From a bacterium HR40 (GTDB lineage: Bacteria > Pseudomonadota > Alphaproteobacteria > Geminicoccales > Geminicoccaceae), in assembly GCA_002898275.1 (NCBI GenBank), contig BEIQ01000002.1:62001-126000 (forward strand): 64,000 bases of DNA, given 5' to 3'. The number at the start of each line of letters is the position of its first letter. The first letter of the stretch is position 1. Shown here in pieces: positions 1 through 64,000 of the stretch. The notes under the pieces are model-generated. The model had not been told where the DNA came from and searched no databases. It saw only the letters and a program-made list of their open reading frames with translations. A program made the translations under genes and the position numbers.

Positions 1-306
1 CCCCTCGCCGACGGGCGGGAGGGGAAACTCGCTGCGATTGGCGTTCGCCTACGCCACTGGGTGAGCTATCACGGCATGGCCATCAACCTGGCGCCCGATC
101 TCGGGCATTTCTCCGGGATCGTGCCCTGCGGGCTGGCGGGCTATCCGGTGGTCTCCCTGGCCTCGCTCGGTCACTCGGTGCCCGCGGCCGCCTTCGATGC
201 CGCCCTCTGCCGCCACTTCGAGGAGCTGTTCGCGACAGCCACCGTCCCCGCCGAAGCTCCCGCTGCCCTCGCCGTCACCGCTTGTGCTGCCGATGCTGTG
301 GGCTAG
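1..306 (+). CDS. lipB: Octanoyltransferase LipB, C-terminal part (cut by window start)
   Basis: LipB moves octanoyl groups from acyl carrier protein to lipoyl domains, the first step of protein lipoylation in the cytoplasm. The reading frame is open from base 1 and stops with TAG at 304-306, leaving 101 residues. Two family hallmarks are visible: the GKLAAIGVRLRHW block carrying the catalytic Lys (visible residue 9), and the GIVPCGL block carrying the acyl-accepting Cys (visible residue 43). The invariant HG of SYHGMA lies between them. The N-terminal half is outside the window. The next gene starts 9 bases after the stop on the same strand, so co-transcription is possible. Confidence 0.93.
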   Translation, partial: PLADGREGKLAAIGVRLRHWVSYHGMAINLAPDLGHFSGIVPCGLAGYPVVSLASLGHSVPAAAFDAALCRHFEELFATATVPAEAPAALAVTACAADAVG

Positions 307-315
307 GTATTGTCT

Positions 316-909
316 ATGGCCATACCCGTCGTCCTGCCCCGGATCGTATTTCTCGCTGTTTTCGGCGGCTTCTTGCTGCTGACCCTGACTGTCCCGCCGG
401 CAGCTGCCGGTTGCGCCGACGCCCCGCGGCCGGGCGTGGAATGGCGCCGCTGTCTCGTCGATGGAGTCGATCTCGCCAACATCGATCTGAGCGGCGCCGA
501 GATCCGCGATTCCTCCTTCAAACGGACCAATCTCGAGGGCGCCGTCTTGGCGCGGGTGGATGGGCGTCGGGCCAAATTCGTTTCGGCGCGGCTGGTGGGA
601 GCGGATCTGAGCGGCGCCAATCTCGTCGAAGCCGATTTCACCAATGCCGATCTCACCGGTGCCAAACTCGTCGATACCGATCTCCGCGGCGCTCGGTTCT
701 TCCGCGCCATCCTGCGCCAGGCCGATCTCAGCGGAGCCCGGCTTGATCGCGCCGACTTCCTCTACGCCGATCTCGGGGGCGCGCGCTGGGTGGATGGCCA
801 TACCCTGTGCGCCGAGGGCTCCATCGGCCGCTGCCATCCCGCTCGCGAGGATGGTGCCGCTGCCGGACCGGCGCGGGCAGCGGAAGCGCCGACGCATATC
901 CCCCGCTGA
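316..909 (+). CDS. Secreted pentapeptide-repeat protein
   Basis: A 197-residue protein with a hydrophobic signal-like N-terminus (about residues 5-33, ending near AAAGC). A run of pentapeptide repeats follows, about residues 55-158, with the A(D/N)LxG pattern seen in ADLSGANLVEADF and ADLSGARLDRADF. Such repeats form a right-handed quadrilateral beta-helix, and their function is usually unknown. The C-terminus is an Ala/Pro-rich tail. ATG at 316 is chosen; an in-frame TTG at 310 is possible. The signal argues for a periplasmic location, unlike the cytoplasmic gyrase-protecting Qnr type. No functional partner is evident. Confidence 0.8.
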   Translation: MAIPVVLPRIVFLAVFGGFLLLTLTVPPAAAGCADAPRPGVEWRRCLVDGVDLANIDLSGAEIRDSSFKRTNLEGAVLARVDGRRAKFVSARLVGADLSGANLVEADFTNADLTGAKLVDTDLRGARFFRAILRQADLSGARLDRADFLYADLGGARWVDGHTLCAEGSIGRCHPAREDGAAAGPARAAEAPTHIPR

Positions 910-915
910 ACGGCC

Positions 916-2079
916 ATGCCTCGTCGCGAAACCACCGGCGAAGCCTTCGCATGGGCGGGAACGGGCGACATGCGGGGGCTCAGGCGCTCATCGCCCGGCG
1001 ACGAGGCCAACCGGGAAGCCCGGCAAATGGCACCAGGCCGCAGGCTCGTCGCCGCGGGCATCCTCGCCCTGCTCGTCCCCGCCCTGTTGGGGCTCTGGCA
1101 CCTGCGGGCGCCGCTCTTCCTGGTGCACCATGCCCCCGAGATTTTCGAAGCGCGTGCCGGCGCCTTTTCCGCCAACATCACCGGCGAACGCTCGTGGCGG
1201 ACGGAAGCGCTCAGCTGGCGCCTCGACGGCGGGCCGCCGCAACCCCTCGCTGTCTGGCCGCCGCGAGTGCCATGGCCGCAGTTCGTCGTGGAGATTCCGG
1301 CAACCATGTTGCTACCCGGTGACCACGTGCTGGTGGTCGAAGCGACGGCACCGTTGCGCCCGCGGCAGATCTGGGAGCATCGGTTCCGTTACGATCCCCG
1401 ACATCCGTCCGGACCGGTGGTGCGGAGCTGGCAGCCGGCAGAGCCGCTCGACGTCCAGGACGGCCACTTCCAGCGCATCCGCCGCGGTGACGGGAGCTTT
1501 TGGGTGCGCCCCGTACCCGGCCGCGAGGGTTGGGACCGCACCCTCGTGGTCACCGGGGCGTTCGTGGGCGCCCGCCGGGTCGAGACCCGATTGATCTTCC
1601 GCTACCCGACCGTCGACCATGGCCGATTCGGCTTCGGCATGTTTCCGCTCTGGGGCGGTCGGCCGGATGTCGGCCATCGGCCGGCGCGCGGCTGGCGGTT
1701 CGCCATCCTCTGGTACTGGGGAGACCTGCCGGGACTGCAGCTGGGCTTTTCCGAACGGGTCGGCGATGCACCGCCGGTCGACGGTCCGCGAAGCTGGCCC
1801 TTCCTCTTCGAGCCGGGCCGGATCTATCGACTGATCGCCGAGGTTTGGCCCGCAGCCGACGGCCGCTGGCGATTGCGGGCGAGAGTGCATCCCGAAGACG
1901 AGCCCGCCTCCGTCGGCTGGTTCGTCGCGGAGGACGACAACGGGCTCTTTGCCGCCGACGAACCCCTCGGGGTCCCCCTCTTCGCCCACCGGAGTCAGGT
2001 GGAGTTCGGCGAGACCCGCGTCACGCCGCTCGCACCGCCCTGGCCTGCCGATCCGCAGGCGCCCTGGCCGAACGGGTGA
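916..2079 (+). CDS. Membrane-anchored protein of unknown function, beta-sandwich-like C-terminal half
   Basis: The family is not recognised. The protein has a short basic N-terminus, one hydrophobic segment (about residues 43-65 from the first ATG), then roughly 320 extracytoplasmic residues. The distal part is rich in Trp, Gly and alternating hydrophobics (for example FGFGMFPLWGGRP, RIYRLIAEVWPAADGRWRLR). This resembles a concanavalin/LamG-type jelly roll, but that is only inferred from the pattern. Start choice is uncertain: ATG 916 gives 387 residues, ATG 970 is intermediate, and ATG 1027 gives 350 residues and places the hydrophobic segment like a signal anchor. The stop is 6 bases before a glycosyltransferase on the same strand, so a role in surface carbohydrate is a plausible guess. 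Confidence 0.6.
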   Translation: MPRRETTGEAFAWAGTGDMRGLRRSSPGDEANREARQMAPGRRLVAAGILALLVPALLGLWHLRAPLFLVHHAPEIFEARAGAFSANITGERSWRTEALSWRLDGGPPQPLAVWPPRVPWPQFVVEIPATMLLPGDHVLVVEATAPLRPRQIWEHRFRYDPRHPSGPVVRSWQPAEPLDVQDGHFQRIRRGDGSFWVRPVPGREGWDRTLVVTGAFVGARRVETRLIFRYPTVDHGRFGFGMFPLWGGRPDVGHRPARGWRFAILWYWGDLPGLQLGFSERVGDAPPVDGPRSWPFLFEPGRIYRLIAEVWPAADGRWRLRARVHPEDEPASVGWFVAEDDNGLFAADEPLGVPLFAHRSQVEFGETRVTPLAPPWPADPQAPWPNG

Positions 2080-2085
2080 ACCTCC

Positions 2086-3381
2086 GTGCGCATCGCCCAG
2101 ATCTACCCCCACGCGCGCCTGAGCGGAACGCCCCTCTCCGCCTCGGATGCCATTTCGATCGTGCAGCTCGCCCTCTGCCGCGAGCTGGCGAAGCGTCATG
2201 CCGTGCTCGCCGTGGCGCGCCGTTTTCCCGGCGACAGCGCGGCCGAGACTGCCGAGGGCTTCGAGCTGCGACGATTGGACCCCACCCTCGATCGCGTTCT
2301 CAATCTCGGCATGCTGCTCGACGGGCGGCTTTTCCCCCTCGAGCGGCCGTTCCGCACCCGTGGGCTCTATTTCCTACCCTTCGCCTGGCGCACCGTCCGG
2401 CTGCTGCGCGCATGGCGGCCGGATGTCGTGCATCTGCACGGCACTGCGGCGATCGCCCCGATTCTCGCCCGCCGGCTCTCGGGGATCCCGCTCGTGTTGC
2501 ATGTCCACGACCATGCACTGGCCGAACTCGACCCGAGCTGGGCCGAGAGCTGCCTCGCTTCTGTCACCCTCGCCCTCTGCTGCAGCAACTGCGTGGCGGA
2601 GCGGCTGCGGCAGCGCTTTCCCGCCCTGGCCTCGCGCATCGCTGTGCTGTGGAACGGAGTCGAGCCGGCATTCGGCGACCCGCCCGCAGATCCCGCCGCC
2701 CATTCCGACATCCTCTTCGTCGGCCGGCTCGCGCCGGAAAAGGGCGTGCATCATCTGATCGAGGCCTTCGCCCGCATCGCTCCGGCTTTTCCCCGGACGC
2801 GACTGCGGCTACTGGGACCCGACAGCTATTCGCCGCCCGAATTCGTCGATCCCGAGGCCGCGGATCCGGTGACCGCGGCCTTGCGTCCCTGGACCATCGA
2901 TCCGCGGGCATATGCGCGGCGACTGCGGGAGCTCGCCGCACCGCTCGGCGATCGGGTGCGCTTCGAGGGCGGGCACGATCATCGGGGCGTCGCACGCGCC
3001 ATGCGCGAGGCCGCAGTTTTCGTCTTTCCCTCCCTGTGGCACGAACCCTTCGGCATGCCGGTGGTCGAGGCCATGGCAGCCGGCCTTCCGGTGATCGCCA
3101 CCCGGGCCGGCGCCTTCACCGAGACGGTCGAGGAAGAGCGCACCGGCATTCTCGTCGAGCGCGGCGACATCGACGCTCTGGCCGCTGCCCTCGCCCGCCT
3201 CCTCGCCGATCCGGCGCTGCGCCAGCGGATGGGCGAAGCGGGACGAAGACGGGCCCTGCAGTCCTTCACCTGGCCCACTCTCGCCGGCCGCCTCGAGCAC
3301 CTCTACGCCAGCGCCCGCCAGGCCGCCGCGAAGGCGCGGGCGCGCTCCCCCACCTCCCTCGCCGATGCACCGGGCCGATAG
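2086..3381 (+). CDS. Glycosyltransferase family 4 (GT-B fold)
   Basis: Predicted cytoplasmic retaining glycosyltransferase of 431 residues, using a nucleotide-sugar donor. The N-terminal Rossmann half contains a DVVHLHG block. The C-terminal nucleotide-binding half opens with LFVGRLAPEKG (from about residue 210) and carries the GT4 EX7E pair in EPFGMPVVE (Glu 320 and 327). A GTG start at 2086 is used because it precedes the typical MRIAQIYPHARLSGTP opening. The donor and acceptor cannot be read from sequence. The last 79 bases overlap the convergent aldolase gene, so the C-terminal tail (AARQ/KARARSP) may be an extension produced by the tight packing. Confidence 0.87.
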   Translation: MRIAQIYPHARLSGTPLSASDAISIVQLALCRELAKRHAVLAVARRFPGDSAAETAEGFELRRLDPTLDRVLNLGMLLDGRLFPLERPFRTRGLYFLPFAWRTVRLLRAWRPDVVHLHGTAAIAPILARRLSGIPLVLHVHDHALAELDPSWAESCLASVTLALCCSNCVAERLRQRFPALASRIAVLWNGVEPAFGDPPADPAAHSDILFVGRLAPEKGVHHLIEAFARIAPAFPRTRLRLLGPDSYSPPEFVDPEAADPVTAALRPWTIDPRAYARRLRELAAPLGDRVRFEGGHDHRGVARAMREAAVFVFPSLWHEPFGMPVVEAMAAGLPVIATRAGAFTETVEEERTGILVERGDIDALAAALARLLADPALRQRMGEAGRRRALQSFTWPTLAGRLEHLYASARQAAAKARARSPTSLADAPGR

Positions 3382-3929
3382 AGATGGGAGCCGAGGCCGA
3401 AGCCGTCGGCCCCGGCTCGGCGATAGGCCTCGAGCTTGTCCGGCGCGATACCCCCGACCGGAAACAGCAGGACGTCCTTCGGCAGGACCGCGCGGAGCGC
3501 CCGCACCGCCTCCGGAGACAGGATCTCGGCCGGGAAGAGCTTGAGAGCGCGGGCACCGGCCGCGAGGGCGGCAAAGCATTCGCTCGGGGTCGTCGCCCCC
3601 GGAACCACGAGCATTCCGGCGGCGACCGCATGACGCACCAACTCGGGATCCGTGTGCGGCATCACCACGATCCTGCCTCCGGCCGCGCGCACCGCATCGA
3701 CGTCGGCCGAAGCGGTCACCGTACCGGCCCCGACCAACACCCGTTCGCCAAAGTGTCCGGCGAGGAAGCGAATGCTCGCCAACGGATCGGGAGAATTGAG
3801 CGGCACTTCGAGAATGCGAAAGCCGGCCTCGACCAAGGCCTCGCCGACCGCGATCGCATCCCCCGGTGGCAGGCCGCGCAACACCGCGAAAAAGGGAAGC
3901 GGCATCAGCCAGGAGCGCAAGTCGCTCAT
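3303..3929 (-). CDS. dgoA: 2-dehydro-3-deoxy-6-phosphogalactonate aldolase
   Basis: Class I aldolase cleaving KDPGal (De Ley-Doudoroff galactonate pathway) to pyruvate and glyceraldehyde 3-phosphate. The 208-residue length fits the KDPG/KDPGal aldolase family. The Schiff-base Lys lies in ALKLFPAE (Lys130), and the general base is Glu41 in [15 protein letters not shown], rather than the KFFPAE of KDPG aldolases, favours the KDPGal branch. ATG at 3927-3929 overlaps the stop of the upstream macrodomain gene as ATGA, implying translational coupling. No kinase (dgoK) or galactonate dehydratase lies in the window. Its 3' end overlaps the convergent glycosyltransferase by 79 bases. Confidence 0.87.
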
Positions 3930-4480
3930 TCGACGGCACTCTCCTCGAGAGCGGCGATCGCCTGTCGATGCAGGCGCGCCGACTCCGTCCCGAAGCAGCA
4001 AAAGATCACGGTTTTCGGCCGTTCGTTGCGCTCGAGGAACTCGGCCACCGTGCGCACCGCGATCCGTGCTGCGCGATCGGCAGGAAAACCGTAGACTCCC
4101 GTCGAGATAGCCGGGAACGCGATACTCTCGATGTCGCCGCGATCCCGCGCCACCTCGAGCGCCCGCCGATAGGCCGAGGCGAGCAACTGATCCTCGCCTC
4201 CTTCGCCACCGCGCCACACCGGCCCGACCGCGTGGATCACGTATTTCGCCTTGAGCCGATAGCCACGGGTGAGCTTGGCATCACCGGTGGGACAGCCGCC
4301 GAGCCTGCGGCACTCTTCTTCCAGCTCGGGCCCGGCAGCGCGATGGATGGCGCCGCAGACGCCGCCGCCACGCCGCAACTCGGTGTTGGCCGCATTGACG
4401 ATGGCGTCGGTGTCGAGCTGGGTGATGTCACCCTCGACGACCCGCATCCGCCTGAGCGTGGCAAGATGAATCGCACTCAC
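3926..4480 (-). CDS. Macrodomain protein (MacroD-type ADP-ribose/O-acetyl-ADP-ribose hydrolase)
   Basis: A single macrodomain of 184 residues. Visible signatures are [19 protein letters not shown] (adenine-binding Asp and the NAAN asparagines), the glycine loop [13 protein letters not shown], and the phosphate loop ISTGVYGFP. These match the MacroD-type class, which removes ADP-ribose from acidic residues and deacetylates O-acetyl-ADP-ribose. The substrate in this organism is unknown. It is transcribed leftwards and overlaps dgoA by ATGA, so the two are probably one operon. An unrelated 93-base gap separates it from the divergent M48 protease gene. Confidence 0.88.
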
Positions 4481-4573
4481 CCCTTACCTCCCGGCCGTTG
4501 CGGCCTTGCCCTTTCGCGGCCTCCGCTCAGATGATGGGCACGCATCGATGGCCGCACAAGCAGCCGGGGAGTC

Positions 4574-5566
4574 ATGCAGCTGCCACCCGTCATCTTCCGA
4601 CCGAGCCCGGCCCAGCAGAGGCGCCACAAGATCCGCAACATCCTGCACTCGCTGCTGTTGATCCTCGGGATGGCGGCCATCCTCGGCACCAGCGCCTTCG
4701 CCCTGTTCGGGCCCGAGGGGATGGTGTGGACGCTCATCGTGGGTGGCGTGACTTTCCTCCTCAGTCCATCGGTGCCGCCGGACTGGGTGATGCGGCTCTA
4801 TGGGGCGCGCGAACTCTCCTACCGCGACGCACCGGATCTGTTCCGCCTCGTGGCCCTGCTCGCCGACCGTGCCGAGCTGCCGCAACCGCCGCGTCTCTTC
4901 TGGGTGCCGAGCCCGATCCTCAACGCATTTGCAGTCGGCCGGCCGGCCCGCGCGGCAGTCGCGGTCACCGACGGGCTCTTGCGTAGCCTCAGCCTGCGCG
5001 AGCTCGCGGGGGTTCTCGCTCACGAAATCAGCCACATCCGCAACGACGATCTGTGGATCATGCAGCTCGCCGACAGCATGAGCCGCATCACGAGCCTGCT
5101 GTCTTGGCTCGGCCAATTCCTGCTCGTCGTCAACTTTCCCCTCATGCTCACCGGGCACACCACCATCTCCTGGCTCGCGGTCCTCGCCCTCGTCTTCGCG
5201 CCGACCCTGATGGCTCTCCTCCAGTTGGCCCTCTCCCGCGCCCGCGAATACGATGCGGATCTCGATGCGGCGGGACTCACCGGCGATCCAGCCGGACTCG
5301 CGGCCGCCCTCGAGAAACTCGAACGCTACCAGGGGCGGTTCTGGGAGGAGATCTTCCTGCCCGGTCGGCGTATTCCCGAGCCCTCGCTGCTGCGCACCCA
5401 TCCGCCCACCGAAGAGCGCATTCGGCGCCTGCTCTCGCTCTACGAAGCGGTTCCGGCGGAGCGGATGGCGGCGCGCGGTCTGTTGCCAGAGCGCCTGGTC
5501 CTGCCCGACCATTTCGTCCCGGCGGGCGGCCGCCCGCGCTTCCGCCGCTTCGGCGTCTGGTACTGA
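4574..5566 (+). CDS. M48-family zinc metalloprotease, membrane-bound (HtpX-like)
   Basis: Integral-membrane peptidase of 330 residues, presumably acting in membrane protein quality control. Two hydrophobic segments occupy about residues 22-65. The zinc site HEISH is at residues 150-154, and the downstream zinc ligand Glu is in REYDAD (Glu225). Two further hydrophobic stretches lie between them, as in HtpX. The C-terminus has the HPPTEERI motif typical of M48 proteins. A GGGGAG ribosome-binding site precedes the ATG. The final TGA abuts the stop of the convergent ABC gene: TGATCA at 5564-5569 supplies both stops. Confidence 0.87.
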   Translation: MQLPPVIFRPSPAQQRRHKIRNILHSLLLILGMAAILGTSAFALFGPEGMVWTLIVGGVTFLLSPSVPPDWVMRLYGARELSYRDAPDLFRLVALLADRAELPQPPRLFWVPSPILNAFAVGRPARAAVAVTDGLLRSLSLRELAGVLAHEISHIRNDDLWIMQLADSMSRITSLLSWLGQFLLVVNFPLMLTGHTTISWLAVLALVFAPTLMALLQLALSRAREYDADLDAAGLTGDPAGLAAALEKLERYQGRFWEEIFLPGRRIPEPSLLRTHPPTEERIRRLLSLYEAVPAERMAARGLLPERLVLPDHFVPAGGRPRFRRFGVWY

Positions 5567-7210
5567 TCAACCGCAGGCGCTGCTCGCTGCTCCGAAGATG
5601 ACCCCTTTGCCGGGAGCGGCATCCAGCAGGGCTCGGGTGTAGGGATGGCGCGGAGTGGCGAAGACCTCGCGGGTCGGCCCTTCCTCCACCACCTCGCCTT
5701 GGCGCATGACGAGGATGCGATCGCAGATGGTGGCAGCCACCCGCAGATCGTGGGTGATGAACAGCAGCGCGAGATCGAATCGCCTCTTGACCTCGTCGAG
5801 CAGCTCGAGGACCTGCGCCTGGACCGAGACATCGAGCGCCGAGACGGCCTCGTCCGCGATCAGCACTTTGGGCTCGAGGGCGAGCGCCCGAGCGATGCAA
5901 AGCCGCTGCCGCTGGCCGCCCGAGAACTGATGCGGATAGCGGTCCAGGCAGTCCGGATCCATGCGCACGATCCGCAAGAGACTCCGCGCTCGCGCGAGCG
6001 CTTCCGCTTTGGGCACGCCGAAGTTCATCGGCCCTTCGATGATGGACTGGCCGACCGTGCGGCGCGGATTCAGGGATCGATAGGGATCCTGGAAAACGAT
6101 CTGGACGTCGCGCCTGAGCCGCCGGTCGATCCGCCGGGTGCCCGCACCGAAGCGGTGACCGGCCACTTCGACCTCGCCGGAAGTGGGCTCGAGCAGGCGC
6201 ACGATACAGCGGGCGAGGGTGCTCTTGCCCGAGCCGGATTCGCCCACCACGCCGACCGTCTCGCCGTGACGAACGGCAAAACTCGCGCTCCGCAGCGCCT
6301 CGACCCGCCGGCGGATCCCGAACCAGCCTCGCTCCTCGAACACTTTCGACAGCCCGCGCACCACGAGTGCCGGCGGTTTGCTGACGGGCGGCCGCTCCGG
6401 CGGCGTGAGACCGGGTACGGCGGCGATCAACATGCGCGTGTAGGGATGGCGGGGGCGGAACAAGATCTCCCGCACCGGCCCCTGCTCCACCACTCGGCCA
6501 TGCTGCATCACCACGACCCGGTCGGCGATCTCGGCCACCACCCCGAAGTCATGGGTGATGAACAGCACCGCCGTGCCATGACGGCGCTGCAGATCCCGGA
6601 TGAGAGCGAGAATCTGAGCTTGAGTGGTGACATCGAGGGCGGTCGTCGGCTCGTCCGCCACGAGCAAAGCCGGCTCGAGGATGAGCGCCATGGCGATCAT
6701 CACCCGCTGGCGCTGGCCACCGGAAAGCTGGTGCGGATAGGCGTGGTAGAGCTGCTCGGGCTCGGGCAACGCCACTTCGCGCATGGCGGCGATGACACGC
6801 GCCCGCCGCTCCGCGGCGTTCAGGGTGGTGTGGATCTCGAGCACTTCCTCGATCTGGGCACCCACGGTGAGCACCGGATTGAGCGCCGTCATCGGCTCCT
6901 GAAAGATCATCGCCATGCGCCGGCCGCGCAGCCGCCGCAGCTCCGCCGCCGGTCGAGCGAGGAGATTCGCGCCCTCGAGGAGCACTTCGCCGGCCACCGG
7001 CACGAGACCGCGCGGCAACAGCCCCATCACCGTGTAGGCGGTGACGGACTTGCCCGACCCGGATTCGCCGACCACGCACACGATCTCGCCGGCAGCGACC
7101 TCGAACGACACGTCCTCGATGGCGAACCGGCGATCCGCCCGTTCCGGCAGCCGTACCGTCAGGCCGCGCACCTCGAGGACGGAACGGAAGGACGCTGGCG
7201 CAACCGTCAT
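5567..7210 (-). CDS. Double ATP-binding protein of dipeptide/oligopeptide ABC importer (DppD-DppF fusion)
   Basis: Cytoplasmic ATPase of 547 residues energising the adjacent permease pair. Two complete ABC cassettes sit in tandem. The first has Walker A GESGSGKS at residues 48-55 with LSGGQRQRV signature and [10 protein letters not shown] Walker B. The second has Walker A from about residue 323 with FSGGQRQRL and [10 protein letters not shown]. Each cassette ends with the RHPYTR oligopeptide-transporter C-terminal motif. The second Walker B has Ala where Pro is usual (DEAVSALD), a common variant. The start overlaps the upstream permease stop as ATGA. The layout is equivalent to YejF-type fused ATPases. 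Confidence 0.92.
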
Positions 7211-8088
7211 CGCATCTGCCGTGCGATGCGGGGGTCGAGGGTATCGCGCAGCCCGTCACCGACGGTGTTGACCGCGAGCACGGTGAGCGCGAGGCAAGTG
7301 CCCGGAAAGAAAATGATCCAAGGGGTGAGCTGGAAGTAGGTACGACCCTCGGACATGATGTTGCCCCAAGAGGGGATCTCCGGCGGGATGCCCGCCCCGA
7401 GAAAGCCCAGGATGGCCTCGGTGAGCATCGCCGAACCACAGATGTAGGTCGCCTGGACGAGAAGAGGGGGCACGGTGTTGGGCAGGATGTGGCGGAACAA
7501 GACGAGCGGGAGTGGCGTGCCGACGGCGATCGCCGCCTCCACATAGGGCTCTTCTCGCACGCTCAGCACCACCGAGCGCACGAGGCGCACGACCCGCGGG
7601 ACCTCCGGCACCACGATGGCGACGACGACCGTGACCAGACTGGCCCCGGAGACCGAGACCAAGGCAATGGCGAGCAGAATGCCGGGGATGGCCATGAGAC
7701 CGTCCATCGCCCGCATCACCGGCTGATCGAGCGCCCGCAGATAGCCGGCCACGAGGCCGATCAAAAGGCCGATCGCCACGGCCAGCACCGCCACCGCCAG
7801 GCCCACGGCGAGAGAGACCCGAGCGCCCCACACCACCCGCGCGAACAGGTCGCGACCGAGGTAATCCGTGCCGAACCAGAAGCTGGCATCGGGCGGCCGC
7901 AGGCGCGCTGTGGGTGTGATGGCGAAGGGATCGGGAACGAACGTCGGGCCGAGGACCGCAGCCACGACCATGGCGAGCAGCAAGCTGCCCCCCAGCAAGA
8001 CGGAGGGATGGGAGAGGACGAGGCTGGCGAGCGCTGGCTCGATAGCGGTCCGCGGACGCTCCTCGACCGGGAGAATAGGCGCGCTCAT
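7207..8088 (-). CDS. Dipeptide-type ABC transporter permease (DppC-like)
   Basis: Inner-membrane permease of 293 residues in the BPD_transp_1 family. A single N-terminal transmembrane helix is followed by the DppC/OppC N-terminal motif (FGTDYLGRDLFARVVWGARVS). Further helices follow, and then the EAA loop region (AAIAVGTPLPLVLFRHILPN) that contacts the ATPase. ATG at 8086-8088 overlaps the stop of the other permease. Together with the neighbouring DppB-like permease, the fused ATPase and the SBP, it completes a four-gene importer transcribed leftwards. Confidence 0.92.
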   Translation of the reverse strand: MSAPILPVEERPRTAIEPALASLVLSHPSVLLGGSLLLAMVVAAVLGPTFVPDPFAITPTARLRPPDASFWFGTDYLGRDLFARVVWGARVSLAVGLAVAVLAVAIGLLIGLVAGYLRALDQPVMRAMDGLMAIPGILLAIALVSVSGASLVTVVVAIVVPEVPRVVRLVRSVVLSVREEPYVEAAIAVGTPLPLVLFRHILPNTVPPLLVQATYICGSAMLTEAILGFLGAGIPPEIPSWGNIMSEGRTYFQLTPWIIFFPGTCLALTVLAVNTVGDGLRDTLDPRIARQMR

Positions 8089-9032
8089 CAATAACGGATC
8101 CTCGGATCGAACAGCGTGTAGACGAGGTCGATGACGAGATTGATCAGAATGTAAACAAAGCTGAAAAGAATGATGAGGCCCTGGATAATCGGATAATCCC
8201 GCTTGAGGACGGCGTCGAGAACGAGCCGTCCGAGCCCGGGAATGTTGTAGACGCTCTCGGTCACGACCACTCCCCCGATGAGCAACGCCACGCCCAAGCC
8301 GATGACAGTGACGATCGGTACCGCCGCGTTCCGCAACACGTGCCGAGTCATCACCCGGAGTTCGTGTTGGCCCTTGGCGCGCGCCGTGCGCACATGGTCC
8401 TCGTGCAGGACGTCCATGACCGTCGCCCGTGTCATGCGGGCGATGAGGGCCACGAACACTGTGCCGAGGGTGAGGGTGGGCAGGGCGATGTGGCGCAAAA
8501 ACGGCCCGAGGCCGTCGGTGAACGGGCTGCGGTAGCCCTGCACCGGCAGCAGCTGCAACCCCATGGCGAAGAGATAGATGAGCAGATAGCCGAGCACGAA
8601 CACCGGCACGGAGAAGCCGGCGACCGAGAACAGCATGACGCAACGGTCGAGCAGTCCACCAGCGCGCCAGGCGGCGAGGGTGCCGAGGGGCACGGCCACC
8701 AGCACCGAGAAGGTGATGGTGGTGAGCGCGAGCAGCAGGGTCGGCTCCAGCCGCTGGGCGATCAGGGTGGTAACCGGGAGGTTGGTGAAGATCGAGGTGC
8801 CGAGATCGCCACGCAGCACCTGGGCCAACCAGGTGAGAAACTGTTCCAGGAGCGGCCGATCGAGGCCGAGCTGGCTCCGGATGCGGGCGATATCGGCGGC
8901 CGAGGCATAGTCGCCGGCGATCACGGCCGCCGGATCGCCGGGTGTGAGCCGCAGGATCAGAAACACCACCAGCACTACCACGCCCATGACGGGCACGGTC
9001 GCGAGCAAGCGCCGGAGGACGTAACCCCACAT
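8088..9032 (-). CDS. Dipeptide-type ABC transporter permease (DppB-like)
   Basis: Inner-membrane permease of 314 residues. The N-terminal block LLATVPVMGVVVLVVFLILRL and the FLTWLAQVLRGDLGTSI region are typical of DppB/OppB. The cytoplasmic EAA loop is visible at ARAKGQHELRVMTRHVLRNA. The C-terminal DLVYTLFDPRIRY is the family's characteristic ending. It is translationally coupled to the next permease by an ATGA overlap. The gap to the upstream SBP gene is 53 bases and holds a perfect hairpin (listed separately). Confidence 0.92.
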   Translation of the reverse strand: MWGYVLRRLLATVPVMGVVVLVVFLILRLTPGDPAAVIAGDYASAADIARIRSQLGLDRPLLEQFLTWLAQVLRGDLGTSIFTNLPVTTLIAQRLEPTLLLALTTITFSVLVAVPLGTLAAWRAGGLLDRCVMLFSVAGFSVPVFVLGYLLIYLFAMGLQLLPVQGYRSPFTDGLGPFLRHIALPTLTLGTVFVALIARMTRATVMDVLHEDHVRTARAKGQHELRVMTRHVLRNAAVPIVTVIGLGVALLIGGVVVTESVYNIPGLGRLVLDAVLKRDYPIIQGLIILFSFVYILINLVIDLVYTLFDPRIRY

Positions 9033-9051
9033 CGCCGTTCACGCCCTGCGG

Positions 9052-9074
9052 CCTGCGGCGGCGGCCGCCGCAGG
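9052..9074 (-). promoter_or_regulatory. Intercistronic hairpin between SBP and permease genes
   Basis: CCTGCGGCGG (9052-9061), a 3-base loop, and CCGCCGCAGG (9065-9074) form a perfect 10-bp stem just after the SBP stop. There is no U-tract, so it is not a classical terminator. In binding-protein operons such hairpins often protect the SBP mRNA or dampen transcription into the permeases, giving SBP excess. That role is inferred here. Confidence 0.55.
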
Positions 9075-9085
9075 CCCTAGGCTGG

Positions 9086-10663
9086 TCACTGCTTGTCGAC
9101 GTTCCACAGGAAGAACACCGGTGAACGGATGAGCCCGGTCACGCTCTTGCGATAGGCGACCGGAGTGAAGAACTGGCCGATGTGTCCGGAGGCGGCGATG
9201 GCGAGCAGCCGCTCCTGGGCCTTGCGCGCCCACTCCTTGCGCTCCTCCACACTCTGGGCGCGGGCGAAGGCGGCACGCGCCTTCTCCAGTTCTTCGTCCT
9301 TTGGCCAGCCGAACCAGCCCTTGTCGGGATTGCCGGAAAAGGCGATGGCGGTGGGATCGATGACGTCGGCCCCGATCCACCAGGTATGGAACATGTTCCA
9401 GCCGCCCTCCGCCGGTTTTTCGCGCTTGGCGCGGCGCGACGTGAGGGTCGCCCAGTCCATGGCCTGCACGTCCACGTTCATGCCCATCCGCCGCAGCTTG
9501 TCCGCGGTGACCTGGGTGAAGGCGGAAAGGAGCGGAATGTCGGTGGGGTGCAGGATCACCACCGGCGTGCCATCGTAACCGGCTGCCTGCAGGGCCGCCT
9601 TGGCCTTCTCGATGTCCCCGACCTTCAGAATGTCCGAACCGACATCGTTCTCGTAGGGTGTACCGCAAGGATAGACACTGTAGCATGTCCGCCAATACTT
9701 AGGATTTCCGACCGCTGCCGTCATATAGTCTTCCTGCTTGATCGCCATCAGGACGGCACGGCGGATCTCCGCTTTGTCGAAGGGCGGATGGAGGTGATTG
9801 AAGCGGAGGAATCCGATGTTGCCGATGGGGTTGACGATGTCGACGACGACGTCGGGATTGCTCTCGAGGAGCGGCATGAGGTCGTTCGCCGGTTGTTCGA
9901 AAATGTCGACCTCGCCAGCGAGAAGCGCGTTGAGCGCGGTGGTCTGGTCCGGGAAATAGAGCCACTCGACCCGATCCACCCTCGCGACCTTGCCGCCGGC
10001 GGCGGCGGAAGGCGGCTCGCTCCTCGGCACATAGTCGCGGAAGCGCTCGTAGACCACCTTGGCCCCCGGCACCCATTCCTCCTTTTTGAAGACGAAGGGA
10101 CCGGAGCCGACGTACTCCTGGATCTGCTGGAACGGGTCCGTCTCGGCGACCCGCTTGGGCATCATGAAGGGTACGTTCGAGCTGATCTTGCCGATCGATT
10201 CGAGCACGAGCCCGTAAGGCTCGGAGAGCTTGAGCACGATGGTGCGCGCGTCCTTGGCCTCGAGACTGGCGACCGCGCTCATGAGCAGCTGGCCCATGCC
10301 GTCGCGGGCGCCCCAGCGCCGGAGCGAGGCTACACAGTCCTCGGCGGTCACCGGCTTGCCGTCATGCCATTTGAGGCCATCGCGCAGGACGAAGGTCCAG
10401 GTCAAACGGTCCTCCGACACCGACCATTCGCCCACCATCTGCGGCTGCGGCACGAAGTTCTCGTCCATGGCGAACAGCGTGTCGTAGATCATGTAGCCGT
10501 GATTGCGGCTGATGTACGCTGTCGTCCAGATCGGATCGAGGTTCTTGAGATCCGCATGCGGGATGACCCGCAGCACCTTCTCCGCCGACGCCTCCGGGAT
10601 CCCCGCCAGCGAAGCCGCGACCGCCGCGACGGCGAACAGGCGACCGGTTTTTCCGATGTGCAT
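9086..10663 (-). CDS. ABC transporter substrate-binding protein, family 5 (peptide type)
   Basis: Periplasmic binding protein of 525 residues (SBP_bac_5). It supplies peptides or similar solutes to the adjacent permeases. A signal peptide is evident (about residues 1-27, cut after ASA). Family motifs include KVLRVIPHADLKNLDPIWTT at the mature N-terminus and the LTWTFVLRDGLKWHDGKPVTAEDC block. ATG at 10661-10663 is chosen because it follows a good GGGAGGT ribosome-binding site and begins the signal peptide; longer readings lack support. It is the first gene of the leftward importer operon. The exact ligand cannot be deduced. Confidence 0.9.
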   Translation of the reverse strand: MHIGKTGRLFAVAAVAASLAGIPEASAEKVLRVIPHADLKNLDPIWTTAYISRNHGYMIYDTLFAMDENFVPQPQMVGEWSVSEDRLTWTFVLRDGLKWHDGKPVTAEDCVASLRRWGARDGMGQLLMSAVASLEAKDARTIVLKLSEPYGLVLESIGKISSNVPFMMPKRVAETDPFQQIQEYVGSGPFVFKKEEWVPGAKVVYERFRDYVPRSEPPSAAAGGKVARVDRVEWLYFPDQTTALNALLAGEVDIFEQPANDLMPLLESNPDVVVDIVNPIGNIGFLRFNHLHPPFDKAEIRRAVLMAIKQEDYMTAAVGNPKYWRTCYSVYPCGTPYENDVGSDILKVGDIEKAKAALQAAGYDGTPVVILHPTDIPLLSAFTQVTADKLRRMGMNVDVQAMDWATLTSRRAKREKPAEGGWNMFHTWWIGADVIDPTAIAFSGNPDKGWFGWPKDEELEKARAAFARAQSVEERKEWARKAQERLLAIAASGHIGQFFTPVAYRKSVTGLIRSPVFFLWNVDKQ

Positions 10664-10739
10664 GGGTGACCTCCCTCGCTGCGCCTTCGAGCACTGCCGC
10701 CTCGCTCGAGGCGAGTCAATGGCAGCCGAGCGGAGCGGG

Positions 10740-11699
10740 TCACATGAAGAGGGGCTCGCCCTCCAAGCCGCGGTACAATCCCGACACCCACTCGGCATAG
10801 CCGTTGAAGAGGCGGGTGGGCACCGTCTCGCCGCTGCCGAGCAGCCGCTCTTCGGCCTGACTCCAGCGGGGATGCGGCACTTGCGGATTGACGTTGGCCC
10901 AAAAGCCATACTCGTGCGGCACCACTTCCTGCCAGAAGGTGCGCGGCCGCACGTCGGTGAAGGTCACGCGCACGATCGACTTGATCGACTTGAAGCCGTA
11001 CTTCCACGGGACGACCAGACGCAGCGGCGCACCGTTTTGCGGCGGCAAGGGTTCGCCGTACATACCGGTGGCGAGAAAGGCGAGCTCGTGGGTCGCCTCG
11101 GCGAGGGTCAACCCCTCGACATAGGGCCAAGGATACCACGGCTGGCGCTGGTTGGGCGCCACCTCGGGATCGAGGAAGGTCTCCATGCGCACATAGCGCG
11201 CCGCCTGCAGCGGCCGCGCCAGGTCGACGAGCGCGCGCAAGGGAAAGCCGGTCCACGGTACGACCATGGCCCACGCCTCGACGCAGCGGAAGCGATAGAT
11301 CCGCTCCTCGAGCGGCATGCGGCGGAGGAGATCGTCGACATCGAGGACGAGAGGCCTCTCGACCAGACCGTCGATCGTCACCCTCCACGGGCTCGCTCGC
11401 AACGCCTGTGCCGCCGCAGCGACCCGCTTCGTCGCGCCGAACTCGTAGTAATTGTTGTAGCTCGTTGCCCACTCCCGCGCGGTGGGTGGGCGATCGACGA
11501 CAAAGCGCGGGTTCCGCGACGCCGGATAGCGGTCGGCGGCGACCTCCTGCGACGAGCCCGCCGGCACGTCGAGCAATCCCGAGGCCGCCGCTGGTCCCGC
11601 GATCATCGCCGCCAACAGACGGCGACGGTCGAGGAACGCCTCCTTCGGCGTCACCTGCGACGAAGGCAGTTCCCAATCCCTACGCCGTCGGCCCGGCAT
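10740..11699 (-). CDS. msrP: Periplasmic methionine sulfoxide reductase, molybdopterin subunit MsrP
   Basis: MsrP (YedY) repairs oxidised Met in periplasmic proteins using a molybdopterin cofactor. The 319-residue protein has a Tat-type leader (DRRRLLAAM) after the usual WELPSSQVTPKEAFL preamble. The Mo-ligating Cys is Cys139 in YRFRCVEAWAMVVPWTGFPL. Other family blocks are PWKYGFKSIKSIV and FWANVNPQVPHPRWSQA. ATG at 11697-11699 is preferred to the upstream ATG at 11727. The heme-b membrane partner MsrQ is not next to it, although the two are usually linked. The start overlaps the upstream hypothetical gene by 20 bases. Confidence 0.9.
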   Translation of the reverse strand: MPGRRRRDWELPSSQVTPKEAFLDRRRLLAAMIAGPAAASGLLDVPAGSSQEVAADRYPASRNPRFVVDRPPTAREWATSYNNYYEFGATKRVAAAAQALRASPWRVTIDGLVERPLVLDVDDLLRRMPLEERIYRFRCVEAWAMVVPWTGFPLRALVDLARPLQAARYVRMETFLDPEVAPNQRQPWYPWPYVEGLTLAEATHELAFLATGMYGEPLPPQNGAPLRLVVPWKYGFKSIKSIVRVTFTDVRPRTFWQEVVPHEYGFWANVNPQVPHPRWSQAEERLLGSGETVPTRLFNGYAEWVSGLYRGLEGEPLFM

Positions 11700-12381
11700 C
11701 GACGTCCTCCCCGGCGGCACCACCGCCATTTGCTCTTCCCCCTGTCCGGATGGCCGCCACCACCGCCGGCAGATCCACGAGCCGCTCGCTATCCTCGTAG
11801 TAGCGGACGAGGAGGAAGCGGATGTTGTTCTCGATGAAATCGCTGTCCTCCCGCTTGAGGCTGTCGTCGACCGGGAGCACCTCGATCACCCGCCGTGCCG
11901 CGAGGGTACCGAGCAGACGGACGGGCTTCGGCGGAGCGAGAGCGGCCCGTTCGAGACGCCGGCGAACGCTCTCCGTGACGTCGTTCCAGTCGCGGCGGTG
12001 AAACGGCACGGGATGGCGGACGAGCGCCCTCTCCGCCATGGCGACGAGAACGCCGGCGAGCGGGGGCTCCGGAGCACCCGCACGGCGCAGAAGGATCTGG
12101 GTGACCTCGGCGACATCGGCCAGGACCGCGGCATACGCCTCCCAGCGACAGATCTCCAGGGCATCGCGCAGCTCCGGCAAGGCGAACAGCTGCGGCCAGC
12201 TCACCCCGAGGCGGGCCCGGACATAATCCCATGTCGCCTTTTGCGAGATCGCCGCGGTGTGATCGACGAGGTGCTGCTCGAGCTCGTCGAGCGTGATCAG
12301 CCGTCGACCGAGCGAGCCGCGCAACCGCTGGATCAGCGACGCGACAAGGGGCACACTCACCTCCGTCCGTTGCTGCGACAA
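11680..12381 (-). CDS. Conserved hypothetical protein, helical and soluble
   Basis: A 233-residue protein without a recognised domain. It is predominantly alpha-helical by composition, with no signal peptide or membrane segment, and has a Gly/Ala-rich C-terminal tail. Conserved-looking blocks include WDYVRARLGVSWPQLF, CRWEAYAAVLADVAEVTQ and ENNIRFLLVRYYEDS. From memory similar proteins occur in alphaproteobacteria, but no function is known to me. It overlaps msrP by 20 bases and is probably co-transcribed with it. The region upstream is the divergent promoter region shared with the DUF4212/symporter unit. Confidence 0.7.
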   Translation of the reverse strand: MSQQRTEVSVPLVASLIQRLRGSLGRRLITLDELEQHLVDHTAAISQKATWDYVRARLGVSWPQLFALPELRDALEICRWEAYAAVLADVAEVTQILLRRAGAPEPPLAGVLVAMAERALVRHPVPFHRRDWNDVTESVRRRLERAALAPPKPVRLLGTLAARRVIEVLPVDDSLKREDSDFIENNIRFLLVRYYEDSERLVDLPAVVAAIRTGGRANGGGAAGEDVDAGPTA

Positions 12382-12585
12382 CCTACCGCATCCACCGGGC
12401 TCGCGAAAGCTCGCCGATAGCTATGACCGATTGCCGCAGCTGGGCAGACGCCCGTCGGCACGGCTGTCATCGGTTGACCGCTCGCAACGGGCCAGGATCC
12501 CCCGTTCCCGGAGGGCTCGCCGGGCCGGCGGGAGATCGGGGAGCGAGTCGCTGCAGTCCACAAGGCAAACAGGGGAGAGAGGGGC

Positions 12586-12843
12586 ATGACATCACCCGGC
12601 CAGCTCGAAGAGTACTGGGGGAAGACGCGGAACCTGATGGTGACGACACTCGTCCTCTGGTTCGTCTTCAGTTTCGTCGTCCATTTCTTCGTCAACGTGC
12701 TGAACAGCATCACCTTCCTCGGCTTTCCCCTCGGCTTCTATATGGCCGCTCAAGGATCGCTCATCGTCTTCGTCGTACTGATCTTCTGGTACGCCCATCG
12801 CCAGAATCGCATCGACGAAGAGTACGGCGTGGCAGAGGACTGA
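12586..12843 (+). CDS. Sodium/solute symporter small subunit (DUF4212)
   Basis: An 85-residue membrane protein with two transmembrane helices (about residues 18-40 and 48-68). The family pattern is YWGKTRNLMVTTLVLWFVFSF near the start and FWYAHRQNRIDEEYG at the end. DUF4212 proteins are encoded directly before VC2705-type sodium:solute symporters and are thought to be accessory subunits; the same arrangement is seen here, with a 13-base gap. A GGGGAGAGAGG ribosome-binding site precedes ATG 12586. The 204-base region before it (12382-12585) should contain the operon promoter, but no clear box was found. Confidence 0.9.
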   Translation: MTSPGQLEEYWGKTRNLMVTTLVLWFVFSFVVHFFVNVLNSITFLGFPLGFYMAAQGSLIVFVVLIFWYAHRQNRIDEEYGVAED

Positions 12844-12856
12844 GGGAGGCTAGACA

Positions 12857-14698
12857 ATGCAGCAGAAAGACGCGTTCATCGCCAATCTCGGCAAGATATA
12901 CGGAATCTACACTGGGGGTTTTCTCGGGTTCGTCATTTTTCTCGCTATCCTCGAGCAGCTCGGCGTCCCGAACCGCATCATCGGATACCTGTTCGTCTTC
13001 CTGACGCTGGCGGTCTACGCTGGCATCGGCATCCTGTCGCGCACGACACAGGTCTCCGAGTACTATGTCGCCGGGCGGCGGGTGCCCGCCGTCTACAATG
13101 GTATGGCGACCGCGGCCGACTGGATGTCGGCAGCGTCGTTCATCGCCATGGCCGGTACCCTCTATGCCCTCGGTTACGACGGCCTGGCTTTCGTTCTCGG
13201 CTGGACGGGGGGCTATGTCCTGGTGGCGGTGTTGATCGCACCCTATCTGCGCAAGTTCGGCGCCTATACCGTACCGGACTTCCTCGCCGCCCGTTATAGC
13301 GGGAATTTCGCCCGTTTCATCGGTGTCGTCATTCTTTTCATGTGCTCGATGGTCTATCTCATGGGCCAGCTCAAGGGTGTCGGGGTGATCGCCTCGCGTC
13401 TCCTCGATATCCCGATCAACGTCGGTATCTTCGTCGGTCTCGCCGGCATTCTCGTCTGCTCGATGCTGGGAGGTATGCGTGCCGTCACCTGGACCCAGGT
13501 GGCGCAGTATATCGTTCTCATCGTTGCCTATTTGGTACCGGTGATCTTGCTCTCGGCGCAGAAGACTGGAGTGCCGCTGCCCCAGCTCATGTACGGCGAG
13601 ATCCTGCAGCGGATCTCCGAGCTCGAACAGCAGTTCGGCCAGCCAGGCGGCTATCTCGAGGGCGTGAAGCCCCATGTCCAACCCTTCCTGAGCTACACTC
13701 CCGCGAATTTCTTCGCGCTCGTCCTCTGTCTCATGGTCGGCACCGCCTCGCTGCCGCACGTCATCATGCGCTTTTTCACGACTCCTTCGGTGCGCGAGGC
13801 GCGCAAATCGGTCGGCTGGGCCCTGTTCTTCATTTTCCTCTTGTATTTCACGGCGCCGTCCTATGCCGCCTTCGCCAAGTTCGAGATCTTCGGCAACGTC
13901 CTCGGTCGCGACATCTCGACCCTCGAGCTCGCCCAGCAGTTGCCGCGCTGGATCTATCTCTATGGGAACGTCGGCCTGGTCACCGTGTGCGGTGTGGCCG
14001 CGACCTCGGCCGAAGCGGTGTTCCAAGCCTGCCAGGCCAAGGGGGTGTCCGTCCTCAATTTCGCCAACTTCGCCATCAACAACGACACGGTGGTCATCGC
14101 CACGCCGGAGATCGCCGGCCTGCCCTATGTGATCGCCGGGCTGGTGGCCGCCGGTGGTCTGGCGGCGGCGCTGTCCACGGCCGACGGCCTGCTGCTGGCG
14201 ATGGCCAATGCCCTGAGCCACGACATCTACTACAAGATGATCGATCCCGCGGCATCGGCAGCGCGGCGTCTCATCGTCGCCCGGGTGCTGTTGGTGGCGG
14301 TGGCGGTCCTCGCCGCCTGGCTCACCATCATCGCTCCGGCGGGGGTGCTCAGCTATGTGTCGTGGGCCTTCTCGATCGCCGCAGCCGGTCTGTTCCCGGC
14401 CCTGGTGCTCGGCGTGATGTGGAAGCGCTGCAACGCGCCCGGAGCGATCGCGGGCATGATCGCGGGGGCCGGGGTGACCCTCTTCTACATCATCGGCACC
14501 TACGCCTACGGCATGAAGCCCTGGTTCGGGATCAACAATATCTCGGCGGCCATTTTCGGACTGCCCGTGGCGTTCGTCGTGACCTATGTGGTGGCCAAGC
14601 TCACGCCGGAGCCGTCGCGGGAAATGCAGGAGTTCGTCGAGCAGATCCGCATCCCGCGGGGCGAGATCCTGATGGAGGATGCGCGCAAGGCCGAATGA
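12857..14698 (+). CDS. Sodium:solute symporter, VC2705 family (acetate-permease-like)
   Basis: Polytopic inner-membrane symporter of 613 residues in the SSF family, probably importing a small organic anion such as acetate with Na+. Family blocks visible are the N-terminal SEYYVAGRRVPAVYNGMATAADWMSAASFI, the GGYVLVAVLIAPYLRKFGAYTVPDF segment, and AALSTADGLLLAMANALSHDIYY. The acetate assignment rests on resemblance to ActP and on acs elsewhere in the window, not on direct evidence. It follows the DUF4212 subunit and is followed by a GC-rich hairpin and two small membrane-protein genes. Confidence 0.88.
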   Translation: MQQKDAFIANLGKIYGIYTGGFLGFVIFLAILEQLGVPNRIIGYLFVFLTLAVYAGIGILSRTTQVSEYYVAGRRVPAVYNGMATAADWMSAASFIAMAGTLYALGYDGLAFVLGWTGGYVLVAVLIAPYLRKFGAYTVPDFLAARYSGNFARFIGVVILFMCSMVYLMGQLKGVGVIASRLLDIPINVGIFVGLAGILVCSMLGGMRAVTWTQVAQYIVLIVAYLVPVILLSAQKTGVPLPQLMYGEILQRISELEQQFGQPGGYLEGVKPHVQPFLSYTPANFFALVLCLMVGTASLPHVIMRFFTTPSVREARKSVGWALFFIFLLYFTAPSYAAFAKFEIFGNVLGRDISTLELAQQLPRWIYLYGNVGLVTVCGVAATSAEAVFQACQAKGVSVLNFANFAINNDTVVIATPEIAGLPYVIAGLVAAGGLAAALSTADGLLLAMANALSHDIYYKMIDPAASAARRLIVARVLLVAVAVLAAWLTIIAPAGVLSYVSWAFSIAAAGLFPALVLGVMWKRCNAPGAIAGMIAGAGVTLFYIIGTYAYGMKPWFGINNISAAIFGLPVAFVVTYVVAKLTPEPSREMQEFVEQIRIPRGEILMEDARKAE

Positions 14699-14732
14699 CG
14701 GCGGCGGCAGCTTTTCCCTCGACCGGAGACGA

Positions 14733-14759
14733 GGGGCGGGGCACGTCGTGTCCCGCCCC
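14733..14759 (+). promoter_or_regulatory. GC-rich hairpin after the symporter gene
   Basis: GGGGCGGGGCAC (14733-14744), loop GTC, then GTGTCCCGCCCC (14748-14759) form a 12-bp stem with one G-U pair. It lies 34 bases after the symporter stop and 25 bases before the next start. There is no U-run, so it may reduce read-through or stabilise the upstream mRNA rather than terminate fully. Confidence 0.5.
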
Positions 14760-14784
14760 CGTCCTTCGGACCACAGGAGGCGGG

Positions 14785-15099
14785 ATGGACTATTTCCTCA
14801 CCTACTGGTACTTCCACCTTCCCAACTATGTGTTGGCCGCGGTGTTCTGGACCATGCTCGGGCGTTTCCTGCTCGGGCTGTTCGTGCCACTCGACTGGGA
14901 CAATTTCATCTGGCGCTTCTTCCGGCTCCTCACCGATCCGGTGTTGGCGCTGATCCGCCCCCTCACGTTCGGGTTGGTGCCCGAAGGCTTGCTGCCGCTC
15001 GTCGCGGCCTTCGGCCTGGTCGTTGTCCGCTTCGCCTATTGGGTGCTATTGTTCCGACTGGGTTGGGCGCCGCCCTTGCCGGGGGCGGTGGCGTCGTGA
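14785..15099 (+). CDS. Small YggT-like membrane protein
   Basis: A 104-residue integral membrane protein with about three hydrophobic segments. The middle block DNFIWRFFRLLTDPVLALIRPL resembles the YggT family pattern (an FxRLTDPVLxPIR core between two helices). YggT proteins are poorly characterised and linked to membrane homeostasis. ATG 14785 follows an AGGAGG ribosome-binding site. It sits 86 bases after the symporter and 18 bases before another small membrane protein, so it may be part of the same transcript. Confidence 0.7.
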   Translation: MDYFLTYWYFHLPNYVLAAVFWTMLGRFLLGLFVPLDWDNFIWRFFRLLTDPVLALIRPLTFGLVPEGLLPLVAAFGLVVVRFAYWVLLFRLGWAPPLPGAVAS

Positions 15100-15117
15100 G
15101 GACCCGAGAGGCGGGCG

Positions 15118-15486
15118 GTGGAGGAGCTCGAACGGGCGGCGGAAATCTCGGTGGCGCGCGGTGTCGGGTTCGCCGCTCTCGCCATCCTCGTCCTCATGCT
15201 CGCCTTCATCTTCGAGCCCGCCCTGTCGCTTCTCGTCGGGGCAGCTGGCGCGCTCCTCGTGGCGAGCGTGCTCGAACTCAAGGCTCGGCTCGCACCCAGC
15301 CGCTGCTATCGCAACACCGAGGCCTGGCTCATGCTCGAGTCGCGCCCGGCCTGGAGCGGCGATGTGGCACAGCGGCTCGTCAGCACTGTCCTGGCCGCCA
15401 CTCTCCGGCGCTATGCCCGTATCGCTCTCAGGGTAGCGGTAGCCTTCTGGGCGGCGAGCGTTCTGCTGCGCCTCTCCGCTCCGTGA
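15118..15486 (+). CDS. Small membrane protein of unknown function
   Basis: A 122-residue protein starting with GTG at 15118. It has two close N-terminal transmembrane helices (about residues 14-52), a short loop with CYRNTEAWLML, and a third hydrophobic segment near the C-terminus. The family is not recognised. It follows the YggT-like gene by 18 bases, so it is likely the last gene of the DUF4212/symporter transcript. A perfect inverted repeat just downstream probably ends transcription. Confidence 0.6.
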   Translation: MEELERAAEISVARGVGFAALAILVLMLAFIFEPALSLLVGAAGALLVASVLELKARLAPSRCYRNTEAWLMLESRPAWSGDVAQRLVSTVLAATLRRYARIALRVAVAFWAASVLLRLSAP

Positions 15487-15489
15487 CAG

Positions 15490-15519
15490 GCGACGGCCGC
15501 GTCCGCGCGCGGCCGTCGC
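15490..15519. terminator. Perfect 12-bp inverted repeat between convergent genes
   Basis: GCGACGGCCGCG (15490-15501), a 6-base loop, and CGCGGCCGTCGC (15508-15519) form a strong hairpin in the 51-base gap between a rightward and a leftward gene. This is a typical place for a bidirectional terminator. No T-tract follows on either strand. Confidence 0.5.
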
Positions 15520-15537
15520 GATTGCCTCGACAAGCGG

Positions 15538-16434
15538 TCAACGGCGCCGGATCTCGACGCGCCGATTGCGGGGTTCCGGTCGATCGTCGGGAGTGGGTAC
15601 CGCCAGCTGGGTCTCGCCAAAGGCGCGCACTTCCATACGCTCCCTGGCTACGCCGCGCCCGGCGAGATAGTCCGCCACCGCCTGCGCCCGGCGTTGCGAC
15701 AGCCGCATGTTGTAAGCCGCCGGCCCCGCCGTGTCGGTGTGGCCGTCGACGAACACCCGCACCTCCGGATGATCGCGCAACATGGCCGCGATCCGATCGA
15801 GCTCGGGCTTGAACGACTCCTTGATCACCGCTTTGTCGAAGTCGAAGAGCACATCGGCTGCGAGCGTGATCACCGCCGGCATGGGTTGCGCGGCCTGCCG
15901 GGTCGCCGCCTCGGCCGCTGCGATGGCGTCCTCGAACGTCCGACGGCAGCGGGCGATGTCCTCGGGCTGGAAGTTCTCCTCCTGCTGCTCGAGCCAGCAG
16001 TCGAAGGCGGCCTGGGCCCGCGCCGTCGCATCGGGGGCCTTCTGCGGGCCGCCACCGGCGAGAACGGCCTTCAGCCGAGCATGGGCGGCCTCGAGCTGTG
16101 GCGCTGCATCGGTCGGCAGCAGGCGGCTCGTGGGATCGTCCGGAGCCACCGAATCCCCGCGCGCCGCTGCCAGGGCCTTGCGCGCATGGTGAAGGGCATC
16201 GGGATAGTCCTGCATGGGATCGAACTCGTAGTCGGCGTGACCGAGGTATTCCCGATGCAGGGCCGCGCGGAATCCGTCCGAGGGCTCGCTCGCGGCACGG
16301 GCCTGCTCGAGTTCCGCGCGCGCTGGCCAATACGCCTGGAGCTTCTCGGGCAGGGTCACGAATTGCGGTCCGCCGGAGCAGCCGGCGAGTACCAGCATAC
16401 CCGCGCCGAGCCAGAGATGTCTCTTGCCGATCAT
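15538..16434 (-). CDS. OmpA-family peptidoglycan-associated lipoprotein
   Basis: Outer-membrane lipoprotein of 298 residues. The lipobox VLAGC places the acylated Cys at residue 19. The central region is helical and charged. The C-terminal 110 residues form an OmpA/MotB domain: DVLFDFDKAVIKESFKPELD, VDGHTDTAGPAAYNMRLSQRRAQAV, and the RNRRVEIRRR ending, which contains the peptidoglycan-binding Asp and Arg pattern. ATG at 16432-16434 follows a GGAGG ribosome-binding site. It is probably monocistronic. Confidence 0.88.
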   Translation of the reverse strand: MIGKRHLWLGAGMLVLAGCSGGPQFVTLPEKLQAYWPARAELEQARAASEPSDGFRAALHREYLGHADYEFDPMQDYPDALHHARKALAAARGDSVAPDDPTSRLLPTDAAPQLEAAHARLKAVLAGGGPQKAPDATARAQAAFDCWLEQQEENFQPEDIARCRRTFEDAIAAAEAATRQAAQPMPAVITLAADVLFDFDKAVIKESFKPELDRIAAMLRDHPEVRVFVDGHTDTAGPAAYNMRLSQRRAQAVADYLAGRGVARERMEVRAFGETQLAVPTPDDRPEPRNRRVEIRRR

Positions 16435-16622
16435 GCTCCCTCCTTTCCATGTCGAGGGTGGGACGCCGTGTCCGCTCACAAAGCGCCAGCGTTCGCTCTA
16501 ACTGAGGTCGGAACCCCGGGGTGCAAGGAGCGCGCGATCGCGCTCCGGTGGCTGTGGCGTGAAAGCGACATCCCGCGGTATGGGGGTGAGTCCCGCTCTT
16601 CGGCAAAAAAAGGGAGCATGCG

Positions 16623-16814
16623 ATGGCATCGACGGAGATGGAGCAGGAACGCGATGCCGGCCTCGACGCGCCGGTGGTGATCGCCTCGCTCGTACCTTTG
16701 CTGCTCGTCCTCGTGTGGATCGCGTTCGGCTTTTCCGCCATGTTCTGGCCGGCCTTGGTGCTCGCGCCGATCGTCTTTTACGTCGTCGTGAGGTTCTCGA
16801 CCGGTCGGGTGTAG
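16623..16814 (+). CDS. Small hydrophobic protein, hypothetical
   Basis: A 63-residue reading frame with an acidic N-terminus and two adjoining hydrophobic segments (about residues 18-37 and 40-57). The family is not recognised. A GGGAG ribosome-binding site lies 6 bases before ATG 16623. The frame lies alone between a leftward lipoprotein gene and a leftward ferredoxin gene. No other long frame covers the interval. Short length keeps confidence moderate. Confidence 0.5.
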   Translation: MASTEMEQERDAGLDAPVVIASLVPLLLVLVWIAFGFSAMFWPALVLAPIVFYVVVRFSTGRV

Positions 16815-16934
16815 AAGGGGCGGTCGGTTCCGCCCTGCCGGGCCGGCCGGTCGCGCTCTTGGGATTCGCCGATCGGGCCGCCGGCCGGTAGCGGGACGGC
16901 TGTTCGAGCCCGCGTCCCCGACGCGAGCTAGGGT

Positions 16935-17249
16935 TCAGAATTCCGGAGCGAGGGTCACCCGGATGCCTGCGAGCTCGGGGCGGAAACGGATCTGGCAAGC
17001 GAGCCGGGAGGTCTCCCGCACCTCGAAGGCGCTATCGAGCATCGCGTTCTCTTCTTCGCCTGGCTCCTCCAGCCTGCCGAGCCATTCGGCGTCGACATAG
17101 ACGTGGCAGGTGGCGCAGGCGCAACAGCCGCCGCAGGCCGCCTCGATCGGCAGACCCGCCTCGCGGATGATCTCCATGAGCGACCAGCCCGGCTGGCCCT
17201 CGAGTTCGTGTTCGACACCCTCGCGGTCGACGACATAGACCTTCGGCAT
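16935..17249 (-). CDS. 2Fe-2S ferredoxin, adrenodoxin/ISC type
   Basis: Electron carrier of 104 residues. Cluster ligands are Cys39, Cys45, Cys48 and Cys85 (ACGGCCACATCH and RLACQ), matching the C-x5-C-x2-C...C pattern of vertebrate-type ferredoxins. Extra Cys42 and Cys43 lie between ligands. The RPELAGIRVTLAPEF ending is typical. It begins at the base after the stop of the reductase gene upstream, so the two form an operon and probably a redox pair delivering electrons from NADPH. Confidence 0.92.
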   Translation of the reverse strand: MPKVYVVDREGVEHELEGQPGWSLMEIIREAGLPIEAACGGCCACATCHVYVDAEWLGRLEEPGEEENAMLDSAFEVRETSRLACQIRFRPELAGIRVTLAPEF

Positions 17250-18311
<1,062 letters not shown>

Positions 18312-18367
18312 TCACTCGGGTTGCGCAATATGTCGGTCGCGACGTCGGCGGCAAGGCGCTGCGGCGT

Positions 18368-19765
18368 TCAGCTCTGGCCTGCCCCGGCAAGGCGCAGGTG
18401 GAAGCTCTTCGGCCGCGTCAGCTGTTCGTAAGCGAGGCGCGACAGCGACACGCCACGGCCGGAATCCTTCACCCCCACCCAAGCGAGATCGGGGTCGAGA
18501 TAATCGCAGCGGTTCATGAACACGGTGCCGGTCGCGAGCTGGTCGCCGATGGCCACCGCCGCCTCGACGTCGCGCGTGAAGATCGCTGCGGTCAGACCAT
18601 AGTCGCTGTCGTTCATGAGGGCCACCGCTTCCTCATCCGAGCGCACTTTCATGATCCCCACGATCGGCGCGAAACTCTCCTCCCGCATCACCCGCATGGC
18701 ATGGGTGACGTCGACGAGACACTGCGGTGCCATGTAGGGAGAGCCCGGCCGGTCGAGGGGAAAGCGCGCAGGATCGACGAGGGCTCGCGCTCCCTGCCGC
18801 ACCGCCTCCTCCACCTGACCCCGCGCGAAATCCGCCGCCGAAGCCCGCACCATGGGCCCGAGAGTGGTGGCTGGATCGCGCGGATCGCCGAGGACATAGC
18901 GCGAGGCGAGTTCGACATAGCCAGCGACGAAATCATCGAACAAGCTCTCGTGCACGTAAATACGCTCGATGCCACAGCACGACTGGCCGGCATTGAAACA
19001 GGCGCCGTCGACCAGCGTTTCGACGGCGTGGGCGAGATCGGCGTCGGCGCGCACATAGGCGGGATCCTTGCCGCCGAGCTCGAGATTGGTAGCCACGAAC
19101 GCATGGCCGGCCGCCTCCTGCACCGCCCGTCCGCCCGCGACCGAGCCGGTGAAGGCGACGAAAGCGGCGCGACCGGAACGCACGAGGACGAGCGCGTCCT
19201 CGTGAGCGAGGTGCAGATATTGGAAAGTGCCCTCGGGCAGGCCGGCCTCGTCGAGGACTTCCTTCAGCCGCTCGGCGCACAATGGCGTCTGCGACGAGTG
19301 CTTGAGGAGGACGACATTGCCTGCCGCGAGGGCCGGCCAGATGGCGTTGACGGCGGTGAGATAGGGATAGTTCCAGGGCGCCATGACGAAGACCAGGCCG
19401 AGCGGCTCCCGGCGCATGAAGCGCCGGAAGCCCGGCTTTGGTCCGGGATCCACGTCGGCCAGCGCCGCCGGCGCCAGCTCCAGCATTCGGCGGGCGCGTT
19501 CCTCGAAGCCGCGCACTTCACCCGGGCTGTGGGCGATCGGCCGGCCCATCTGCAGGGTGATCTCGAGGGCGATCCGATCCTTGCGCGCGACGAATAGGTC
19601 GACGGCGCGGGAGAGGAGTTCCAGCCGGCGTTCGAGCGGGGTCTGTCTCCACACCGGGAAGGCCCGTTCGGCGCGGGCGAGCGCCGCCTCGATGTCACCG
19701 GCGGTGGCGAGCGTTCGTTCGACGACCACACTGCCGTCAATCGGCGAGAAGGTGCGCAGGATCAC
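18368..19765 (-). CDS. NAD(P)-dependent aldehyde dehydrogenase
   Basis: Oxidises an aldehyde to a carboxylate; 465 residues, a compact ALDH. Conserved features are MAPWNYPYL and [18 protein letters not shown] (cofactor), [20 protein letters not shown] with the general-base Glu, and the nucleophile Cys263 in FNAGQSCCG followed by an extra Cys264. The substrate is unclear, and succinate-semialdehyde-type activity is one option. Neighbours on the same strand are a maiA-like GST upstream and the reductase/ferredoxin pair downstream, each with gaps below 100 bases. Confidence 0.9.
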
Positions 19766-19858
19766 GAACGGTGCTCCTTCGACAGGCTGCGGGATGGGCC
19801 GGTCGCGCGGCCGTGCGGCGGGCGGAGAGGAGCCTCACCACCCGCTCAGGGCTCCATC

Positions 19859-20497
19859 TCAGGCCGGAGCATCCGGCTGGTTCTCCGGACGGGCACGGAT
19901 GAAGGCGGCAAGCGTGTTGAGGTGGGCGTCCACCCGCACCACGGTCGGGAAGTCCTCGAGCGGACAGCCGTAGCGCCGGGCATTGTAGACCTGGGGGACG
20001 AGGAAGGCATCGGCAAGGGTGGGGGCATCGCCGAAAGCGCAGCTCCCGGCGGTGCGTTGGAGCTCCCGCTCGAGCAAGGTGAAGCCTTCGCGGATCCAGT
20101 GGCGGTACCAAGCGAGCACCTGTTCCTCGTCGAAGTTCCAGTCGGTGCGCAAATGGTTGAGCACCCGCAGATTGTTGAGGGGGTGGATCTCGCAGGCGAC
20201 GAGATCGCACAAAGCCCGCACCCGCGCTCGCTCGACCGGAGTGCGCGGGAGAAGCCGGGGTTCGGGGTAGGTTTCTTCGAGATATTCGCAGATGGCCAAC
20301 GACTGAGCGAGACCGACCGTGCCGTCCTCGAAGAAGGGAACGAGCCCTTGCGGGTTGCGGCGCAGATAGTCGGGCGCCTTCTGGGCCCCGCTCCGGAGGT
20401 CGATCGCTACCTGGTCGTAGGCGATTCCCTTGAGTTCGAGGACGATGCGCACCCGGTAGGCGGCCGAGCTGCGCCAATAACCGTAGAGTGTCGGCAC
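19859..20497 (-). CDS. maiA: Zeta-class glutathione S-transferase (maleylacetoacetate isomerase-like)
   Basis: A 212-residue zeta-class GST. Maleylacetoacetate isomerases of this class act in tyrosine/homogentisate breakdown. The N-terminal thioredoxin fold begins [21 protein letters not shown]. The zeta SSCS motif appears as SSAA, lacking the Cys, as is common in bacterial members. The LPFF-like FFEDG segment and [10 protein letters not shown] are glutathione-site blocks. A GTG start at 20497 is chosen because a GAGGGAG site precedes it and the protein then begins VPTLYGYW. No other homogentisate genes are in view, so the substrate remains tentative. Confidence 0.83.
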
Positions 20498-20584
20498 TCC
20501 CTCTCTCCCCCGCTGAACGCCCTGTTGCGGGCCAGCCTGCGGCGCTATCCTGGCGCCGACAGCGACCGGCGTCGAGGGGATGCC

Positions 20585-20989
20585 ATGCGCGAGCGACTCG
20601 AGCTCAGCGACGAGGAATGGCGGAGACGGCTTCCGCCCGAGGTCTACCGGGTCGCCCGTCTCGGCGGCACCGAGCGACCGTTCAGCGGCGCCTATGTGCA
20701 CACCAAGCTACCCGGTACCTACCACTGTGCCTGTTGCGGTGCGCCGCTCTTTGCGAGCGACGCCAAGTTCGACAGCGGCTCCGGCTGGCCTTCCTTCACC
20801 CGGCCCGTGCAGCCGGAGGCCGTGTGGACGCGCGAGGATCTCAGCCACGGCATGCGCCGCACGGAAGTGTTGTGCAGCCGGTGCGATGCCCATCTCGGCC
20901 ATGTCTTTCCGGACGGGCCGCCACCCACGGGACTTCGCTACTGCATCAATTCCGTGTGCCTGCGGCTGCGCCCCGCAGGCGAGGACTAG
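20585..20989 (+). CDS. msrB: Peptide-methionine (R)-S-oxide reductase MsrB
   Basis: Reduces the R-epimer of methionine sulfoxide in cytoplasmic proteins; 134 residues, the usual length. Two zinc-binding CxxC pairs are visible (CACC and CSRC). Core blocks are [14 protein letters not shown] and [10 protein letters not shown]. The catalytic Cys lies in RYCINSVCL; the second Cys in that motif could act as resolving residue. It is divergent from maiA across an 87-base gap. With MsrP it gives the organism repair in both compartments. Confidence 0.94.
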
Positions 20990-21037
20990 GAAGCGGCGGG
21001 CGGAACCTGCGACGGCAGGTGCGGGATGGGAGAACCC

Positions 21038-22081
21038 ATGAAAGCCGCGATCGTCGGCGCTCTCGGCGTCATCGGCCGCAATCTGCTCCACTATCTCGAA
21101 CGGCACACCGACGCCGCGCTCGTCGGGATCTCCCGCAGGCGACCTGACTTCGCGACGCGGGCCGAATGGATCGCGGTGGACCTCCTCGACCGTGCGGCCG
21201 CCGAAGCGGCGCTCTCGCGTCTCGAGGATGTCACCCACCTCTTCTATTGTGGGTTCGTTCCCGCCTCGACCTGGGCCGGGCATACGGCTCCCAATCTCGC
21301 CCTCCTCGTCCATAGCGTCGAGCCCATCGCCCGGGCGTCGACCCGCCTGCGCCATGTGCAGTTGATCGAGGGGACGAAGATCTACGGCAGCCACCTCGGT
21401 CCGTTCCGTACCCCTGCCAAGGAAACCGATCCGCCGCATATGCCGCCCAACTTCTACTTCGAACAGGAGCGGTGGCTGCGGCGCTTCGCCGAGGGCAAAC
21501 CCTGGCGCTTCTCGATATTGCGGCCCCAGACAGTGTGCGGTTTCTCGCTGCGCAGCCCGATGAATCTCGCGGTGGGACTCGCCGTCTACATCGCCATATC
21601 CAAGGAACTGGGCCTGCCGCTCCGCTTTCCCGGGACCCCGCTCGCGCACGAGAAACTCTACCAGGTCACCGATGCCGAGCTGCTCGCCGAAGCGATGCTA
21701 TGGGCGGCGACCAGCGAGGCGGCGCAGAATCGCGTCTTCAACGTCACCAATACCGACTATTTCCGATGGTGCTACGCTTTTCCCGAGTTCGCTCGCTTCT
21801 TCGGTATGGACTATGCTGGCGTCCAGACGATTCCGCTCGCCGAATTCATGGCCGACAAGGAGCCGCTTTGGCGGGATATGCAGCAGCGTTACGGACTTTT
21901 GCCCCATCCCTTCGAGGAGCTGGTGAGCTGGCCCTTCGTCGACTACTGTCTCAGCCGCGACTATGACGTGATGAGCTGCACGCTGGCCATCCGTCAGGCG
22001 GGCTTCCACCGCTGCCTCGATTCGATCGACATGTTCCTCCGTCTCTTCCGCCGCTTCCGCGAGATGCGACTGATCCCGTGA
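21038..22081 (+). CDS. NAD(P)-dependent SDR, PRISE (iridoid synthase/progesterone 5-beta-reductase)-like
   Basis: Atypical short-chain dehydrogenase of 347 residues. The N-terminal cofactor loop is VGALGVIGRNLLHYLE. The family hallmarks EGTKIYGSH and NFYFEQERWL replace the classical YxxxK, as in PRISE enone reductases, and WRFSILRPQTVCGFS follows. PRISE enzymes reduce activated C=C bonds; the bacterial substrate is unknown. ATG 21038 is preferred (GGGAGA upstream), and 21026 would add four residues. It lies 48 bases downstream of msrB on the same strand. Confidence 0.85.
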   Translation: MKAAIVGALGVIGRNLLHYLERHTDAALVGISRRRPDFATRAEWIAVDLLDRAAAEAALSRLEDVTHLFYCGFVPASTWAGHTAPNLALLVHSVEPIARASTRLRHVQLIEGTKIYGSHLGPFRTPAKETDPPHMPPNFYFEQERWLRRFAEGKPWRFSILRPQTVCGFSLRSPMNLAVGLAVYIAISKELGLPLRFPGTPLAHEKLYQVTDAELLAEAMLWAATSEAAQNRVFNVTNTDYFRWCYAFPEFARFFGMDYAGVQTIPLAEFMADKEPLWRDMQQRYGLLPHPFEELVSWPFVDYCLSRDYDVMSCTLAIRQAGFHRCLDSIDMFLRLFRRFREMRLIP

Positions 22082-22219
22082 GGGCGAGGCGCGGCCGCGG
22101 CCGGATCGGTGTATGCCCGCTGAAGGAATGGGCTTTACCCGCGCCGGGATGCGGGGCTACGGTTAGGCGCCATTAAGGAATGCGCCGTGCCGGCAGGGAC
22201 GCCGCGCGGGAGGGAGATC

Positions 22220-22744
22220 ATGCTCTGGCTGCCACACACCCGAGCCGAGCGGGCGATGACCATCCGGCGCGCCACGGTGGGCGACGCGCCAGAGATTGCC
22301 CGCGTCTACGTCGACAGTTGGCGCGAGACCTATGCCGGGCTGCTACCCGACAGCTATCTCGCCGGTCTCTCCTACGAGGCCTTCGAACGTCACTGGCGGC
22401 GCACCTTCCTCGCCCGTGGCTGGGCCTTCGTGGCGGAGGTCGACGGGCGCATCGTCGGGCTGGCGAGCGGCGGACGAGCGCGCCAGCGGCAGCTCGCCGC
22501 CGGAGAGCTGTTCGTGCTCTACGTGCTGCGCCGGCACCAGAGACGGGGTATCGGTCGTGCGCTCTTCGACGCGAGCCGTCTCGAGCTGGCGGTACGCGGC
22601 CTGGCCAGTACCGTCGTGTGGGTCCTGGCCGCCAATCCGGCGCGCGGTTTCTACGAGCATCTCGGCGGCGTGGAGATGGCCGAGAACGAGCTGCAGGTCG
22701 CGGGCGTGCGGGTGCGCGAAGTCGCTTACGTCTGGCCCGACTGA
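22220..22744 (+). CDS. GNAT family N-acetyltransferase
   Basis: Acetyl-CoA-dependent acyltransferase of 174 residues. Typical GNAT order is visible: IRRATVGDAPEIARVYVDSWRETYAGLLP at the N-terminus, then VLYVLRRHQRRGIGRALF carrying the acetyl-CoA pyrophosphate loop RRHQRRGIG, then NPARGFYEHLGG. ATG 22220 is used because a GGGAGGGAG site precedes it; ATG 22256 begins directly at the domain and is the alternative. Substrate unknown. The last 19 bases overlap the convergent DUF6134 gene. Confidence 0.85.
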   Translation: MLWLPHTRAERAMTIRRATVGDAPEIARVYVDSWRETYAGLLPDSYLAGLSYEAFERHWRRTFLARGWAFVAEVDGRIVGLASGGRARQRQLAAGELFVLYVLRRHQRRGIGRALFDASRLELAVRGLASTVVWVLAANPARGFYEHLGGVEMAENELQVAGVRVREVAYVWPD

Positions 22745-23451
22745 GCGACGAGTGGCAATCCGCGCGGCACATAGACGAGATCCTCGCCGCGGGTGCGCAG
22801 CCTGCCCCTCACCCAAGTCCCATCGGCGGCGTACCACACCTCGCCGGAGCGGCCGCGGTTGGCGCGTAGCGCGAAACGCCGCGCCGTCACCGCCGTGGGC
22901 CCGAGGTGGAGTCGCTCGACCGGTCCCGGCCGTACCTCGATCGGCACCATCTCGCCGGTCCAGGTATCGAGCACTGCCGTCTGGCGGGTGATCTCCAGGG
23001 TCCAGAAGTCGATATCGGTCAGGCAGCCGGCAGGAAGCGGGCGACGGCTGCCTGCCGCATGCAGGACGAGCCCGCCCTCCTCTTCCGCGACGTCGAACGC
23101 CCTCGCCTCGCCCTGGTCCTCGATCTCGATGGCGGCCGCCACCATGCGGCCGTTCCGCCAACGCGCCACCACCCGCTCGCGAAAGCTGTAGACGGTGAAG
23201 AGCGCGAGTCGCACCGCCACCTCGATGTCGGTGGTCACTTCGAGGATATCCGGCGGCAGACGGCGGAAGGTCACCCGATGTTCGCCGATCTCGTCCTCGG
23301 CCCGAAGGATCCGGAACACGAGCTCCTCTGCCCGGGCGGCAACGACCGGAAGGGGTAGAAACGCCCCGCACACCGCACCCCCCAAAAGCCCGAACGTCGC
23401 CCGCCGCGTCCAGGCGCGGTCGCCGTGACCGAGCGCTCCTCTGACCGTCAT
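22726..23451 (-). CDS. Exported DUF6134-type protein
   Basis: A 241-residue protein with an Arg-Arg-containing leader (WTRRATFGLLGGAVCGAF) and a cleavage-like ARA at about residues 38-40. The mature part is beta-rich (for example EIGEHRVTFRRLPPDILEVTTDIEV and TGEMVPIEVRPGPVERL) and matches the DUF6134 outline as I recall it: a periplasmic beta-structure of unknown role. ATG at 23451 is selected; one seven codons upstream is possible. It follows the acylphosphatase gene by 31 bases on the same strand and overlaps the convergent GNAT gene. Confidence 0.7.
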   Translation of the reverse strand: MTVRGALGHGDRAWTRRATFGLLGGAVCGAFLPLPVVAARAEELVFRILRAEDEIGEHRVTFRRLPPDILEVTTDIEVAVRLALFTVYSFRERVVARWRNGRMVAAAIEIEDQGEARAFDVAEEEGGLVLHAAGSRRPLPAGCLTDIDFWTLEITRQTAVLDTWTGEMVPIEVRPGPVERLHLGPTAVTARRFALRANRGRSGEVWYAADGTWVRGRLRTRGEDLVYVPRGLPLVAQSGQT

Positions 23452-23482
23452 TCTCGGGCTCCCTGCGGGCATGCTTCCGTTT

Positions 23483-23776
23483 CTAGAGCGTCGGCAGGGT
23501 GCGAAACCCGGCCGGTACGTCCAGCTTCTCCTCCACGTCCTCGACCGCGACCCGCTCGACCCGGGCCAGCCGCGGGCCCCGGTGGCAGCGGCGGATCATC
23601 TCCTCCACGACCGCCGCCGGGCCGACGAAGAGCGCCTCGAGGCTACCGTCGCGGCGATTTCGCACCCAGCCGTCGAGACCGAGCTCGGCGGCCTGCTCCT
23701 CTGTCCACGCACGGAAGCCGACCCCCTGGACCCGGCCGAATACACGCACCCGCGCGATCCTACGGTGGAACCCCAT
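23483..23776 (-). CDS. acyP: Acylphosphatase
   Basis: Small cytoplasmic enzyme of 97 residues hydrolysing carboxyl-phosphate bonds. The catalytic Arg and Asn blocks are visible: [20 protein letters not shown] and [19 protein letters not shown]. The start at ATG 23774-23776 gives the normal family length; longer readings add unrelated sequence. It is transcribed leftwards and probably co-transcribed with the DUF6134 gene. Confidence 0.92.
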
Positions 23777-23953
23777 GCTCTCCCGGACAAACTCTTGCGC
23801 ACAATAAACCGTACTCCGCCGTGTCACGCAAGCGCGATCGGATGGCCTCCCCCGCCCCATCCCTCGACCTGTCGCCGGCGTGCCACGACGATCGCGCCGT
23901 CGGGGCGACGGTTGCCGCCTCTGGCCGCCGCCACTAGATAAGCCGCGCTCCGC

Positions 23954-24043
23954 GGAGGGATGCCGGAGCGGTCGAACGGGACGGTCTCGAAAACCGTTGT
24001 ACCCTCACGGGTACCGAGGGTTCGAATCCCTCTCCCTCCGCCA
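23954..24043 (+). tRNA. tRNA-Ser (anticodon CGA)
   Basis: Class II tRNA of 90 bases including an encoded CCA (24041-24043). The acceptor arm GGAGGGA (23954-23960) pairs with TCCCTCC (24033-24039). The anticodon stem ACGGT/ACCGT encloses loop CTCGAAA, giving anticodon CGA, which reads UCG. A long variable arm (TACCCTCACGGGTA) and a T-arm with GGTTCGAATCC complete the serine pattern. Confidence 0.97.
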
Positions 24044-24452
24044 ACGCAGCTGGCCCGACCGGGCCTGCGGCCGCAACCAGGATGGGTGTCGTGTTTCGCG
24101 CGCGGTCGCGCGGCTTGGCGGAATCGGGCCGGCGAGGAAGCCGGATGGCGATGCCCGACCGCCCCATGTTGCCGCCTCCGTCTTCTTCCCATCGAACCGG
24201 CAGCTCCCTCCTCGGCCTGCACGAGCGGGGCTCTTTTCCGTGGGGGCCTGGCGACGGCCAAGGTTCGCGGTTGCACGAGACCCGTTCGTTCGTCCTGATC
24301 GGCGATCGACCGTCCGCGACGAGATCGACCTTTAGTCCTTCGCAACGCGGCGAGCCCTCGCCAAAGAGCGCAAAACCTCGAGGAGAGCAGCGCCGTTTCG
24401 ATCGCCAGTTCGGTCGAGGCTTCCGTTCTGCGCTACCGGCCACAGGACCCGG
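24044..24452. other. 409-base gap without a supported gene
   Basis: Between tRNA-Ser and the decayed pump there are only low-complexity frames without recognisable protein features. A long leftward frame through this area merely reads the antisense of the tRNA and pseudogene. I see no tRNA 3'-end repeat that would mark an attachment site. Confidence 0.6.
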
Positions 24453-25199
24453 TAGCGCCTCGACCGACACCGGGTCTCGATCTGTCTCGCCGCCACCCTC
24501 CTCGGGTTCGGCAGCGTCGCGCCGAGCATGTCGACCCTCTTCGAGGCGCCAGTCTGGCCGGCGTTCGGGCTCCTGCCCTATGCGACCGCCACCCAGGTCC
24601 CGCTGACGCATCTGCCCGAGGCCTTCCGCGATCGCCCCTTCATGGGCGCCGTCCGGGTCGCCAACTTGCTTCGCGTCCCATTCGTCGTTCGGGGTCTGCT
24701 CGTTTTCCTGCCGCACGATCCATCGATCCGCCTGGGCGTGCTTCTCGTCCTGCTCGTGCCCTGCGCCGACCGATCCATCGCCTTCACGCATCTCGGCCGT
24801 GGCGGCACGAGGCCGGCCATCGCTGCGACGCCGGTCGATCCGATCGGCGAGATCGCCTTGCTGCCGATCGAGTCGTGGCTGTTCCTCGGCCAACGCTTCG
24901 TCGACATCCTAGCCGGCGAGCGGAGTGCGACGGTCTTCGTGCTCCTCGTCCTGTTGCCCCTCTCGGCTGCCTCGCTCACCGAGCGATGGGCCCGCCACCA
25001 CTGGAAGGGGGCTGCCGTCGCCGAGCGCCTGGCCTGGTTTCCGGTGCCGCTGCTCGCTCTGGTCGTGTTCCCGATCGCCGCTTCCCAGGTTCGGGCGGTC
25101 GTCGTCGTCCTCCAGTCGTCGGTCGGGCTGTTCGGGATGGTCGCCGATCTGTCCGTCGTGCCCGGCCTCGTCCGGGCTAGCGAGCCCGGTTGCACATGA
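24453..25199 (+). pseudogene. Decayed bile-acid/arsenite (ACR3-like) transporter
   Basis: The frame encodes recognisable blocks of the SBF/ACR3-like arsenic-resistance permease family: LLPYATATQVPL, GVLLVLLVPCADRSIAFTHLGRG, LPIESWLFLGQRFVDIL, RLAWFPVPLLALVVFPIAASQV and LQSSVGLFGMVADLSVVP. Homology continues upstream of the only ATG (24528) through RLDRHRVSICLAATLLGFG to an in-frame TAG (24453-24455), with no ATG, GTG or TTG available, so the true N-terminus is lost. After AASQV (about 25100) the reading jumps straight to the C-terminal block. This omits the roughly 60-residue helical segment expected between them, an internal deletion. Charged residues also interrupt former helices (PCADRS, TPVDPIGE). 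The remnant probably has no transport function. The adjacent intact CDF gene hints at a former metal-resistance island. Confidence 0.75.
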
Positions 25200-25516
25200 G
25201 AGGCGCCTCGTTGTCTCCCTCCTCGCTCGCACTAAGATCGGCGAGGGCCCGGAGAACCGATCCCAGCATGGCGCCGCGTCGACTTCGCGCCCGAGGTCCC
25301 GCGGCGGCCGCTGCGGGTGCGAAGAGAATTCGCCGCAGCCTGTGGAACGCAGGCCGTGCAACAGGCCCTCGGGGCGGGGAAGAGGAGCGCGGGGATGCGA
25401 CCCTCCCCCTCGCCGCCCCTGTCCTCGAGCAGGCGGCGGCCTCGCCACTGACAGAGGCCACGAGCGCCATGGTGGGATTGCGCGAGCGCGTGACAGACCG
25501 GTAGGTGCGTACTCGG
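25200..25516. other. 317-base gap without a supported gene
   Basis: No protein family is recognisable on either strand between the pseudogene and the CDF gene. DmeF genes are often preceded by a small RcnR/CsoR-type regulator gene, dmeR; I looked for its Cys/His pattern on both strands and did not find it. Confidence 0.5.
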
Positions 25517-26458
25517 ATGCACGATTATTCCATCGATGCGTGGCGGCACGAGCACGTCTTTCTCGGTGCCGATCACGCCCGCCACGAGCGCCGGACCTGG
25601 ATCGTGATTGGCCTCACGGCGACGATGATGGTGGGCGAGGTCGCGGCGGGTCTGGCATTCGGGTCCATGGCGCTGCTGGCGGACGGTTTCCACATGGCCA
25701 CCCATGCCGGTGCCCTCGCCATCACCGCCCTCGCCTACCTCTATGCTCGGCGCCACGCGCGCGACGACACCTTCACCTTCGGCACGGGCAAGCTCGGGGA
25801 GCTCGCCGGCTTTTCGAGCGCCGTCATCTTGGCCGTCGTCGCCCTCTTGGTCGGCGTGGAGTCGGTGCTGCGCTTGGCGGCGCCGGTCGCCATCCGCTTC
25901 GACGAGGCCATCGCCGTTGCCGTCCTCGGCCTGATGGTCAACCTGGTGAGCGCCTGGCTCCTCCACGAGGAGGCGCATCACCATGGCGAGGATCGCGAAC
26001 CCTCGCACGCCCACCACCATGACGACCACAATCTGCGCGCTGCCTACTTTCACGTGCTCACCGACGCCCTGACCTCGCTCCTTGCCATCGTCGCCCTGAC
26101 CACTGGCCGCTTCTACAGGTGGATCTGGATGGATCCGCTCATGGGCATCGCCGGCAGTGCCATCATTGCACACTGGTCGTGGGGTCTGCTGCGCGGGGCG
26201 GGTGCGGTCTTGCTGGACACCGTGCCGGACCGCCGGCTACGCGACGGAATCCAACAGATCCTCGAGGCGAACGGCGACCGGATCGCGGATTTGCATCTGT
26301 GGCGACTCGGCCCTGGCCACATGGCGCTCGTCGTGTCGATCGTCACCGCCCGACCGCAGATGCCGGACATCTACAAGCAAAAGCTCGCGCGATTCCGCGA
26401 ACTCTCTCACATCACGGTGGAAGTCCATCCCTGCCAGCCGAAGCGCGAGGCGGCATGA
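25517..26458 (+). CDS. dmeF: Cation diffusion facilitator, DmeF-type Co2+/Ni2+ efflux
   Basis: Inner-membrane metal/proton antiporter of 313 residues. The start MHDYSIDAWRHEHVFLGADH is the characteristic DmeF N-terminus, so ATG 25517 is chosen over GTG 25505. Six hydrophobic helices are expected. The transport-site DxxxH patterns are visible as LLADGFHMATH (helix 2) and FHVLTDALTSLLAI (helix 5). A His-rich cytoplasmic loop (HEEAHHHGEDREPSHAHHHDDHN) precedes helix 5, and the C-terminal regulatory domain follows. Specificity for Co/Ni is inferred from the DmeF resemblance. Confidence 0.88.
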   Translation: MHDYSIDAWRHEHVFLGADHARHERRTWIVIGLTATMMVGEVAAGLAFGSMALLADGFHMATHAGALAITALAYLYARRHARDDTFTFGTGKLGELAGFSSAVILAVVALLVGVESVLRLAAPVAIRFDEAIAVAVLGLMVNLVSAWLLHEEAHHHGEDREPSHAHHHDDHNLRAAYFHVLTDALTSLLAIVALTTGRFYRWIWMDPLMGIAGSAIIAHWSWGLLRGAGAVLLDTVPDRRLRDGIQQILEANGDRIADLHLWRLGPGHMALVVSIVTARPQMPDIYKQKLARFRELSHITVEVHPCQPKREAA

Positions 26459-26655
26459 TCGCCAACTCCGATCGGCCTCTTCGCTGTCTCTCGCGTCCGC
26501 CTGCGGGGAGCCGAACCCTCGACATGGAACGCCGCAGCGCCTCCATCCTGGAGCCGCCGACGAACCTCGAAACAGGTCCTCGAGCCTGGCGGACCCGAAC
26601 CGTCCGCCACCGCGCCGCCCTGTGTCTTTCACCGAAGGCCGACCCGGGACGGGCC

Positions 26656-26669
26656 TTGACCATGGTCAA
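26656..26669 (+). promoter_or_regulatory. FNR/FixK-type box upstream of ubiT-ubiU-ubiV
   Basis: TTGACCATGGTCAA is a perfect palindrome of the TTGA(C/T)-N4-(G/A)TCAA class bound by FNR, FixK and Dnr regulators. It is centred 70 bases before the ubiT ATG. If placed at -41.5 (class II activation) transcription would start near 26704, and TTAGGT at 26691-26696 sits exactly where a -10 element is expected. Confidence 0.75.
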
Positions 26670-26690
26670 GGACTCGCCGGTGGTACCCCG

Positions 26691-26696
26691 TTAGGT
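26691..26696 (+). promoter_or_regulatory. Candidate -10 element of the ubiT promoter
   Basis: TTAGGT begins 22 bases after the end of the FNR-type box. It is a weak match to TATAAT, as expected for an activator-dependent promoter. It implies a 5' leader of about 29 bases before ubiT. Confidence 0.4.
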
Positions 26697-26732
26697 GCCG
26701 CCCGAGGTCCGTGTCGACGGGCTTCGGGTGCA

Positions 26733-27275
26733 ATGGGCACGATCGGCTTTTCCATTCCGAGCATGCGCGAGTCTGCGGTCTCTTTGGCGTGCGCACCGCT
26801 CGCGTTCGCACTTTCCGCGCTGGTCGCGAGCATCGCCGCTCGTCACCCGCGCCTCTTCGCCCGGCTCGGTGCCCATGCTGGCAAGGTCTTCTGTATCGAC
26901 CCGATCGATCTCCCCTTCGCCATCCTCCTCCGTCCCCGACCGGAGCGGCCTTTCCTGGCTTTGCTCCCTCGGGGACGGTCAGCCCACTGCGATTGCCGGA
27001 TCGCTGGAACGCTCGCGGCCCTTCTCGCGCTCCTTCACGGTCGTGCCGATGCCGATGCGCTGTTCTTTGCCGGCGAGATCGTCATGGAAGGCGACACCGA
27101 AGCAGCCCTCGGCCTCCGGCACGCGATCGACGACGCGGAGCTCGATCTGCTCGCCGAAGCAGCTGCCCTGCTGGGCCAACCGGGCAGCCTGATCGCTGCG
27201 CTGTTGCGGCCGGCGGTAGCGACGCTGTCGCACCTCTGGGGGCTGCCGCTCACCCGAGCGGAGAGCTGGCCGTGA
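26733..27275 (+). CDS. ubiT: UbiT, SCP2-domain accessory protein for O2-independent ubiquinone synthesis
   Basis: A 180-residue protein with a hydrophobic N-terminus and an SCP2-like lipid-binding domain (about residues 45-150, with FAILLRPRPERPFLALL and ADALFFAGEIVMEGDTEAAL). UbiT binds polyprenyl quinone intermediates and is needed with UbiU/UbiV for anaerobic ubiquinone formation. Assignment is strongly supported by the following ubiU gene, whose GTG start overlaps the ubiT stop. ATG 26733 is used; ATG 26763 is possible. The FNR-type box upstream suggests induction at low oxygen. Confidence 0.87.
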   Translation: MGTIGFSIPSMRESAVSLACAPLAFALSALVASIAARHPRLFARLGAHAGKVFCIDPIDLPFAILLRPRPERPFLALLPRGRSAHCDCRIAGTLAALLALLHGRADADALFFAGEIVMEGDTEAALGLRHAIDDAELDLLAEAAALLGQPGSLIAALLRPAVATLSHLWGLPLTRAESWP

Positions 27276-28264
27276 CCGGCCGCCGCCTCGAGCTGGTGTG
27301 CCCGGCCGGCACGCCCGCGGCGCTGCGCGTCGCCGTCGATTCCGGAGCCGATGCCGTATATTGCGGCTTCGCCGACGAGACCAACGCTCGCAACTTTCCC
27401 GGTCTCAACTTCTCGCGCGACGAGCTCGCCTCGGCCGTGGCCCATGCGCATTCTCGCGGCGCTTGCGTCTACGTCGCCGTCAACACCTTTCCCCGCGCCG
27501 GAGCCGAGGCTCTCTGGCAGGCGGCGGTGGCCGATGCCGCGAAAGCGGGTGCCGATGCGGTGATCCTCGCCGACCTCGGTCTCGTCGCCCACACCGCCGA
27601 ACGCCATCCCGGGCTGCGCATCCATCTCTCGGTGCAGGCAGCCGCCGCCAATCCCGACGTCATCAACTTCTGGGCCGAGAACTTCGGCGTGAAGCGGGTG
27701 GTCCTGCCGCGGGTGCTGAGCGTAGCGGAGATCGCCGCGATCAACCGCGAGATCGACATCGAGACCGAGGTCTTCGTCTTCGGGGGCCTGTGCGTCATGG
27801 CCGAAGGGCGCTGTGCCCTTTCCTCGTGGCTCACCGGTCGCTCGCCGAACATGCACGGCGTTTGCTCGCCGCCGGGTCACGTGAGCTATGGCGAGCGAGC
27901 GAACGCAATGATCGCCCGCCTCGGCGGCTACACTCTCCACACGGTGGAACGCGGCCGTCCCGCGCCCTATCCCACGGCGTGCAAGGGTTGCTTTCATGCC
28001 GGCGGAACGACCGGCTACCTGTTCGCGGAACCGGAGAGCCTCGATGCCGAGCCGCTGCTTCCCGCCCTCGCTGCGGCCGGGGTCGCGGCGCTCAAGATCG
28101 AGGGTCGGCAGCGCAGCCGCGCCTATGTGGCCGAGGTCGTTGGCCGGTTCCGTCGGGCGGTGGACGCGCTCGCGGCGGGCCGACCGCTGTTGGCGAGCGA
28201 CCTCGCCCATCTGAGCGAGGGTCAGGCGACGACTGCCGGGGCGTACGACCGGGCCTGGCGCTGA
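27272..28264 (+). CDS. ubiU: UbiU, U32-family 4Fe-4S protein for O2-independent ubiquinone hydroxylation
   Basis: A 330-residue U32 'peptidase' homologue that, with UbiV, hydroxylates ubiquinone precursors without oxygen, using prephenate as oxygen donor in known systems. The 4Fe-4S ligands are expected at Cys174, Cys181, Cys198 and Cys237; the spacing C-x6-C-x16-C-x38-C matches E. coli UbiU. An extra Cys240 (CKGC) is present. The N-terminal TIM-barrel block LELVCPAGTPAALRVAVDSGADAVY and the FGGLCVMAEGRC motif are typical. GTG start at 27272 overlaps the ubiT stop (GTGA). The next gene is ubiV. Confidence 0.92.
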   Translation: MTGRRLELVCPAGTPAALRVAVDSGADAVYCGFADETNARNFPGLNFSRDELASAVAHAHSRGACVYVAVNTFPRAGAEALWQAAVADAAKAGADAVILADLGLVAHTAERHPGLRIHLSVQAAAANPDVINFWAENFGVKRVVLPRVLSVAEIAAINREIDIETEVFVFGGLCVMAEGRCALSSWLTGRSPNMHGVCSPPGHVSYGERANAMIARLGGYTLHTVERGRPAPYPTACKGCFHAGGTTGYLFAEPESLDAEPLLPALAAAGVAALKIEGRQRSRAYVAEVVGRFRRAVDALAAGRPLLASDLAHLSEGQATTAGAYDRAWR

Positions 28265-28281
28265 GGGCGAAAGCGAGAGCG

Positions 28282-29268
28282 ATGCATCTCACCCTCGGGC
28301 CGATCCTGTTCCACTGGCCGACACGGCAGTGGGCCGATTTTTACGCTCGGATCGCCGACGAGGCGCCCGTCGACCGCGTGGTCGTCGGCGAGGTGGTGTG
28401 CGCGAAGCGCGAACCGTTCCAGCGGCCGGTCCTCGAGCAGGTCGTCGAGCGGCTCCAGGCGGCCGGCAAGGAGGTGATGCGGGCGAGCCTCGCCCTCCCC
28501 ACTCTTCCGCGCGAACGCCAGGAGCTGGCGCGCCTCGTCGAGGGACGTCTTCTGGTCGAAATCAACGATCTCACCGCCCTCCGCTTTCTGCGTCGGGAAG
28601 CGCGCTTTGCCGTCGGTCCTCTCGTCAATGTCTATAACGAGAGCACCTTGCGCCTGCTCGCCAGGCGAGGGGCGATTCGTCTCTGCTTGCCGCCGGAGCT
28701 GCCACTTCCGTCCATCGAGCACCTTGCCGCCGAGGCCCGAACGCTCGGCGTCGACATCGAGCTGTGGGCGTTCGGGCGGGTTCCGCTCGCCATTTCCGGT
28801 CGCTGCTACCACGCGCGCTTATCCGGCCGCAGCCGCGACTCCTGTCTCTTGGTGTGCGGCCGCGACGCCGATGGCCTCACCGTGACCACGCTCGACGGCG
28901 AGCCGATTTTCGCCCTCAACGGTGTCCAGACCCTTTCCGCTGCTTGGGCCAATCTCGCGGGCGACGTCGACATCCTCGCGAAGGTCGGAGTGAGCGGCTT
29001 GCGGCTGTCGCCACACAGCTGCGACATGGTGGCCGTGGCACGCATCTTCCGCGCCGTATGCGATGGTCGATGGACGGCGGAGGAGGCACTGGCCTCCCTT
29101 GCGGAGCTTGTGCCAGGGGTGCGGTTCGCCAACGGTGCGCTTGCCGGTATGGCCGGCGCCTCGTGGCAGCTGCGGTCGACGGCACGCGCAGGTCTCGAGC
29201 CTCGGAACCCCGATCGACCCGCGGCGACGCGCGTGCCCGCGAGACCCTTGCCGGGTCGAGAGGGATAA
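28282..29268 (+). CDS. ubiV: UbiV, U32-family 4Fe-4S partner of UbiU
   Basis: A 328-residue U32-family protein that forms a heterodimer with UbiU. Cluster ligands are Cys40 (GEVVCAKRE), Cys175, Cys188 and Cys192. The C-x12-C-x3-C spacing of the last three equals that of E. coli UbiV. The N-terminus MHLTLGPILFHWP matches the family start. The C-terminal tail (about residues 300-328) is longer than usual and Arg/Pro-rich. It lies 17 bases after ubiU and completes the ubiTUV operon. Confidence 0.91.
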   Translation: MHLTLGPILFHWPTRQWADFYARIADEAPVDRVVVGEVVCAKREPFQRPVLEQVVERLQAAGKEVMRASLALPTLPRERQELARLVEGRLLVEINDLTALRFLRREARFAVGPLVNVYNESTLRLLARRGAIRLCLPPELPLPSIEHLAAEARTLGVDIELWAFGRVPLAISGRCYHARLSGRSRDSCLLVCGRDADGLTVTTLDGEPIFALNGVQTLSAAWANLAGDVDILAKVGVSGLRLSPHSCDMVAVARIFRAVCDGRWTAEEALASLAELVPGVRFANGALAGMAGASWQLRSTARAGLEPRNPDRPAATRVPARPLPGREG

Positions 29269-29369
29269 GCCAGTTCAACGGATCGCCGATCGGGCCCTCG
29301 ACCCTCATGGCAGGCTCGATCCTGCCCCGGGAGCCCGATGGCGCGGTTTCGCCTCGCTGGAGCTGCCGC

Positions 29370-30863
29370 ATGTCCATCCTGAACCGCCGTCGCTTCCTTG
29401 CCACGACCGCTGCGACCGCGGCGTTGACGGTGCCGATCGGGCACCTCGCGCCGATGTCCGCCTGGGCTGCCGGATCCCCACCCACCGTCTTGCGGATCGT
29501 CCGCCGGGTGATCGAGGTCGACGGTCGCCCGGCGTCGGTGTTCGGCCTGCTGCAGCCAGATGGCAGCCACGGTCTCGTCACCGAAGCCGGCAAACGCTTC
29601 CGGGTGCGGCTCGAGAATCGGATCGAGGAGCCGACGCTGGTGCACTGGCATGGGTTGCTCCCGCCCTATGGCCAGGATGGCGTGCCGGATCTGCCGCAGC
29701 CGCCCCTCCCGCCCCAGGCGGCCTACGACTACGACTTCCCGCTCGAACGGCCGGGAACCAACTGGATGCACGCCCACCACGGGCTGTTCGAACAGCAGCT
29801 CATGGCCGCACCGCTCGTCGTCCGCGATCCGAGCGAGGCGGCCGCCGATATCCAGGACGTGGTCGTTTTGTTCCACGACTTCACCTTCCGCGACCCGGCG
29901 GAAATCCTCGCCGAACTGCGGGCTGGTGGCGGCGGGCACGCCATGCCGACCCAGCCCGCGCAACCCGCCATGGGCCACGGCGGGATGCACGGCGCTGGGC
30001 ACGGCGCGGCAGCGACTGCCCCTGCCATGCACGGCGGACAGGCACCGATGTCGATGCCGCACCTGCACGACGTCGAGTACGATGCGTTCCTCGCCAATGA
30101 CCGCACCCTGGCCGATCCCGCAGTGTTCCGGGTCGAAGCCGGCGGGCGAGTGCGGCTACGGCTCATCAACGGCGCTGCGGCGACCAATTTCTGGCTCGAT
30201 ACGGGAGCTCTCCAAGGCCGGCTGGTCGCCGTCGACGGCGATCCCATCGAGCCGATCGACGGCCATCGTTTTCCCTTTGCCATCGCCCAGCGGCTCGACA
30301 TCCTGATCGAGCTGCCGCGCGAGCAAGGTGCCTGGCCGATCCTGGCCCTGCGCGAGGGAGACAATCGGCGCACGGGTTTCGTTCTCGCCACGCGCGAGGG
30401 ACGGATCGCCAAACTGCCGGAAGAGGGAGGGGAGAGGACGCCGCCCGTCGGGCTCGACCTCGAACGGCGGCTGCGAGCCAGCCGGCCGCTGGCTGCGCGG
30501 TCCGCCGATCGCACCTTCACCCTCACCCTGGACGAGCAACCGGGCTACGTATGGAGCCTCGGTGGCAAGCCCTTCGGTAGCCACGAGCCCCTGCGCGTGC
30601 GCAAGGGCGAACGGGTGGAAGTGACGCTCGTGAACCGCACCACCATGTCCCATCCGATGCATCTGCACGGCCATCGCTTCCAGGTCGTCGCGATCGATGG
30701 AAAGCGCTTGTCTGGGGCGGTGCGGGACACCGTGCTGGTGCCCATCGACGGCCAGGTCACCATCGCCTTCGACGCCGACAATCCGGGCACCTGGCTCCTC
30801 CATTGCCACCAACTCTACCATATGGTGGCCGGTATGATGACCACCATCGTCTATGAGAGCTGA
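29370..30863 (+). CDS. Tat-exported multicopper oxidase
   Basis: Periplasmic copper oxidase of 497 residues. A Tat leader is clear (NRRRFLATTAATAAL). All copper motifs are present: HWHG (His92, His94), HAHHG (His134-137), HPMHLHGH (from His428), and HCHQLYHMVAGM (His478 to Met489, the axial Met). Between the first and second cupredoxin domains is a Gly/Met/His-rich insert (about residues 187-236, with GHGGMHGAGHG), which may bind Cu as in CopA/CueO proteins. Cuprous oxidase or laccase-like activity is likely; the exact substrate is unknown. It is 101 bases downstream of ubiV, with no metal regulator beside it. Confidence 0.9.
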   Translation: MSILNRRRFLATTAATAALTVPIGHLAPMSAWAAGSPPTVLRIVRRVIEVDGRPASVFGLLQPDGSHGLVTEAGKRFRVRLENRIEEPTLVHWHGLLPPYGQDGVPDLPQPPLPPQAAYDYDFPLERPGTNWMHAHHGLFEQQLMAAPLVVRDPSEAAADIQDVVVLFHDFTFRDPAEILAELRAGGGGHAMPTQPAQPAMGHGGMHGAGHGAAATAPAMHGGQAPMSMPHLHDVEYDAFLANDRTLADPAVFRVEAGGRVRLRLINGAAATNFWLDTGALQGRLVAVDGDPIEPIDGHRFPFAIAQRLDILIELPREQGAWPILALREGDNRRTGFVLATREGRIAKLPEEGGERTPPVGLDLERRLRASRPLAARSADRTFTLTLDEQPGYVWSLGGKPFGSHEPLRVRKGERVEVTLVNRTTMSHPMHLHGHRFQVVAIDGKRLSGAVRDTVLVPIDGQVTIAFDADNPGTWLLHCHQLYHMVAGMMTTIVYES

Positions 30864-30973
30864 GGAGCGCGGGCGTCCACCTTCGGGGCGGCGCTCCGGC
30901 GGCGTCGCGGCTTCGATCTTGAAGCGCCAGCTGTCGAGAGCAAGTGGAAAGGCGAGCCAGGGAGAAAACCGCC

Positions 30974-31726
30974 ATGGCCGAGCGGGAGGCATTGGTCGCT
31001 GCCCTGCGCCAGCAGGTGCCCGTGGCGCTCACCAGCTACCGGCTACCTGAGGCCGCCGGGCTCGTGGTGATCGACGAGGTGAATGGCTTCTGTACGCCGG
31101 GTGCGGGGAATCTCGCCCCTCCCCGGCCGGATGCCCGCATCGCCGCCATGGTCGAGGAGACGGTGCGGCTTGCGCGTGCCTTCCTCGAGCGCAAGCGTCC
31201 CCTCTTCGTCACGCTCGATACCCACGAGCCCGACCGGCCCGAGCCACCCTATCCGCCCCACTGCATCCGCGGCAGCGGCGAGGAAAATCTCGTGCCCGAG
31301 CTCGCCTTCCTCGAACATGAGCCGGAGGCGACGCTGCTGCGGAAGGACTGCATCAACACCTTCGTCGGCGCCATGGAGCCAGCCGCGGTACGGGGCACCC
31401 ACGGCCTGTGGGTCAACCGCTTCGTCGACTGGGCCAACGTCCATCGGCTCGAGAGCATCGTGACGGTCGGCATCTGTACCGATATCTGCGTCATGGACTT
31501 CGTGCTGACGGCGCTCTCGGCACGCAATCACGGCTTGCTCGCCCATCTGCGCGACATCGTCGTCTACGAGCCGGCCTGCGCCACTTACGATCTGCCGCGC
31601 GAGACGGCGGAGAGTCTCGGCCTGCCGCACACCGCCGCCCACCCGCGCGACATCGCCCACCATATGGGGCTCTATTTCATGGCCTCGCGCGGCGCCATCC
31701 TCGCCGACCGCCTCGAAGACCTCTAG
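30974..31726 (+). CDS. Isochorismatase-like cysteine hydrolase (nicotinamidase-like)
   Basis: Cytoplasmic hydrolase of 250 residues. The catalytic triad of the family is visible: Asp in LVVIDEVNGF, Lys in TLLRKDCINTF, and nucleophile Cys in GICTDICVMDFVL. The TXXPXPPYPPHCIRGSGEE-like stretch resembles plant-type nicotinamidases, so nicotinamide deamidation is the best guess, though other amidases share this fold. ATG 30974 follows a GGGAG site. The type III PKS gene begins 12 bases after its stop in the same frame, so the three genes to 33324 form one operon. Confidence 0.83.
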   Translation: MAEREALVAALRQQVPVALTSYRLPEAAGLVVIDEVNGFCTPGAGNLAPPRPDARIAAMVEETVRLARAFLERKRPLFVTLDTHEPDRPEPPYPPHCIRGSGEENLVPELAFLEHEPEATLLRKDCINTFVGAMEPAAVRGTHGLWVNRFVDWANVHRLESIVTVGICTDICVMDFVLTALSARNHGLLAHLRDIVVYEPACATYDLPRETAESLGLPHTAAHPRDIAHHMGLYFMASRGAILADRLEDL

Positions 31727-31738
31727 GGAGGAGCACCC

Positions 31739-32779
31739 ACGGCAGCGGCGGCACGCATCCTTTCTCTCGCCACTGCCTTTCCGCCCCACCGGCTCCCGCA
31801 GGAACAGGCGAAGGAGGGAGCGCGGCGTCTGTTCGCCGGGCGAATCGCCGAGCTCGAGCGGTTGCTCACCGTGTTCGACCACAGCGGGATCGCCAGTCGC
31901 CGGCTGGCCATGCCGGTCGAGTGGTATCTCGAGCCGCATGGCTTCGGGGAACGGAACCAGGTCTTCATCGAGGTGGCGCTGGACCTGCTCGCCGAGGCCG
32001 CGACGCGAGCGCTCGAGCGGGCAGGTGTGACGGTCGAAACGGTGGATACGGTGGTCTGCGTGACCTCGACCGGCATCGCCGTTCCCACCCTCGACGCCCG
32101 TCTCGGCGACCGCATCGGGCTGCGCCCCGACGTCGCGCGGGTGCCGCTTTTCGGCCTTGGCTGCGGCGGCGGGATCCTCGGGCTCGCTCGCGCCGCCGCT
32201 TTGGCGCGCGCCGACGCCGGCTCGCGGGTCCTGCTCCTGGTGATCGAATTGTGCAGCCTCGCTCTGCGGCGCGCCGATGCGAGCCGGGCCAATCTCGTCG
32301 CCTGCGCGCTGTTCGGCGACGGGGCGGCGGCCGCGGTGGTGTCGACCGTGGGACGAGGTGCCGCGATCCTGGCGACCGGCGAATACCGATGGCCGCACAG
32401 TGGCGAGGTGATGGGCTGGCGGGTGGAGGACGACGGCTTGGGTGTGCTGTTCTCGCCCCACATCCCCGAGTTCGTGCGAAGCCACCTCGGCACCGCGATC
32501 GCCGACTTCCTCGCCCGCCACCGCCTGGGCCGCGACGCGATCGATGCGTTTGCCGTGCACGCTGGCGGACCCCGCGTGCTCGCTGCCCTCGATGCGGTGC
32601 TGCAGTTGCCGGCCCGCGACCGCGAAATCGCCGCCGCCACCCTCCGCGATTACGGGAATATCTCGGCGGTATCGGTCCTCCTCGCCTTGAAGCAGCGGCT
32701 CCGTTCGCCATGGGAGCGGTTGCTCGCCCTCGCCATGGGGCCCGGTTTCACCGCCGGCTTCGCTTTGCTCGCCGCGTGA
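31739..32779 (+). CDS. Type III polyketide synthase, probable ACG start
   Basis: Chalcone-synthase-fold enzyme that extends acyl-CoA starters with malonyl-CoA, probably giving alkylresorcinols or alkylpyrones. The triad is Cys142 (GLGCGGGILG), His274 (FAVHAGG) and Asn307 (DYGNISAVS). The family N-terminus (ARILSLATAFPPHRLPQEQA) is encoded directly after the previous stop, but no ATG, GTG, TTG or CTG is available there. ACG at 31739 lies 6 bases behind a strong GGAGGA site and is taken as the start. TTG 31862 would remove 41 conserved residues. The length from ACG is 346 residues, normal for the family. The downstream methyltransferase overlaps by GTGA. Confidence 0.85.
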   Translation, partial: TAAAARILSLATAFPPHRLPQEQAKEGARRLFAGRIAELERLLTVFDHSGIASRRLAMPVEWYLEPHGFGERNQVFIEVALDLLAEAATRALERAGVTVETVDTVVCVTSTGIAVPTLDARLGDRIGLRPDVARVPLFGLGCGGGILGLARAAALARADAGSRVLLLVIELCSLALRRADASRANLVACALFGDGAAAAVVSTVGRGAAILATGEYRWPHSGEVMGWRVEDDGLGVLFSPHIPEFVRSHLGTAIADFLARHRLGRDAIDAFAVHAGGPRVLAALDAVLQLPARDREIAAATLRDYGNISAVSVLLALKQRLRSPWERLLALAMGPGFTAGFALLAA

Positions 32780-33324
32780 GCGTCGTCTGGGCCGTCCTCT
32801 TGGTGGCGCTGCAGCGGCTCTGGGAGCTGTGGTTGTCACGCCGTCACGAGGCGATCCTGCGGGCCCGAGGAGCGGTGGAATATGGCGCCGGCGATTATCC
32901 GCTGTTCGTGCTGCTGCACGCCGGTTGGCTTCTCGGCCTGCTTCTCGCTGTGCCCTGGGACCGCCCAGGCGAGCCGACCCTGCTCCTCGCCTATCTCGCC
33001 CTCCAGCCGTTGCGCCTGTGGTGCATCCACAGCCTCGGCACGCGCTGGACGACGCGGGTCCTGGTGTTACCGGGTGTGCCGCCGGTCGCGCGCGGCCCCT
33101 ACCGCTGGCTGCGCCACCCCAATTATCTCGTGGTGACCCTCGAGCTCGCCCTGTTGCCCCTCGCCTTTGGCGCGATCGCCCTGGCGTTGCTCGTTTCGCT
33201 CGCGAATGCCCTGCTGCTCCGCCGCCGCATTCGCGTCGAAGATCGCGCGCTCGCCGAGGCCCTCAGCCTCGCTCCGTCGGGGGGCGCATCCGCCACACCT
33301 CGCCGAGCGCTTCGGGACCGGTAA
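32776..33324 (+). CDS. Isoprenylcysteine carboxyl methyltransferase-like membrane protein
   Basis: A 182-residue membrane protein of the ICMT/phospholipid methyltransferase group. Four hydrophobic segments are apparent. The SAM-binding signature near the C-terminus is GPYRWLRHPNYLVVTLELALLPLAFG. GTG at 32776 overlaps the PKS stop. In bacteria such genes commonly follow type III PKS genes, and the product probably O-methylates the phenolic lipid made by the PKS. The last 62 bases overlap the convergent carbonic anhydrase gene. Confidence 0.85.
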   Translation: MSVVWAVLLVALQRLWELWLSRRHEAILRARGAVEYGAGDYPLFVLLHAGWLLGLLLAVPWDRPGEPTLLLAYLALQPLRLWCIHSLGTRWTTRVLVLPGVPPVARGPYRWLRHPNYLVVTLELALLPLAFGAIALALLVSLANALLLRRRIRVEDRALAEALSLAPSGGASATPRRALRDR

Positions 33325-33907
33325 CCGTGGTCGCGAGATCGTGCAGGAGGCCATCGGCGACGTCATAGACCCATCCGTGGAGGGCGAGAGGGTGCCCGCG
33401 CGCCCAGGCATTTTGGACGATGGTGGTGCGGGCGAGATTGAGCACCTGGGCGCAGACGTTGAGCTCGACGAGACGACGCTCGCGCAGCTTCGGATCCCCG
33501 ATCGCCGCCAGTTCCGCGGCATGGCGTTCCCGCAGCTCGCGGATATGGCGCAGCCAGTTGTCGATGAGCCCGTACTGACGCTCCGCCATCGCCGCCCGCA
33601 CGCCGCCGCAGCCGTAGTGGCCACAGACCACGAGATGCTCGACCCTCAACACTTCCACGGCGTACTGCACCACCGAGAGCATGTTGATGTCGGTATGCAC
33701 GACCAGATTGGCGATGTTGCGGTGCACGAAAATCGAGCCCGGGTCGAGATCGGTGATTTGCGTCGCGGGTACCCGGCTGTCGGCGCAACCGATCCACAGC
33801 AGGCGAGGCGCCTGCTGGTGGGCGAGACGGGAGAAGAAGTCGGGATCCCGCGCGCGCATGCGCGCGGCCCAGGCGCGGTTGCGTGCGAAGAGCTCGCGGA
33901 TGTCCAT
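33263..33907 (-). CDS. Beta-class carbonic anhydrase
   Basis: Zinc enzyme of 214 residues interconverting CO2 and bicarbonate. Zinc ligands are Cys41, His97 and Cys100 (GCADSRVP and CGHYGCGGV), with the Asp43/Arg45 dyad present. FVHRNIANLV and GWVYDVADGLL complete the pattern. It follows acs on the same strand across a 76-base gap with a strong hairpin. Its 3' end runs 62 bases into the convergent methyltransferase gene. Confidence 0.94.
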   Translation of the reverse strand: MDIRELFARNRAWAARMRARDPDFFSRLAHQQAPRLLWIGCADSRVPATQITDLDPGSIFVHRNIANLVVHTDINMLSVVQYAVEVLRVEHLVVCGHYGCGGVRAAMAERQYGLIDNWLRHIRELRERHAAELAAIGDPKLRERRLVELNVCAQVLNLARTTIVQNAWARGHPLALHGWVYDVADGLLHDLATTVTGPEALGEVWRMRPPTERG

Positions 33908-33929
33908 CTCGTTTTTCCTCGAGGACAGC

Positions 33930-33953
33930 GGCGGGGAGCCGAAGCTCCCCGCC
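33930..33953 (-). terminator. Strong UUCG hairpin between acs and carbonic anhydrase
   Basis: GGCGGGGAGC (33930-33939), loop CGAA, GCTCCCCGCC (33944-33953). Read on the minus strand the loop is TTCG closed by C-G, the very stable cUUCGg tetraloop. It lies 31 bases after the acs stop. No immediate U-tract follows, so partial termination or mRNA protection is more likely than full termination. Confidence 0.55.
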
Positions 33954-33983
33954 CGATCTCCCGCACCGACTGCCTCGGGCCCG

Positions 33984-35930
<1,947 letters not shown>

Positions 35931-36184
35931 GGACACCCTCCCAGATTGCTGTGTCGCGGCTCCGACGGCGCGGTCGATACCCGGATTTGGCCCAGAGTAC
36001 CCGGTCCGCGCAACCGTCACATGACCTTTTGCCGCAAGACGCCGGGGCTTCGCCGATCCCTGTCCACGCAACGATCCGCAATTCCATCCACAGGCCTCGC
36101 GATATCCCCAAAGCCATCAACAGCTTGTGGGTAACCCGCGGAACATGGCCCATTTTTCCGCAAAGACCGGATCGCCCTGCCCGC

Positions 36185-37912
36185 TCAGCGGGCGACCTCC
36201 CTGCCACTGCGTCGCATGATGAGCCATTGCTGGGCGATCGACAGGATGTTGCTCCAGGTCCAGTAGAGCACGAGACCCGCTGGAAAGCTCGCGAAGAGAA
36301 AGGTGAACATCACCGGCAACAGCATCAGCACGCGCGCCTGCACGGGATCGGCCGGCTGGGGGTTGAGCTTTTGCTGCAACCACATGGTGAACCCCATGAG
36401 CAGCGGCAGGGCACCGATGTGGAGGATGGCCGGAGGTTGCCAGGGAATCAGGCCGAACAGATCGAACAGATTGCTCGGATCGGGCGCCGAGAGATCGCGG
36501 ATCCAACCAAAGAACGGCGCATGTCGCATCTCGATACTCACGAACAGTACCTTGTACAGCGCAAAGAATATCGGAATTTGAACCACGATCGGCAGGCACC
36601 CCGCCATGGGGTTGACCTTTTCGCGCCGGTAGAGCTCCATGAGCTCCTGGTTCATGCGCGCCTTGTCATGCTCGAAGCGCTCCCGGATCTTCATCATCTC
36701 CGGCTGGAGCTGCTTCATCCGACTCATCGCACGGAACGACTTGTTGGCGAGCGGGAAAAGAGCGACGCGGATCAGTAACGTGAGGATGAGGATCGCGATA
36801 CCGTAGTTGCCGGTCCATTTGTAAAGCCAATGGAGAAGCTTGAAGATCGGCTTCGTCAGGAAGTAGAACCAGCCGAAATCGACCGCCCGATCGAACAGGG
36901 GAATCGCGTATTCCGCCTGGTAGCGGTCGAGCAGTTCCACCTCTTTGGCGCCGGCGAACAAGCGATCCGCCACCGTCGCGGACGCTCCCGGCGCCACCGT
37001 CACCGGTTCGCCGACGAAGTCCGCCTGGTAGCGGTCGCGACCGTCGGGTGCGGTATGGCGGAAGCTGGCGTTGATGCGCCGGTTCTGATCGGGCACCAAG
37101 GCGACGAGCCAATACTTGTCCGTGAATCCGAGCCATCCGCCGGTGGTCTCGAAGTCGATTCGCGCGTCATCGCGCAAGTCGGAATAGTCGATTTCCTGCA
37201 GGACACCACCGAGCACCCCGATAGGCCCCTCGTGCAAAATGTAGTACCCCAGGGTGTGCGGTGTCGACCATCGACTCACCAAAGCCCACGGATAGAGGGT
37301 GAGAGGCGCAGGGCCGTTGTTGATCACTTGCCGCTCGACGGTGAACAGATAGTCGGAGTCGAGGTGGAGCGTCTGCCGGAAGAGGATTCCGGCGCCATTG
37401 TCCCATTCCAAAACCAGCGGCTTTCCGCTCTCCAGCCGCTCTCCCTCGACCACGCGCCAGCGGGTGTGGCGGTCCGGCACCGCGATGCCTTCGCCGACCG
37501 CCGTCCAGCCGAACTCGGCGAAATAAGCGGTCGCCGTCCCGTAGGGCTGAAGCAGCCGGATCTCGGGCGCGCCCGGTTCGAGCGACACGCGATAGTCGGC
37601 GAGGGTGAGATCGTCGAGGCGTCCCCCGTCCAGGGACACCGAGCCGTGCAATCGGCCGTTATCGATCCGCACCCGCGGCACTTGGGCGAGCGCGGTCTCG
37701 AGCCGCATCTCGCCCAGTCCCGCCTCGGGCAGCGCGGGCGCCTCTCCGGGAGCGCCCGGCTGCGGCGTCGAGACGACGGGCTGCGCGCTCGTCGGCTGTT
37801 CGGCGACCTTTTGCGTCGCGCGCATGCGGGGAAGCTCGTAGAAATATTGGAACACGAGGATGATCGCGACCGAGAGCACGATGGCGAGGATGAGGTTGCG
37901 CTGTTCGGTCAT
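36185..37912 (-). CDS. yidC: Membrane protein insertase YidC
   Basis: Inner-membrane insertase of 575 residues. An N-terminal anchor (about residues 7-24) precedes a large periplasmic beta-domain (about 55-350). The conserved five-helix core then begins at [17 protein letters not shown], with [25 protein letters not shown]-type sequence (here [14 protein letters not shown]) and a hydrophilic-groove Arg in [19 protein letters not shown]. The last helix is [21 protein letters not shown]. Its ATG overlaps the yidD stop. Confidence 0.96.
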
Positions 37913-38151
37913 CGCGGTCGCCCGTTGGTGGCACTCTCAGACAGACCGGCAGGAGGAGGCACCGGATCGTAACCATGGCCGCCCAGCGGATGGCAGCGGG
38001 CGAGGCGTCGCAGAGCGAGCCAGCTGCCCCGGAGCGGGCCATGGCGCGCGATCGCCTCTATCGCATATTCCGAGCAGGTCGGCAGATAGCGACAGGAAGG
38101 CGGGAAGAGCGGCGAGACGCCGTAACGATAGAGGCGGATCGCCAGGATCAA
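37909..38151 (-). CDS. yidD: Membrane protein insertion efficiency factor YidD, TTG start
   Basis: An 80-residue amphipathic protein helping YidC. The signature is [43 protein letters not shown], ending [14 protein letters not shown] at 38149-38151 overlaps the rnpA stop as TTGA and gives the usual family length. An ATG at 38247 would overlap rnpA by 100 bases and add 32 atypical residues. Coupled on both sides by overlaps within the rpmH-rnpA-yidD-yidC operon. Confidence 0.88.
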
Positions 38152-38549
38152 GAGCCGTGCCGCGACGCCGCCGGCGAGCGCGGCAGGCGGCGGTGCAGCC
38201 GATCGAGGGCACTGACGAGGTCCGCTTCCATCTGCCGCCAAGGCCATGTGGTCACCGCTTCCCGTGCGATCAGCACATAGTTGGTTCCCGCCTCGCCGAA
38301 CTCCGGCAGGATCCGGCGGGCGAGCTCGCGGAGCCTGCGTTTCGCCCGGTTGCGCACGACGGCTTTACCGAGCCGACGGGTGGCCGTGAAGCCCACACCG
38401 ATGGTCGGCTGCGCGTCCGGCCCGGTCCGTCGCTGCGCCTGGAGGACGAAAGCCGGGGTCACCACCTTGCGTCCCCGTGCCACCTCGAGGAATTCGGACC
38501 GGCGTTTCAGGCGGCAGAGACGGACCGGGCCCGCACCCGTCGACGTCAC
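38148..38549 (-). CDS. rnpA: Ribonuclease P protein component
   Basis: Protein subunit of RNase P, 133 residues, which assists the catalytic RNA in maturing tRNA 5' ends. The hallmark basic helix is visible as [23 protein letters not shown], with the RNR core. GTG at 38547-38549 overlaps the rpmH stop (GTGA) and gives the classic start [16 protein letters not shown] after a short leader. Confidence 0.94.
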
Positions 38550-38680
38550 GCGGTGAGACGCTTGCGTCCTCTGGCCCGGCGGGCTTTGATCACCCGACGG
38601 CCGCCGGCGGTCGACATGCGGGCACGAAAGCCGTGACGACGCTTGCGCACGAGGCGGCTCGGTTGGTAGGTACGCTTCAC
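38546..38680 (-). CDS. rpmH: 50S ribosomal protein L34
   Basis: A 44-residue ribosomal protein beginning with GTG at 38680. The translation starts [18 protein letters not shown] and ends [11 protein letters not shown], an exact family match in length and pattern. It is the first gene of the operon, 47 bases downstream of a strong sigma-70-type promoter. The version resembles alphaproteobacterial L34. Confidence 0.97.
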
Positions 38681-38726
38681 GGGAGTGCCATCCTTCGGAT
38701 GTACGGCAGAGGCGAAAGCGCGCGGT

Positions 38727-38755
38727 CATATAGGCGCCGCGCTCCGCCCTGTCAA
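38727..38755 (-). promoter_or_regulatory. Sigma-70-type promoter of rpmH operon
   Basis: On the minus strand TTGACA (38755-38750), 17 bases, then TATATG (38732-38727). The -35 is a perfect consensus and the spacing is optimal. Transcription should start near 38720, about 40 bases before rpmH. Confidence 0.8.
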
Positions 38756-38821
38756 ACCGCGCCGACCACGGGGATCGTAGCGCGGCCCCCCGGTGGCCGG
38801 TCGCCTGCGGGAGACGGTGAC

Positions 38822-39208
38822 ATGCAGCCTGCGCACCGCTCGCTGATCCTCGCCCTGAGCTCGGCCGTCGTCGCCTGCACCGCCGGGTCGGGTCCCATCG
38901 CCGAAAACCGCCGGCTCGAGCAGGCGATCGTCAGCTATTATCGCACCCATGCCGCCGAAAAGGGCTTCACCTGCCTCGCCCCCGAGATCCGCGCCATCAC
39001 CCGAACGGAGGTGGTGGAGGACAGGCCGGAGCGGCTCGTGCTCCGGGTCCGCTACCATTGGGTGGACGAGCTCTACGGCGAGGAGAACGGCGGCGATTTC
39101 GGCGTCGCCCTCAACCGTTGCAGCGGCTTCGCGGAGCGCAACTTCACCTTCGATCGCACCCAGGGGATGCGGGTCGTCGACATGAGCGGGCCGAAGCGGG
39201 CGCCATGA
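38822..39208 (+). CDS. Small lipoprotein-like exported protein
   Basis: A 128-residue protein with a leader ending in a possible lipobox VVAC (Cys19). The mature part has two Cys (FTCLAPE and NRCSGFAERNF) and a TRTEVVEDRPERLVLRVRYHWVDE stretch suggesting a small alpha+beta fold. I do not recognise a named family. It is divergent from rpmH and convergent with thiY. ATG 38822 lies close to a GGAGAC site. Confidence 0.65.
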   Translation: MQPAHRSLILALSSAVVACTAGSGPIAENRRLEQAIVSYYRTHAAEKGFTCLAPEIRAITRTEVVEDRPERLVLRVRYHWVDELYGEENGGDFGVALNRCSGFAERNFTFDRTQGMRVVDMSGPKRAP

Positions 39209-39232
39209 TCCCGCCGCGGCCCAGCCAGCGGT

Positions 39233-40168
39233 CTAGCGACGGAAGAGATCGACGGCATAGGTGACCACCGGGGGCGGGGAGGCGATCAGCCCTTGCGTGG
39301 CGAGGAACGCGGCGAACCGCGCGTAGCGGCCGTCGTCCAGTGCCGCGGGACGGAGCGCGAAGCGCGGCAAGGTATCGCGCCAGGCGCGGGCGTTGAGCTC
39401 GTCGTCCAGTTCGGGGCTCGTGCGGCGAAAGAGATCCCAGGCCTCCTGCGGATGATTGACGAGCCAGTGGGTAGCTTTCTCCACCGCCAGCAAGAAGCGT
39501 GGCAGGCGCGGGTCGCCGAGGCGGTCGCGGTGGGCGACATAGATGAGCTCGTCATAGGCCGGGACGCCCTCCTCCTCGGGATAGAAGGCGCGGCCGGGAT
39601 GGCCCGCCAGGGCGAGTTGGTTGAGTTCGAAGTTGCGGAAGGCACCGATCACCGCGTCGACTTGGCCGCTCACGAGGGCCGGGGAGAGGGAAAAATTCAC
39701 GTTCACCAGCTCCACCTCCGAAAGCCGGAGGCCGTAGCGCGCGAGGATGGCGGCAAGCAGCGCATCTTCGAAGCCCCCCACGGAGAAGCCGATCCGCTTT
39801 CCGCGCAGCTCGGCTGGGCTTTCGATGCCGCTCGCCTCGAGCACCACGAGGCAGTTCAAGGGCGTCGCGACAAGCGTGCCGACCCGCACGAGCGGTAGCC
39901 CCTCCTGCACCTGGAGGTGCAACTGCGGCTGGTAGGAGACAGCGAGATCGGCCTTGCCAGCCGCCACGAGCTTCGGGGGATCGTTGGGATCGGCCGGGGC
40001 GACGAGCTCGACCGCCAGATCCTGTTCGGCGAAGAACCCCTTCTCCCGAGCGATCACGAGCGGTCCATGGTCCGGGTTCACGAACCAGTCGAGGACGAGA
40101 GTGAGGCGTTCGGCCGCCGACGCCGGAACGGACGCCAGCACCAAGAGAAAGGACACCAGTCGCAGCAC
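39233..40168 (-). CDS. thiY: Thiamine-precursor ABC transporter substrate-binding protein ThiY
   Basis: Periplasmic NMT1/THI5-type binding protein of 311 residues for formyl-aminopyrimidine or HMP precursors. Family blocks are LDWFVNPDHGPLVIAREKGFF, APADPNDPPKLVAAGKADLAVSYQPQLHL and NFSLSPALVSGQVDAVIGAFRNFELNQL. The signal peptide ends near SASA/ASAAE. GTG 40168 is chosen for its AAAGGAGG site 7 bases upstream. An ATG at 40192 overlapping the thiX stop (ATGA) would add eight residues and is nearly as plausible. Last gene of the thi operon. Confidence 0.9.
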   Translation of the reverse strand: MLRLVSFLLVLASVPASAAERLTLVLDWFVNPDHGPLVIAREKGFFAEQDLAVELVAPADPNDPPKLVAAGKADLAVSYQPQLHLQVQEGLPLVRVGTLVATPLNCLVVLEASGIESPAELRGKRIGFSVGGFEDALLAAILARYGLRLSEVELVNVNFSLSPALVSGQVDAVIGAFRNFELNQLALAGHPGRAFYPEEEGVPAYDELIYVAHRDRLGDPRLPRFLLAVEKATHWLVNHPQEAWDLFRRTSPELDDELNARAWRDTLPRFALRPAALDDGRYARFAAFLATQGLIASPPPVVTYAVDLFRR

Positions 40169-40188
40169 CACGAATCCTCCTTTCGGGT

Positions 40189-40941
40189 TCATCCAGCGGA
40201 GAGGGTTTCTTTCTGCCAGAAGACGAGTCGGCGGAGCGCTCGGTCGACTGCGTACCAGAGCGCAAGGCCGGTCAGCGCGAGCAGGAAGAGCGCGGCGAAC
40301 ATCAGATCGATCTGCATGCGGGCGTTGGCGTGAAGCATCAGATAGCCGAGGCCGGCGCTCGAGCCGACCCATTCCCCCACGACTGCCCCGATGGGGGCAA
40401 CCGAGGCCGCGACCCTCAGGCCTGAGGCGAGCGCCGGGAGCGCTGCCGGAATGCGGATCAGCCACAGCACCCGGTGCGGGCGGGCGTTCATCACTCGCGC
40501 GAGCTCGAGCCAGGCCGGCTCGGTACGCCGCAGGCCATCGAAAAAGGCCGCGGTCACGGGGAAGTAGATGATGAGGACGGCCATCGCCACCTTGGAGGCC
40601 ATGCCGTAGCCGAACCAAAGCACCAACAGCGGAGCCAGAGCGAAGACGGGTAGCGCCTGGCTGACCACGAGAACCGGCAACAGCCAGCGGCGCAGCGGGG
40701 CGAACGCCGCGAGCAGCACGGCGCTCGCCGTGCCAACGAGACTGCCGAGCAGCATGCCGAGCAGGATCTCGGCGAGGGTGATGCCGGCGTGACGGGCGAG
40801 CAGGTCGGCGCGGGCCAGGAGCGCCCCGGCCACCGCGACGGGTCCCGGCAGGATGTAGGGTGGCAGCTCGGCCAGGCGAACCCCCGCCTCCCACACCGCC
40901 AGGAGACCGGCTGCCGTGGTCAGCGGCCTGAGGACGCGCAC
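40189..40941 (-). CDS. thiX: Thiamine-precursor ABC transporter permease ThiX
   Basis: Inner-membrane permease of 250 residues (BPD_transp_1, SsuC/TauC-like). The EAA loop is visible as ELARVMNARPHRVLWLIRIPAALPALASGLRVAASVAPIGAVVGEW, which is the typical C-terminal ATPase contact. GTG at 40939-40941 gives a normal N-terminus (RVLRPLTTAAGLLAVWE) and overlaps the end of the ATPase gene by 22 bases. It lies between thiZ and thiY on one transcript. Confidence 0.89.
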   Translation of the reverse strand: MRVLRPLTTAAGLLAVWEAGVRLAELPPYILPGPVAVAGALLARADLLARHAGITLAEILLGMLLGSLVGTASAVLLAAFAPLRRWLLPVLVVSQALPVFALAPLLVLWFGYGMASKVAMAVLIIYFPVTAAFFDGLRRTEPAWLELARVMNARPHRVLWLIRIPAALPALASGLRVAASVAPIGAVVGEWVGSSAGLGYLMLHANARMQIDLMFAALFLLALTGLALWYAVDRALRRLVFWQKETLSAG

Positions 40942-41684
40942 GACCGCCGCTCCATTTCCGCGTCCGAGCGGGCGAGCTCGCGCAGGAGCTCCGCCTCCAG
41001 CCGCAACAGCAGCGGGTCGGCCGGATCCCGCGGGATGGGTGAAATCGGGACCTCGATCTCGCGCAGCTGCACCGGCCTTCCCGCCATGACACAGACCCGG
41101 TGGCCGAGGCGGAGGGCCTCGAGGGGACTGTGGGTCACGAGCAGCACCGTGTGGTGGTCGAGATACCGTGCCGCCAAGTCCTGGAGACGGTGGCGGGTGA
41201 TGGCATCGAGGGCCGAGAACGGCTCGTCCATGAGCACCACCGGCCGCCCTTCGAGGAGGGTCCGCGCCAGCGCCACGCGTTGCCGCATGCCACCCGACAG
41301 GGTCGCCGGCAGGGCATGGAGCTGCCCTTCGAGGCCGAGTTCCGCGAGCAGCCGGCACGCCTCCTCGACGAGCCTCCGCTCCCGGCGTTCGCCGCGCAGG
41401 CGATGGCCGAGGAGCACGTTGTCGAGCACCGTGAGCCAGGGCAGCAGCAGGTCCTGCTGGGCCATCAGCGCAAGCCGACCCTCGAGACCGCGGCCATCCT
41501 CCGTCGCCACGAGCGCTCCCGGCTGCAAGCCGGCGATGAGGCGCAAAAGCGTGGTCTTGCCGACGCCGGAAGGGCCGAGCAGACAGGTCCAGCGGCCACC
41601 TTCCAGGCGAAAGCGGAAGGATTCGAACAGGACCTCGCCGGCAAAGGCGAGCCGCGGAACGCCTACCGTGAGCGAAGGTGCCAT
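40920..41684 (-). CDS. thiZ: Thiamine-precursor ABC transporter ATP-binding protein ThiZ
   Basis: Cytoplasmic ATPase of 254 residues. Walker A is LLGPSGVGKTTLLRL, the signature LSGGMRQRVALART, and Walker B VVLMDEPFSALD, with the switch His in LLVTHSPLEA. The Q-loop reads MAQQDLLLPWLTV, typical of nitrate/taurine/thiamine-precursor importers. The start at 41684 lies one base after the stop of the TRAP-type gene. Partner of thiX and thiY. Confidence 0.9.
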   Translation of the reverse strand: MAPSLTVGVPRLAFAGEVLFESFRFRLEGGRWTCLLGPSGVGKTTLLRLIAGLQPGALVATEDGRGLEGRLALMAQQDLLLPWLTVLDNVLLGHRLRGERRERRLVEEACRLLAELGLEGQLHALPATLSGGMRQRVALARTLLEGRPVVLMDEPFSALDAITRHRLQDLAARYLDHHTVLLVTHSPLEALRLGHRVCVMAGRPVQLREIEVPISPIPRDPADPLLLRLEAELLRELARSDAEMERRSCASSGR

Positions 41685-41685
41685 C

Positions 41686-42762
41686 TCAGGCAGCGTGACG
41701 CGCTTCGAGGAAGCCTTGCACCGAAACCCGCGGCCAATCGCCGAGCCGCTCGAGCATGGCCACATAGGACCGATAGATGCGGGCCTCGATACCGCCCGCA
41801 GCGTCGAATCTGGCGATCACCTCGCGGGCGCTGTGGCGCGCGGCGGCGATCACCTCGTCGGGGAATCGCCTGAGCTGCACGCCATGCTCATGCACCAGCA
41901 CCTTGAGGGCTTCGGCATTGGCGCGCTCGCTTTCGGCGAGGGCATAGGCGTTTTCGGCGGCACAGGCGTGGGCGACGACGGCCTTGAGCTCGTCATCGAG
42001 GCCCTCCCAGACGGCGCGGTTCACGATGCACTCGCCGGTTCCGTTCGGCTCGTGGAGCCCAGGCCAATAGTAATAGGGGGCGACCTTGTAGAAGCCGAGG
42101 GCGAGATCGCTGGCGGGACCGGCGAATTCGGCTGCATCGATGGCCCCGGTCTGCAGCGCCGGCAGGGTCTCGCCGGGCGGCAGGGACACCTGAACGATGC
42201 CGAACGGCCGGTACATCTCGCCACCCAAACCGGGCATGCGGAAACGCAGCCCTCGCAGATCGGAAAGGCTGTGAATTTCCTTGCGGAACCAGCCGCCCAT
42301 CGACATGCCGGTATTGCCCGCCATGAATGGCTTCACGCCGAGGTCGGCATAGAGCTCGTCCCATAGCTGTTGACCGCCACCGTGGTCGATCCAGGCCATG
42401 TGCTCGAGCGGTGTCAGGCCGAAAGGAATGGCCAAGAAAAAGGCAGCGGCCGGAATCTTGCCCATCCAGAAGACGGCAGCGGTGTGGGCGAGTTCGGCCA
42501 CGCCTCCCGCCACCGCGTCCAGCACCTCGAAGGCCGGGACCAGCTCGCCGGCGGCGAACAGCTCGACCCGGATGCGGCCTCCGCTCGCTCGCGCGATGCG
42601 GTCGGCAAGGCGCTGTGCGGTCACCCCTGGTCCCGGCAGATTGCGCGGCCAGGAGGTGACCATGCGCCAGCGCGCCGGGGTCGCGCCGCGCACCACCGCG
42701 GGAGCCGCGACGCCGCTGGCCGCGAGCGCCGTGAGGGCGCGACGGCGTGAGAGGGTCGTCAT
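41686..42762 (-). CDS. TRAP-type solute-binding protein (DctP family), orphan
   Basis: Exported binding protein of 358 residues with an Arg-rich leader (SRRRALTALAASGVA). It fits the DctP/TRAP family: WRMVTSWPRNLPGPGV at the mature N-terminus, the RFRMPGLGGEMYRPFG block with the substrate-contacting Arg, and the NRAVWEGL motif. No TRAP membrane genes (dctQ/dctM) are in the window. It is placed inside the thiamine operon between thiD and thiZ, with thiD overlapping by 4 bases. Its ligand may therefore be a thiamine-related or alpha-keto acid compound, but this is inference from position only. Confidence 0.85.
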   Translation of the reverse strand: MTTLSRRRALTALAASGVAAPAVVRGATPARWRMVTSWPRNLPGPGVTAQRLADRIARASGGRIRVELFAAGELVPAFEVLDAVAGGVAELAHTAAVFWMGKIPAAAFFLAIPFGLTPLEHMAWIDHGGGQQLWDELYADLGVKPFMAGNTGMSMGGWFRKEIHSLSDLRGLRFRMPGLGGEMYRPFGIVQVSLPPGETLPALQTGAIDAAEFAGPASDLALGFYKVAPYYYWPGLHEPNGTGECIVNRAVWEGLDDELKAVVAHACAAENAYALAESERANAEALKVLVHEHGVQLRRFPDEVIAAARHSAREVIARFDAAGGIEARIYRSYVAMLERLGDWPRVSVQGFLEARHAA

Positions 42763-43592
42763 CCCCATTCCTCCGTTTCGAGGCGTTCGAGGCAGGGCCA
42801 AAGGGCATGGAAGTGGTGGACCGGCCCGTGGCCGTGGCCGACAGCGAGACGGTCGGCAGCGCGCAGTGCCTCGGTGAGCCAGGCCTTGGCCCGCGCTACC
42901 GCCTCCGGTAGCGGCTGGCCGCGGGCGAGCCAGGCGGCGATCGCCGAACTCAGGCTACAGCCGGTGCCGTGCGTGTGGCGGGTTTCCACCCGCTCGGCTT
43001 CGAACCACTGCAGTTCGCCGCCGTAGAGCAAGAGATCCGGACTCCGCGGGCCCCCGAGATGGCCGCCCTTGAGCAGCACATTGCGCGCTCCCAGTCCTTG
43101 TAGCCTCGCCGCGACACGGCCCATCTCGCGGCGCTCCCGCACCGGCTCGTCGCCGAGCAGCACCGCCGCCTCGCCAAGGTTGGGGGTCACGAGGTCGGCA
43201 AGGGGCAAGAGCTCCTCGCGCAGGCTCGCGACGGCCTCGGGAGCGAGCAGGCGGTCGCCGCTCTTCGCCACCATCACCGGATCGAGAACCACCCAACGCG
43301 GCCGCCAGTGGCGGAGCGCTGCCGCGACCGCGCGAATGACCTCGGATCGGCCCAGCATGCCGATCTTCACCGCATCCACGGGAAGATCCTCGAAGACAGC
43401 GTCGATCTGGGCCCGCACGAAACCGGGATCGACATCGAAGATCGCCGTGACACCCCGGGTGTTCTGGGCGGTGAGGGCGGTGATCGCCGAACAGCCATAG
43501 ACACCGAGCGCCGAGAAGGTCTTGAGGTCGGCCTGGATCCCGGCACCGCCGCTCGAATCCGAGCCGGCGATGGTGAGCGCGATCGCGGTCAT
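42759..43592 (-). CDS. thiD: Hydroxymethylpyrimidine/phosphomethylpyrimidine kinase
   Basis: Ribokinase-fold kinase of 277 residues making HMP-PP for thiamine. The start [20 protein letters not shown] is diagnostic. KIGMLG and [12 protein letters not shown] follow, and the anion-hole DTxGxGD equivalent is [19 protein letters not shown]. Its start overlaps the thiE stop (ATGA) and its stop overlaps the next gene. The C-terminus is slightly extended (residues 255-277, [16 protein letters not shown]). Confidence 0.94.
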
Positions 43593-44260
43593 GGCTGATC
43601 TCTCCGCAAGGCCAGCGCGGCGTCGACGATACGGCGCAGCCGCCCCGCCGCCGCTTCGATGTCCGGGGCGGAGAACAGAGCCGAGATCACGGCGATCCCC
43701 TGCGCCCCGGCGGCGATCACCGAAGACGCATTTTCCTCGTCGATCCCGGCGATCGCCACCACCGGAAAGCCCGGCAGGCGTCGGTGCAGCCGCGCGACGA
43801 GGCGGGAAAGACCCTCGGGGCCGATGGGCGGATCGCCCGGATCTTTGCTGCGGGTGGCGAAGACCGGGCCGATGCCGACATAGTCCGCGATCCCCGCCAC
43901 CACCCCATCGACCTCCTCGGGGCGATGAGCGGTGACGCCGACGATGGCTTGCGGGCCGAGAATCCTGCGCGCATCCTCGGGTGCCATATCCTCGCGGCCG
44001 AGATGCACGCCTGCCGCTCCTGCCGCGAGCGCCACATCGACCCGGTCGTCGACCACGAGCGGTACGCCTGCCGGACGGAGGACATCGTTCAGGCGGCGGG
44101 CGAGATCGATGACCGGCCGCGCGGCATACCGCTTGTCGCGCAGCTGCAAAAGGGTGCAACCGCCCGCGACCGCGGCACGCGCACAGGCGACCGGGTCGCG
44201 CCCGCCGAGCAGAGCGGGATCGAGGATGGCATAGAGGCGGAGATCGACGGTCGGTTTCAT
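43589..44260 (-). CDS. thiE: Thiamine-phosphate synthase
   Basis: TIM-barrel enzyme of 223 residues joining HMP-PP and thiazole phosphate. Visible active-site pieces are [40 protein letters not shown], and [20 protein letters not shown], with the phosphate loop [28 protein letters not shown]. It is coupled to thiM and thiD by ATGA overlaps. Confidence 0.95.
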
Positions 44261-45036
44261 GCGAGTGTCAGCCGTCCCTCGAGGTCGGAGTGATCGAGCA
44301 GGAACAGCCGGTCGAGGAGAGCCGGCACGAAGGAACCCGGGCCACGCGCCTCGCCGGCGGCGAGCTCGCCTGCGACATCGAACACGGCGACTCCGGCGAC
44401 GGCCGCCTCGAACGGGTCGTCGGCGACGGCGAGGAACGCCCCGAGCAGGGCCGACAGGGTGCAGCCCATGGCCGTCACCCGATCCATGAGCGGACTGCCG
44501 TTGAGGATCCGCAGCTGCCGGTTCGGGGCGGCGATGGTGTCGATCTCGCCGGTCGCCACCACCACCCCGCCGAAGCGCTCGGCGAGCGCCACTGCCGGCT
44601 CTTCCGCCCCGTCCGCGAGAACGTCGATTTCGCTGGCATTGGCGCGCAAGATCGCCGGCCCTCGCCCGAGCAGTTGGCGGGCGAAACGATGGCGCACCGG
44701 ACTGCGTTCGACCTTCACCGGATCGAGGAGCCACCGGATGCGTCGTTCAGCCGCCACCGCGACGGCGCGCGGGATCGCCGCTTCGCGTTCGCTATCGAGC
44801 ATACCGAGGTTGACCACGAGAGCCCGAGCACCGGCGACGAAATCGGCGACCACATCGGGTCGGCTGGTCATGCTCGGCACGGCACCGATGGCGAGGAGCG
44901 CGTTGGCCGAGATATTGGCGGCCACCGGGTTGGTCAGGACATGCACGCGCGGGCGCTCCCGGCGCACCCGAGCGAGCAGCGCGATGGCCAAGGAAGCGGC
45001 CTCGCGTTCGGCTTCCCGCTCACTCTCCGCGATCAT
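44257..45036 (-). CDS. thiM: Hydroxyethylthiazole kinase
   Basis: Salvage kinase of 259 residues phosphorylating the thiazole alcohol. Family blocks are RPRVHVLTNPVAANISANALLAIGAVPSM, LLDPVKVERSPVR, ILRANASEI, and the ATP-site MGCTLSALLGAFLAV. ATG at 45036 follows GGGGGAAAG. First gene of the operon behind the TPP riboswitch. Because ThiM/ThiD/ThiE and a precursor importer are present without thiC or thiG, this locus looks like salvage. Confidence 0.93.
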   Translation of the reverse strand: MIAESEREAEREAASLAIALLARVRRERPRVHVLTNPVAANISANALLAIGAVPSMTSRPDVVADFVAGARALVVNLGMLDSEREAAIPRAVAVAAERRIRWLLDPVKVERSPVRHRFARQLLGRGPAILRANASEIDVLADGAEEPAVALAERFGGVVVATGEIDTIAAPNRQLRILNGSPLMDRVTAMGCTLSALLGAFLAVADDPFEAAVAGVAVFDVAGELAAGEARGPGSFVPALLDRLFLLDHSDLEGRLTLA

Positions 45037-45092
45037 CTTTCCCCCGACATCCGCCGGCCGGGGGAAGCGGGACGCAAGGCTCGACCTCGGGC

Positions 45093-45184
45093 ATCTCAAA
45101 TCCCTCCGCCGGTACGACCCGGATCAGGTTCGACGGGTTGCCGCGCTTGCGGCTCTCAGCCCCGAACGGGGCACCCCGTTGAGA
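45093..45184 (-). promoter_or_regulatory. TPP riboswitch (THI element)
   Basis: On the minus strand the conserved order is visible: GGGGTGCCCCG, GGGCTGAGAGCCGCAAG, ACCCGTCGAACCTGAT, CCGGGTCGTACCGGCGG and AGGGA. CTGAGA and the ACCTGATC core bind thiamine pyrophosphate. It ends about 57 bases before thiM, so translational or transcriptional shut-off of the whole thi operon by TPP is expected. Confidence 0.95.
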
Positions 45185-45195
45185 TCCGCCTTTCA

Positions 45196-45222
45196 GTTAG
45201 AACGCCCCGCACCGCTGGGCAA
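45196..45222 (-). promoter_or_regulatory. Candidate promoter for the thi operon
   Basis: Minus strand TTGCCC (45222-45217) and TCTAAC (45201-45196), spaced by 15 bases. Both are partial matches. The implied start near 45189 would lie right at the 5' end of the riboswitch, which is the main support. Confidence 0.35.
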
Positions 45223-45319
45223 GCGGCCATCGCGGCCTCTGGCGTTCGTCGTGGCGGTGCGATTGCCTCGCGCACGATCCGAAGGCACAATGGCAAGGTT
45301 CGACGACGAGGAGGCTCGC

Positions 45320-45937
45320 ATGCCCTCTCGGGCCGGATCGGCATCCGCTTTGTCGCTGCTCTTGGTGCTCGCCACGGCATTCCCGGGCAGAGCCGAGCCC
45401 ATCGGACAGGTGGTGGCCCAAAGGGGGGCGGCCTCGGCGGTCCGCGACGGCGCGCCGCGAGCGCTCCACCTCGGCGCCCGAGTCGAGGCATCCGATCGCA
45501 TCCGCACGAGTGCCGAGGGGCGCGTCCAAATCGCCTTCGCCGATGGCTCCAGCCTCGTCCTCGGACCGGCGAGCGAGCTCGAACTCACACGTTTCGAGCT
45601 CCGCGACGGCAGGCTCTTCGCGGCTGTGGTCGAACTCTTGTCCGGCATCCTCCGCATGCAGGTGCCGACGGCACCGCTAGATGTGGTCGAGGCACGAGGA
45701 CGGACGGCCATCGCCACCGTGCGCGGCACCGAGTGGATCATCGAGACGGGAGCCGCCAAAACCGCCGTCTTCGTCCTGCGCGGCACGGTCGGCGTCCGGG
45801 GCACAGCCGCAGGATCGGCGGTGTCGCTGCATCCGGGCGAGGGCACCGACGTTCCGGCCGGCGCCCCCGCTCCGTCCCCCGTCCGCTGGGGCGAGGCCCG
45901 GGTGCGCGAGGTGCTCGCCCTCACTGCCGCACAGTGA
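45320..45937 (+). CDS. Exported FecR-domain protein
   Basis: A 205-residue periplasmic protein with a signal peptide (about residues 1-24, cut after GRA). The FecR-type beta-domain is visible as VEASDRIRTSAEGRVQIAFADGSSLVLGPASELEL and VEARGRTAIATVRGTEWII. Proteins of this kind are paired with CHASE2 cyclases, and the next gene is exactly that, overlapping by GTGA. ATG 45320 is chosen for its GAGGAGG site over ATG 45290. It probably provides a surface or periplasmic input to the cyclase. Confidence 0.87.
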   Translation: MPSRAGSASALSLLLVLATAFPGRAEPIGQVVAQRGAASAVRDGAPRALHLGARVEASDRIRTSAEGRVQIAFADGSSLVLGPASELELTRFELRDGRLFAAVVELLSGILRMQVPTAPLDVVEARGRTAIATVRGTEWIIETGAAKTAVFVLRGTVGVRGTAAGSAVSLHPGEGTDVPAGAPAPSPVRWGEARVREVLALTAAQ

Positions 45938-47817
45938 CCGCGCGTCGCCGCAGTTTCGGCCCGGTGGCGCGCCGGCGCGGATCCTTCGTCCTCGCCGTCT
46001 TCTTCGCATTCTTCGTCGCGGCGCTGGCCGCCCACGCGGCGCGCGAACGACTTCCGGGCGTCGCGGCCCTCGCCCGTTGGAGCACCGACCAACTGTTCCG
46101 CCTGCGCGGGACGCGCCCCGCCAGTCCGGACCTGTTGTTGGTCGCCATCGACGAGGCCAGCGTGCAGCGACTGGCTGGCCTTCCGCTGTCGCGCGCGATG
46201 CTCGCCGACGCCATCGACCGCCTGGCCGCAGCGGGAGCGCGGGTCATCGTCCTCGATCTCCTGCTCGACCGCACGCAGCCAGCGACTGCGGCGGGCGATC
46301 CCGATTCCCAGCTCGAGAGCGCGCTGCGCCGGGCCGGCCGGGTCGTCCTGCCCTTCGGCTTCGTCGATCGGCCCGAGTCGGCCAATGCCTTCGCTCCCCC
46401 TCCCGAACTCGCCAGCGCGACCTTCGCGGTCGTTCGTCAGAGACCGGAGCGGACAGCGGACGCACTCCCCCATCCGGCCGGCCTCCTCCTCCCGCTTCCC
46501 CGTTTTCTCGAAGCCGCTCGTCCTGCCCATGCCACCATTCATCCTGACGCCGATGGGGTACTGCGCCGTTTTCCCCTCGCGGTCCGCTTCGGCGAGGAGT
46601 GGTACCGCGGGGTACCGGTCGAGGCGGTCCGTCTCGCCCTCGGCCTGCCGCCCGATCGCCTCCTTCTCGAGCCCGGCAGGCGGATCCTTTTCGCCGACCG
46701 CGCCATCGCGCTCGATGCCAGCTCCGCGCTCGAACTCGACTTCCGCGGTCCTACCGGAACGATCGAAACCGTCTCGTTCGTGTCCCTCATGGCGAACGAC
46801 AGTCTCTTGGAGCGCATCGCTGGCCGCATCGTGGTGGTGGGGGTCACCGCGCTGGCCGCCGGGGATCGCTATGTCACGCCGTTCGATCCTGGCCTGCCGG
46901 GGGTCGAACTGTTGGCTACCGCCATCGACAATCTGCTCACCGATGGCGGCCTGGTCCGGCTCGCCGGCCTCGATCTTTTCGCGCTCTCGGTGGCCACCGT
47001 TCTCTCCGGCGGGCTGGCGCTCGTCGGCCGGAAGCGGCTCTTGCGGTGGGCGGTGACCGGCGCCACGGCCGTCCTCTGGCTCGCCGTGGTGGCGACCGTC
47101 TTTTCGCTTTTTGCCATTCGGCTGGATCCGGTCCTGCCGGTCCTCGCCCTCCTCCTCGTCCCGCCGCTCGTCCGCCTGGGCAGCTCCTGCCTCGGGATGG
47201 CCGGCACGGCGCGCTCGGTCAGCGTGCGAGCGGGAGAGCCGATCGGATCCCGCCGAGCGCCGCTACCGGCCGCCGTGCTGTTCACCGATCTCGCGGGCTT
47301 CACGCGCCTCGGCGAGCGGTTGAGCGGTGTCGAGACGGCCGATCTCCTGCGTCGCCTGCACGCCACCATCGAGGCCTGCGTCGCGCGCCACGGCGGCGAG
47401 ATCGTCGACTACACGGGCGATGGCGCGTTCGCGGTGTTCGGGCTCGCCGGCGAAGGTCTGCAGGCGGCGGCAGCAGCCTTGGCCTGCGGTCGCGATCTCC
47501 TCCGCGAGGTGGCACGGGCAGGGCCGGAACGCCTCGGCCTCGCCTGCCGAGTGGGCATCCACTTCGGTCCGGTGACCGCGACCGAGCTCGGCGGCCCGGG
47601 GACTGCCCAGGCGACCATCGTCGGCGACACCGTGAATGTCGCGAGCCGGCTCGAGCAGCTCAACAAGGAGCTGGGGAGCCGCATGGCGGTGTCGGATGCG
47701 GTGGTGGAGGCCGTCCGCGCCTGCGGACCGGCGGAGCTGCTCTCGGATTTCGTGCCGCGCGCGCCGCAGCAGCTGCGCGGTCGCGACCGGCCGCTCGGGG
47801 TGTGGACTCTGGGCTGA
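45934..47817 (+). CDS. CHASE2-domain adenylate/guanylate cyclase
   Basis: Class III nucleotide cyclase of 627 residues. A first membrane helix (about residues 14-32) is followed by a periplasmic CHASE2 sensor (about 35-340), then three helices (about 345-415) and a cytosolic cyclase domain. Metal Asp residues are Asp452 (FTDLAGFTRLGE) and Asp496 (DYTGDGAFAVFG). The transition-state Arg lies in VNVASRLEQL. It should produce cAMP in response to a periplasmic signal, likely together with the FecR protein encoded by the overlapping upstream gene. Confidence 0.9.
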   Translation: MTARRRSFGPVARRRGSFVLAVFFAFFVAALAAHAARERLPGVAALARWSTDQLFRLRGTRPASPDLLLVAIDEASVQRLAGLPLSRAMLADAIDRLAAAGARVIVLDLLLDRTQPATAAGDPDSQLESALRRAGRVVLPFGFVDRPESANAFAPPPELASATFAVVRQRPERTADALPHPAGLLLPLPRFLEAARPAHATIHPDADGVLRRFPLAVRFGEEWYRGVPVEAVRLALGLPPDRLLLEPGRRILFADRAIALDASSALELDFRGPTGTIETVSFVSLMANDSLLERIAGRIVVVGVTALAAGDRYVTPFDPGLPGVELLATAIDNLLTDGGLVRLAGLDLFALSVATVLSGGLALVGRKRLLRWAVTGATAVLWLAVVATVFSLFAIRLDPVLPVLALLLVPPLVRLGSSCLGMAGTARSVSVRAGEPIGSRRAPLPAAVLFTDLAGFTRLGERLSGVETADLLRRLHATIEACVARHGGEIVDYTGDGAFAVFGLAGEGLQAAAAALACGRDLLREVARAGPERLGLACRVGIHFGPVTATELGGPGTAQATIVGDTVNVASRLEQLNKELGSRMAVSDAVVEAVRACGPAELLSDFVPRAPQQLRGRDRPLGVWTLG

Positions 47818-47935
47818 ACGGCCGGTGGCACCTCTGTCCGGATGGCCAATGGCCGCCTTTTCGTCTGCGCTGCCGCCTCTGGATCTCCGAAGCCGGCAGC
47901 CGACATTGCCAGCGGTCAGCCGAAGGAGATCGGCG

Positions 47936-48277
47936 ATGCCGCTCGTTCTCTGCCCCAACTGCCAGGAAGGCATGAAGGAGGTCGAACGCCACGGCGTGCG
48001 CGTCGATATCTGCCCGAGCTGTCGCGGCGTGTGGCTCGATCGCGGCGAACTCGAGAAGCTGCTCGCCGCGGCGCGCGAAGCGGCAGCGGAAGACGAGGCA
48101 TCGATCCCGGTTTCGCCGCCGCAGGCGCCCCATCCGCCTCAGCCGAGCTGGCCGCCAACGCCGCCGCCGGGCTGGCCCCAGCAGGGCTGGCCGCAGCCTG
48201 CAGCCGGAGGTCACCCTCCCTACGAGCGGAAGAAGAAACGGCGTTTCTTCGACGATCTGTTCGACATCTTCGATTGA
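47936..48277 (+). CDS. Zinc-finger (TFIIB-like) protein
   Basis: A 113-residue protein with an N-terminal zf-TFIIB ribbon: Cys6/Cys9 (CPNC) and Cys26/Cys29 (CPSC) followed by RGVWLDRGELEKLL. A Pro-rich linker (about residues 60-90) and a basic-acidic tail ending FFDDLFDIFD follow. This architecture is common and of unknown function. An AAGGAG site precedes the ATG. Confidence 0.85.
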   Translation: MPLVLCPNCQEGMKEVERHGVRVDICPSCRGVWLDRGELEKLLAAAREAAAEDEASIPVSPPQAPHPPQPSWPPTPPPGWPQQGWPQPAAGGHPPYERKKKRRFFDDLFDIFD

Positions 48278-48329
48278 GCCGGCAAAGGCGGCACCGGGCA
48301 GCCGGGCAGGGCCGCGGCTCGCGTCCGGT

Positions 48330-49130
48330 TCACCGGCGCTCGAGGAAGCCCCGCAGCGCGGCGAGAAGCGCTCGGGGGGCTTCCACCATCGGCATGTGGC
48401 CGCAGCCGGGCAGCCGTTCGAAGCCACCCTCGGGCAGCATGGCGGCGAGCTCCTCGCAGGCGCGCACCGGTGTCATGCGGTCTTCGCTGCCGGCGAGCGC
48501 GACCGTCGCCGCACCCACTCGCGCCGCAGCCTCGGCGCTCGCACGCCAGCGATCGCAGGCCTCGAGGTCCGCGGCGAGCACCCCCGGTGCCGAAGCCAGC
48601 AAAAGGCGCATCGCCCACATGGGCGCGAAGCTTCCCGGCACCGCTTGGGCTCCGAGCCTGCGGGCCGGGGCAAAGGCCCAGTCGACGATCATCGCTGCGG
48701 CCCGCGGCAGATCGTGACGCGCCGCCTCCAGGAGAGCGGGGTGGACGGGCATGCGGGCGGCGGTGCTCACCAGGGCGAGCCGACGCACCCGTGGGTCCCG
48801 CGCGGCGAGGGCGAGACCGAGCAGGCCCCCCATCGAATGACCGACCACCGCATAGGCGGCGAGCCCGAGGGCATCGGCGAGACGGGCGAGCCACCTGGCC
48901 CGCTCGTCGATGGTCGGCCCGAAATCCGGGTGGGGCTCGGAGCGGCCATGGCCCGGGAGATCGGGGGCGAGGGCGTTGTGTCCGGCGAAGGCCAGGGCGC
49001 GGGCCTGAAAAGCCCACACGCTGTGGTCCATGCCAGCCCCGTGGAGGAAGATCACCGTGGGGCGCGCCGGATCGAAGCCGCGTCCCCAGTCGGCGACGTG
49101 AACCCGTCGATCCTCGCACACGAGCCGCAT
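48330..49130 (-). CDS. Alpha/beta hydrolase
   Basis: Serine hydrolase of 266 residues. The nucleophile is Ser99 in VVGHSMGGLLG. The oxyanion region is FLHGAGMDHSVW, the acid Asp lies in ALAGSEDRMTP, and the His in LPGCGHMPMVEAP. The substrate is unknown. Its start is 3 bases after the stop of metY, so the two are co-transcribed; homoserine O-acyltransferases share the fold, but this protein lacks their length and motifs. Confidence 0.88.
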   Translation of the reverse strand: MRLVCEDRRVHVADWGRGFDPARPTVIFLHGAGMDHSVWAFQARALAFAGHNALAPDLPGHGRSEPHPDFGPTIDERARWLARLADALGLAAYAVVGHSMGGLLGLALAARDPRVRRLALVSTAARMPVHPALLEAARHDLPRAAAMIVDWAFAPARRLGAQAVPGSFAPMWAMRLLLASAPGVLAADLEACDRWRASAEAAARVGAATVALAGSEDRMTPVRACEELAAMLPEGGFERLPGCGHMPMVEAPRALLAALRGFLERR

Positions 49131-49133
49131 GAC

Positions 49134-50432
49134 CTAGACCTCCCGCTGGGCGGCGCGCAGCGCCCGTTCGAGATCGGCCAGGATGTCCTCCGGATCCTCG
49201 AGCCCGACGGAAAGACGGATCATGTCCTCGCTCACCCCGGCTGCGGCGAGCTGGTCGCAGCCGAGCTGGGCATGGGTGGTGGAGGCCGGATGGATCACCA
49301 ACGTCTTGGCATCGCCGACATTGGCGAGATGGGAGGCGAGCCGGCAGGCCTCGATGAAGCGGATGCCGGCGGCACGCCCGCCGCGGATGCCGAAGGCGAC
49401 GATGGAACCCTGGCCCTTTGGCAGCAGGCGACGCGCCAGCGCATGGTCGGGATGATCGGGGAGGGAGGGGTGGAGCACCCAGGCGACCGCCGGATGGGCG
49501 CGGAGGAACTCGACCACCCGCGCGGTGTTGGCGACGTGTCGGGCCATGCGCAGGGGCAGTGTCTCGAGCCCCAGCAGGAAATAGAAGGCATGCTGGGGAC
49601 TGAGGCAGGCGCCGAAGTCGCGCAACCCCTCGCTGCGAGCCCGTGCGGCAAACGCCTGGGGCCCGAAGGTGTCGGCGTAGACGATGCCGCCATAGGCGGG
49701 ATCGGGCTCGCACAGGGTCGGGAATTTGCCCGCCGCCTGCCAATCGAAGCGACCGCCGTCCACGAGCACGCCGCCGACCGCCACCCCATGGCCACCGATC
49801 CACTTGGTCGCCGAATGCAGGACGAGATCCGCGCCGAGCTCGATCGGCTGGCAGAGGTAGGGCGTAGCGAAGGTGTTGTCGATCAAAAGCGGCAAGCCAT
49901 GGGCGTGAGCGACCTCCGCCACCCTCGGGATGTCGAGCACCTCGAGCCGCGGATTGCCGATGGTCTCGGCGAAGACCAGCCGCGTCTCGGGACGGATGGC
50001 CGCGGCGAACCCGTCCGGGTCGCGCGGGTCGACGAAGCTCGTGGTGATGCCGAAGCGCGGCAGGGTGTGGCGCAGCAAATTCGCACTGCCACCGTAGAGG
50101 TTGCGGGCAGCGACGATGTGCCCGCCGGCACCCGCGAGGGTGGCGATCGCGAGATGGAGTGCTGCCTGACCGCTCGCCGTGGCGACCGCGGCGACGCCGC
50201 CCTCGAGCGCCGCCATCCGCTCCTCGAAGACCGCGACCGTGGGATTGGAGATGCGCGAGTAGATATGCCCCGGGAGCTCGAGGTTGAAGAGCGAGGCGGC
50301 GGTTGCGGCATCCGGGAAGAGGTAGGAGGTGGTCTGATAGATGGGCACGGCACGCGCACCGGTGGCGGGATCGGCGCTCTGGCCGGCGTGCACGGCAAGC
50401 GTATCGAAGCGAAACGGCAGGGTTGCGGTCAT
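49134..50432 (-). CDS. metY: O-acetylhomoserine aminocarboxypropyltransferase (sulfhydrylase)
   Basis: PLP enzyme of 432 residues making homocysteine from O-acetylhomoserine and sulfide. The internal aldimine Lys210 lies in LVLHSATKWIGGHG. Other blocks are TLAVHAGQSADPATGARAVPIYQTTSY, RISNPTVAVFEERMAALEGG and NVGDAKTLVIHPASTTH. The length exceeds that of cystathionine gamma-synthases and fits MetY. The start is 70 bases past an intrinsic terminator, so its own promoter should lie within 50433-50495. Confidence 0.93.
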   Translation of the reverse strand: MTATLPFRFDTLAVHAGQSADPATGARAVPIYQTTSYLFPDAATAASLFNLELPGHIYSRISNPTVAVFEERMAALEGGVAAVATASGQAALHLAIATLAGAGGHIVAARNLYGGSANLLRHTLPRFGITTSFVDPRDPDGFAAAIRPETRLVFAETIGNPRLEVLDIPRVAEVAHAHGLPLLIDNTFATPYLCQPIELGADLVLHSATKWIGGHGVAVGGVLVDGGRFDWQAAGKFPTLCEPDPAYGGIVYADTFGPQAFAARARSEGLRDFGACLSPQHAFYFLLGLETLPLRMARHVANTARVVEFLRAHPAVAWVLHPSLPDHPDHALARRLLPKGQGSIVAFGIRGGRAAGIRFIEACRLASHLANVGDAKTLVIHPASTTHAQLGCDQLAAAGVSEDMIRLSVGLEDPEDILADLERALRAAQREV

Positions 50433-50492
50433 CGCGCGGATTCCCAGAAAGACACCGCGCCCAGGCCATAGCCCGACCCCGGACCAGCCGAC

Positions 50493-50532
50493 AGAGAAAA
50501 ATGCGGAGAGGGATGGCAGGCTCCCTCTCCGC
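50493..50532 (-). terminator. Intrinsic terminator
   Basis: Minus strand GCGGAGAGGGA (50532-50522), an 8-base loop, TCCCTCTCCGC (50513-50503), then ATTTTTCTCT (50502-50493). A perfect 11-bp GC-rich stem with a U-tract is a textbook Rho-independent terminator. It lies 205 bases after the spike gene and 70 bases before metY. Confidence 0.85.
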
Positions 50533-50660
50533 AGCGAGCGCGTGCCGAGCAGCCGAGGAGCGACCTCCGTCGCGCGTACCCGGCACGTCCGGGCCATCGA
50601 GCCGCCTGCAGTCGGAGAGTGCGGTGGCGGTGCGGCCGACTGCAGAACCGCTTCAATGTG
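50493..50660 (-). ncRNA. Candidate FNR-controlled small RNA
   Basis: From a predicted start near 50659 to the terminator, about 165 bases contain four consecutive inverted repeats: CTGCAGTCGG/CCGACTGCAG (50606-50645), CCCGG/CCGGG (50579-50593), GCGAC/GTCGC (50560-50573) and the terminator stem. There is no convincing reading frame. An FNR-type box with a TTAG-type -10 precedes it. It could also be a metY leader, but the terminator separates it from metY. Entirely predicted. Confidence 0.45.
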
Positions 50661-50665
50661 GCCCC

Positions 50666-50671
50666 TGCTAA
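50666..50671 (-). promoter_or_regulatory. Candidate -10 element for the small RNA
   Basis: Minus strand TTAGCA begins 23 bases after the end of the FNR-type box, nearly the same geometry as the box and TTAGGT before ubiT. The match to TATAAT is weak, as expected for an activator-dependent promoter. Confidence 0.35.
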
Positions 50672-50693
50672 GCACGACGAGGCCGACGCGGCA

Positions 50694-50707
50694 TTGACCT
50701 CGATCAA
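50694..50707 (-). promoter_or_regulatory. FNR/FixK-type box upstream of the candidate small RNA
   Basis: Minus strand TTGATCGAGGTCAA matches TTGAT-N4-(G/A)TCAA closely. It lies 30 bases after the stop of the spike gene, in the 304-base gap before metY. Together with the ubiT box it is one of only two strong sites noticed in the window. Confidence 0.65.
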
Positions 50708-50736
50708 TGTCCGCCAGCTCTCGCCGTGGATGATGG

Positions 50737-53037
50737 TCAATCTTCGATGTAGATCCGGTTCGGATGTTGCGCATCGTCACCGGCGGTGACATAGACGGTG
50801 ACCACCCGGTAGCGCTGGCTGATCACGTAGGGCACGACCTCGCCCGGGGCGTGCAGGGTCATCCCGGTGCCGGCGCGGATCTCGACGTCGCCGGTGCCGA
50901 CTTTCATCACCCGGAACCAGGCACAGGGGACACCCACGGGCACGAGCCCGCTCGGCACTTCGAGCCAGGTCGGCGAGCCGTTGCTCACCCGTACGAGCCG
51001 GCCGAGATAGGAGGCGGGGATCGCGAATCCGCCCGCGGTCCAGTGCACGGGTTGGTAGTGATTCTCTTCCGCATCCGGATAGAGATCGGGAATGAGGACC
51101 TGATTGTCGGCAGTGACGTAGACCCGCACCCGCTGGTATTGGTGACGAATGACGTTCTTGCCCTTCGGCACCCGCAGCGTCGCTCCGCTGCCAGCGGCGA
51201 AGAACACGTTGCCCGTGCCCTCGCGCAGCACGTCGAACCAGCGCACCCCCTCGGCCACGAGGCCGGCAGGAACGGTGACGGTGCGGTCGGAGGCGTGGTT
51301 GACCCGGATGAGCTTGCCGAAATCGTCCACCGTCACGGTCCAGTCGAAGTTGCGGGTGCGCGACGGCAAGACGCCCCGGCGAGTGGCGATCGGCACCCAG
51401 GAGCGCACGCCGTCGGAATCGGCGAGCCGCAGGTACCATCCCGGCCCGAGCCACTGCTCTCCGGTCGCCGGCAAGGCCGTGGACGCCGAGGCATAGATGG
51501 CGAGCCCTTCGCGGTCGACCGGCGGCGGCGTGGTCCGGGGCTGCAGATAGAGCGGATCGCCGATCTCGATACGGGCGAGCTCGCCACGCGGGTTGCCCTC
51601 GCCATTGCCGAGCTTGAGGCGGACGTCGACGAGCTGCTGATTGGGATCCTCCGGGCTCGCCACACCCACCGATACGGTGCGGGTGATGGTGGCGAGTTGA
51701 TGCGAGGTGAGGTCGAAGAGAATGCCGTGGTAGGGTTTGTCGTTGGCCGGATGGGTGTCCCACTCGGCCTGGGCCGTGCCCTTGTAGTGGGCAGTGAGCA
51801 TCGGCAGACCGACATCGCGCGCGCGGATCTGCCAAGCCAGCTTGTCGAATTTGTCGAGACCGTTGATTTCCCGTGCGACCAAGCCAGTATCGCCGAGAAC
51901 TCCTCCATCCCCTGAATAGTTACCTGTCGTCTTCGGACCGAAGAAATTGCAGCCTACGAAGGTACGCTTCGTGCACGAATTCTGGAACGTGTCGTTGGAA
52001 TCCACGTATCTCCGGCTAGGATCTATGTTGTGCGTCTGACAAAGAACGTAGGTAATTGCATTGTTGCTTCCGGATATCCCGGATCTCTCGCTGTATTCGA
52101 CGACGCCATAGTCGAGATACTCGAAATCGCACAGCAGCAGCAGGATGCGAGCGCAGTTGACGAGCTTCACCCCCACCGTGCCCGGCGTGCCGGAGGAGGC
52201 GGTGTGGACCTGCACCCGCTGCAGGATGACGTTGTTGATGAGCCGGGCAGGGTCGGCCTGCGAGCCATCGAGCAGGATGCCGACGGTGCCGTTGCCACGC
52301 AGGGCGATACTCACCTCTTGGATCAAGCTGTCGCCATAGTTCACCCCCGGCGTCTCGGCGCGGTAGCGAATGCCGTTGGCCCGCATGTCGCTGCGCCCGA
52401 AACCGCCGTTGATGCCCGCGATCCAGCACTCGTTGGCGTCGACGAGGTCGAGGCACCACCCCTCGGGATCGCTCGCCCCGAGCGGTGCCGATCCGCCTTC
52501 GAAGACGAGGTCGCGCGCCCGGAACTCGTGGCCGTAGACGAGCACGCCGCCCTTCGTCATGCGGATCGTCATGTCGGCGAGGGTCGAGCGATTCCAGTCG
52601 GTGGTGGCGGAGAAATCGACCCGCCAGGCACCCTCGTTGCGACGGAAAACGAAGGCGCGCGGTCCCTCGGCCAGGATGCGGGTGGCGTCGCGACCGGCCC
52701 CCACCAGGGTGCGCTGCGGCGGCACCTCGACCGGGCTCGCCAGCCTGTAGATGCCGCTCGGGACCTGGACCGAGGTATGGGCGGCGAGGGCCGCGGCAAA
52801 CGCCGGTGCGTCATCGGCCACGCCGTCGCCGACGGCCCCGAAGTCGCGCACCGACACGACATCCTCGAGGCGCTGGGCAAGCCTGCGGACCACCGTGCCG
52901 CTGCCGGACCGGCGGAAGGGAAGATCGGCGAGAGGGGCCTTGCGGGTGAGGTGGCGGTCGGCCGTCGAGACGACGATGGCATCCTCCGGCACGAGCCCGC
53001 TCGCATCCGAAAGCTCGTGGATCTGCTTGGTGCTCAT
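50737..53037 (-). CDS. Phage-like tail spike with pectate-lyase beta-helix
   Basis: A 766-residue protein. The N-terminus (TKQIHELSDASGLVPEDAIVV) resembles short phage-type attachment domains. A beta-helix domain begins with VVSVRDFGAVGDGVADDAPAFAAALAA, the Pectate_lyase_3 signature common in tail spikes. Repetitive beta-strands run to about residue 420. Two related C-terminal modules follow (around 570-665 and 665-766), each with a VRVYVTA/VVTVYVTA ending. A polysaccharide-binding or depolymerising spike is the best reading. ATG overlaps the stop of a 58-residue gene. Codons for residues about 310-382 are AT-richer than the rest. Confidence 0.8.
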   Translation of the reverse strand: MSTKQIHELSDASGLVPEDAIVVSTADRHLTRKAPLADLPFRRSGSGTVVRRLAQRLEDVVSVRDFGAVGDGVADDAPAFAAALAAHTSVQVPSGIYRLASPVEVPPQRTLVGAGRDATRILAEGPRAFVFRRNEGAWRVDFSATTDWNRSTLADMTIRMTKGGVLVYGHEFRARDLVFEGGSAPLGASDPEGWCLDLVDANECWIAGINGGFGRSDMRANGIRYRAETPGVNYGDSLIQEVSIALRGNGTVGILLDGSQADPARLINNVILQRVQVHTASSGTPGTVGVKLVNCARILLLLCDFEYLDYGVVEYSERSGISGSNNAITYVLCQTHNIDPSRRYVDSNDTFQNSCTKRTFVGCNFFGPKTTGNYSGDGGVLGDTGLVAREINGLDKFDKLAWQIRARDVGLPMLTAHYKGTAQAEWDTHPANDKPYHGILFDLTSHQLATITRTVSVGVASPEDPNQQLVDVRLKLGNGEGNPRGELARIEIGDPLYLQPRTTPPPVDREGLAIYASASTALPATGEQWLGPGWYLRLADSDGVRSWVPIATRRGVLPSRTRNFDWTVTVDDFGKLIRVNHASDRTVTVPAGLVAEGVRWFDVLREGTGNVFFAAGSGATLRVPKGKNVIRHQYQRVRVYVTADNQVLIPDLYPDAEENHYQPVHWTAGGFAIPASYLGRLVRVSNGSPTWLEVPSGLVPVGVPCAWFRVMKVGTGDVEIRAGTGMTLHAPGEVVPYVISQRYRVVTVYVTAGDDAQHPNRIYIED

Positions 53038-53210
53038 GATACGATCTCTTTGATGGCGAGGGCATTGCCCAGCTCGTCGACGAGGCGTTCACCGAGTTCG
53101 GTGACCAGCACCGTCGCGGTGCCGGATGGCGGCGTCGTCTGCGCCCGCGCCGCCTGGGTGCGGCCTGTCAGACCGAGACCGAGGCCGCGGACACGGAGCG
53201 TCCGGCGCAT
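53034..53210 (-). CDS. Small protein upstream of the tail spike
   Basis: A 58-residue frame from ATG 53208-53210 to TGA 53034-53036, overlapping the spike start by ATGA. The translation is basic at the N-terminus (RRTLRVRGLGLGLTGRT) and ends LVDELGNALAIKEIVS. No family is recognised. Its position between two phage-like genes, with a 3-base gap on one side and an overlap on the other, supports it as real. Confidence 0.6.
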   Translation of the reverse strand: MRRTLRVRGLGLGLTGRTQAARAQTTPPSGTATVLVTELGERLVDELGNALAIKEIVS

Positions 53211-53213
53211 CGC

Positions 53214-53540
53214 TCACACCCGACCGATGACATAGGCCTCGCAGTCGGCACCCTCGGCGATGAAGGCGAGATAGCGTTCGCCTCGTCGCAGCGGGACGTC
53301 GACATAGATGCCGGGAAAAAGGAACGGGCTCGACACCGGGTCGGCGGTCACCGTCGCGTCGCCGACCTCGAACCGGCAGGGACCGGTGGCAATCAAGGTC
53401 ACGAGTTCGATGTCGGAGGGAATCGGCTGGGGCGTTCGCGTAGAAGTGGAGGTGACGGCGATCTTCTGGGTGCCGCGATAATCGAACCCGAGAACCGGGA
53501 CCGGATGTCCGTTATCGTCGAGGGGAAAGAGGAGGCTCAT
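53214..53540 (-). CDS. Small phage-like structural protein
   Basis: A 108-residue beta-rich protein beginning SLLFPLDDNGHPVPVLGFDY. The middle (STSTRTPQPIPSDIELVTLIATGPCRFEVGDATVTADP) and PFLFPGIYVDVPLRRGERYLAFIAEG look like a small beta-sandwich; similar proteins occur beside phage and GTA-like tail genes, but I cannot name the family. ATG 53540 is used. It heads the three-gene spike cassette and is divergent from the glycosyltransferase cluster. Confidence 0.65.
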   Translation of the reverse strand: MSLLFPLDDNGHPVPVLGFDYRGTQKIAVTSTSTRTPQPIPSDIELVTLIATGPCRFEVGDATVTADPVSSPFLFPGIYVDVPLRRGERYLAFIAEGADCEAYVIGRV

Positions 53541-53747
53541 GGCGCAGGTCCGTCTCGTTGCGCGCGCCCGCAGCCCCATGCTGCGGGCGGCGGAGGTCCA
53601 CGGCCGCGGATTATCAGGAAAGTAGTCCTATTGTCAACGCGGCCCGACGAGACGATCCCTGTCCGGTACGGCAACCGCCGGCGGACGCGGCGTGTCGTAC
53701 CTGTCATCGCTGCTGCGGGCGGTCGCGGACCGCCGGGGAGGACGCCG

Positions 53748-54956
53748 ATGCTCGAGGACGGACGGGTCCTGATCTATTCGCACGATAGTTTCGGCCTCGG
53801 TCATCTGCGCCGCTGCCGCACCATCGCCCATGCCCTCGTGGAGCGCTTCCGGCGGCTATCGGTGATCATCCTCTCCGGCTCGCCCATCATCGGCAGCTTC
53901 GACTTCCGCGCGCGCGTCGACTTCGTCCGGGTGCCGGGCGTGATCAAGCTGCGCAACGGCGACTATACACCGTTGCAGCTGCTCATCGACATCGAGCGTA
54001 CGCTCGAGATTCGCAGCTCCATCATCCGCCACACGGCCGCGGTGTTCGATCCGCACCTCTTCCTGGTCGACAAGGAACCGCTCGGTCTGCGGGGAGAAGC
54101 GGAGAGCACCCTCGCGCTGTTGCACGAGCGTGGCGCCCATTGCGTGCTCGGGCTGCGGGATGTGATGGACGATCCCGCGGTGGTGATCGAGGAATGGCGA
54201 CGCAAGGGGGTGTTTCCGGCCCTCGAACGCTATTACGACGAGATTTGGGTCTACGGCTTGCCCGAGATCTTCGATCCCCTCCGCGAGATCCCGGGAATGA
54301 CCCGCTTCGCCGAGCGGCTGAGCTTTACGGGCTATCTCGAGCGCCATCGTCGGCACCAGCTCCGTCCGCCCGTGCTCACCACTTTGCCGGACCGCCCGTT
54401 CCTGCTCGTCACCACCGGCGGCGGCGGAGATGGAGCCGATCTCGTCGACTGGGTGATTTCCGCCTACGAGACGGATCCAGGGATCGATGTCCCGGCGCTT
54501 CTCGTCTTCGGCCCCTTCATGAACGTCGAACAGCGGCAGTGTTTCGAGAAACGCGCCGCCCGCATTCCCCTTCTCTACAGCAGCACCTTCGAGACCGAGA
54601 TCGAGGAGCTCTATGCCCGCGCCCGAGCGGTCGTGGCGATGGGCGGTTACAACACCTTCTGCGAGATCCTTTCCTTCGGCAAGCCCGCCCTCATCGTGCC
54701 ACGCACCGCCCCGCGCCTGGAGCAGGCGCTGCGCGCCGAACGGGCGGCGAGCCTCGGCCTGGTCCGCACGCTCGATGCGCGCGAGGGACGCGATCCCTGG
54801 CGTATGGCGAGGGAAATCCGCGCCCTCGAACACTGGCCACGCCCCGATCCCGCCCTCGCTGGGCGGCTGCTCGGCGGGCTCGAGCGGATCGCCGAGCTCG
54901 CGGCACCCTGGCTCGAGCCGGATGCCGCTCCCCGGGCGAAGCGGCTTCGGGCCTGA
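53748..54956 (+). CDS. Glycosyltransferase, COG4671-like (GT-B)
   Basis: A 402-residue predicted glycosyltransferase. The N-terminal YSHDSFGLGHLRRCRTIAHALVERF is the MGT/MurG-like glycine loop. The C-terminal half has the nucleotide-sugar site with VTTGGGGDGADLVDWV and ARAVVAMGGYNTFCEILSFGKPALIVPR. This type occurs in alphaproteobacterial polysaccharide clusters. ATG 53748 follows a GGGGAGG site, and the preceding 207 bases hold the divergent promoter region. First gene of a five-gene overlapping cluster. Confidence 0.85.
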   Translation: MLEDGRVLIYSHDSFGLGHLRRCRTIAHALVERFRRLSVIILSGSPIIGSFDFRARVDFVRVPGVIKLRNGDYTPLQLLIDIERTLEIRSSIIRHTAAVFDPHLFLVDKEPLGLRGEAESTLALLHERGAHCVLGLRDVMDDPAVVIEEWRRKGVFPALERYYDEIWVYGLPEIFDPLREIPGMTRFAERLSFTGYLERHRRHQLRPPVLTTLPDRPFLLVTTGGGGDGADLVDWVISAYETDPGIDVPALLVFGPFMNVEQRQCFEKRAARIPLLYSSTFETEIEELYARARAVVAMGGYNTFCEILSFGKPALIVPRTAPRLEQALRAERAASLGLVRTLDAREGRDPWRMAREIRALEHWPRPDPALAGRLLGGLERIAELAAPWLEPDAAPRAKRLRA

Positions 54957-54960
54957 GACC

Positions 54961-56214
54961 ATGGCGAGCCGATGCCGACGGCCGGCGGTGATCGTCAAGG
55001 GCTGGCCGCGCCTCTCCGAGACCTTCATCGCGCAAGAGATCCGCGCCCTCGAGCGGCTAGGTCTCGAGATCCTGATCGTCTCCTTGCGGCGCCCACAGGA
55101 TCCGGCGGTGCACGATGTGCACCGCGAGACCCGGGCCGAAGTCCTCTATCTCCCCGAGTATCTCCGCGAGGAGCCGCTGCGGGTCCTGCGCGCGCTGGTC
55201 CGCTGCCTGCGGCTTTCCGGCTTTCGCCAAGCCCTCGGGCTTTGGCTGCGCGATGTCCTGCGCGATCCGACCGCGAGCCGCGGCCGCCGTTTCGGCCAAG
55301 CGCTCGTGCTCGCGGCCGAATTGCCCGCCGACCGTGACTGGCTGCACGTCCACTATCTGCACACCCCGGCCTCGGTCGGCCGCTATGCCGCCGTGCTGCG
55401 CGGGTTGCCCTTCAGCCTTTCCGCCCACGCCAAGGACATCTGGACGACTCCGGAGTGGGAGAAACGGGAGAAGCTGCGCGCCTGCGCCTTCGCCGTCACC
55501 TGCACGGCGGCGGGTCTCGCTCATCTCGCGGCGCTCGCCCCGAGGGGGCGCGTTTTCCTCGCCTATCATGGCATCGACCTCGAGCGTTTTCCGCGCCCCG
55601 AGCGCATCCATCGACGCGACGGCTCGGATCCCGAGGCTCCCGTGGTCGTCGCCTGTGTCGCGCGAGCCGTGCCGAAAAAGGGGCTCGATGTGCTGCTCGA
55701 CGCCCTCGCCTCGTTGCCGGCAGATCTCCACTGGCGGTTCGTGCACATCGGCGGCGGCAGCGAGCTCCCGCTCTTGCAGGCGAGGGCGAGACGGCTCGGC
55801 ATCGCGAACCGGATCGAGTGGCGCGGGCCCCAAAACAGCCGAAGTGTTCTGCGCCTCTTGCGCATGGCCGACCTCTTCTGTCTGCCGGCACGGGTGGCCG
55901 CCGATGGCGATCGTGACGGTCTGCCCAACGTCTTGCTGGAGGCGCTGTCGCAGGAGCTCGCGGTGGTCACGACGCCGGTGGGTGCCATCCCCGAACTCGT
56001 CGAAGATGGGCTCACCGGTCGGCTGGTCCCGGCGGAGGACCCCGAGCGGCTCGCTCGGGCGCTCGACGCGCTCGCCCGCGCTCCGGCGGAACGCCAGCGG
56101 CTCGCCGAAGCCGGGCGCCTGCGCGTCGCGCACGATTTCCGCTGCGAGACCGGGATCGCTCGTCTCGCTCACGCCTTTGGCCTCGTCGCCGAGACCGGAG
56201 AGCCCGTTGCATGA
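54961..56214 (+). CDS. Glycosyltransferase family 4
   Basis: A 417-residue GT4 enzyme. The N-terminal part has VKGWPRLSETFIAQEIRALERLGLEI, a signature of exopolysaccharide GT4 proteins. The C-terminal half begins VVACVARAVPKKGLDVLLDAL and has the GAIPELVEDGLTGRLVPAEDP block. The EX7E region appears as DGDRDGLPNVLLEALS, with the first acidic position Asp rather than Glu. It starts 4 bases after the preceding stop and overlaps the next start by ATGA. Confidence 0.87.
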   Translation: MASRCRRPAVIVKGWPRLSETFIAQEIRALERLGLEILIVSLRRPQDPAVHDVHRETRAEVLYLPEYLREEPLRVLRALVRCLRLSGFRQALGLWLRDVLRDPTASRGRRFGQALVLAAELPADRDWLHVHYLHTPASVGRYAAVLRGLPFSLSAHAKDIWTTPEWEKREKLRACAFAVTCTAAGLAHLAALAPRGRVFLAYHGIDLERFPRPERIHRRDGSDPEAPVVVACVARAVPKKGLDVLLDALASLPADLHWRFVHIGGGSELPLLQARARRLGIANRIEWRGPQNSRSVLRLLRMADLFCLPARVAADGDRDGLPNVLLEALSQELAVVTTPVGAIPELVEDGLTGRLVPAEDPERLARALDALARAPAERQRLAEAGRLRVAHDFRCETGIARLAHAFGLVAETGEPVA

Positions 56215-57398
56215 GAGTCGCCTTCTACGCCCCCATGAAACCGCCCGACCATCCGATTCCGTCCGGCGACCGGCAGATGGCGCGCGCGTTCTTCGACCTC
56301 TTCGCCGGACTCGGACACCGGCCGGAGATCGCCTGCCGGCTGCGCACCTTCGACGCGATCGGCGATGGCGATCGCCAGCGGCGTCTCGAGCGACTGGGCG
56401 AGCGCGCAGCCCGGCTCCTCGTCGCGCGCTTCGGCCGCGATCCCGCACATCGCCCCGATCTCTGGTTCAGCTATCACCTCTACGACCGGGCCCCGGATCC
56501 CATCGGCTGGCGGGTGGCGGAGCTCCTCGACATTCCTTACCTGGTCGCCGAGGCCTCGCTCGCCGCGAGCCGAGCGGTCGGCCCTTGGGCCGTCGGCCAT
56601 GCCCTGTGCCTCGAGGCGCTCGCCCGCAGCGACGCAGTGCTGGCACTCACCCGACGCGATCTCGCGGGACTGCGCCAGAGCCTCGGCACGGATCCGCGGC
56701 TCCTCCATTTCCCGCCCTTTCTCGACCTCGCCCCCTTCGCCGCTGCCCATGCTGCGCGCCAGCACCACCGTGCGGCGACGGCCGCGGCGCACGGGGTGGA
56801 TCCGGCACGACCTTGGTTGCTCAGCGTGGCGATGATGCGCAGACGCCATAAGCTCGCCTCCTACCGGCTGCTCGCCTCGGCGCTCGAAGCCTTGCGGGAC
56901 CTGTCTTGGCATCTCTTCGTCGTCGGGGACGGGGACGCGCAAGCTGCAGTGCGCAGCGCTTTCGCGCCTGTGGCCTCGTGCGTCACCTTCACAGGTGCCC
57001 TGCCGTCCTCCGCTCTCCCTGCCCTCTATGCCGCTTGCGATCTTTACCTGTGGCCTGGCTTCGGCGAAGCCTTCGGCATGAGCTATCTCGAAGCGCAGGC
57101 GGCCGGACTGCCGGTGGTGGCGCTCGCCACGGACGGGGTGCCGGAAGTGGTGGGTGACGGCGAGGGGGGTCGGCTCGTCCGCGCGCCCATGCCTGCGGCC
57201 TTCGCCGACGCGGTGCGGGCGCTGCTCGCCGATCCCGCGGCGCGCATCGAGCTCGGCGAACGGGGACAGCAGCGGGTGCGACGCGACCATGGCACGGACG
57301 CGGCAGCGAGTCGGCTCGCCCAGCTGCTGGAGGCAGTAACGGAAGCCCGGCACCGCTCGGCCGGCGAGCGAGGACCGCGGCCGTGGCCCGGATCGTGA
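56211..57398 (+). CDS. Glycosyltransferase (GT4-like)
   Basis: A 395-residue GT-B enzyme. It starts RVAFYAPMKPPDHPIPSGDRQMARAF and has WLLSVAMMRRRHKLASYRLLASAL as the donor-domain opening. The EX7E motif lies in GFGEAFGMSYLEAQAAGLPVV, followed by DGVPEVVGDGEGGRLV. The start is ATGA-coupled to the upstream gene and its end overlaps the next start by 16 bases. Sugar specificity unknown. Confidence 0.87.
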   Translation: MRVAFYAPMKPPDHPIPSGDRQMARAFFDLFAGLGHRPEIACRLRTFDAIGDGDRQRRLERLGERAARLLVARFGRDPAHRPDLWFSYHLYDRAPDPIGWRVAELLDIPYLVAEASLAASRAVGPWAVGHALCLEALARSDAVLALTRRDLAGLRQSLGTDPRLLHFPPFLDLAPFAAAHAARQHHRAATAAAHGVDPARPWLLSVAMMRRRHKLASYRLLASALEALRDLSWHLFVVGDGDAQAAVRSAFAPVASCVTFTGALPSSALPALYAACDLYLWPGFGEAFGMSYLEAQAAGLPVVALATDGVPEVVGDGEGGRLVRAPMPAAFADAVRALLADPAARIELGERGQQRVRRDHGTDAAASRLAQLLEAVTEARHRSAGERGPRPWPGS

Positions 57399-58540
57399 TC
57401 TGGGTGCAGAGTTTGCTCGGCATCGGCCATCTGCGCCGGATGCTCTTGTTCGCCGGGACCCTCGCGCGGCGAGGCCATCGGGTGGTGGTGGCCAACGGCG
57501 GACCGCCGTCCCCTTGGCCTGCCGCCGACGGCGTGCGGATCGTGCAGCTCGAGCCGCTGCGGGCTGCCGATTCCACCTTCTCGCTTCTCCTCGATGGCGG
57601 GCACCGGCCCCCATCGGAGGCCCTATGGTCGGCCCGCCTCGCGCAGCTCCGTCGCCTCTCGCGGAGCTTCGCTCCCGAAGCGCTCGTGATCGAGCATTTT
57701 CCCTTCGGCCGCCACGCGTTCGCCCGCGAGCTGCTGCCATGGCTGTCCACCGTCCGCCGCCAGCGGCCTGCGATCCCGTTCATCGCCTCGGTGCGCGACG
57801 TGCTCGTGCGCAAGAAGGATCTTTCGCGCTACGAGGAGATGGCCCGTTTGGTGCGGCGCTGGTTCGATCTCGTGATCGTCCACGCCGACCCCTCGTTCGT
57901 TCCTTTCGGCGCGAGTTTCCCTGCCCTGGGGGCGATCCAGGATCGCCTGCGCTATGCCGGCTATCTCGTGGAGCCCCGGTTGCTCGACCTGACGCCAGCG
58001 CCCGAGCGCCGAGGGGTAGTGATCTCTGCCGGAGGTGGGGCGGTCGGAGCTCGCCTTTTCGAGACGGCCTTGGCTGCGAGACGCCTCTCTCGGCTCGCTG
58101 CCGAACCGTGGACGTTCGTCGCCGGCTCGCAACCCTCGACGGTTCCGTTCGCGCGGCTCGCGCCACCTCCTTCGCGCGTCCACGGCGAGGTCATCCTTCT
58201 CTCCCACGATCCCGACCTGCCGCTGCGCATCGCCAAGGCACGGGTCTCGGTGAGCCAGGCCGGCTACAATACCGTGGTGGAGACGCTGATGGCTGGTACG
58301 CCGATGCTGCTCGTTCCCTTTGCGCGCGACGACGAGACCGAACAGACGGAACGCGCCTGCTGTTTGGCCGAACGCGGCTTCGCCAGCTGGCTGGCCGAGG
58401 ACGCCCTCACCCCGCCCTCCCTCGCCGCGGCCATCGATGCCACAGCCACGCGCCCATCACCGCCGCTCCACCTCGCGGTGGACGCCGGCGAGCGGGCGGC
58501 GATGCTGGTCGAGGCGGCGCTCGGCCGGAGGGAGAGATGA
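57383..58540 (+). CDS. Glycosyltransferase, COG4671/MGT-like
   Basis: A 385-residue enzyme starting at GTG 57383. The N-terminal loop is [25 protein letters not shown], the same class as the first gene in the cluster. The donor domain carries [19 protein letters not shown] and [26 protein letters not shown]. It overlaps the deacetylase-like gene by ATGA. Two COG4671-like and two GT4 enzymes together suggest sequential assembly of one oligosaccharide. Confidence 0.84.
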
Positions 58541-59226
58541 GCCGGCTGCGCCTGTGGCTGCGGGACGACGACGCCGGGCCCATGCGGCCCGAGCTCGCCG
58601 AAGCGATCCGCCTGCTACGGCCGCGGCCGATCGCCTTCGCCGTGGTGCCACGATGGCTCGAGCCGGCAACCGTGCGGGCGCTGCGCGCCTTTCCCGAGGC
58701 GGTGGTGCTCCAGCACGGCATCGCCCATGCCGATTTCGCGCCTGCCGGCGCAAAGAAAATCGAGCTCGGTGGCAAGGCCGATCGGGCGAGGCTGCAGCGG
58801 GACCTCGTCGGCGGCAGACGGCGTCTCCAGGCGGCGTTCCCCGACCAGTTCCTGCCAGTCCTGGTACCGCCTTGGAACCGCATCGATCCCGATGTCGAAG
58901 CGATGCTGCCGCAGCTCGGCTTCGCCGCGATCTCGAGCTTTCGTGGCAGGCGGGCGCCAGCCGTCGACGGGCTGTTGCGGATCGACGCCGACATCGACGT
59001 CGTCGACTGGCGGAAGCGGCGTCTGCTTTCGCCGGACGAGCTCGACCGCGAGCTTTCGGCTCTTGGTCGAGACCGGGGGAGCAGCGCGATAGGAATCCTC
59101 GCCCATCACGCGGCCCTCGGGCCCGCAGCCGTTCGCGCCTTTTGCGCCTGGATCGCCACACTCGAGGACCGGTTTCCTTTGGCATGGCTGGATCCGCGAG
59201 CGCTCCTCGCAGGAGTGCCCGCGTGA
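58537..59226 (+). CDS. Polysaccharide deacetylase-like protein
   Basis: A 229-residue NodB-like protein. The opening [25 protein letters not shown] carries the conserved Asp-Asp pair used for metal and base. [10 protein letters not shown] provides the His block, and [26 protein letters not shown] resembles motif 3. It probably modifies the polysaccharide made by the preceding enzymes, although it is shorter than typical secreted deacetylases and has no signal peptide. Its stop overlaps the start of the ABC ATPase gene (GTGA). Confidence 0.8.
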
Positions 59227-61088
59227 CGCTACCCCTGCTCGCGGTCCGCGATCTCGCGGTGACGTTCGGCGACGGGAACCTCCGCCTGGCCGCGGTCGAC
59301 GGCATTTCCTTCGACATCCCGCCCCGCCGCACGCTCGCACTCGTCGGCGAAAGTGGCTCGGGCAAGACGGTCACCGGCCATGCCCTGCTCGGGATTCTGC
59401 CACCCACGGCAAGGATCGAGTCGGGCCGTGCCCTGTTCGCCGACCCGGCGGCAGCTGCCCCGGTCGACCTCCTCTCCCTCGATCCGGACAGCGAGGCGCT
59501 GCGGCAGCTCCGCGGCAACCGCATGGCCATCGTTTTCCAGGAACCTGGCAGCGCCCTGTCGCCGCTGCACACCATCGGCGATCAGGTGAGCGAAGCGCTC
59601 CTCGTGCACAGCCGCGTCGGGCGTGCCGAAGCGCGGGAGCGCACCCTCGCGATGCTGGCTCGTGTCGGTTTCCCCGATCCCGGACGGGCCTTCCGCAGCT
59701 ATCCCTTCGAGCTCTCGGGCGGCCTCAGGCAGCGCGCGGTCATCGCCATGGCGCTGGTGTGCGGCCCGGTCCTGCTGGTCGCCGACGAACCGACGACCGC
59801 GCTCGATGTCACCGTCCAAGCCCAAATCCTCGGACTGCTGCAGGAGCTGCGCGAGGAACTCGGTATGGCGATGCTGCTCATCACCCACGACCTCGGCATC
59901 GTCGCCGCGCTCGCCGACGAGCTCGTGGTGCTGCGCCGCGGCCGGGTGATGGAGGCGGGAGCGGCTGCCGAGGTGCTGCGGGAACCGCGGCATCCCTATA
60001 CCCGGGCCCTGCTCGAGGCGGTGCCCCGCCTGCACCGCCAGCCGGCGAGCCGCCTGCGCCGTGTCGGCGACATCCCCGAGCGGATCCGCATCGCCCAGCT
60101 GTGGCCGCAATGGCGCGGCCGTCCCCGGGCGTCCGGCACCATCCTCGAGGTCCGGGACCTCACCAAACGCTTCGTGTCGCGCCGTGGCTCGCCGTGGTCA
60201 GCGGCGCGGCGGACCGTCGAGGCGGTCGTCGGTGTGTCGTTCGCGATCGAGGCCGGGGAATGCTTCGCCCTCGTCGGCGAGAGCGGCTCGGGCAAAACGA
60301 CGGTGTGCAAACTGATCGTGCGGGCGCTCGAGGCCGATTCCGGTGAGATCCTGTTCACGAGCGGCAGCGAGGTGCTCGATATCCGTTCTCTCGCGGAACG
60401 ACAGCTCGTCGCGTTGCGCCGGCATATCCAGTACGTCTTCCAGGATCCCTTCACCTCCCTCAACCCGCGCATGACAGCCTTCGAGATCATCGCCGAACCT
60501 CTCGTCGTGCACCGCATCGGCAACCGTGCCGAACGGCGCGAGCGGGTGCGACTGTTGCTCGAGGCGGTAGGGCTCGAGGCCCGGCACATGACCCGCTATC
60601 CGCACAGTTTCTCGGGCGGCGAGCGGCAGAGGATCGGCATCGCCCGGGCGCTCGCTCTGGGACCGGAACTCTTGATCTGCGACGAGCCGGTCTCGGCCCT
60701 GGACGTCTCGGTGCAGGCGCAAGTCCTGGAACTCCTCCGCGACCTGCAACGCGAGCTCGGCCTCACCTACATGTTCGTATCGCACGACCTGGCGGTCGTC
60801 CGCCATATCGCCCACCGTGTCGGGGTGATGTGCCGCGGACGGCTCGTCGAGCTGGCACCGACCGACGCGCTGTTCGCCGATCCGCGCCATCCCTATACCC
60901 GCGCCCTGCTCGAGGCCGTACCCGACCCCGACCGACCTCGGGATTTTCGGACGACTGCGTTCGAGCGTGTCGCCGATCCGACCAGCTGGCCGGAACCGTT
61001 CGCGCTCGCCGGCGGTCCGGGATGGATGCGGCAGGTCGCAGCCGGCCACTGGGTTCGGGTAAGCGGCGGGGGAGAGATGCATGCGTAG
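59223..61088 (+). CDS. Double ATP-binding protein of oligopeptide-type ABC importer
   Basis: A 621-residue ATPase with two cassettes. The first has Walker [13 protein letters not shown] (about residues 42-49), [12 protein letters not shown] and [10 protein letters not shown]. The second has [13 protein letters not shown] (about 355-362), [15 protein letters not shown] and [10 protein letters not shown]. Both cassettes end with [16 protein letters not shown] at 59223 overlaps the deacetylase-like stop, linking it to the polysaccharide cluster. The next gene encodes a family 5 SBP, but neither permease is present nearby. Confidence 0.9.
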
Positions 61089-62907
61089 CCCGAGCCCCTT
61101 TGCGGTCGTCGCGGCCGCGGTCCTCCTCGGCGCCGCACCGTCCGCTCGGGGCGCGCCCCCCGAGGAACCACTGGTGCTGACCGACATCCCCGAGATCGGC
61201 CAGCCCGGCGGTAGCTTGCGTATGCTCGTGGGGCGCACCCGCGACACCCGTCTCTTCACCGTCTACGGCCACGCCCGCCTCGTCGGCTATGCACCCGACC
61301 TCGCCTTCGTTCCCGACATCCTCGCCAGCTTCACCGTGGAGGAGGGACGGATCTTCACCTTCCGCCTGCGGCGCGGCCACCGCTGGTCGGACGGGGCCCC
61401 CTTCACCACCGAGGACTTCCGCTTTTGGTGGGAGGATGTGGCCCTCGACACCGAGCTGAGCCCGCTCGGCCCGCCGGTCGAGATGCTGGTCGATGGCGAG
61501 CCGCCGCGTGTCGAGGTGCTCGACCCCCTCACCATCCGCTACGTCTGGTCGAAGCCCAATCCCCTCTTCCTTCCTGCCCTGGCCCGCGCGACGCCGCTCT
61601 TCATCTACGCCCCGGCCCATTATCTGAAGCGGTTCCACCGCCGGTACGCCGACCCCGCGGCCTTGCAGCGTCTCGTTTCGCAGGATCGGGCCCGCGACTG
61701 GGTCCAGCTGTTCGGCCGGCGCGAGCGCATGTACGAGAGCGACAATCCCGATTTGCCCACACTCGAGCCGTGGATGCCCACCATCCGTCCGCCCGCCCAG
61801 CGCTTCGTCGCGATACGAAACCCCTTCTTCCACCGCGTCGACGAGCGGGGACAGCAGCTGCCCTACATCGACCGTTTCGTGCTCGAACTGGTGGACGGCA
61901 AGCTTATCGCCATGAAGACCGCCGCCGGAGAGACCGACCTGCAGGGACGCGGGCTCTCTTTTCGCGACTACACCTTCCTCAAAGAGAGCGAAGGGCGTAG
62001 CGGCCTCGAGGTGCGGCTGTGGAAGGAAGGGCGCGGCGCCCATCTCGCTCTCTATCCCAATCTCAATGCAGCCGACCCGGTATGGCGCGGGCTTTTCCGC
62101 GACCGCCGCTTCCGCCTCGCCCTGTCGCTCGCCATCGACCGCGAGATGCTCGCCCAGTACCTCTATTTCGGCCTCGCCACCCCCGCCAACAACACGATCC
62201 TGCCGGAAAGTCCGCTGTGGAGCGACGAGGTGGGCACCGCCTGTCTCGGCCATGACCCCGCCCAGGCCAACGCCCTCCTCGACGCGCTCGGTCTCGATCG
62301 GGGACAAGACGGGGTGCGCCGACTCCCGGATGGTCGACCGCTCGAGCTCGTGATCGAGACTCCCGGCGAGGAACCGGAGCAACTCGACGTCATCGAGCTG
62401 CTCGCCGATGATTTCGCGGCGATCGGGCTCCGCATCCACGGTCGGCCGAGCGAACGCGAGCTTCTCCGCAATCGACTCTTCGCCGGGCAAGCGCTGATGA
62501 CGATCTGGTACGGCATCGAGAACGGCCTGCCGCGGCCGGAGACGAGCCCGCACGAGTTCGTCCCGACGAGCCAGTTCGACCAGCCGCAATGGCCGAAATG
62601 GGGTCAACACTTCGAGACTCGCGGCGCGGCTGGAGAGGCCGTCGATCTGCCCGAAGCCCGTCGCTTGCTCGACCTCTTTGCCGCCTGGCGGAATGCGGCC
62701 TCGCCCGCCGAGCAGGAGGCGATCTGGCGCGACATCCTCGTCACTTACGCCGAGCAGTGCTGGACGATCGGCCTCGTCCGGGACGTGTTGCAGCCCATCG
62801 CCGTCCGTCGCGGCTTGCACAATGTGCCGCAGCAGGCGGTCTGGAGCTGGGAGCCGCACGCCCAGTTCGGCATCTACCGCCCCGACACGTTCTTCTACCG
62901 GAACTAG
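61081..62907 (+). CDS. ABC transporter substrate-binding protein, family 5
   Basis: A 608-residue periplasmic binding protein with a signal peptide (about residues 1-25, ending ARGAP). Family blocks are [29 protein letters not shown] and [31 protein letters not shown]. It is larger than the SBP at 9-10.7 kb and resembles the long YejA-like type. ATG 61081 overlaps the end of the ATPase gene by 8 bases. The ligand is unknown and no dedicated permease is visible. Confidence 0.88.
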
Positions 62908-63007
62908 CGGGTAGGGCGCGCCGCCTTCTCCGCGAGCCTCAGCCTCACCGTTCCGTCGCCGTCGCCTCGGCGCTATCTCCAAGGCGGGTGCCGCGGGAGA
63001 GAGAGCG

Positions 63008-64000
<993 letters not shown>

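Follow-up and report, generated by a model that had tools for sequence, protein, structure and literature searches.

A conserved intergenic locus of Geminicoccaceae predicted to encode a small RNA under FNR-type control

The window analysed here is a 64,000-nucleotide stretch of the genome of bacterium HR40 (Alphaproteobacteria; Geminicoccales; Geminicoccaceae), namely positions 62,001 to 126,000 of the forward strand of contig BEIQ01000002.1 (assembly GCA_002898275.1). Between two leftward genes lies an intergenic gap of 304 bases (50433–50736, taking the ATG at 50432 as the start of the downstream gene, metY), and within it a predicted unit, from an FNR-type box to a T run, spans 50497–50707 of the minus strand with an RNA body of about 163 nt. 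A DNA search of sixty genomes found matches in nine of them (the own genome included). Seven match along the body and are referred to here as body members; the other two, L008 (genus g8) and L009 (genus g13), have only the 3' hairpin in common with the window RNA. In the order of predicted transcription, the features of the locus are:

50737..53037 (-), upstream gene of 766 aa with a pectate-lyase-like domain (PF12708) and tail-spike-like PHROG matches; a syntenic anchor outside the RNA
50694..50707 (-), FNR-type box TTGATCGAGGTCAA, centred at 50700.5; in seven of seven body members and both hairpin-only loci
50666..50671 (-), -10-like TTAGCA, occupying -12 to -7 relative to the predicted +1; conserved only loosely in relatives
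50659 (-), predicted transcription start, placed by the box position (box centre at -41.5) and the start of conservation
50595..50658 (-), 5' hairpin of 20 pairs, all formed in seven of seven sequences
50616..50635 (-), apical loop of that hairpin, CCGCACCGCCACC..., with no variation in the first 13 bases; a candidate region for pairing
50539..50587 (-), middle hairpin, with greater variability; in the window, at least four adjacent pairs of the consensus are broken
50502..50533 (-), terminator hairpin; inner 30 nt (50503–50532) identical in six genomes of four genera, one copy each
50497..50501 (-), T run at which the RNA is predicted to end
49134..50432 (-), downstream gene for a PLP enzyme of Cys/Met metabolism (the metY of an initial annotation of this DNA), outside the unit

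Elsewhere in the window, a TPP riboswitch (45083–45188, minus strand, 74.8 bits) stands ahead of leftward thiM-, thiE- and thiD-like frames (named by eye), and a tRNA-Ser (cga) is encoded at 23954–24043 on the plus strand.

The FNR-type box that the initial annotation had reported on the minus strand is indeed present and is conserved in relatives. Its centre precedes the C of CATTGA by 42.5 nt in all seven body members, so that conservation starts at the very base expected as the +1 of a class II promoter; measured from this predicted +1, the box stands at -41.5 in every member, and the intervening 34-nt spacer is constant in length with an identity between genera of only 21–56%. A TTAG-type -10 at class II spacing had been proposed as well, and this part stood for the window (TTAGCA at -12 to -7) without proving general: the corresponding hexamers of the seven members are TTAGCA, TTAGTA, TTAGTG, TTTATG, ATGATG, TCTTCT, and AGGTAC. 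A sigma-70 consensus scan of the locus returned no promoter. The evidence for the putative promoter is the box and its spacing, not a consensus -35/-10.

The predicted fold of 50485–50665 has a free energy of -98.6 kcal/mol, a value as low as which was found in none of 200 shuffles (mean -80.3, z -3.9), and we count three main hairpins where four in a row had been described. In the consensus structure of the members, 93.3% of cells are paired (reached by 1 of 500 shuffles) and five pairs have changes on both sides (reached by 3 of 500). Covariation over the whole structure is modest: a statistic of 'further pair types' was at chance (219 of 500 shuffles as good), and the covariation score of 0.099 is approached by structures slid by +2 and +3 (0.082 and 0.087, respectively). 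The 5' helix is paired in 100% of cells, with one compensatory pair and 18 of its 20 pairs never varying. As first noted, there is an intrinsic terminator, the hairpin at 50533–50502 followed by TTTTTCTCTG, and it is the sole terminator-like site in 50000–51200 (shuffles: mean 0.2, s.d. 0.6). Judged by eye, T runs are also found in L002–L005 and, weaker, in L006 and L007. No Rfam family, that of FnrS included, matched the locus, either at the gathering score across the whole window or at E ≤10 in 50380–50780, two matches in the latter segment (E 4.9 and 7.9) being taken as chance.

Outside the window, the body is shared by three sequences of genus g2 (L002–L004; 77–79% identity in the matched part) and three of genus g15 (L005–L007; 77–87%), with a single copy of the RNA per genome; L010, a second weak match elsewhere in genome G007, was left out. 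A covariance model of the body found it in seven genomes, from three genera, among the 31 genomes of the order, all 31 of which belong to one family, and a search of 289 genomes of the class under stricter filters returned the own genome only. One of the four g15 genomes, G026 (89% complete), lacks both the RNA and the upstream gene, and a plasmid collection yielded no match. A pattern scan of named genomes gave eight stretches, six of them consistent with the family relatives G001, G014, G015, G021, G022, and G028 and two from Streptomyces, taken as chance. Box, hairpins, and terminator had been expected to recur in close relatives, and relatives do have the box, the spacing, the hairpins, and a hairpin at the 3' end. 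Columns 1–82 of the RNA are 94–99% identical between g2 and g15 (three g2 and two of the three g15 sequences; L006 left out), against 54–61% at four-fold sites in the gene next to it; the genus of the window is more diverged, at 80–84% and 49–55%, respectively. A candidate small RNA (sRNA) family of a known functional kind, with its body in three genera and its locus type in five, is well supported by these sequence comparisons.

Two frames remain open along the RNA in seven of seven members, one starting with a TTG at +4 and running for 37 to 55 codons, the other starting with an ATG near +63 and reaching the end of the stretch after 33 to 35 codons, as might be expected of a short protein or leader peptide. 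We give a coding role scarcely any weight, as the frames are displaced by indels of one or two nucleotides in L006 and L007 and, between the window and L002 (positions 4–48, by eye), changes in the TTG frame fall in third positions in only three of eight cases.

The gene neighbourhood bears on two further explanations. The RNA lies behind the same pectate-lyase-like gene in all seven body members, and so do both hairpin-only loci, as would be the case if it were the 3' UTR and terminator of that gene, perhaps processed, with the box incidental or an extra promoter. FNR-dependent sRNAs derived from 3' UTRs exist, e.g. NarS, which the part of the source available describes as processed from the narK mRNA (PMC8139620); the window RNA resembles NarS in its position behind a coding gene and its presumed FNR dependence and differs from it in apparently having a promoter of its own. 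A 3'-UTR origin is nevertheless unlikely, given that the box holds its position at -41.5 despite a diverged spacer and that the upstream gene is present in other genera without the RNA element; its protein was matched in 22 of 31 family genomes (E ≤0.001, several matches partial), more than carry the RNA. The upstream gene adjoins metY in several genera.

The second explanation, offered by the initial annotation as an alternative, is that the RNA is a leader of metY with an attenuator. Indeed, metY follows the terminator in the window and in all three g2 genomes. It is thereby downstream in four of the seven members and was not found in the downstream sequence fetched for the three g15 members (about 0.5 kb in L005, which has an abhydrolase-like match there, and about 3 kb in L051 and L053). 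Moreover, six g6 genomes and G006 have metY after the upstream gene and lack the RNA, and no riboswitch is found at the locus by Rfam. Because three members have the RNA without metY in the fetched sequence, and seven genomes have the upstream gene and metY without the RNA, the attenuator reading is largely contradicted, and we consider it very improbable.

The terminator hairpin has a history of its own. Its 30-nt sequence, GCGGAGAGGGAGCCTGCCATCCCTCTCCGC, occurs once and without mismatch in six of the 31 family genomes (four genera), always at this locus; among 385 genomes of the class (four of them of this family), it was found with up to three mismatches only in G000 and G001, both of this family. 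Identity across four genera is what a mobile or palindromic repeat could produce, and such an element is contradicted by its copy number of one per genome, always at this locus, and by its presence in 2 of 385 class genomes, both from one family; we attach next to no credence to it. Letter-for-letter identity that includes the loop would, we infer, exceed what a terminator requires. No T run follows the 3' hairpin in L009, and the g15 members carry other 3' hairpins.

At L008 (1358–1540, plus strand) and L009 (1501–1660, minus strand), the box (TTGATCCAGATCAA and TTGACTTGGGTCAA, respectively) and the identical 3' hairpin flank unrelated, strongly folding bodies, which may be further sRNAs belonging to this promoter cassette. 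A broader reading, which we advance only tentatively and with low expectation, is that of a modular, oxygen-controlled RNA locus: the box promoter and the 30-nt 3' hairpin would form a cassette in four genera, the body would have been exchanged within it, and in g15 the 5' domain would have been joined to other terminators. The 3' hairpin, kept in L009 even without a T run, would then be a separate regulatory module. If this were true, it might possibly pair with the ribosome-binding site and start codon of a COX1-family (ccoN-like) gene.

The best match of the 3' hairpin loop is in fact the start of such a ccoN-like gene (GGAGAGGATGGCAG against CTGCCATCC-C-TCTCC), and 7 of 100 shuffled loops did as well. 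No ccoN-like gene was found in the approximately 1.1 of 3.2 Mb of G001 that was covered, and the nirS and nnrS starts of that genome gave weak pairing. For the 5' loop, the best duplex match was a frame antisense to metY that is surely no gene, equalled by 17 of 100 shuffled loops, and a duplex screen against 52 start regions, taken from genes that were called only roughly, did not rise beyond shuffled loops. Additionally, the exact 12-mer complement of the 5' loop was sought in seven genomes; its matches lie mostly inside frames and number 13 in G000, against 4 for the reversed control. Among the matches listed, 12 sites in G000 and 13 in G001 lie besides the RNA, and at 17 of these 25 the seed occupies the same phase of the best sense frame; the excess over the reversed control is therefore probably a matter of codon use.

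The regulatory side of the proposal can be followed in the genome as a whole. The box pattern TTGATNNNNRTCAA occurs at eight places in 2,892,134 bases (nine strand matches, one palindromic place being counted twice), against one match for the reversed-pattern control. Besides the RNA, these places are at an FnrL-like CRP/FNR gene, at a cytochrome D1 (cd1) gene, ahead of a radical-SAM/HemN-like gene, ahead of a COX1 gene (which we take to be of the ccoN-like subtype), ahead of an NnrS gene, and between COX2 and ApbE genes; the eighth, at aldehyde dehydrogenase/DctM genes, is ambiguous in its assignment, and the starts of the genes near these genomic boxes are uncertain. In those parts of G001 that were sampled, boxes stand ahead of nirS-like and fnrL-like genes, and a looser pattern gave eight matches there: upstream of nirS, nnrS, and fnrL, one between nnrS and cox2, and four at further places.

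Four CRP-type proteins of the own genome score above the Pfam cut-off. One of them, L056, has, by eye, the N-terminal C-x2-C-x7-C and central Cys of FNR; its best NCBIfam model is FnrL (191.8 bits, below the curated cut-off of 300), and among solved structures it is closest to FixK2 and FNR. By these signatures, the genome encodes a predicted FNR-type, FnrL-like regulator. The same sRNA might instead answer to another CRP/FNR protein, such as a DNR-like, NO-responsive one, a reading to which we assign a low chance. FNR and DNR sites look alike, the cytochrome cd1 and NnrS genes have the same box, and there are four CRP-type proteins to choose from. The protein L058 has a match to the solved structure of DNR (E 7.1e-28), although a different CRP-type protein, 3fx3, matches it best (E 9.2e-48), and FtrB is its best NCBIfam model, with a score below the cut-off. 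Against DNR speaks the box at the FnrL-like gene itself and at the HemN-like and COX1 genes, which together make up a typical FNR set.

We consider it probable that the locus is a stand-alone sRNA gene, activated at low oxygen by an FnrL-type (less likely DNR-like) regulator bound at -41.5 and yielding an RNA of about 163 nt that would probably act in trans. The possible oxygen-responsive sRNA of the initial annotation thus gains support from the conserved box, spacing, and hairpins, together with the FnrL-like regulator gene and a fitting set of FNR boxes; transcription, oxygen control, and trans action are here all predictions. As oxygen falls, the FnrL-type regulator (or, less likely, its DNR-like paralogue) would bind the box at 50694–50707 and, as a class II activator, switch on transcription from 50659; the RNA of about 163 nt would end at the intrinsic terminator near 50497. 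It would then probably base-pair in trans through the C-rich 5' hairpin loop, the 3' hairpin, or both, with genes of the switch between aerobic and low-oxygen respiration as partners. Judged by what is generally known of sRNAs, pairing in trans is the likely mode of action of this one, and an Hfq gene is present in the own genome (E 1.3e-30).

Several known systems invite comparison. FnrS of Escherichia coli is described, in the part of the source available, as an anaerobic sRNA activated by FNR (PMC8139620); the window RNA would work like it by promoter logic, as a stand-alone sRNA under FNR-type control, and differs in matching no Rfam family. PcrZ of Rhodobacter sphaeroides is a low-oxygen, FnrL-linked sRNA from the same class; in the same partial source, a PrrA consensus site is noted and FnrL control may be indirect, so that direct control is in doubt for this alphaproteobacterial example (PMC8139620). 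The window RNA is set apart from that description by its FNR box at -41.5. DenR (sRNA-29) of Paracoccus denitrificans, an sRNA of alphaproteobacterial denitrification compared here by description only, is conserved in Rhodobacteraceae and acts through a GntR-type regulator, according to the available part of its report (PMC6686037).

The RNA is not named in the literature searched, some of it available in part, although it may have been published elsewhere. FNR-controlled small RNAs are, to our knowledge, known from few bacteria. If the preferred reading of a stand-alone, FnrL-activated sRNA is true, the locus would represent an RNA family that is specific to this lineage and defined by sequence, and whose class II FNR-type promoter can be recognised from the DNA letters alone. 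Its bearers are bacteria with denitrification-type genes, known here partly from metagenome assemblies.
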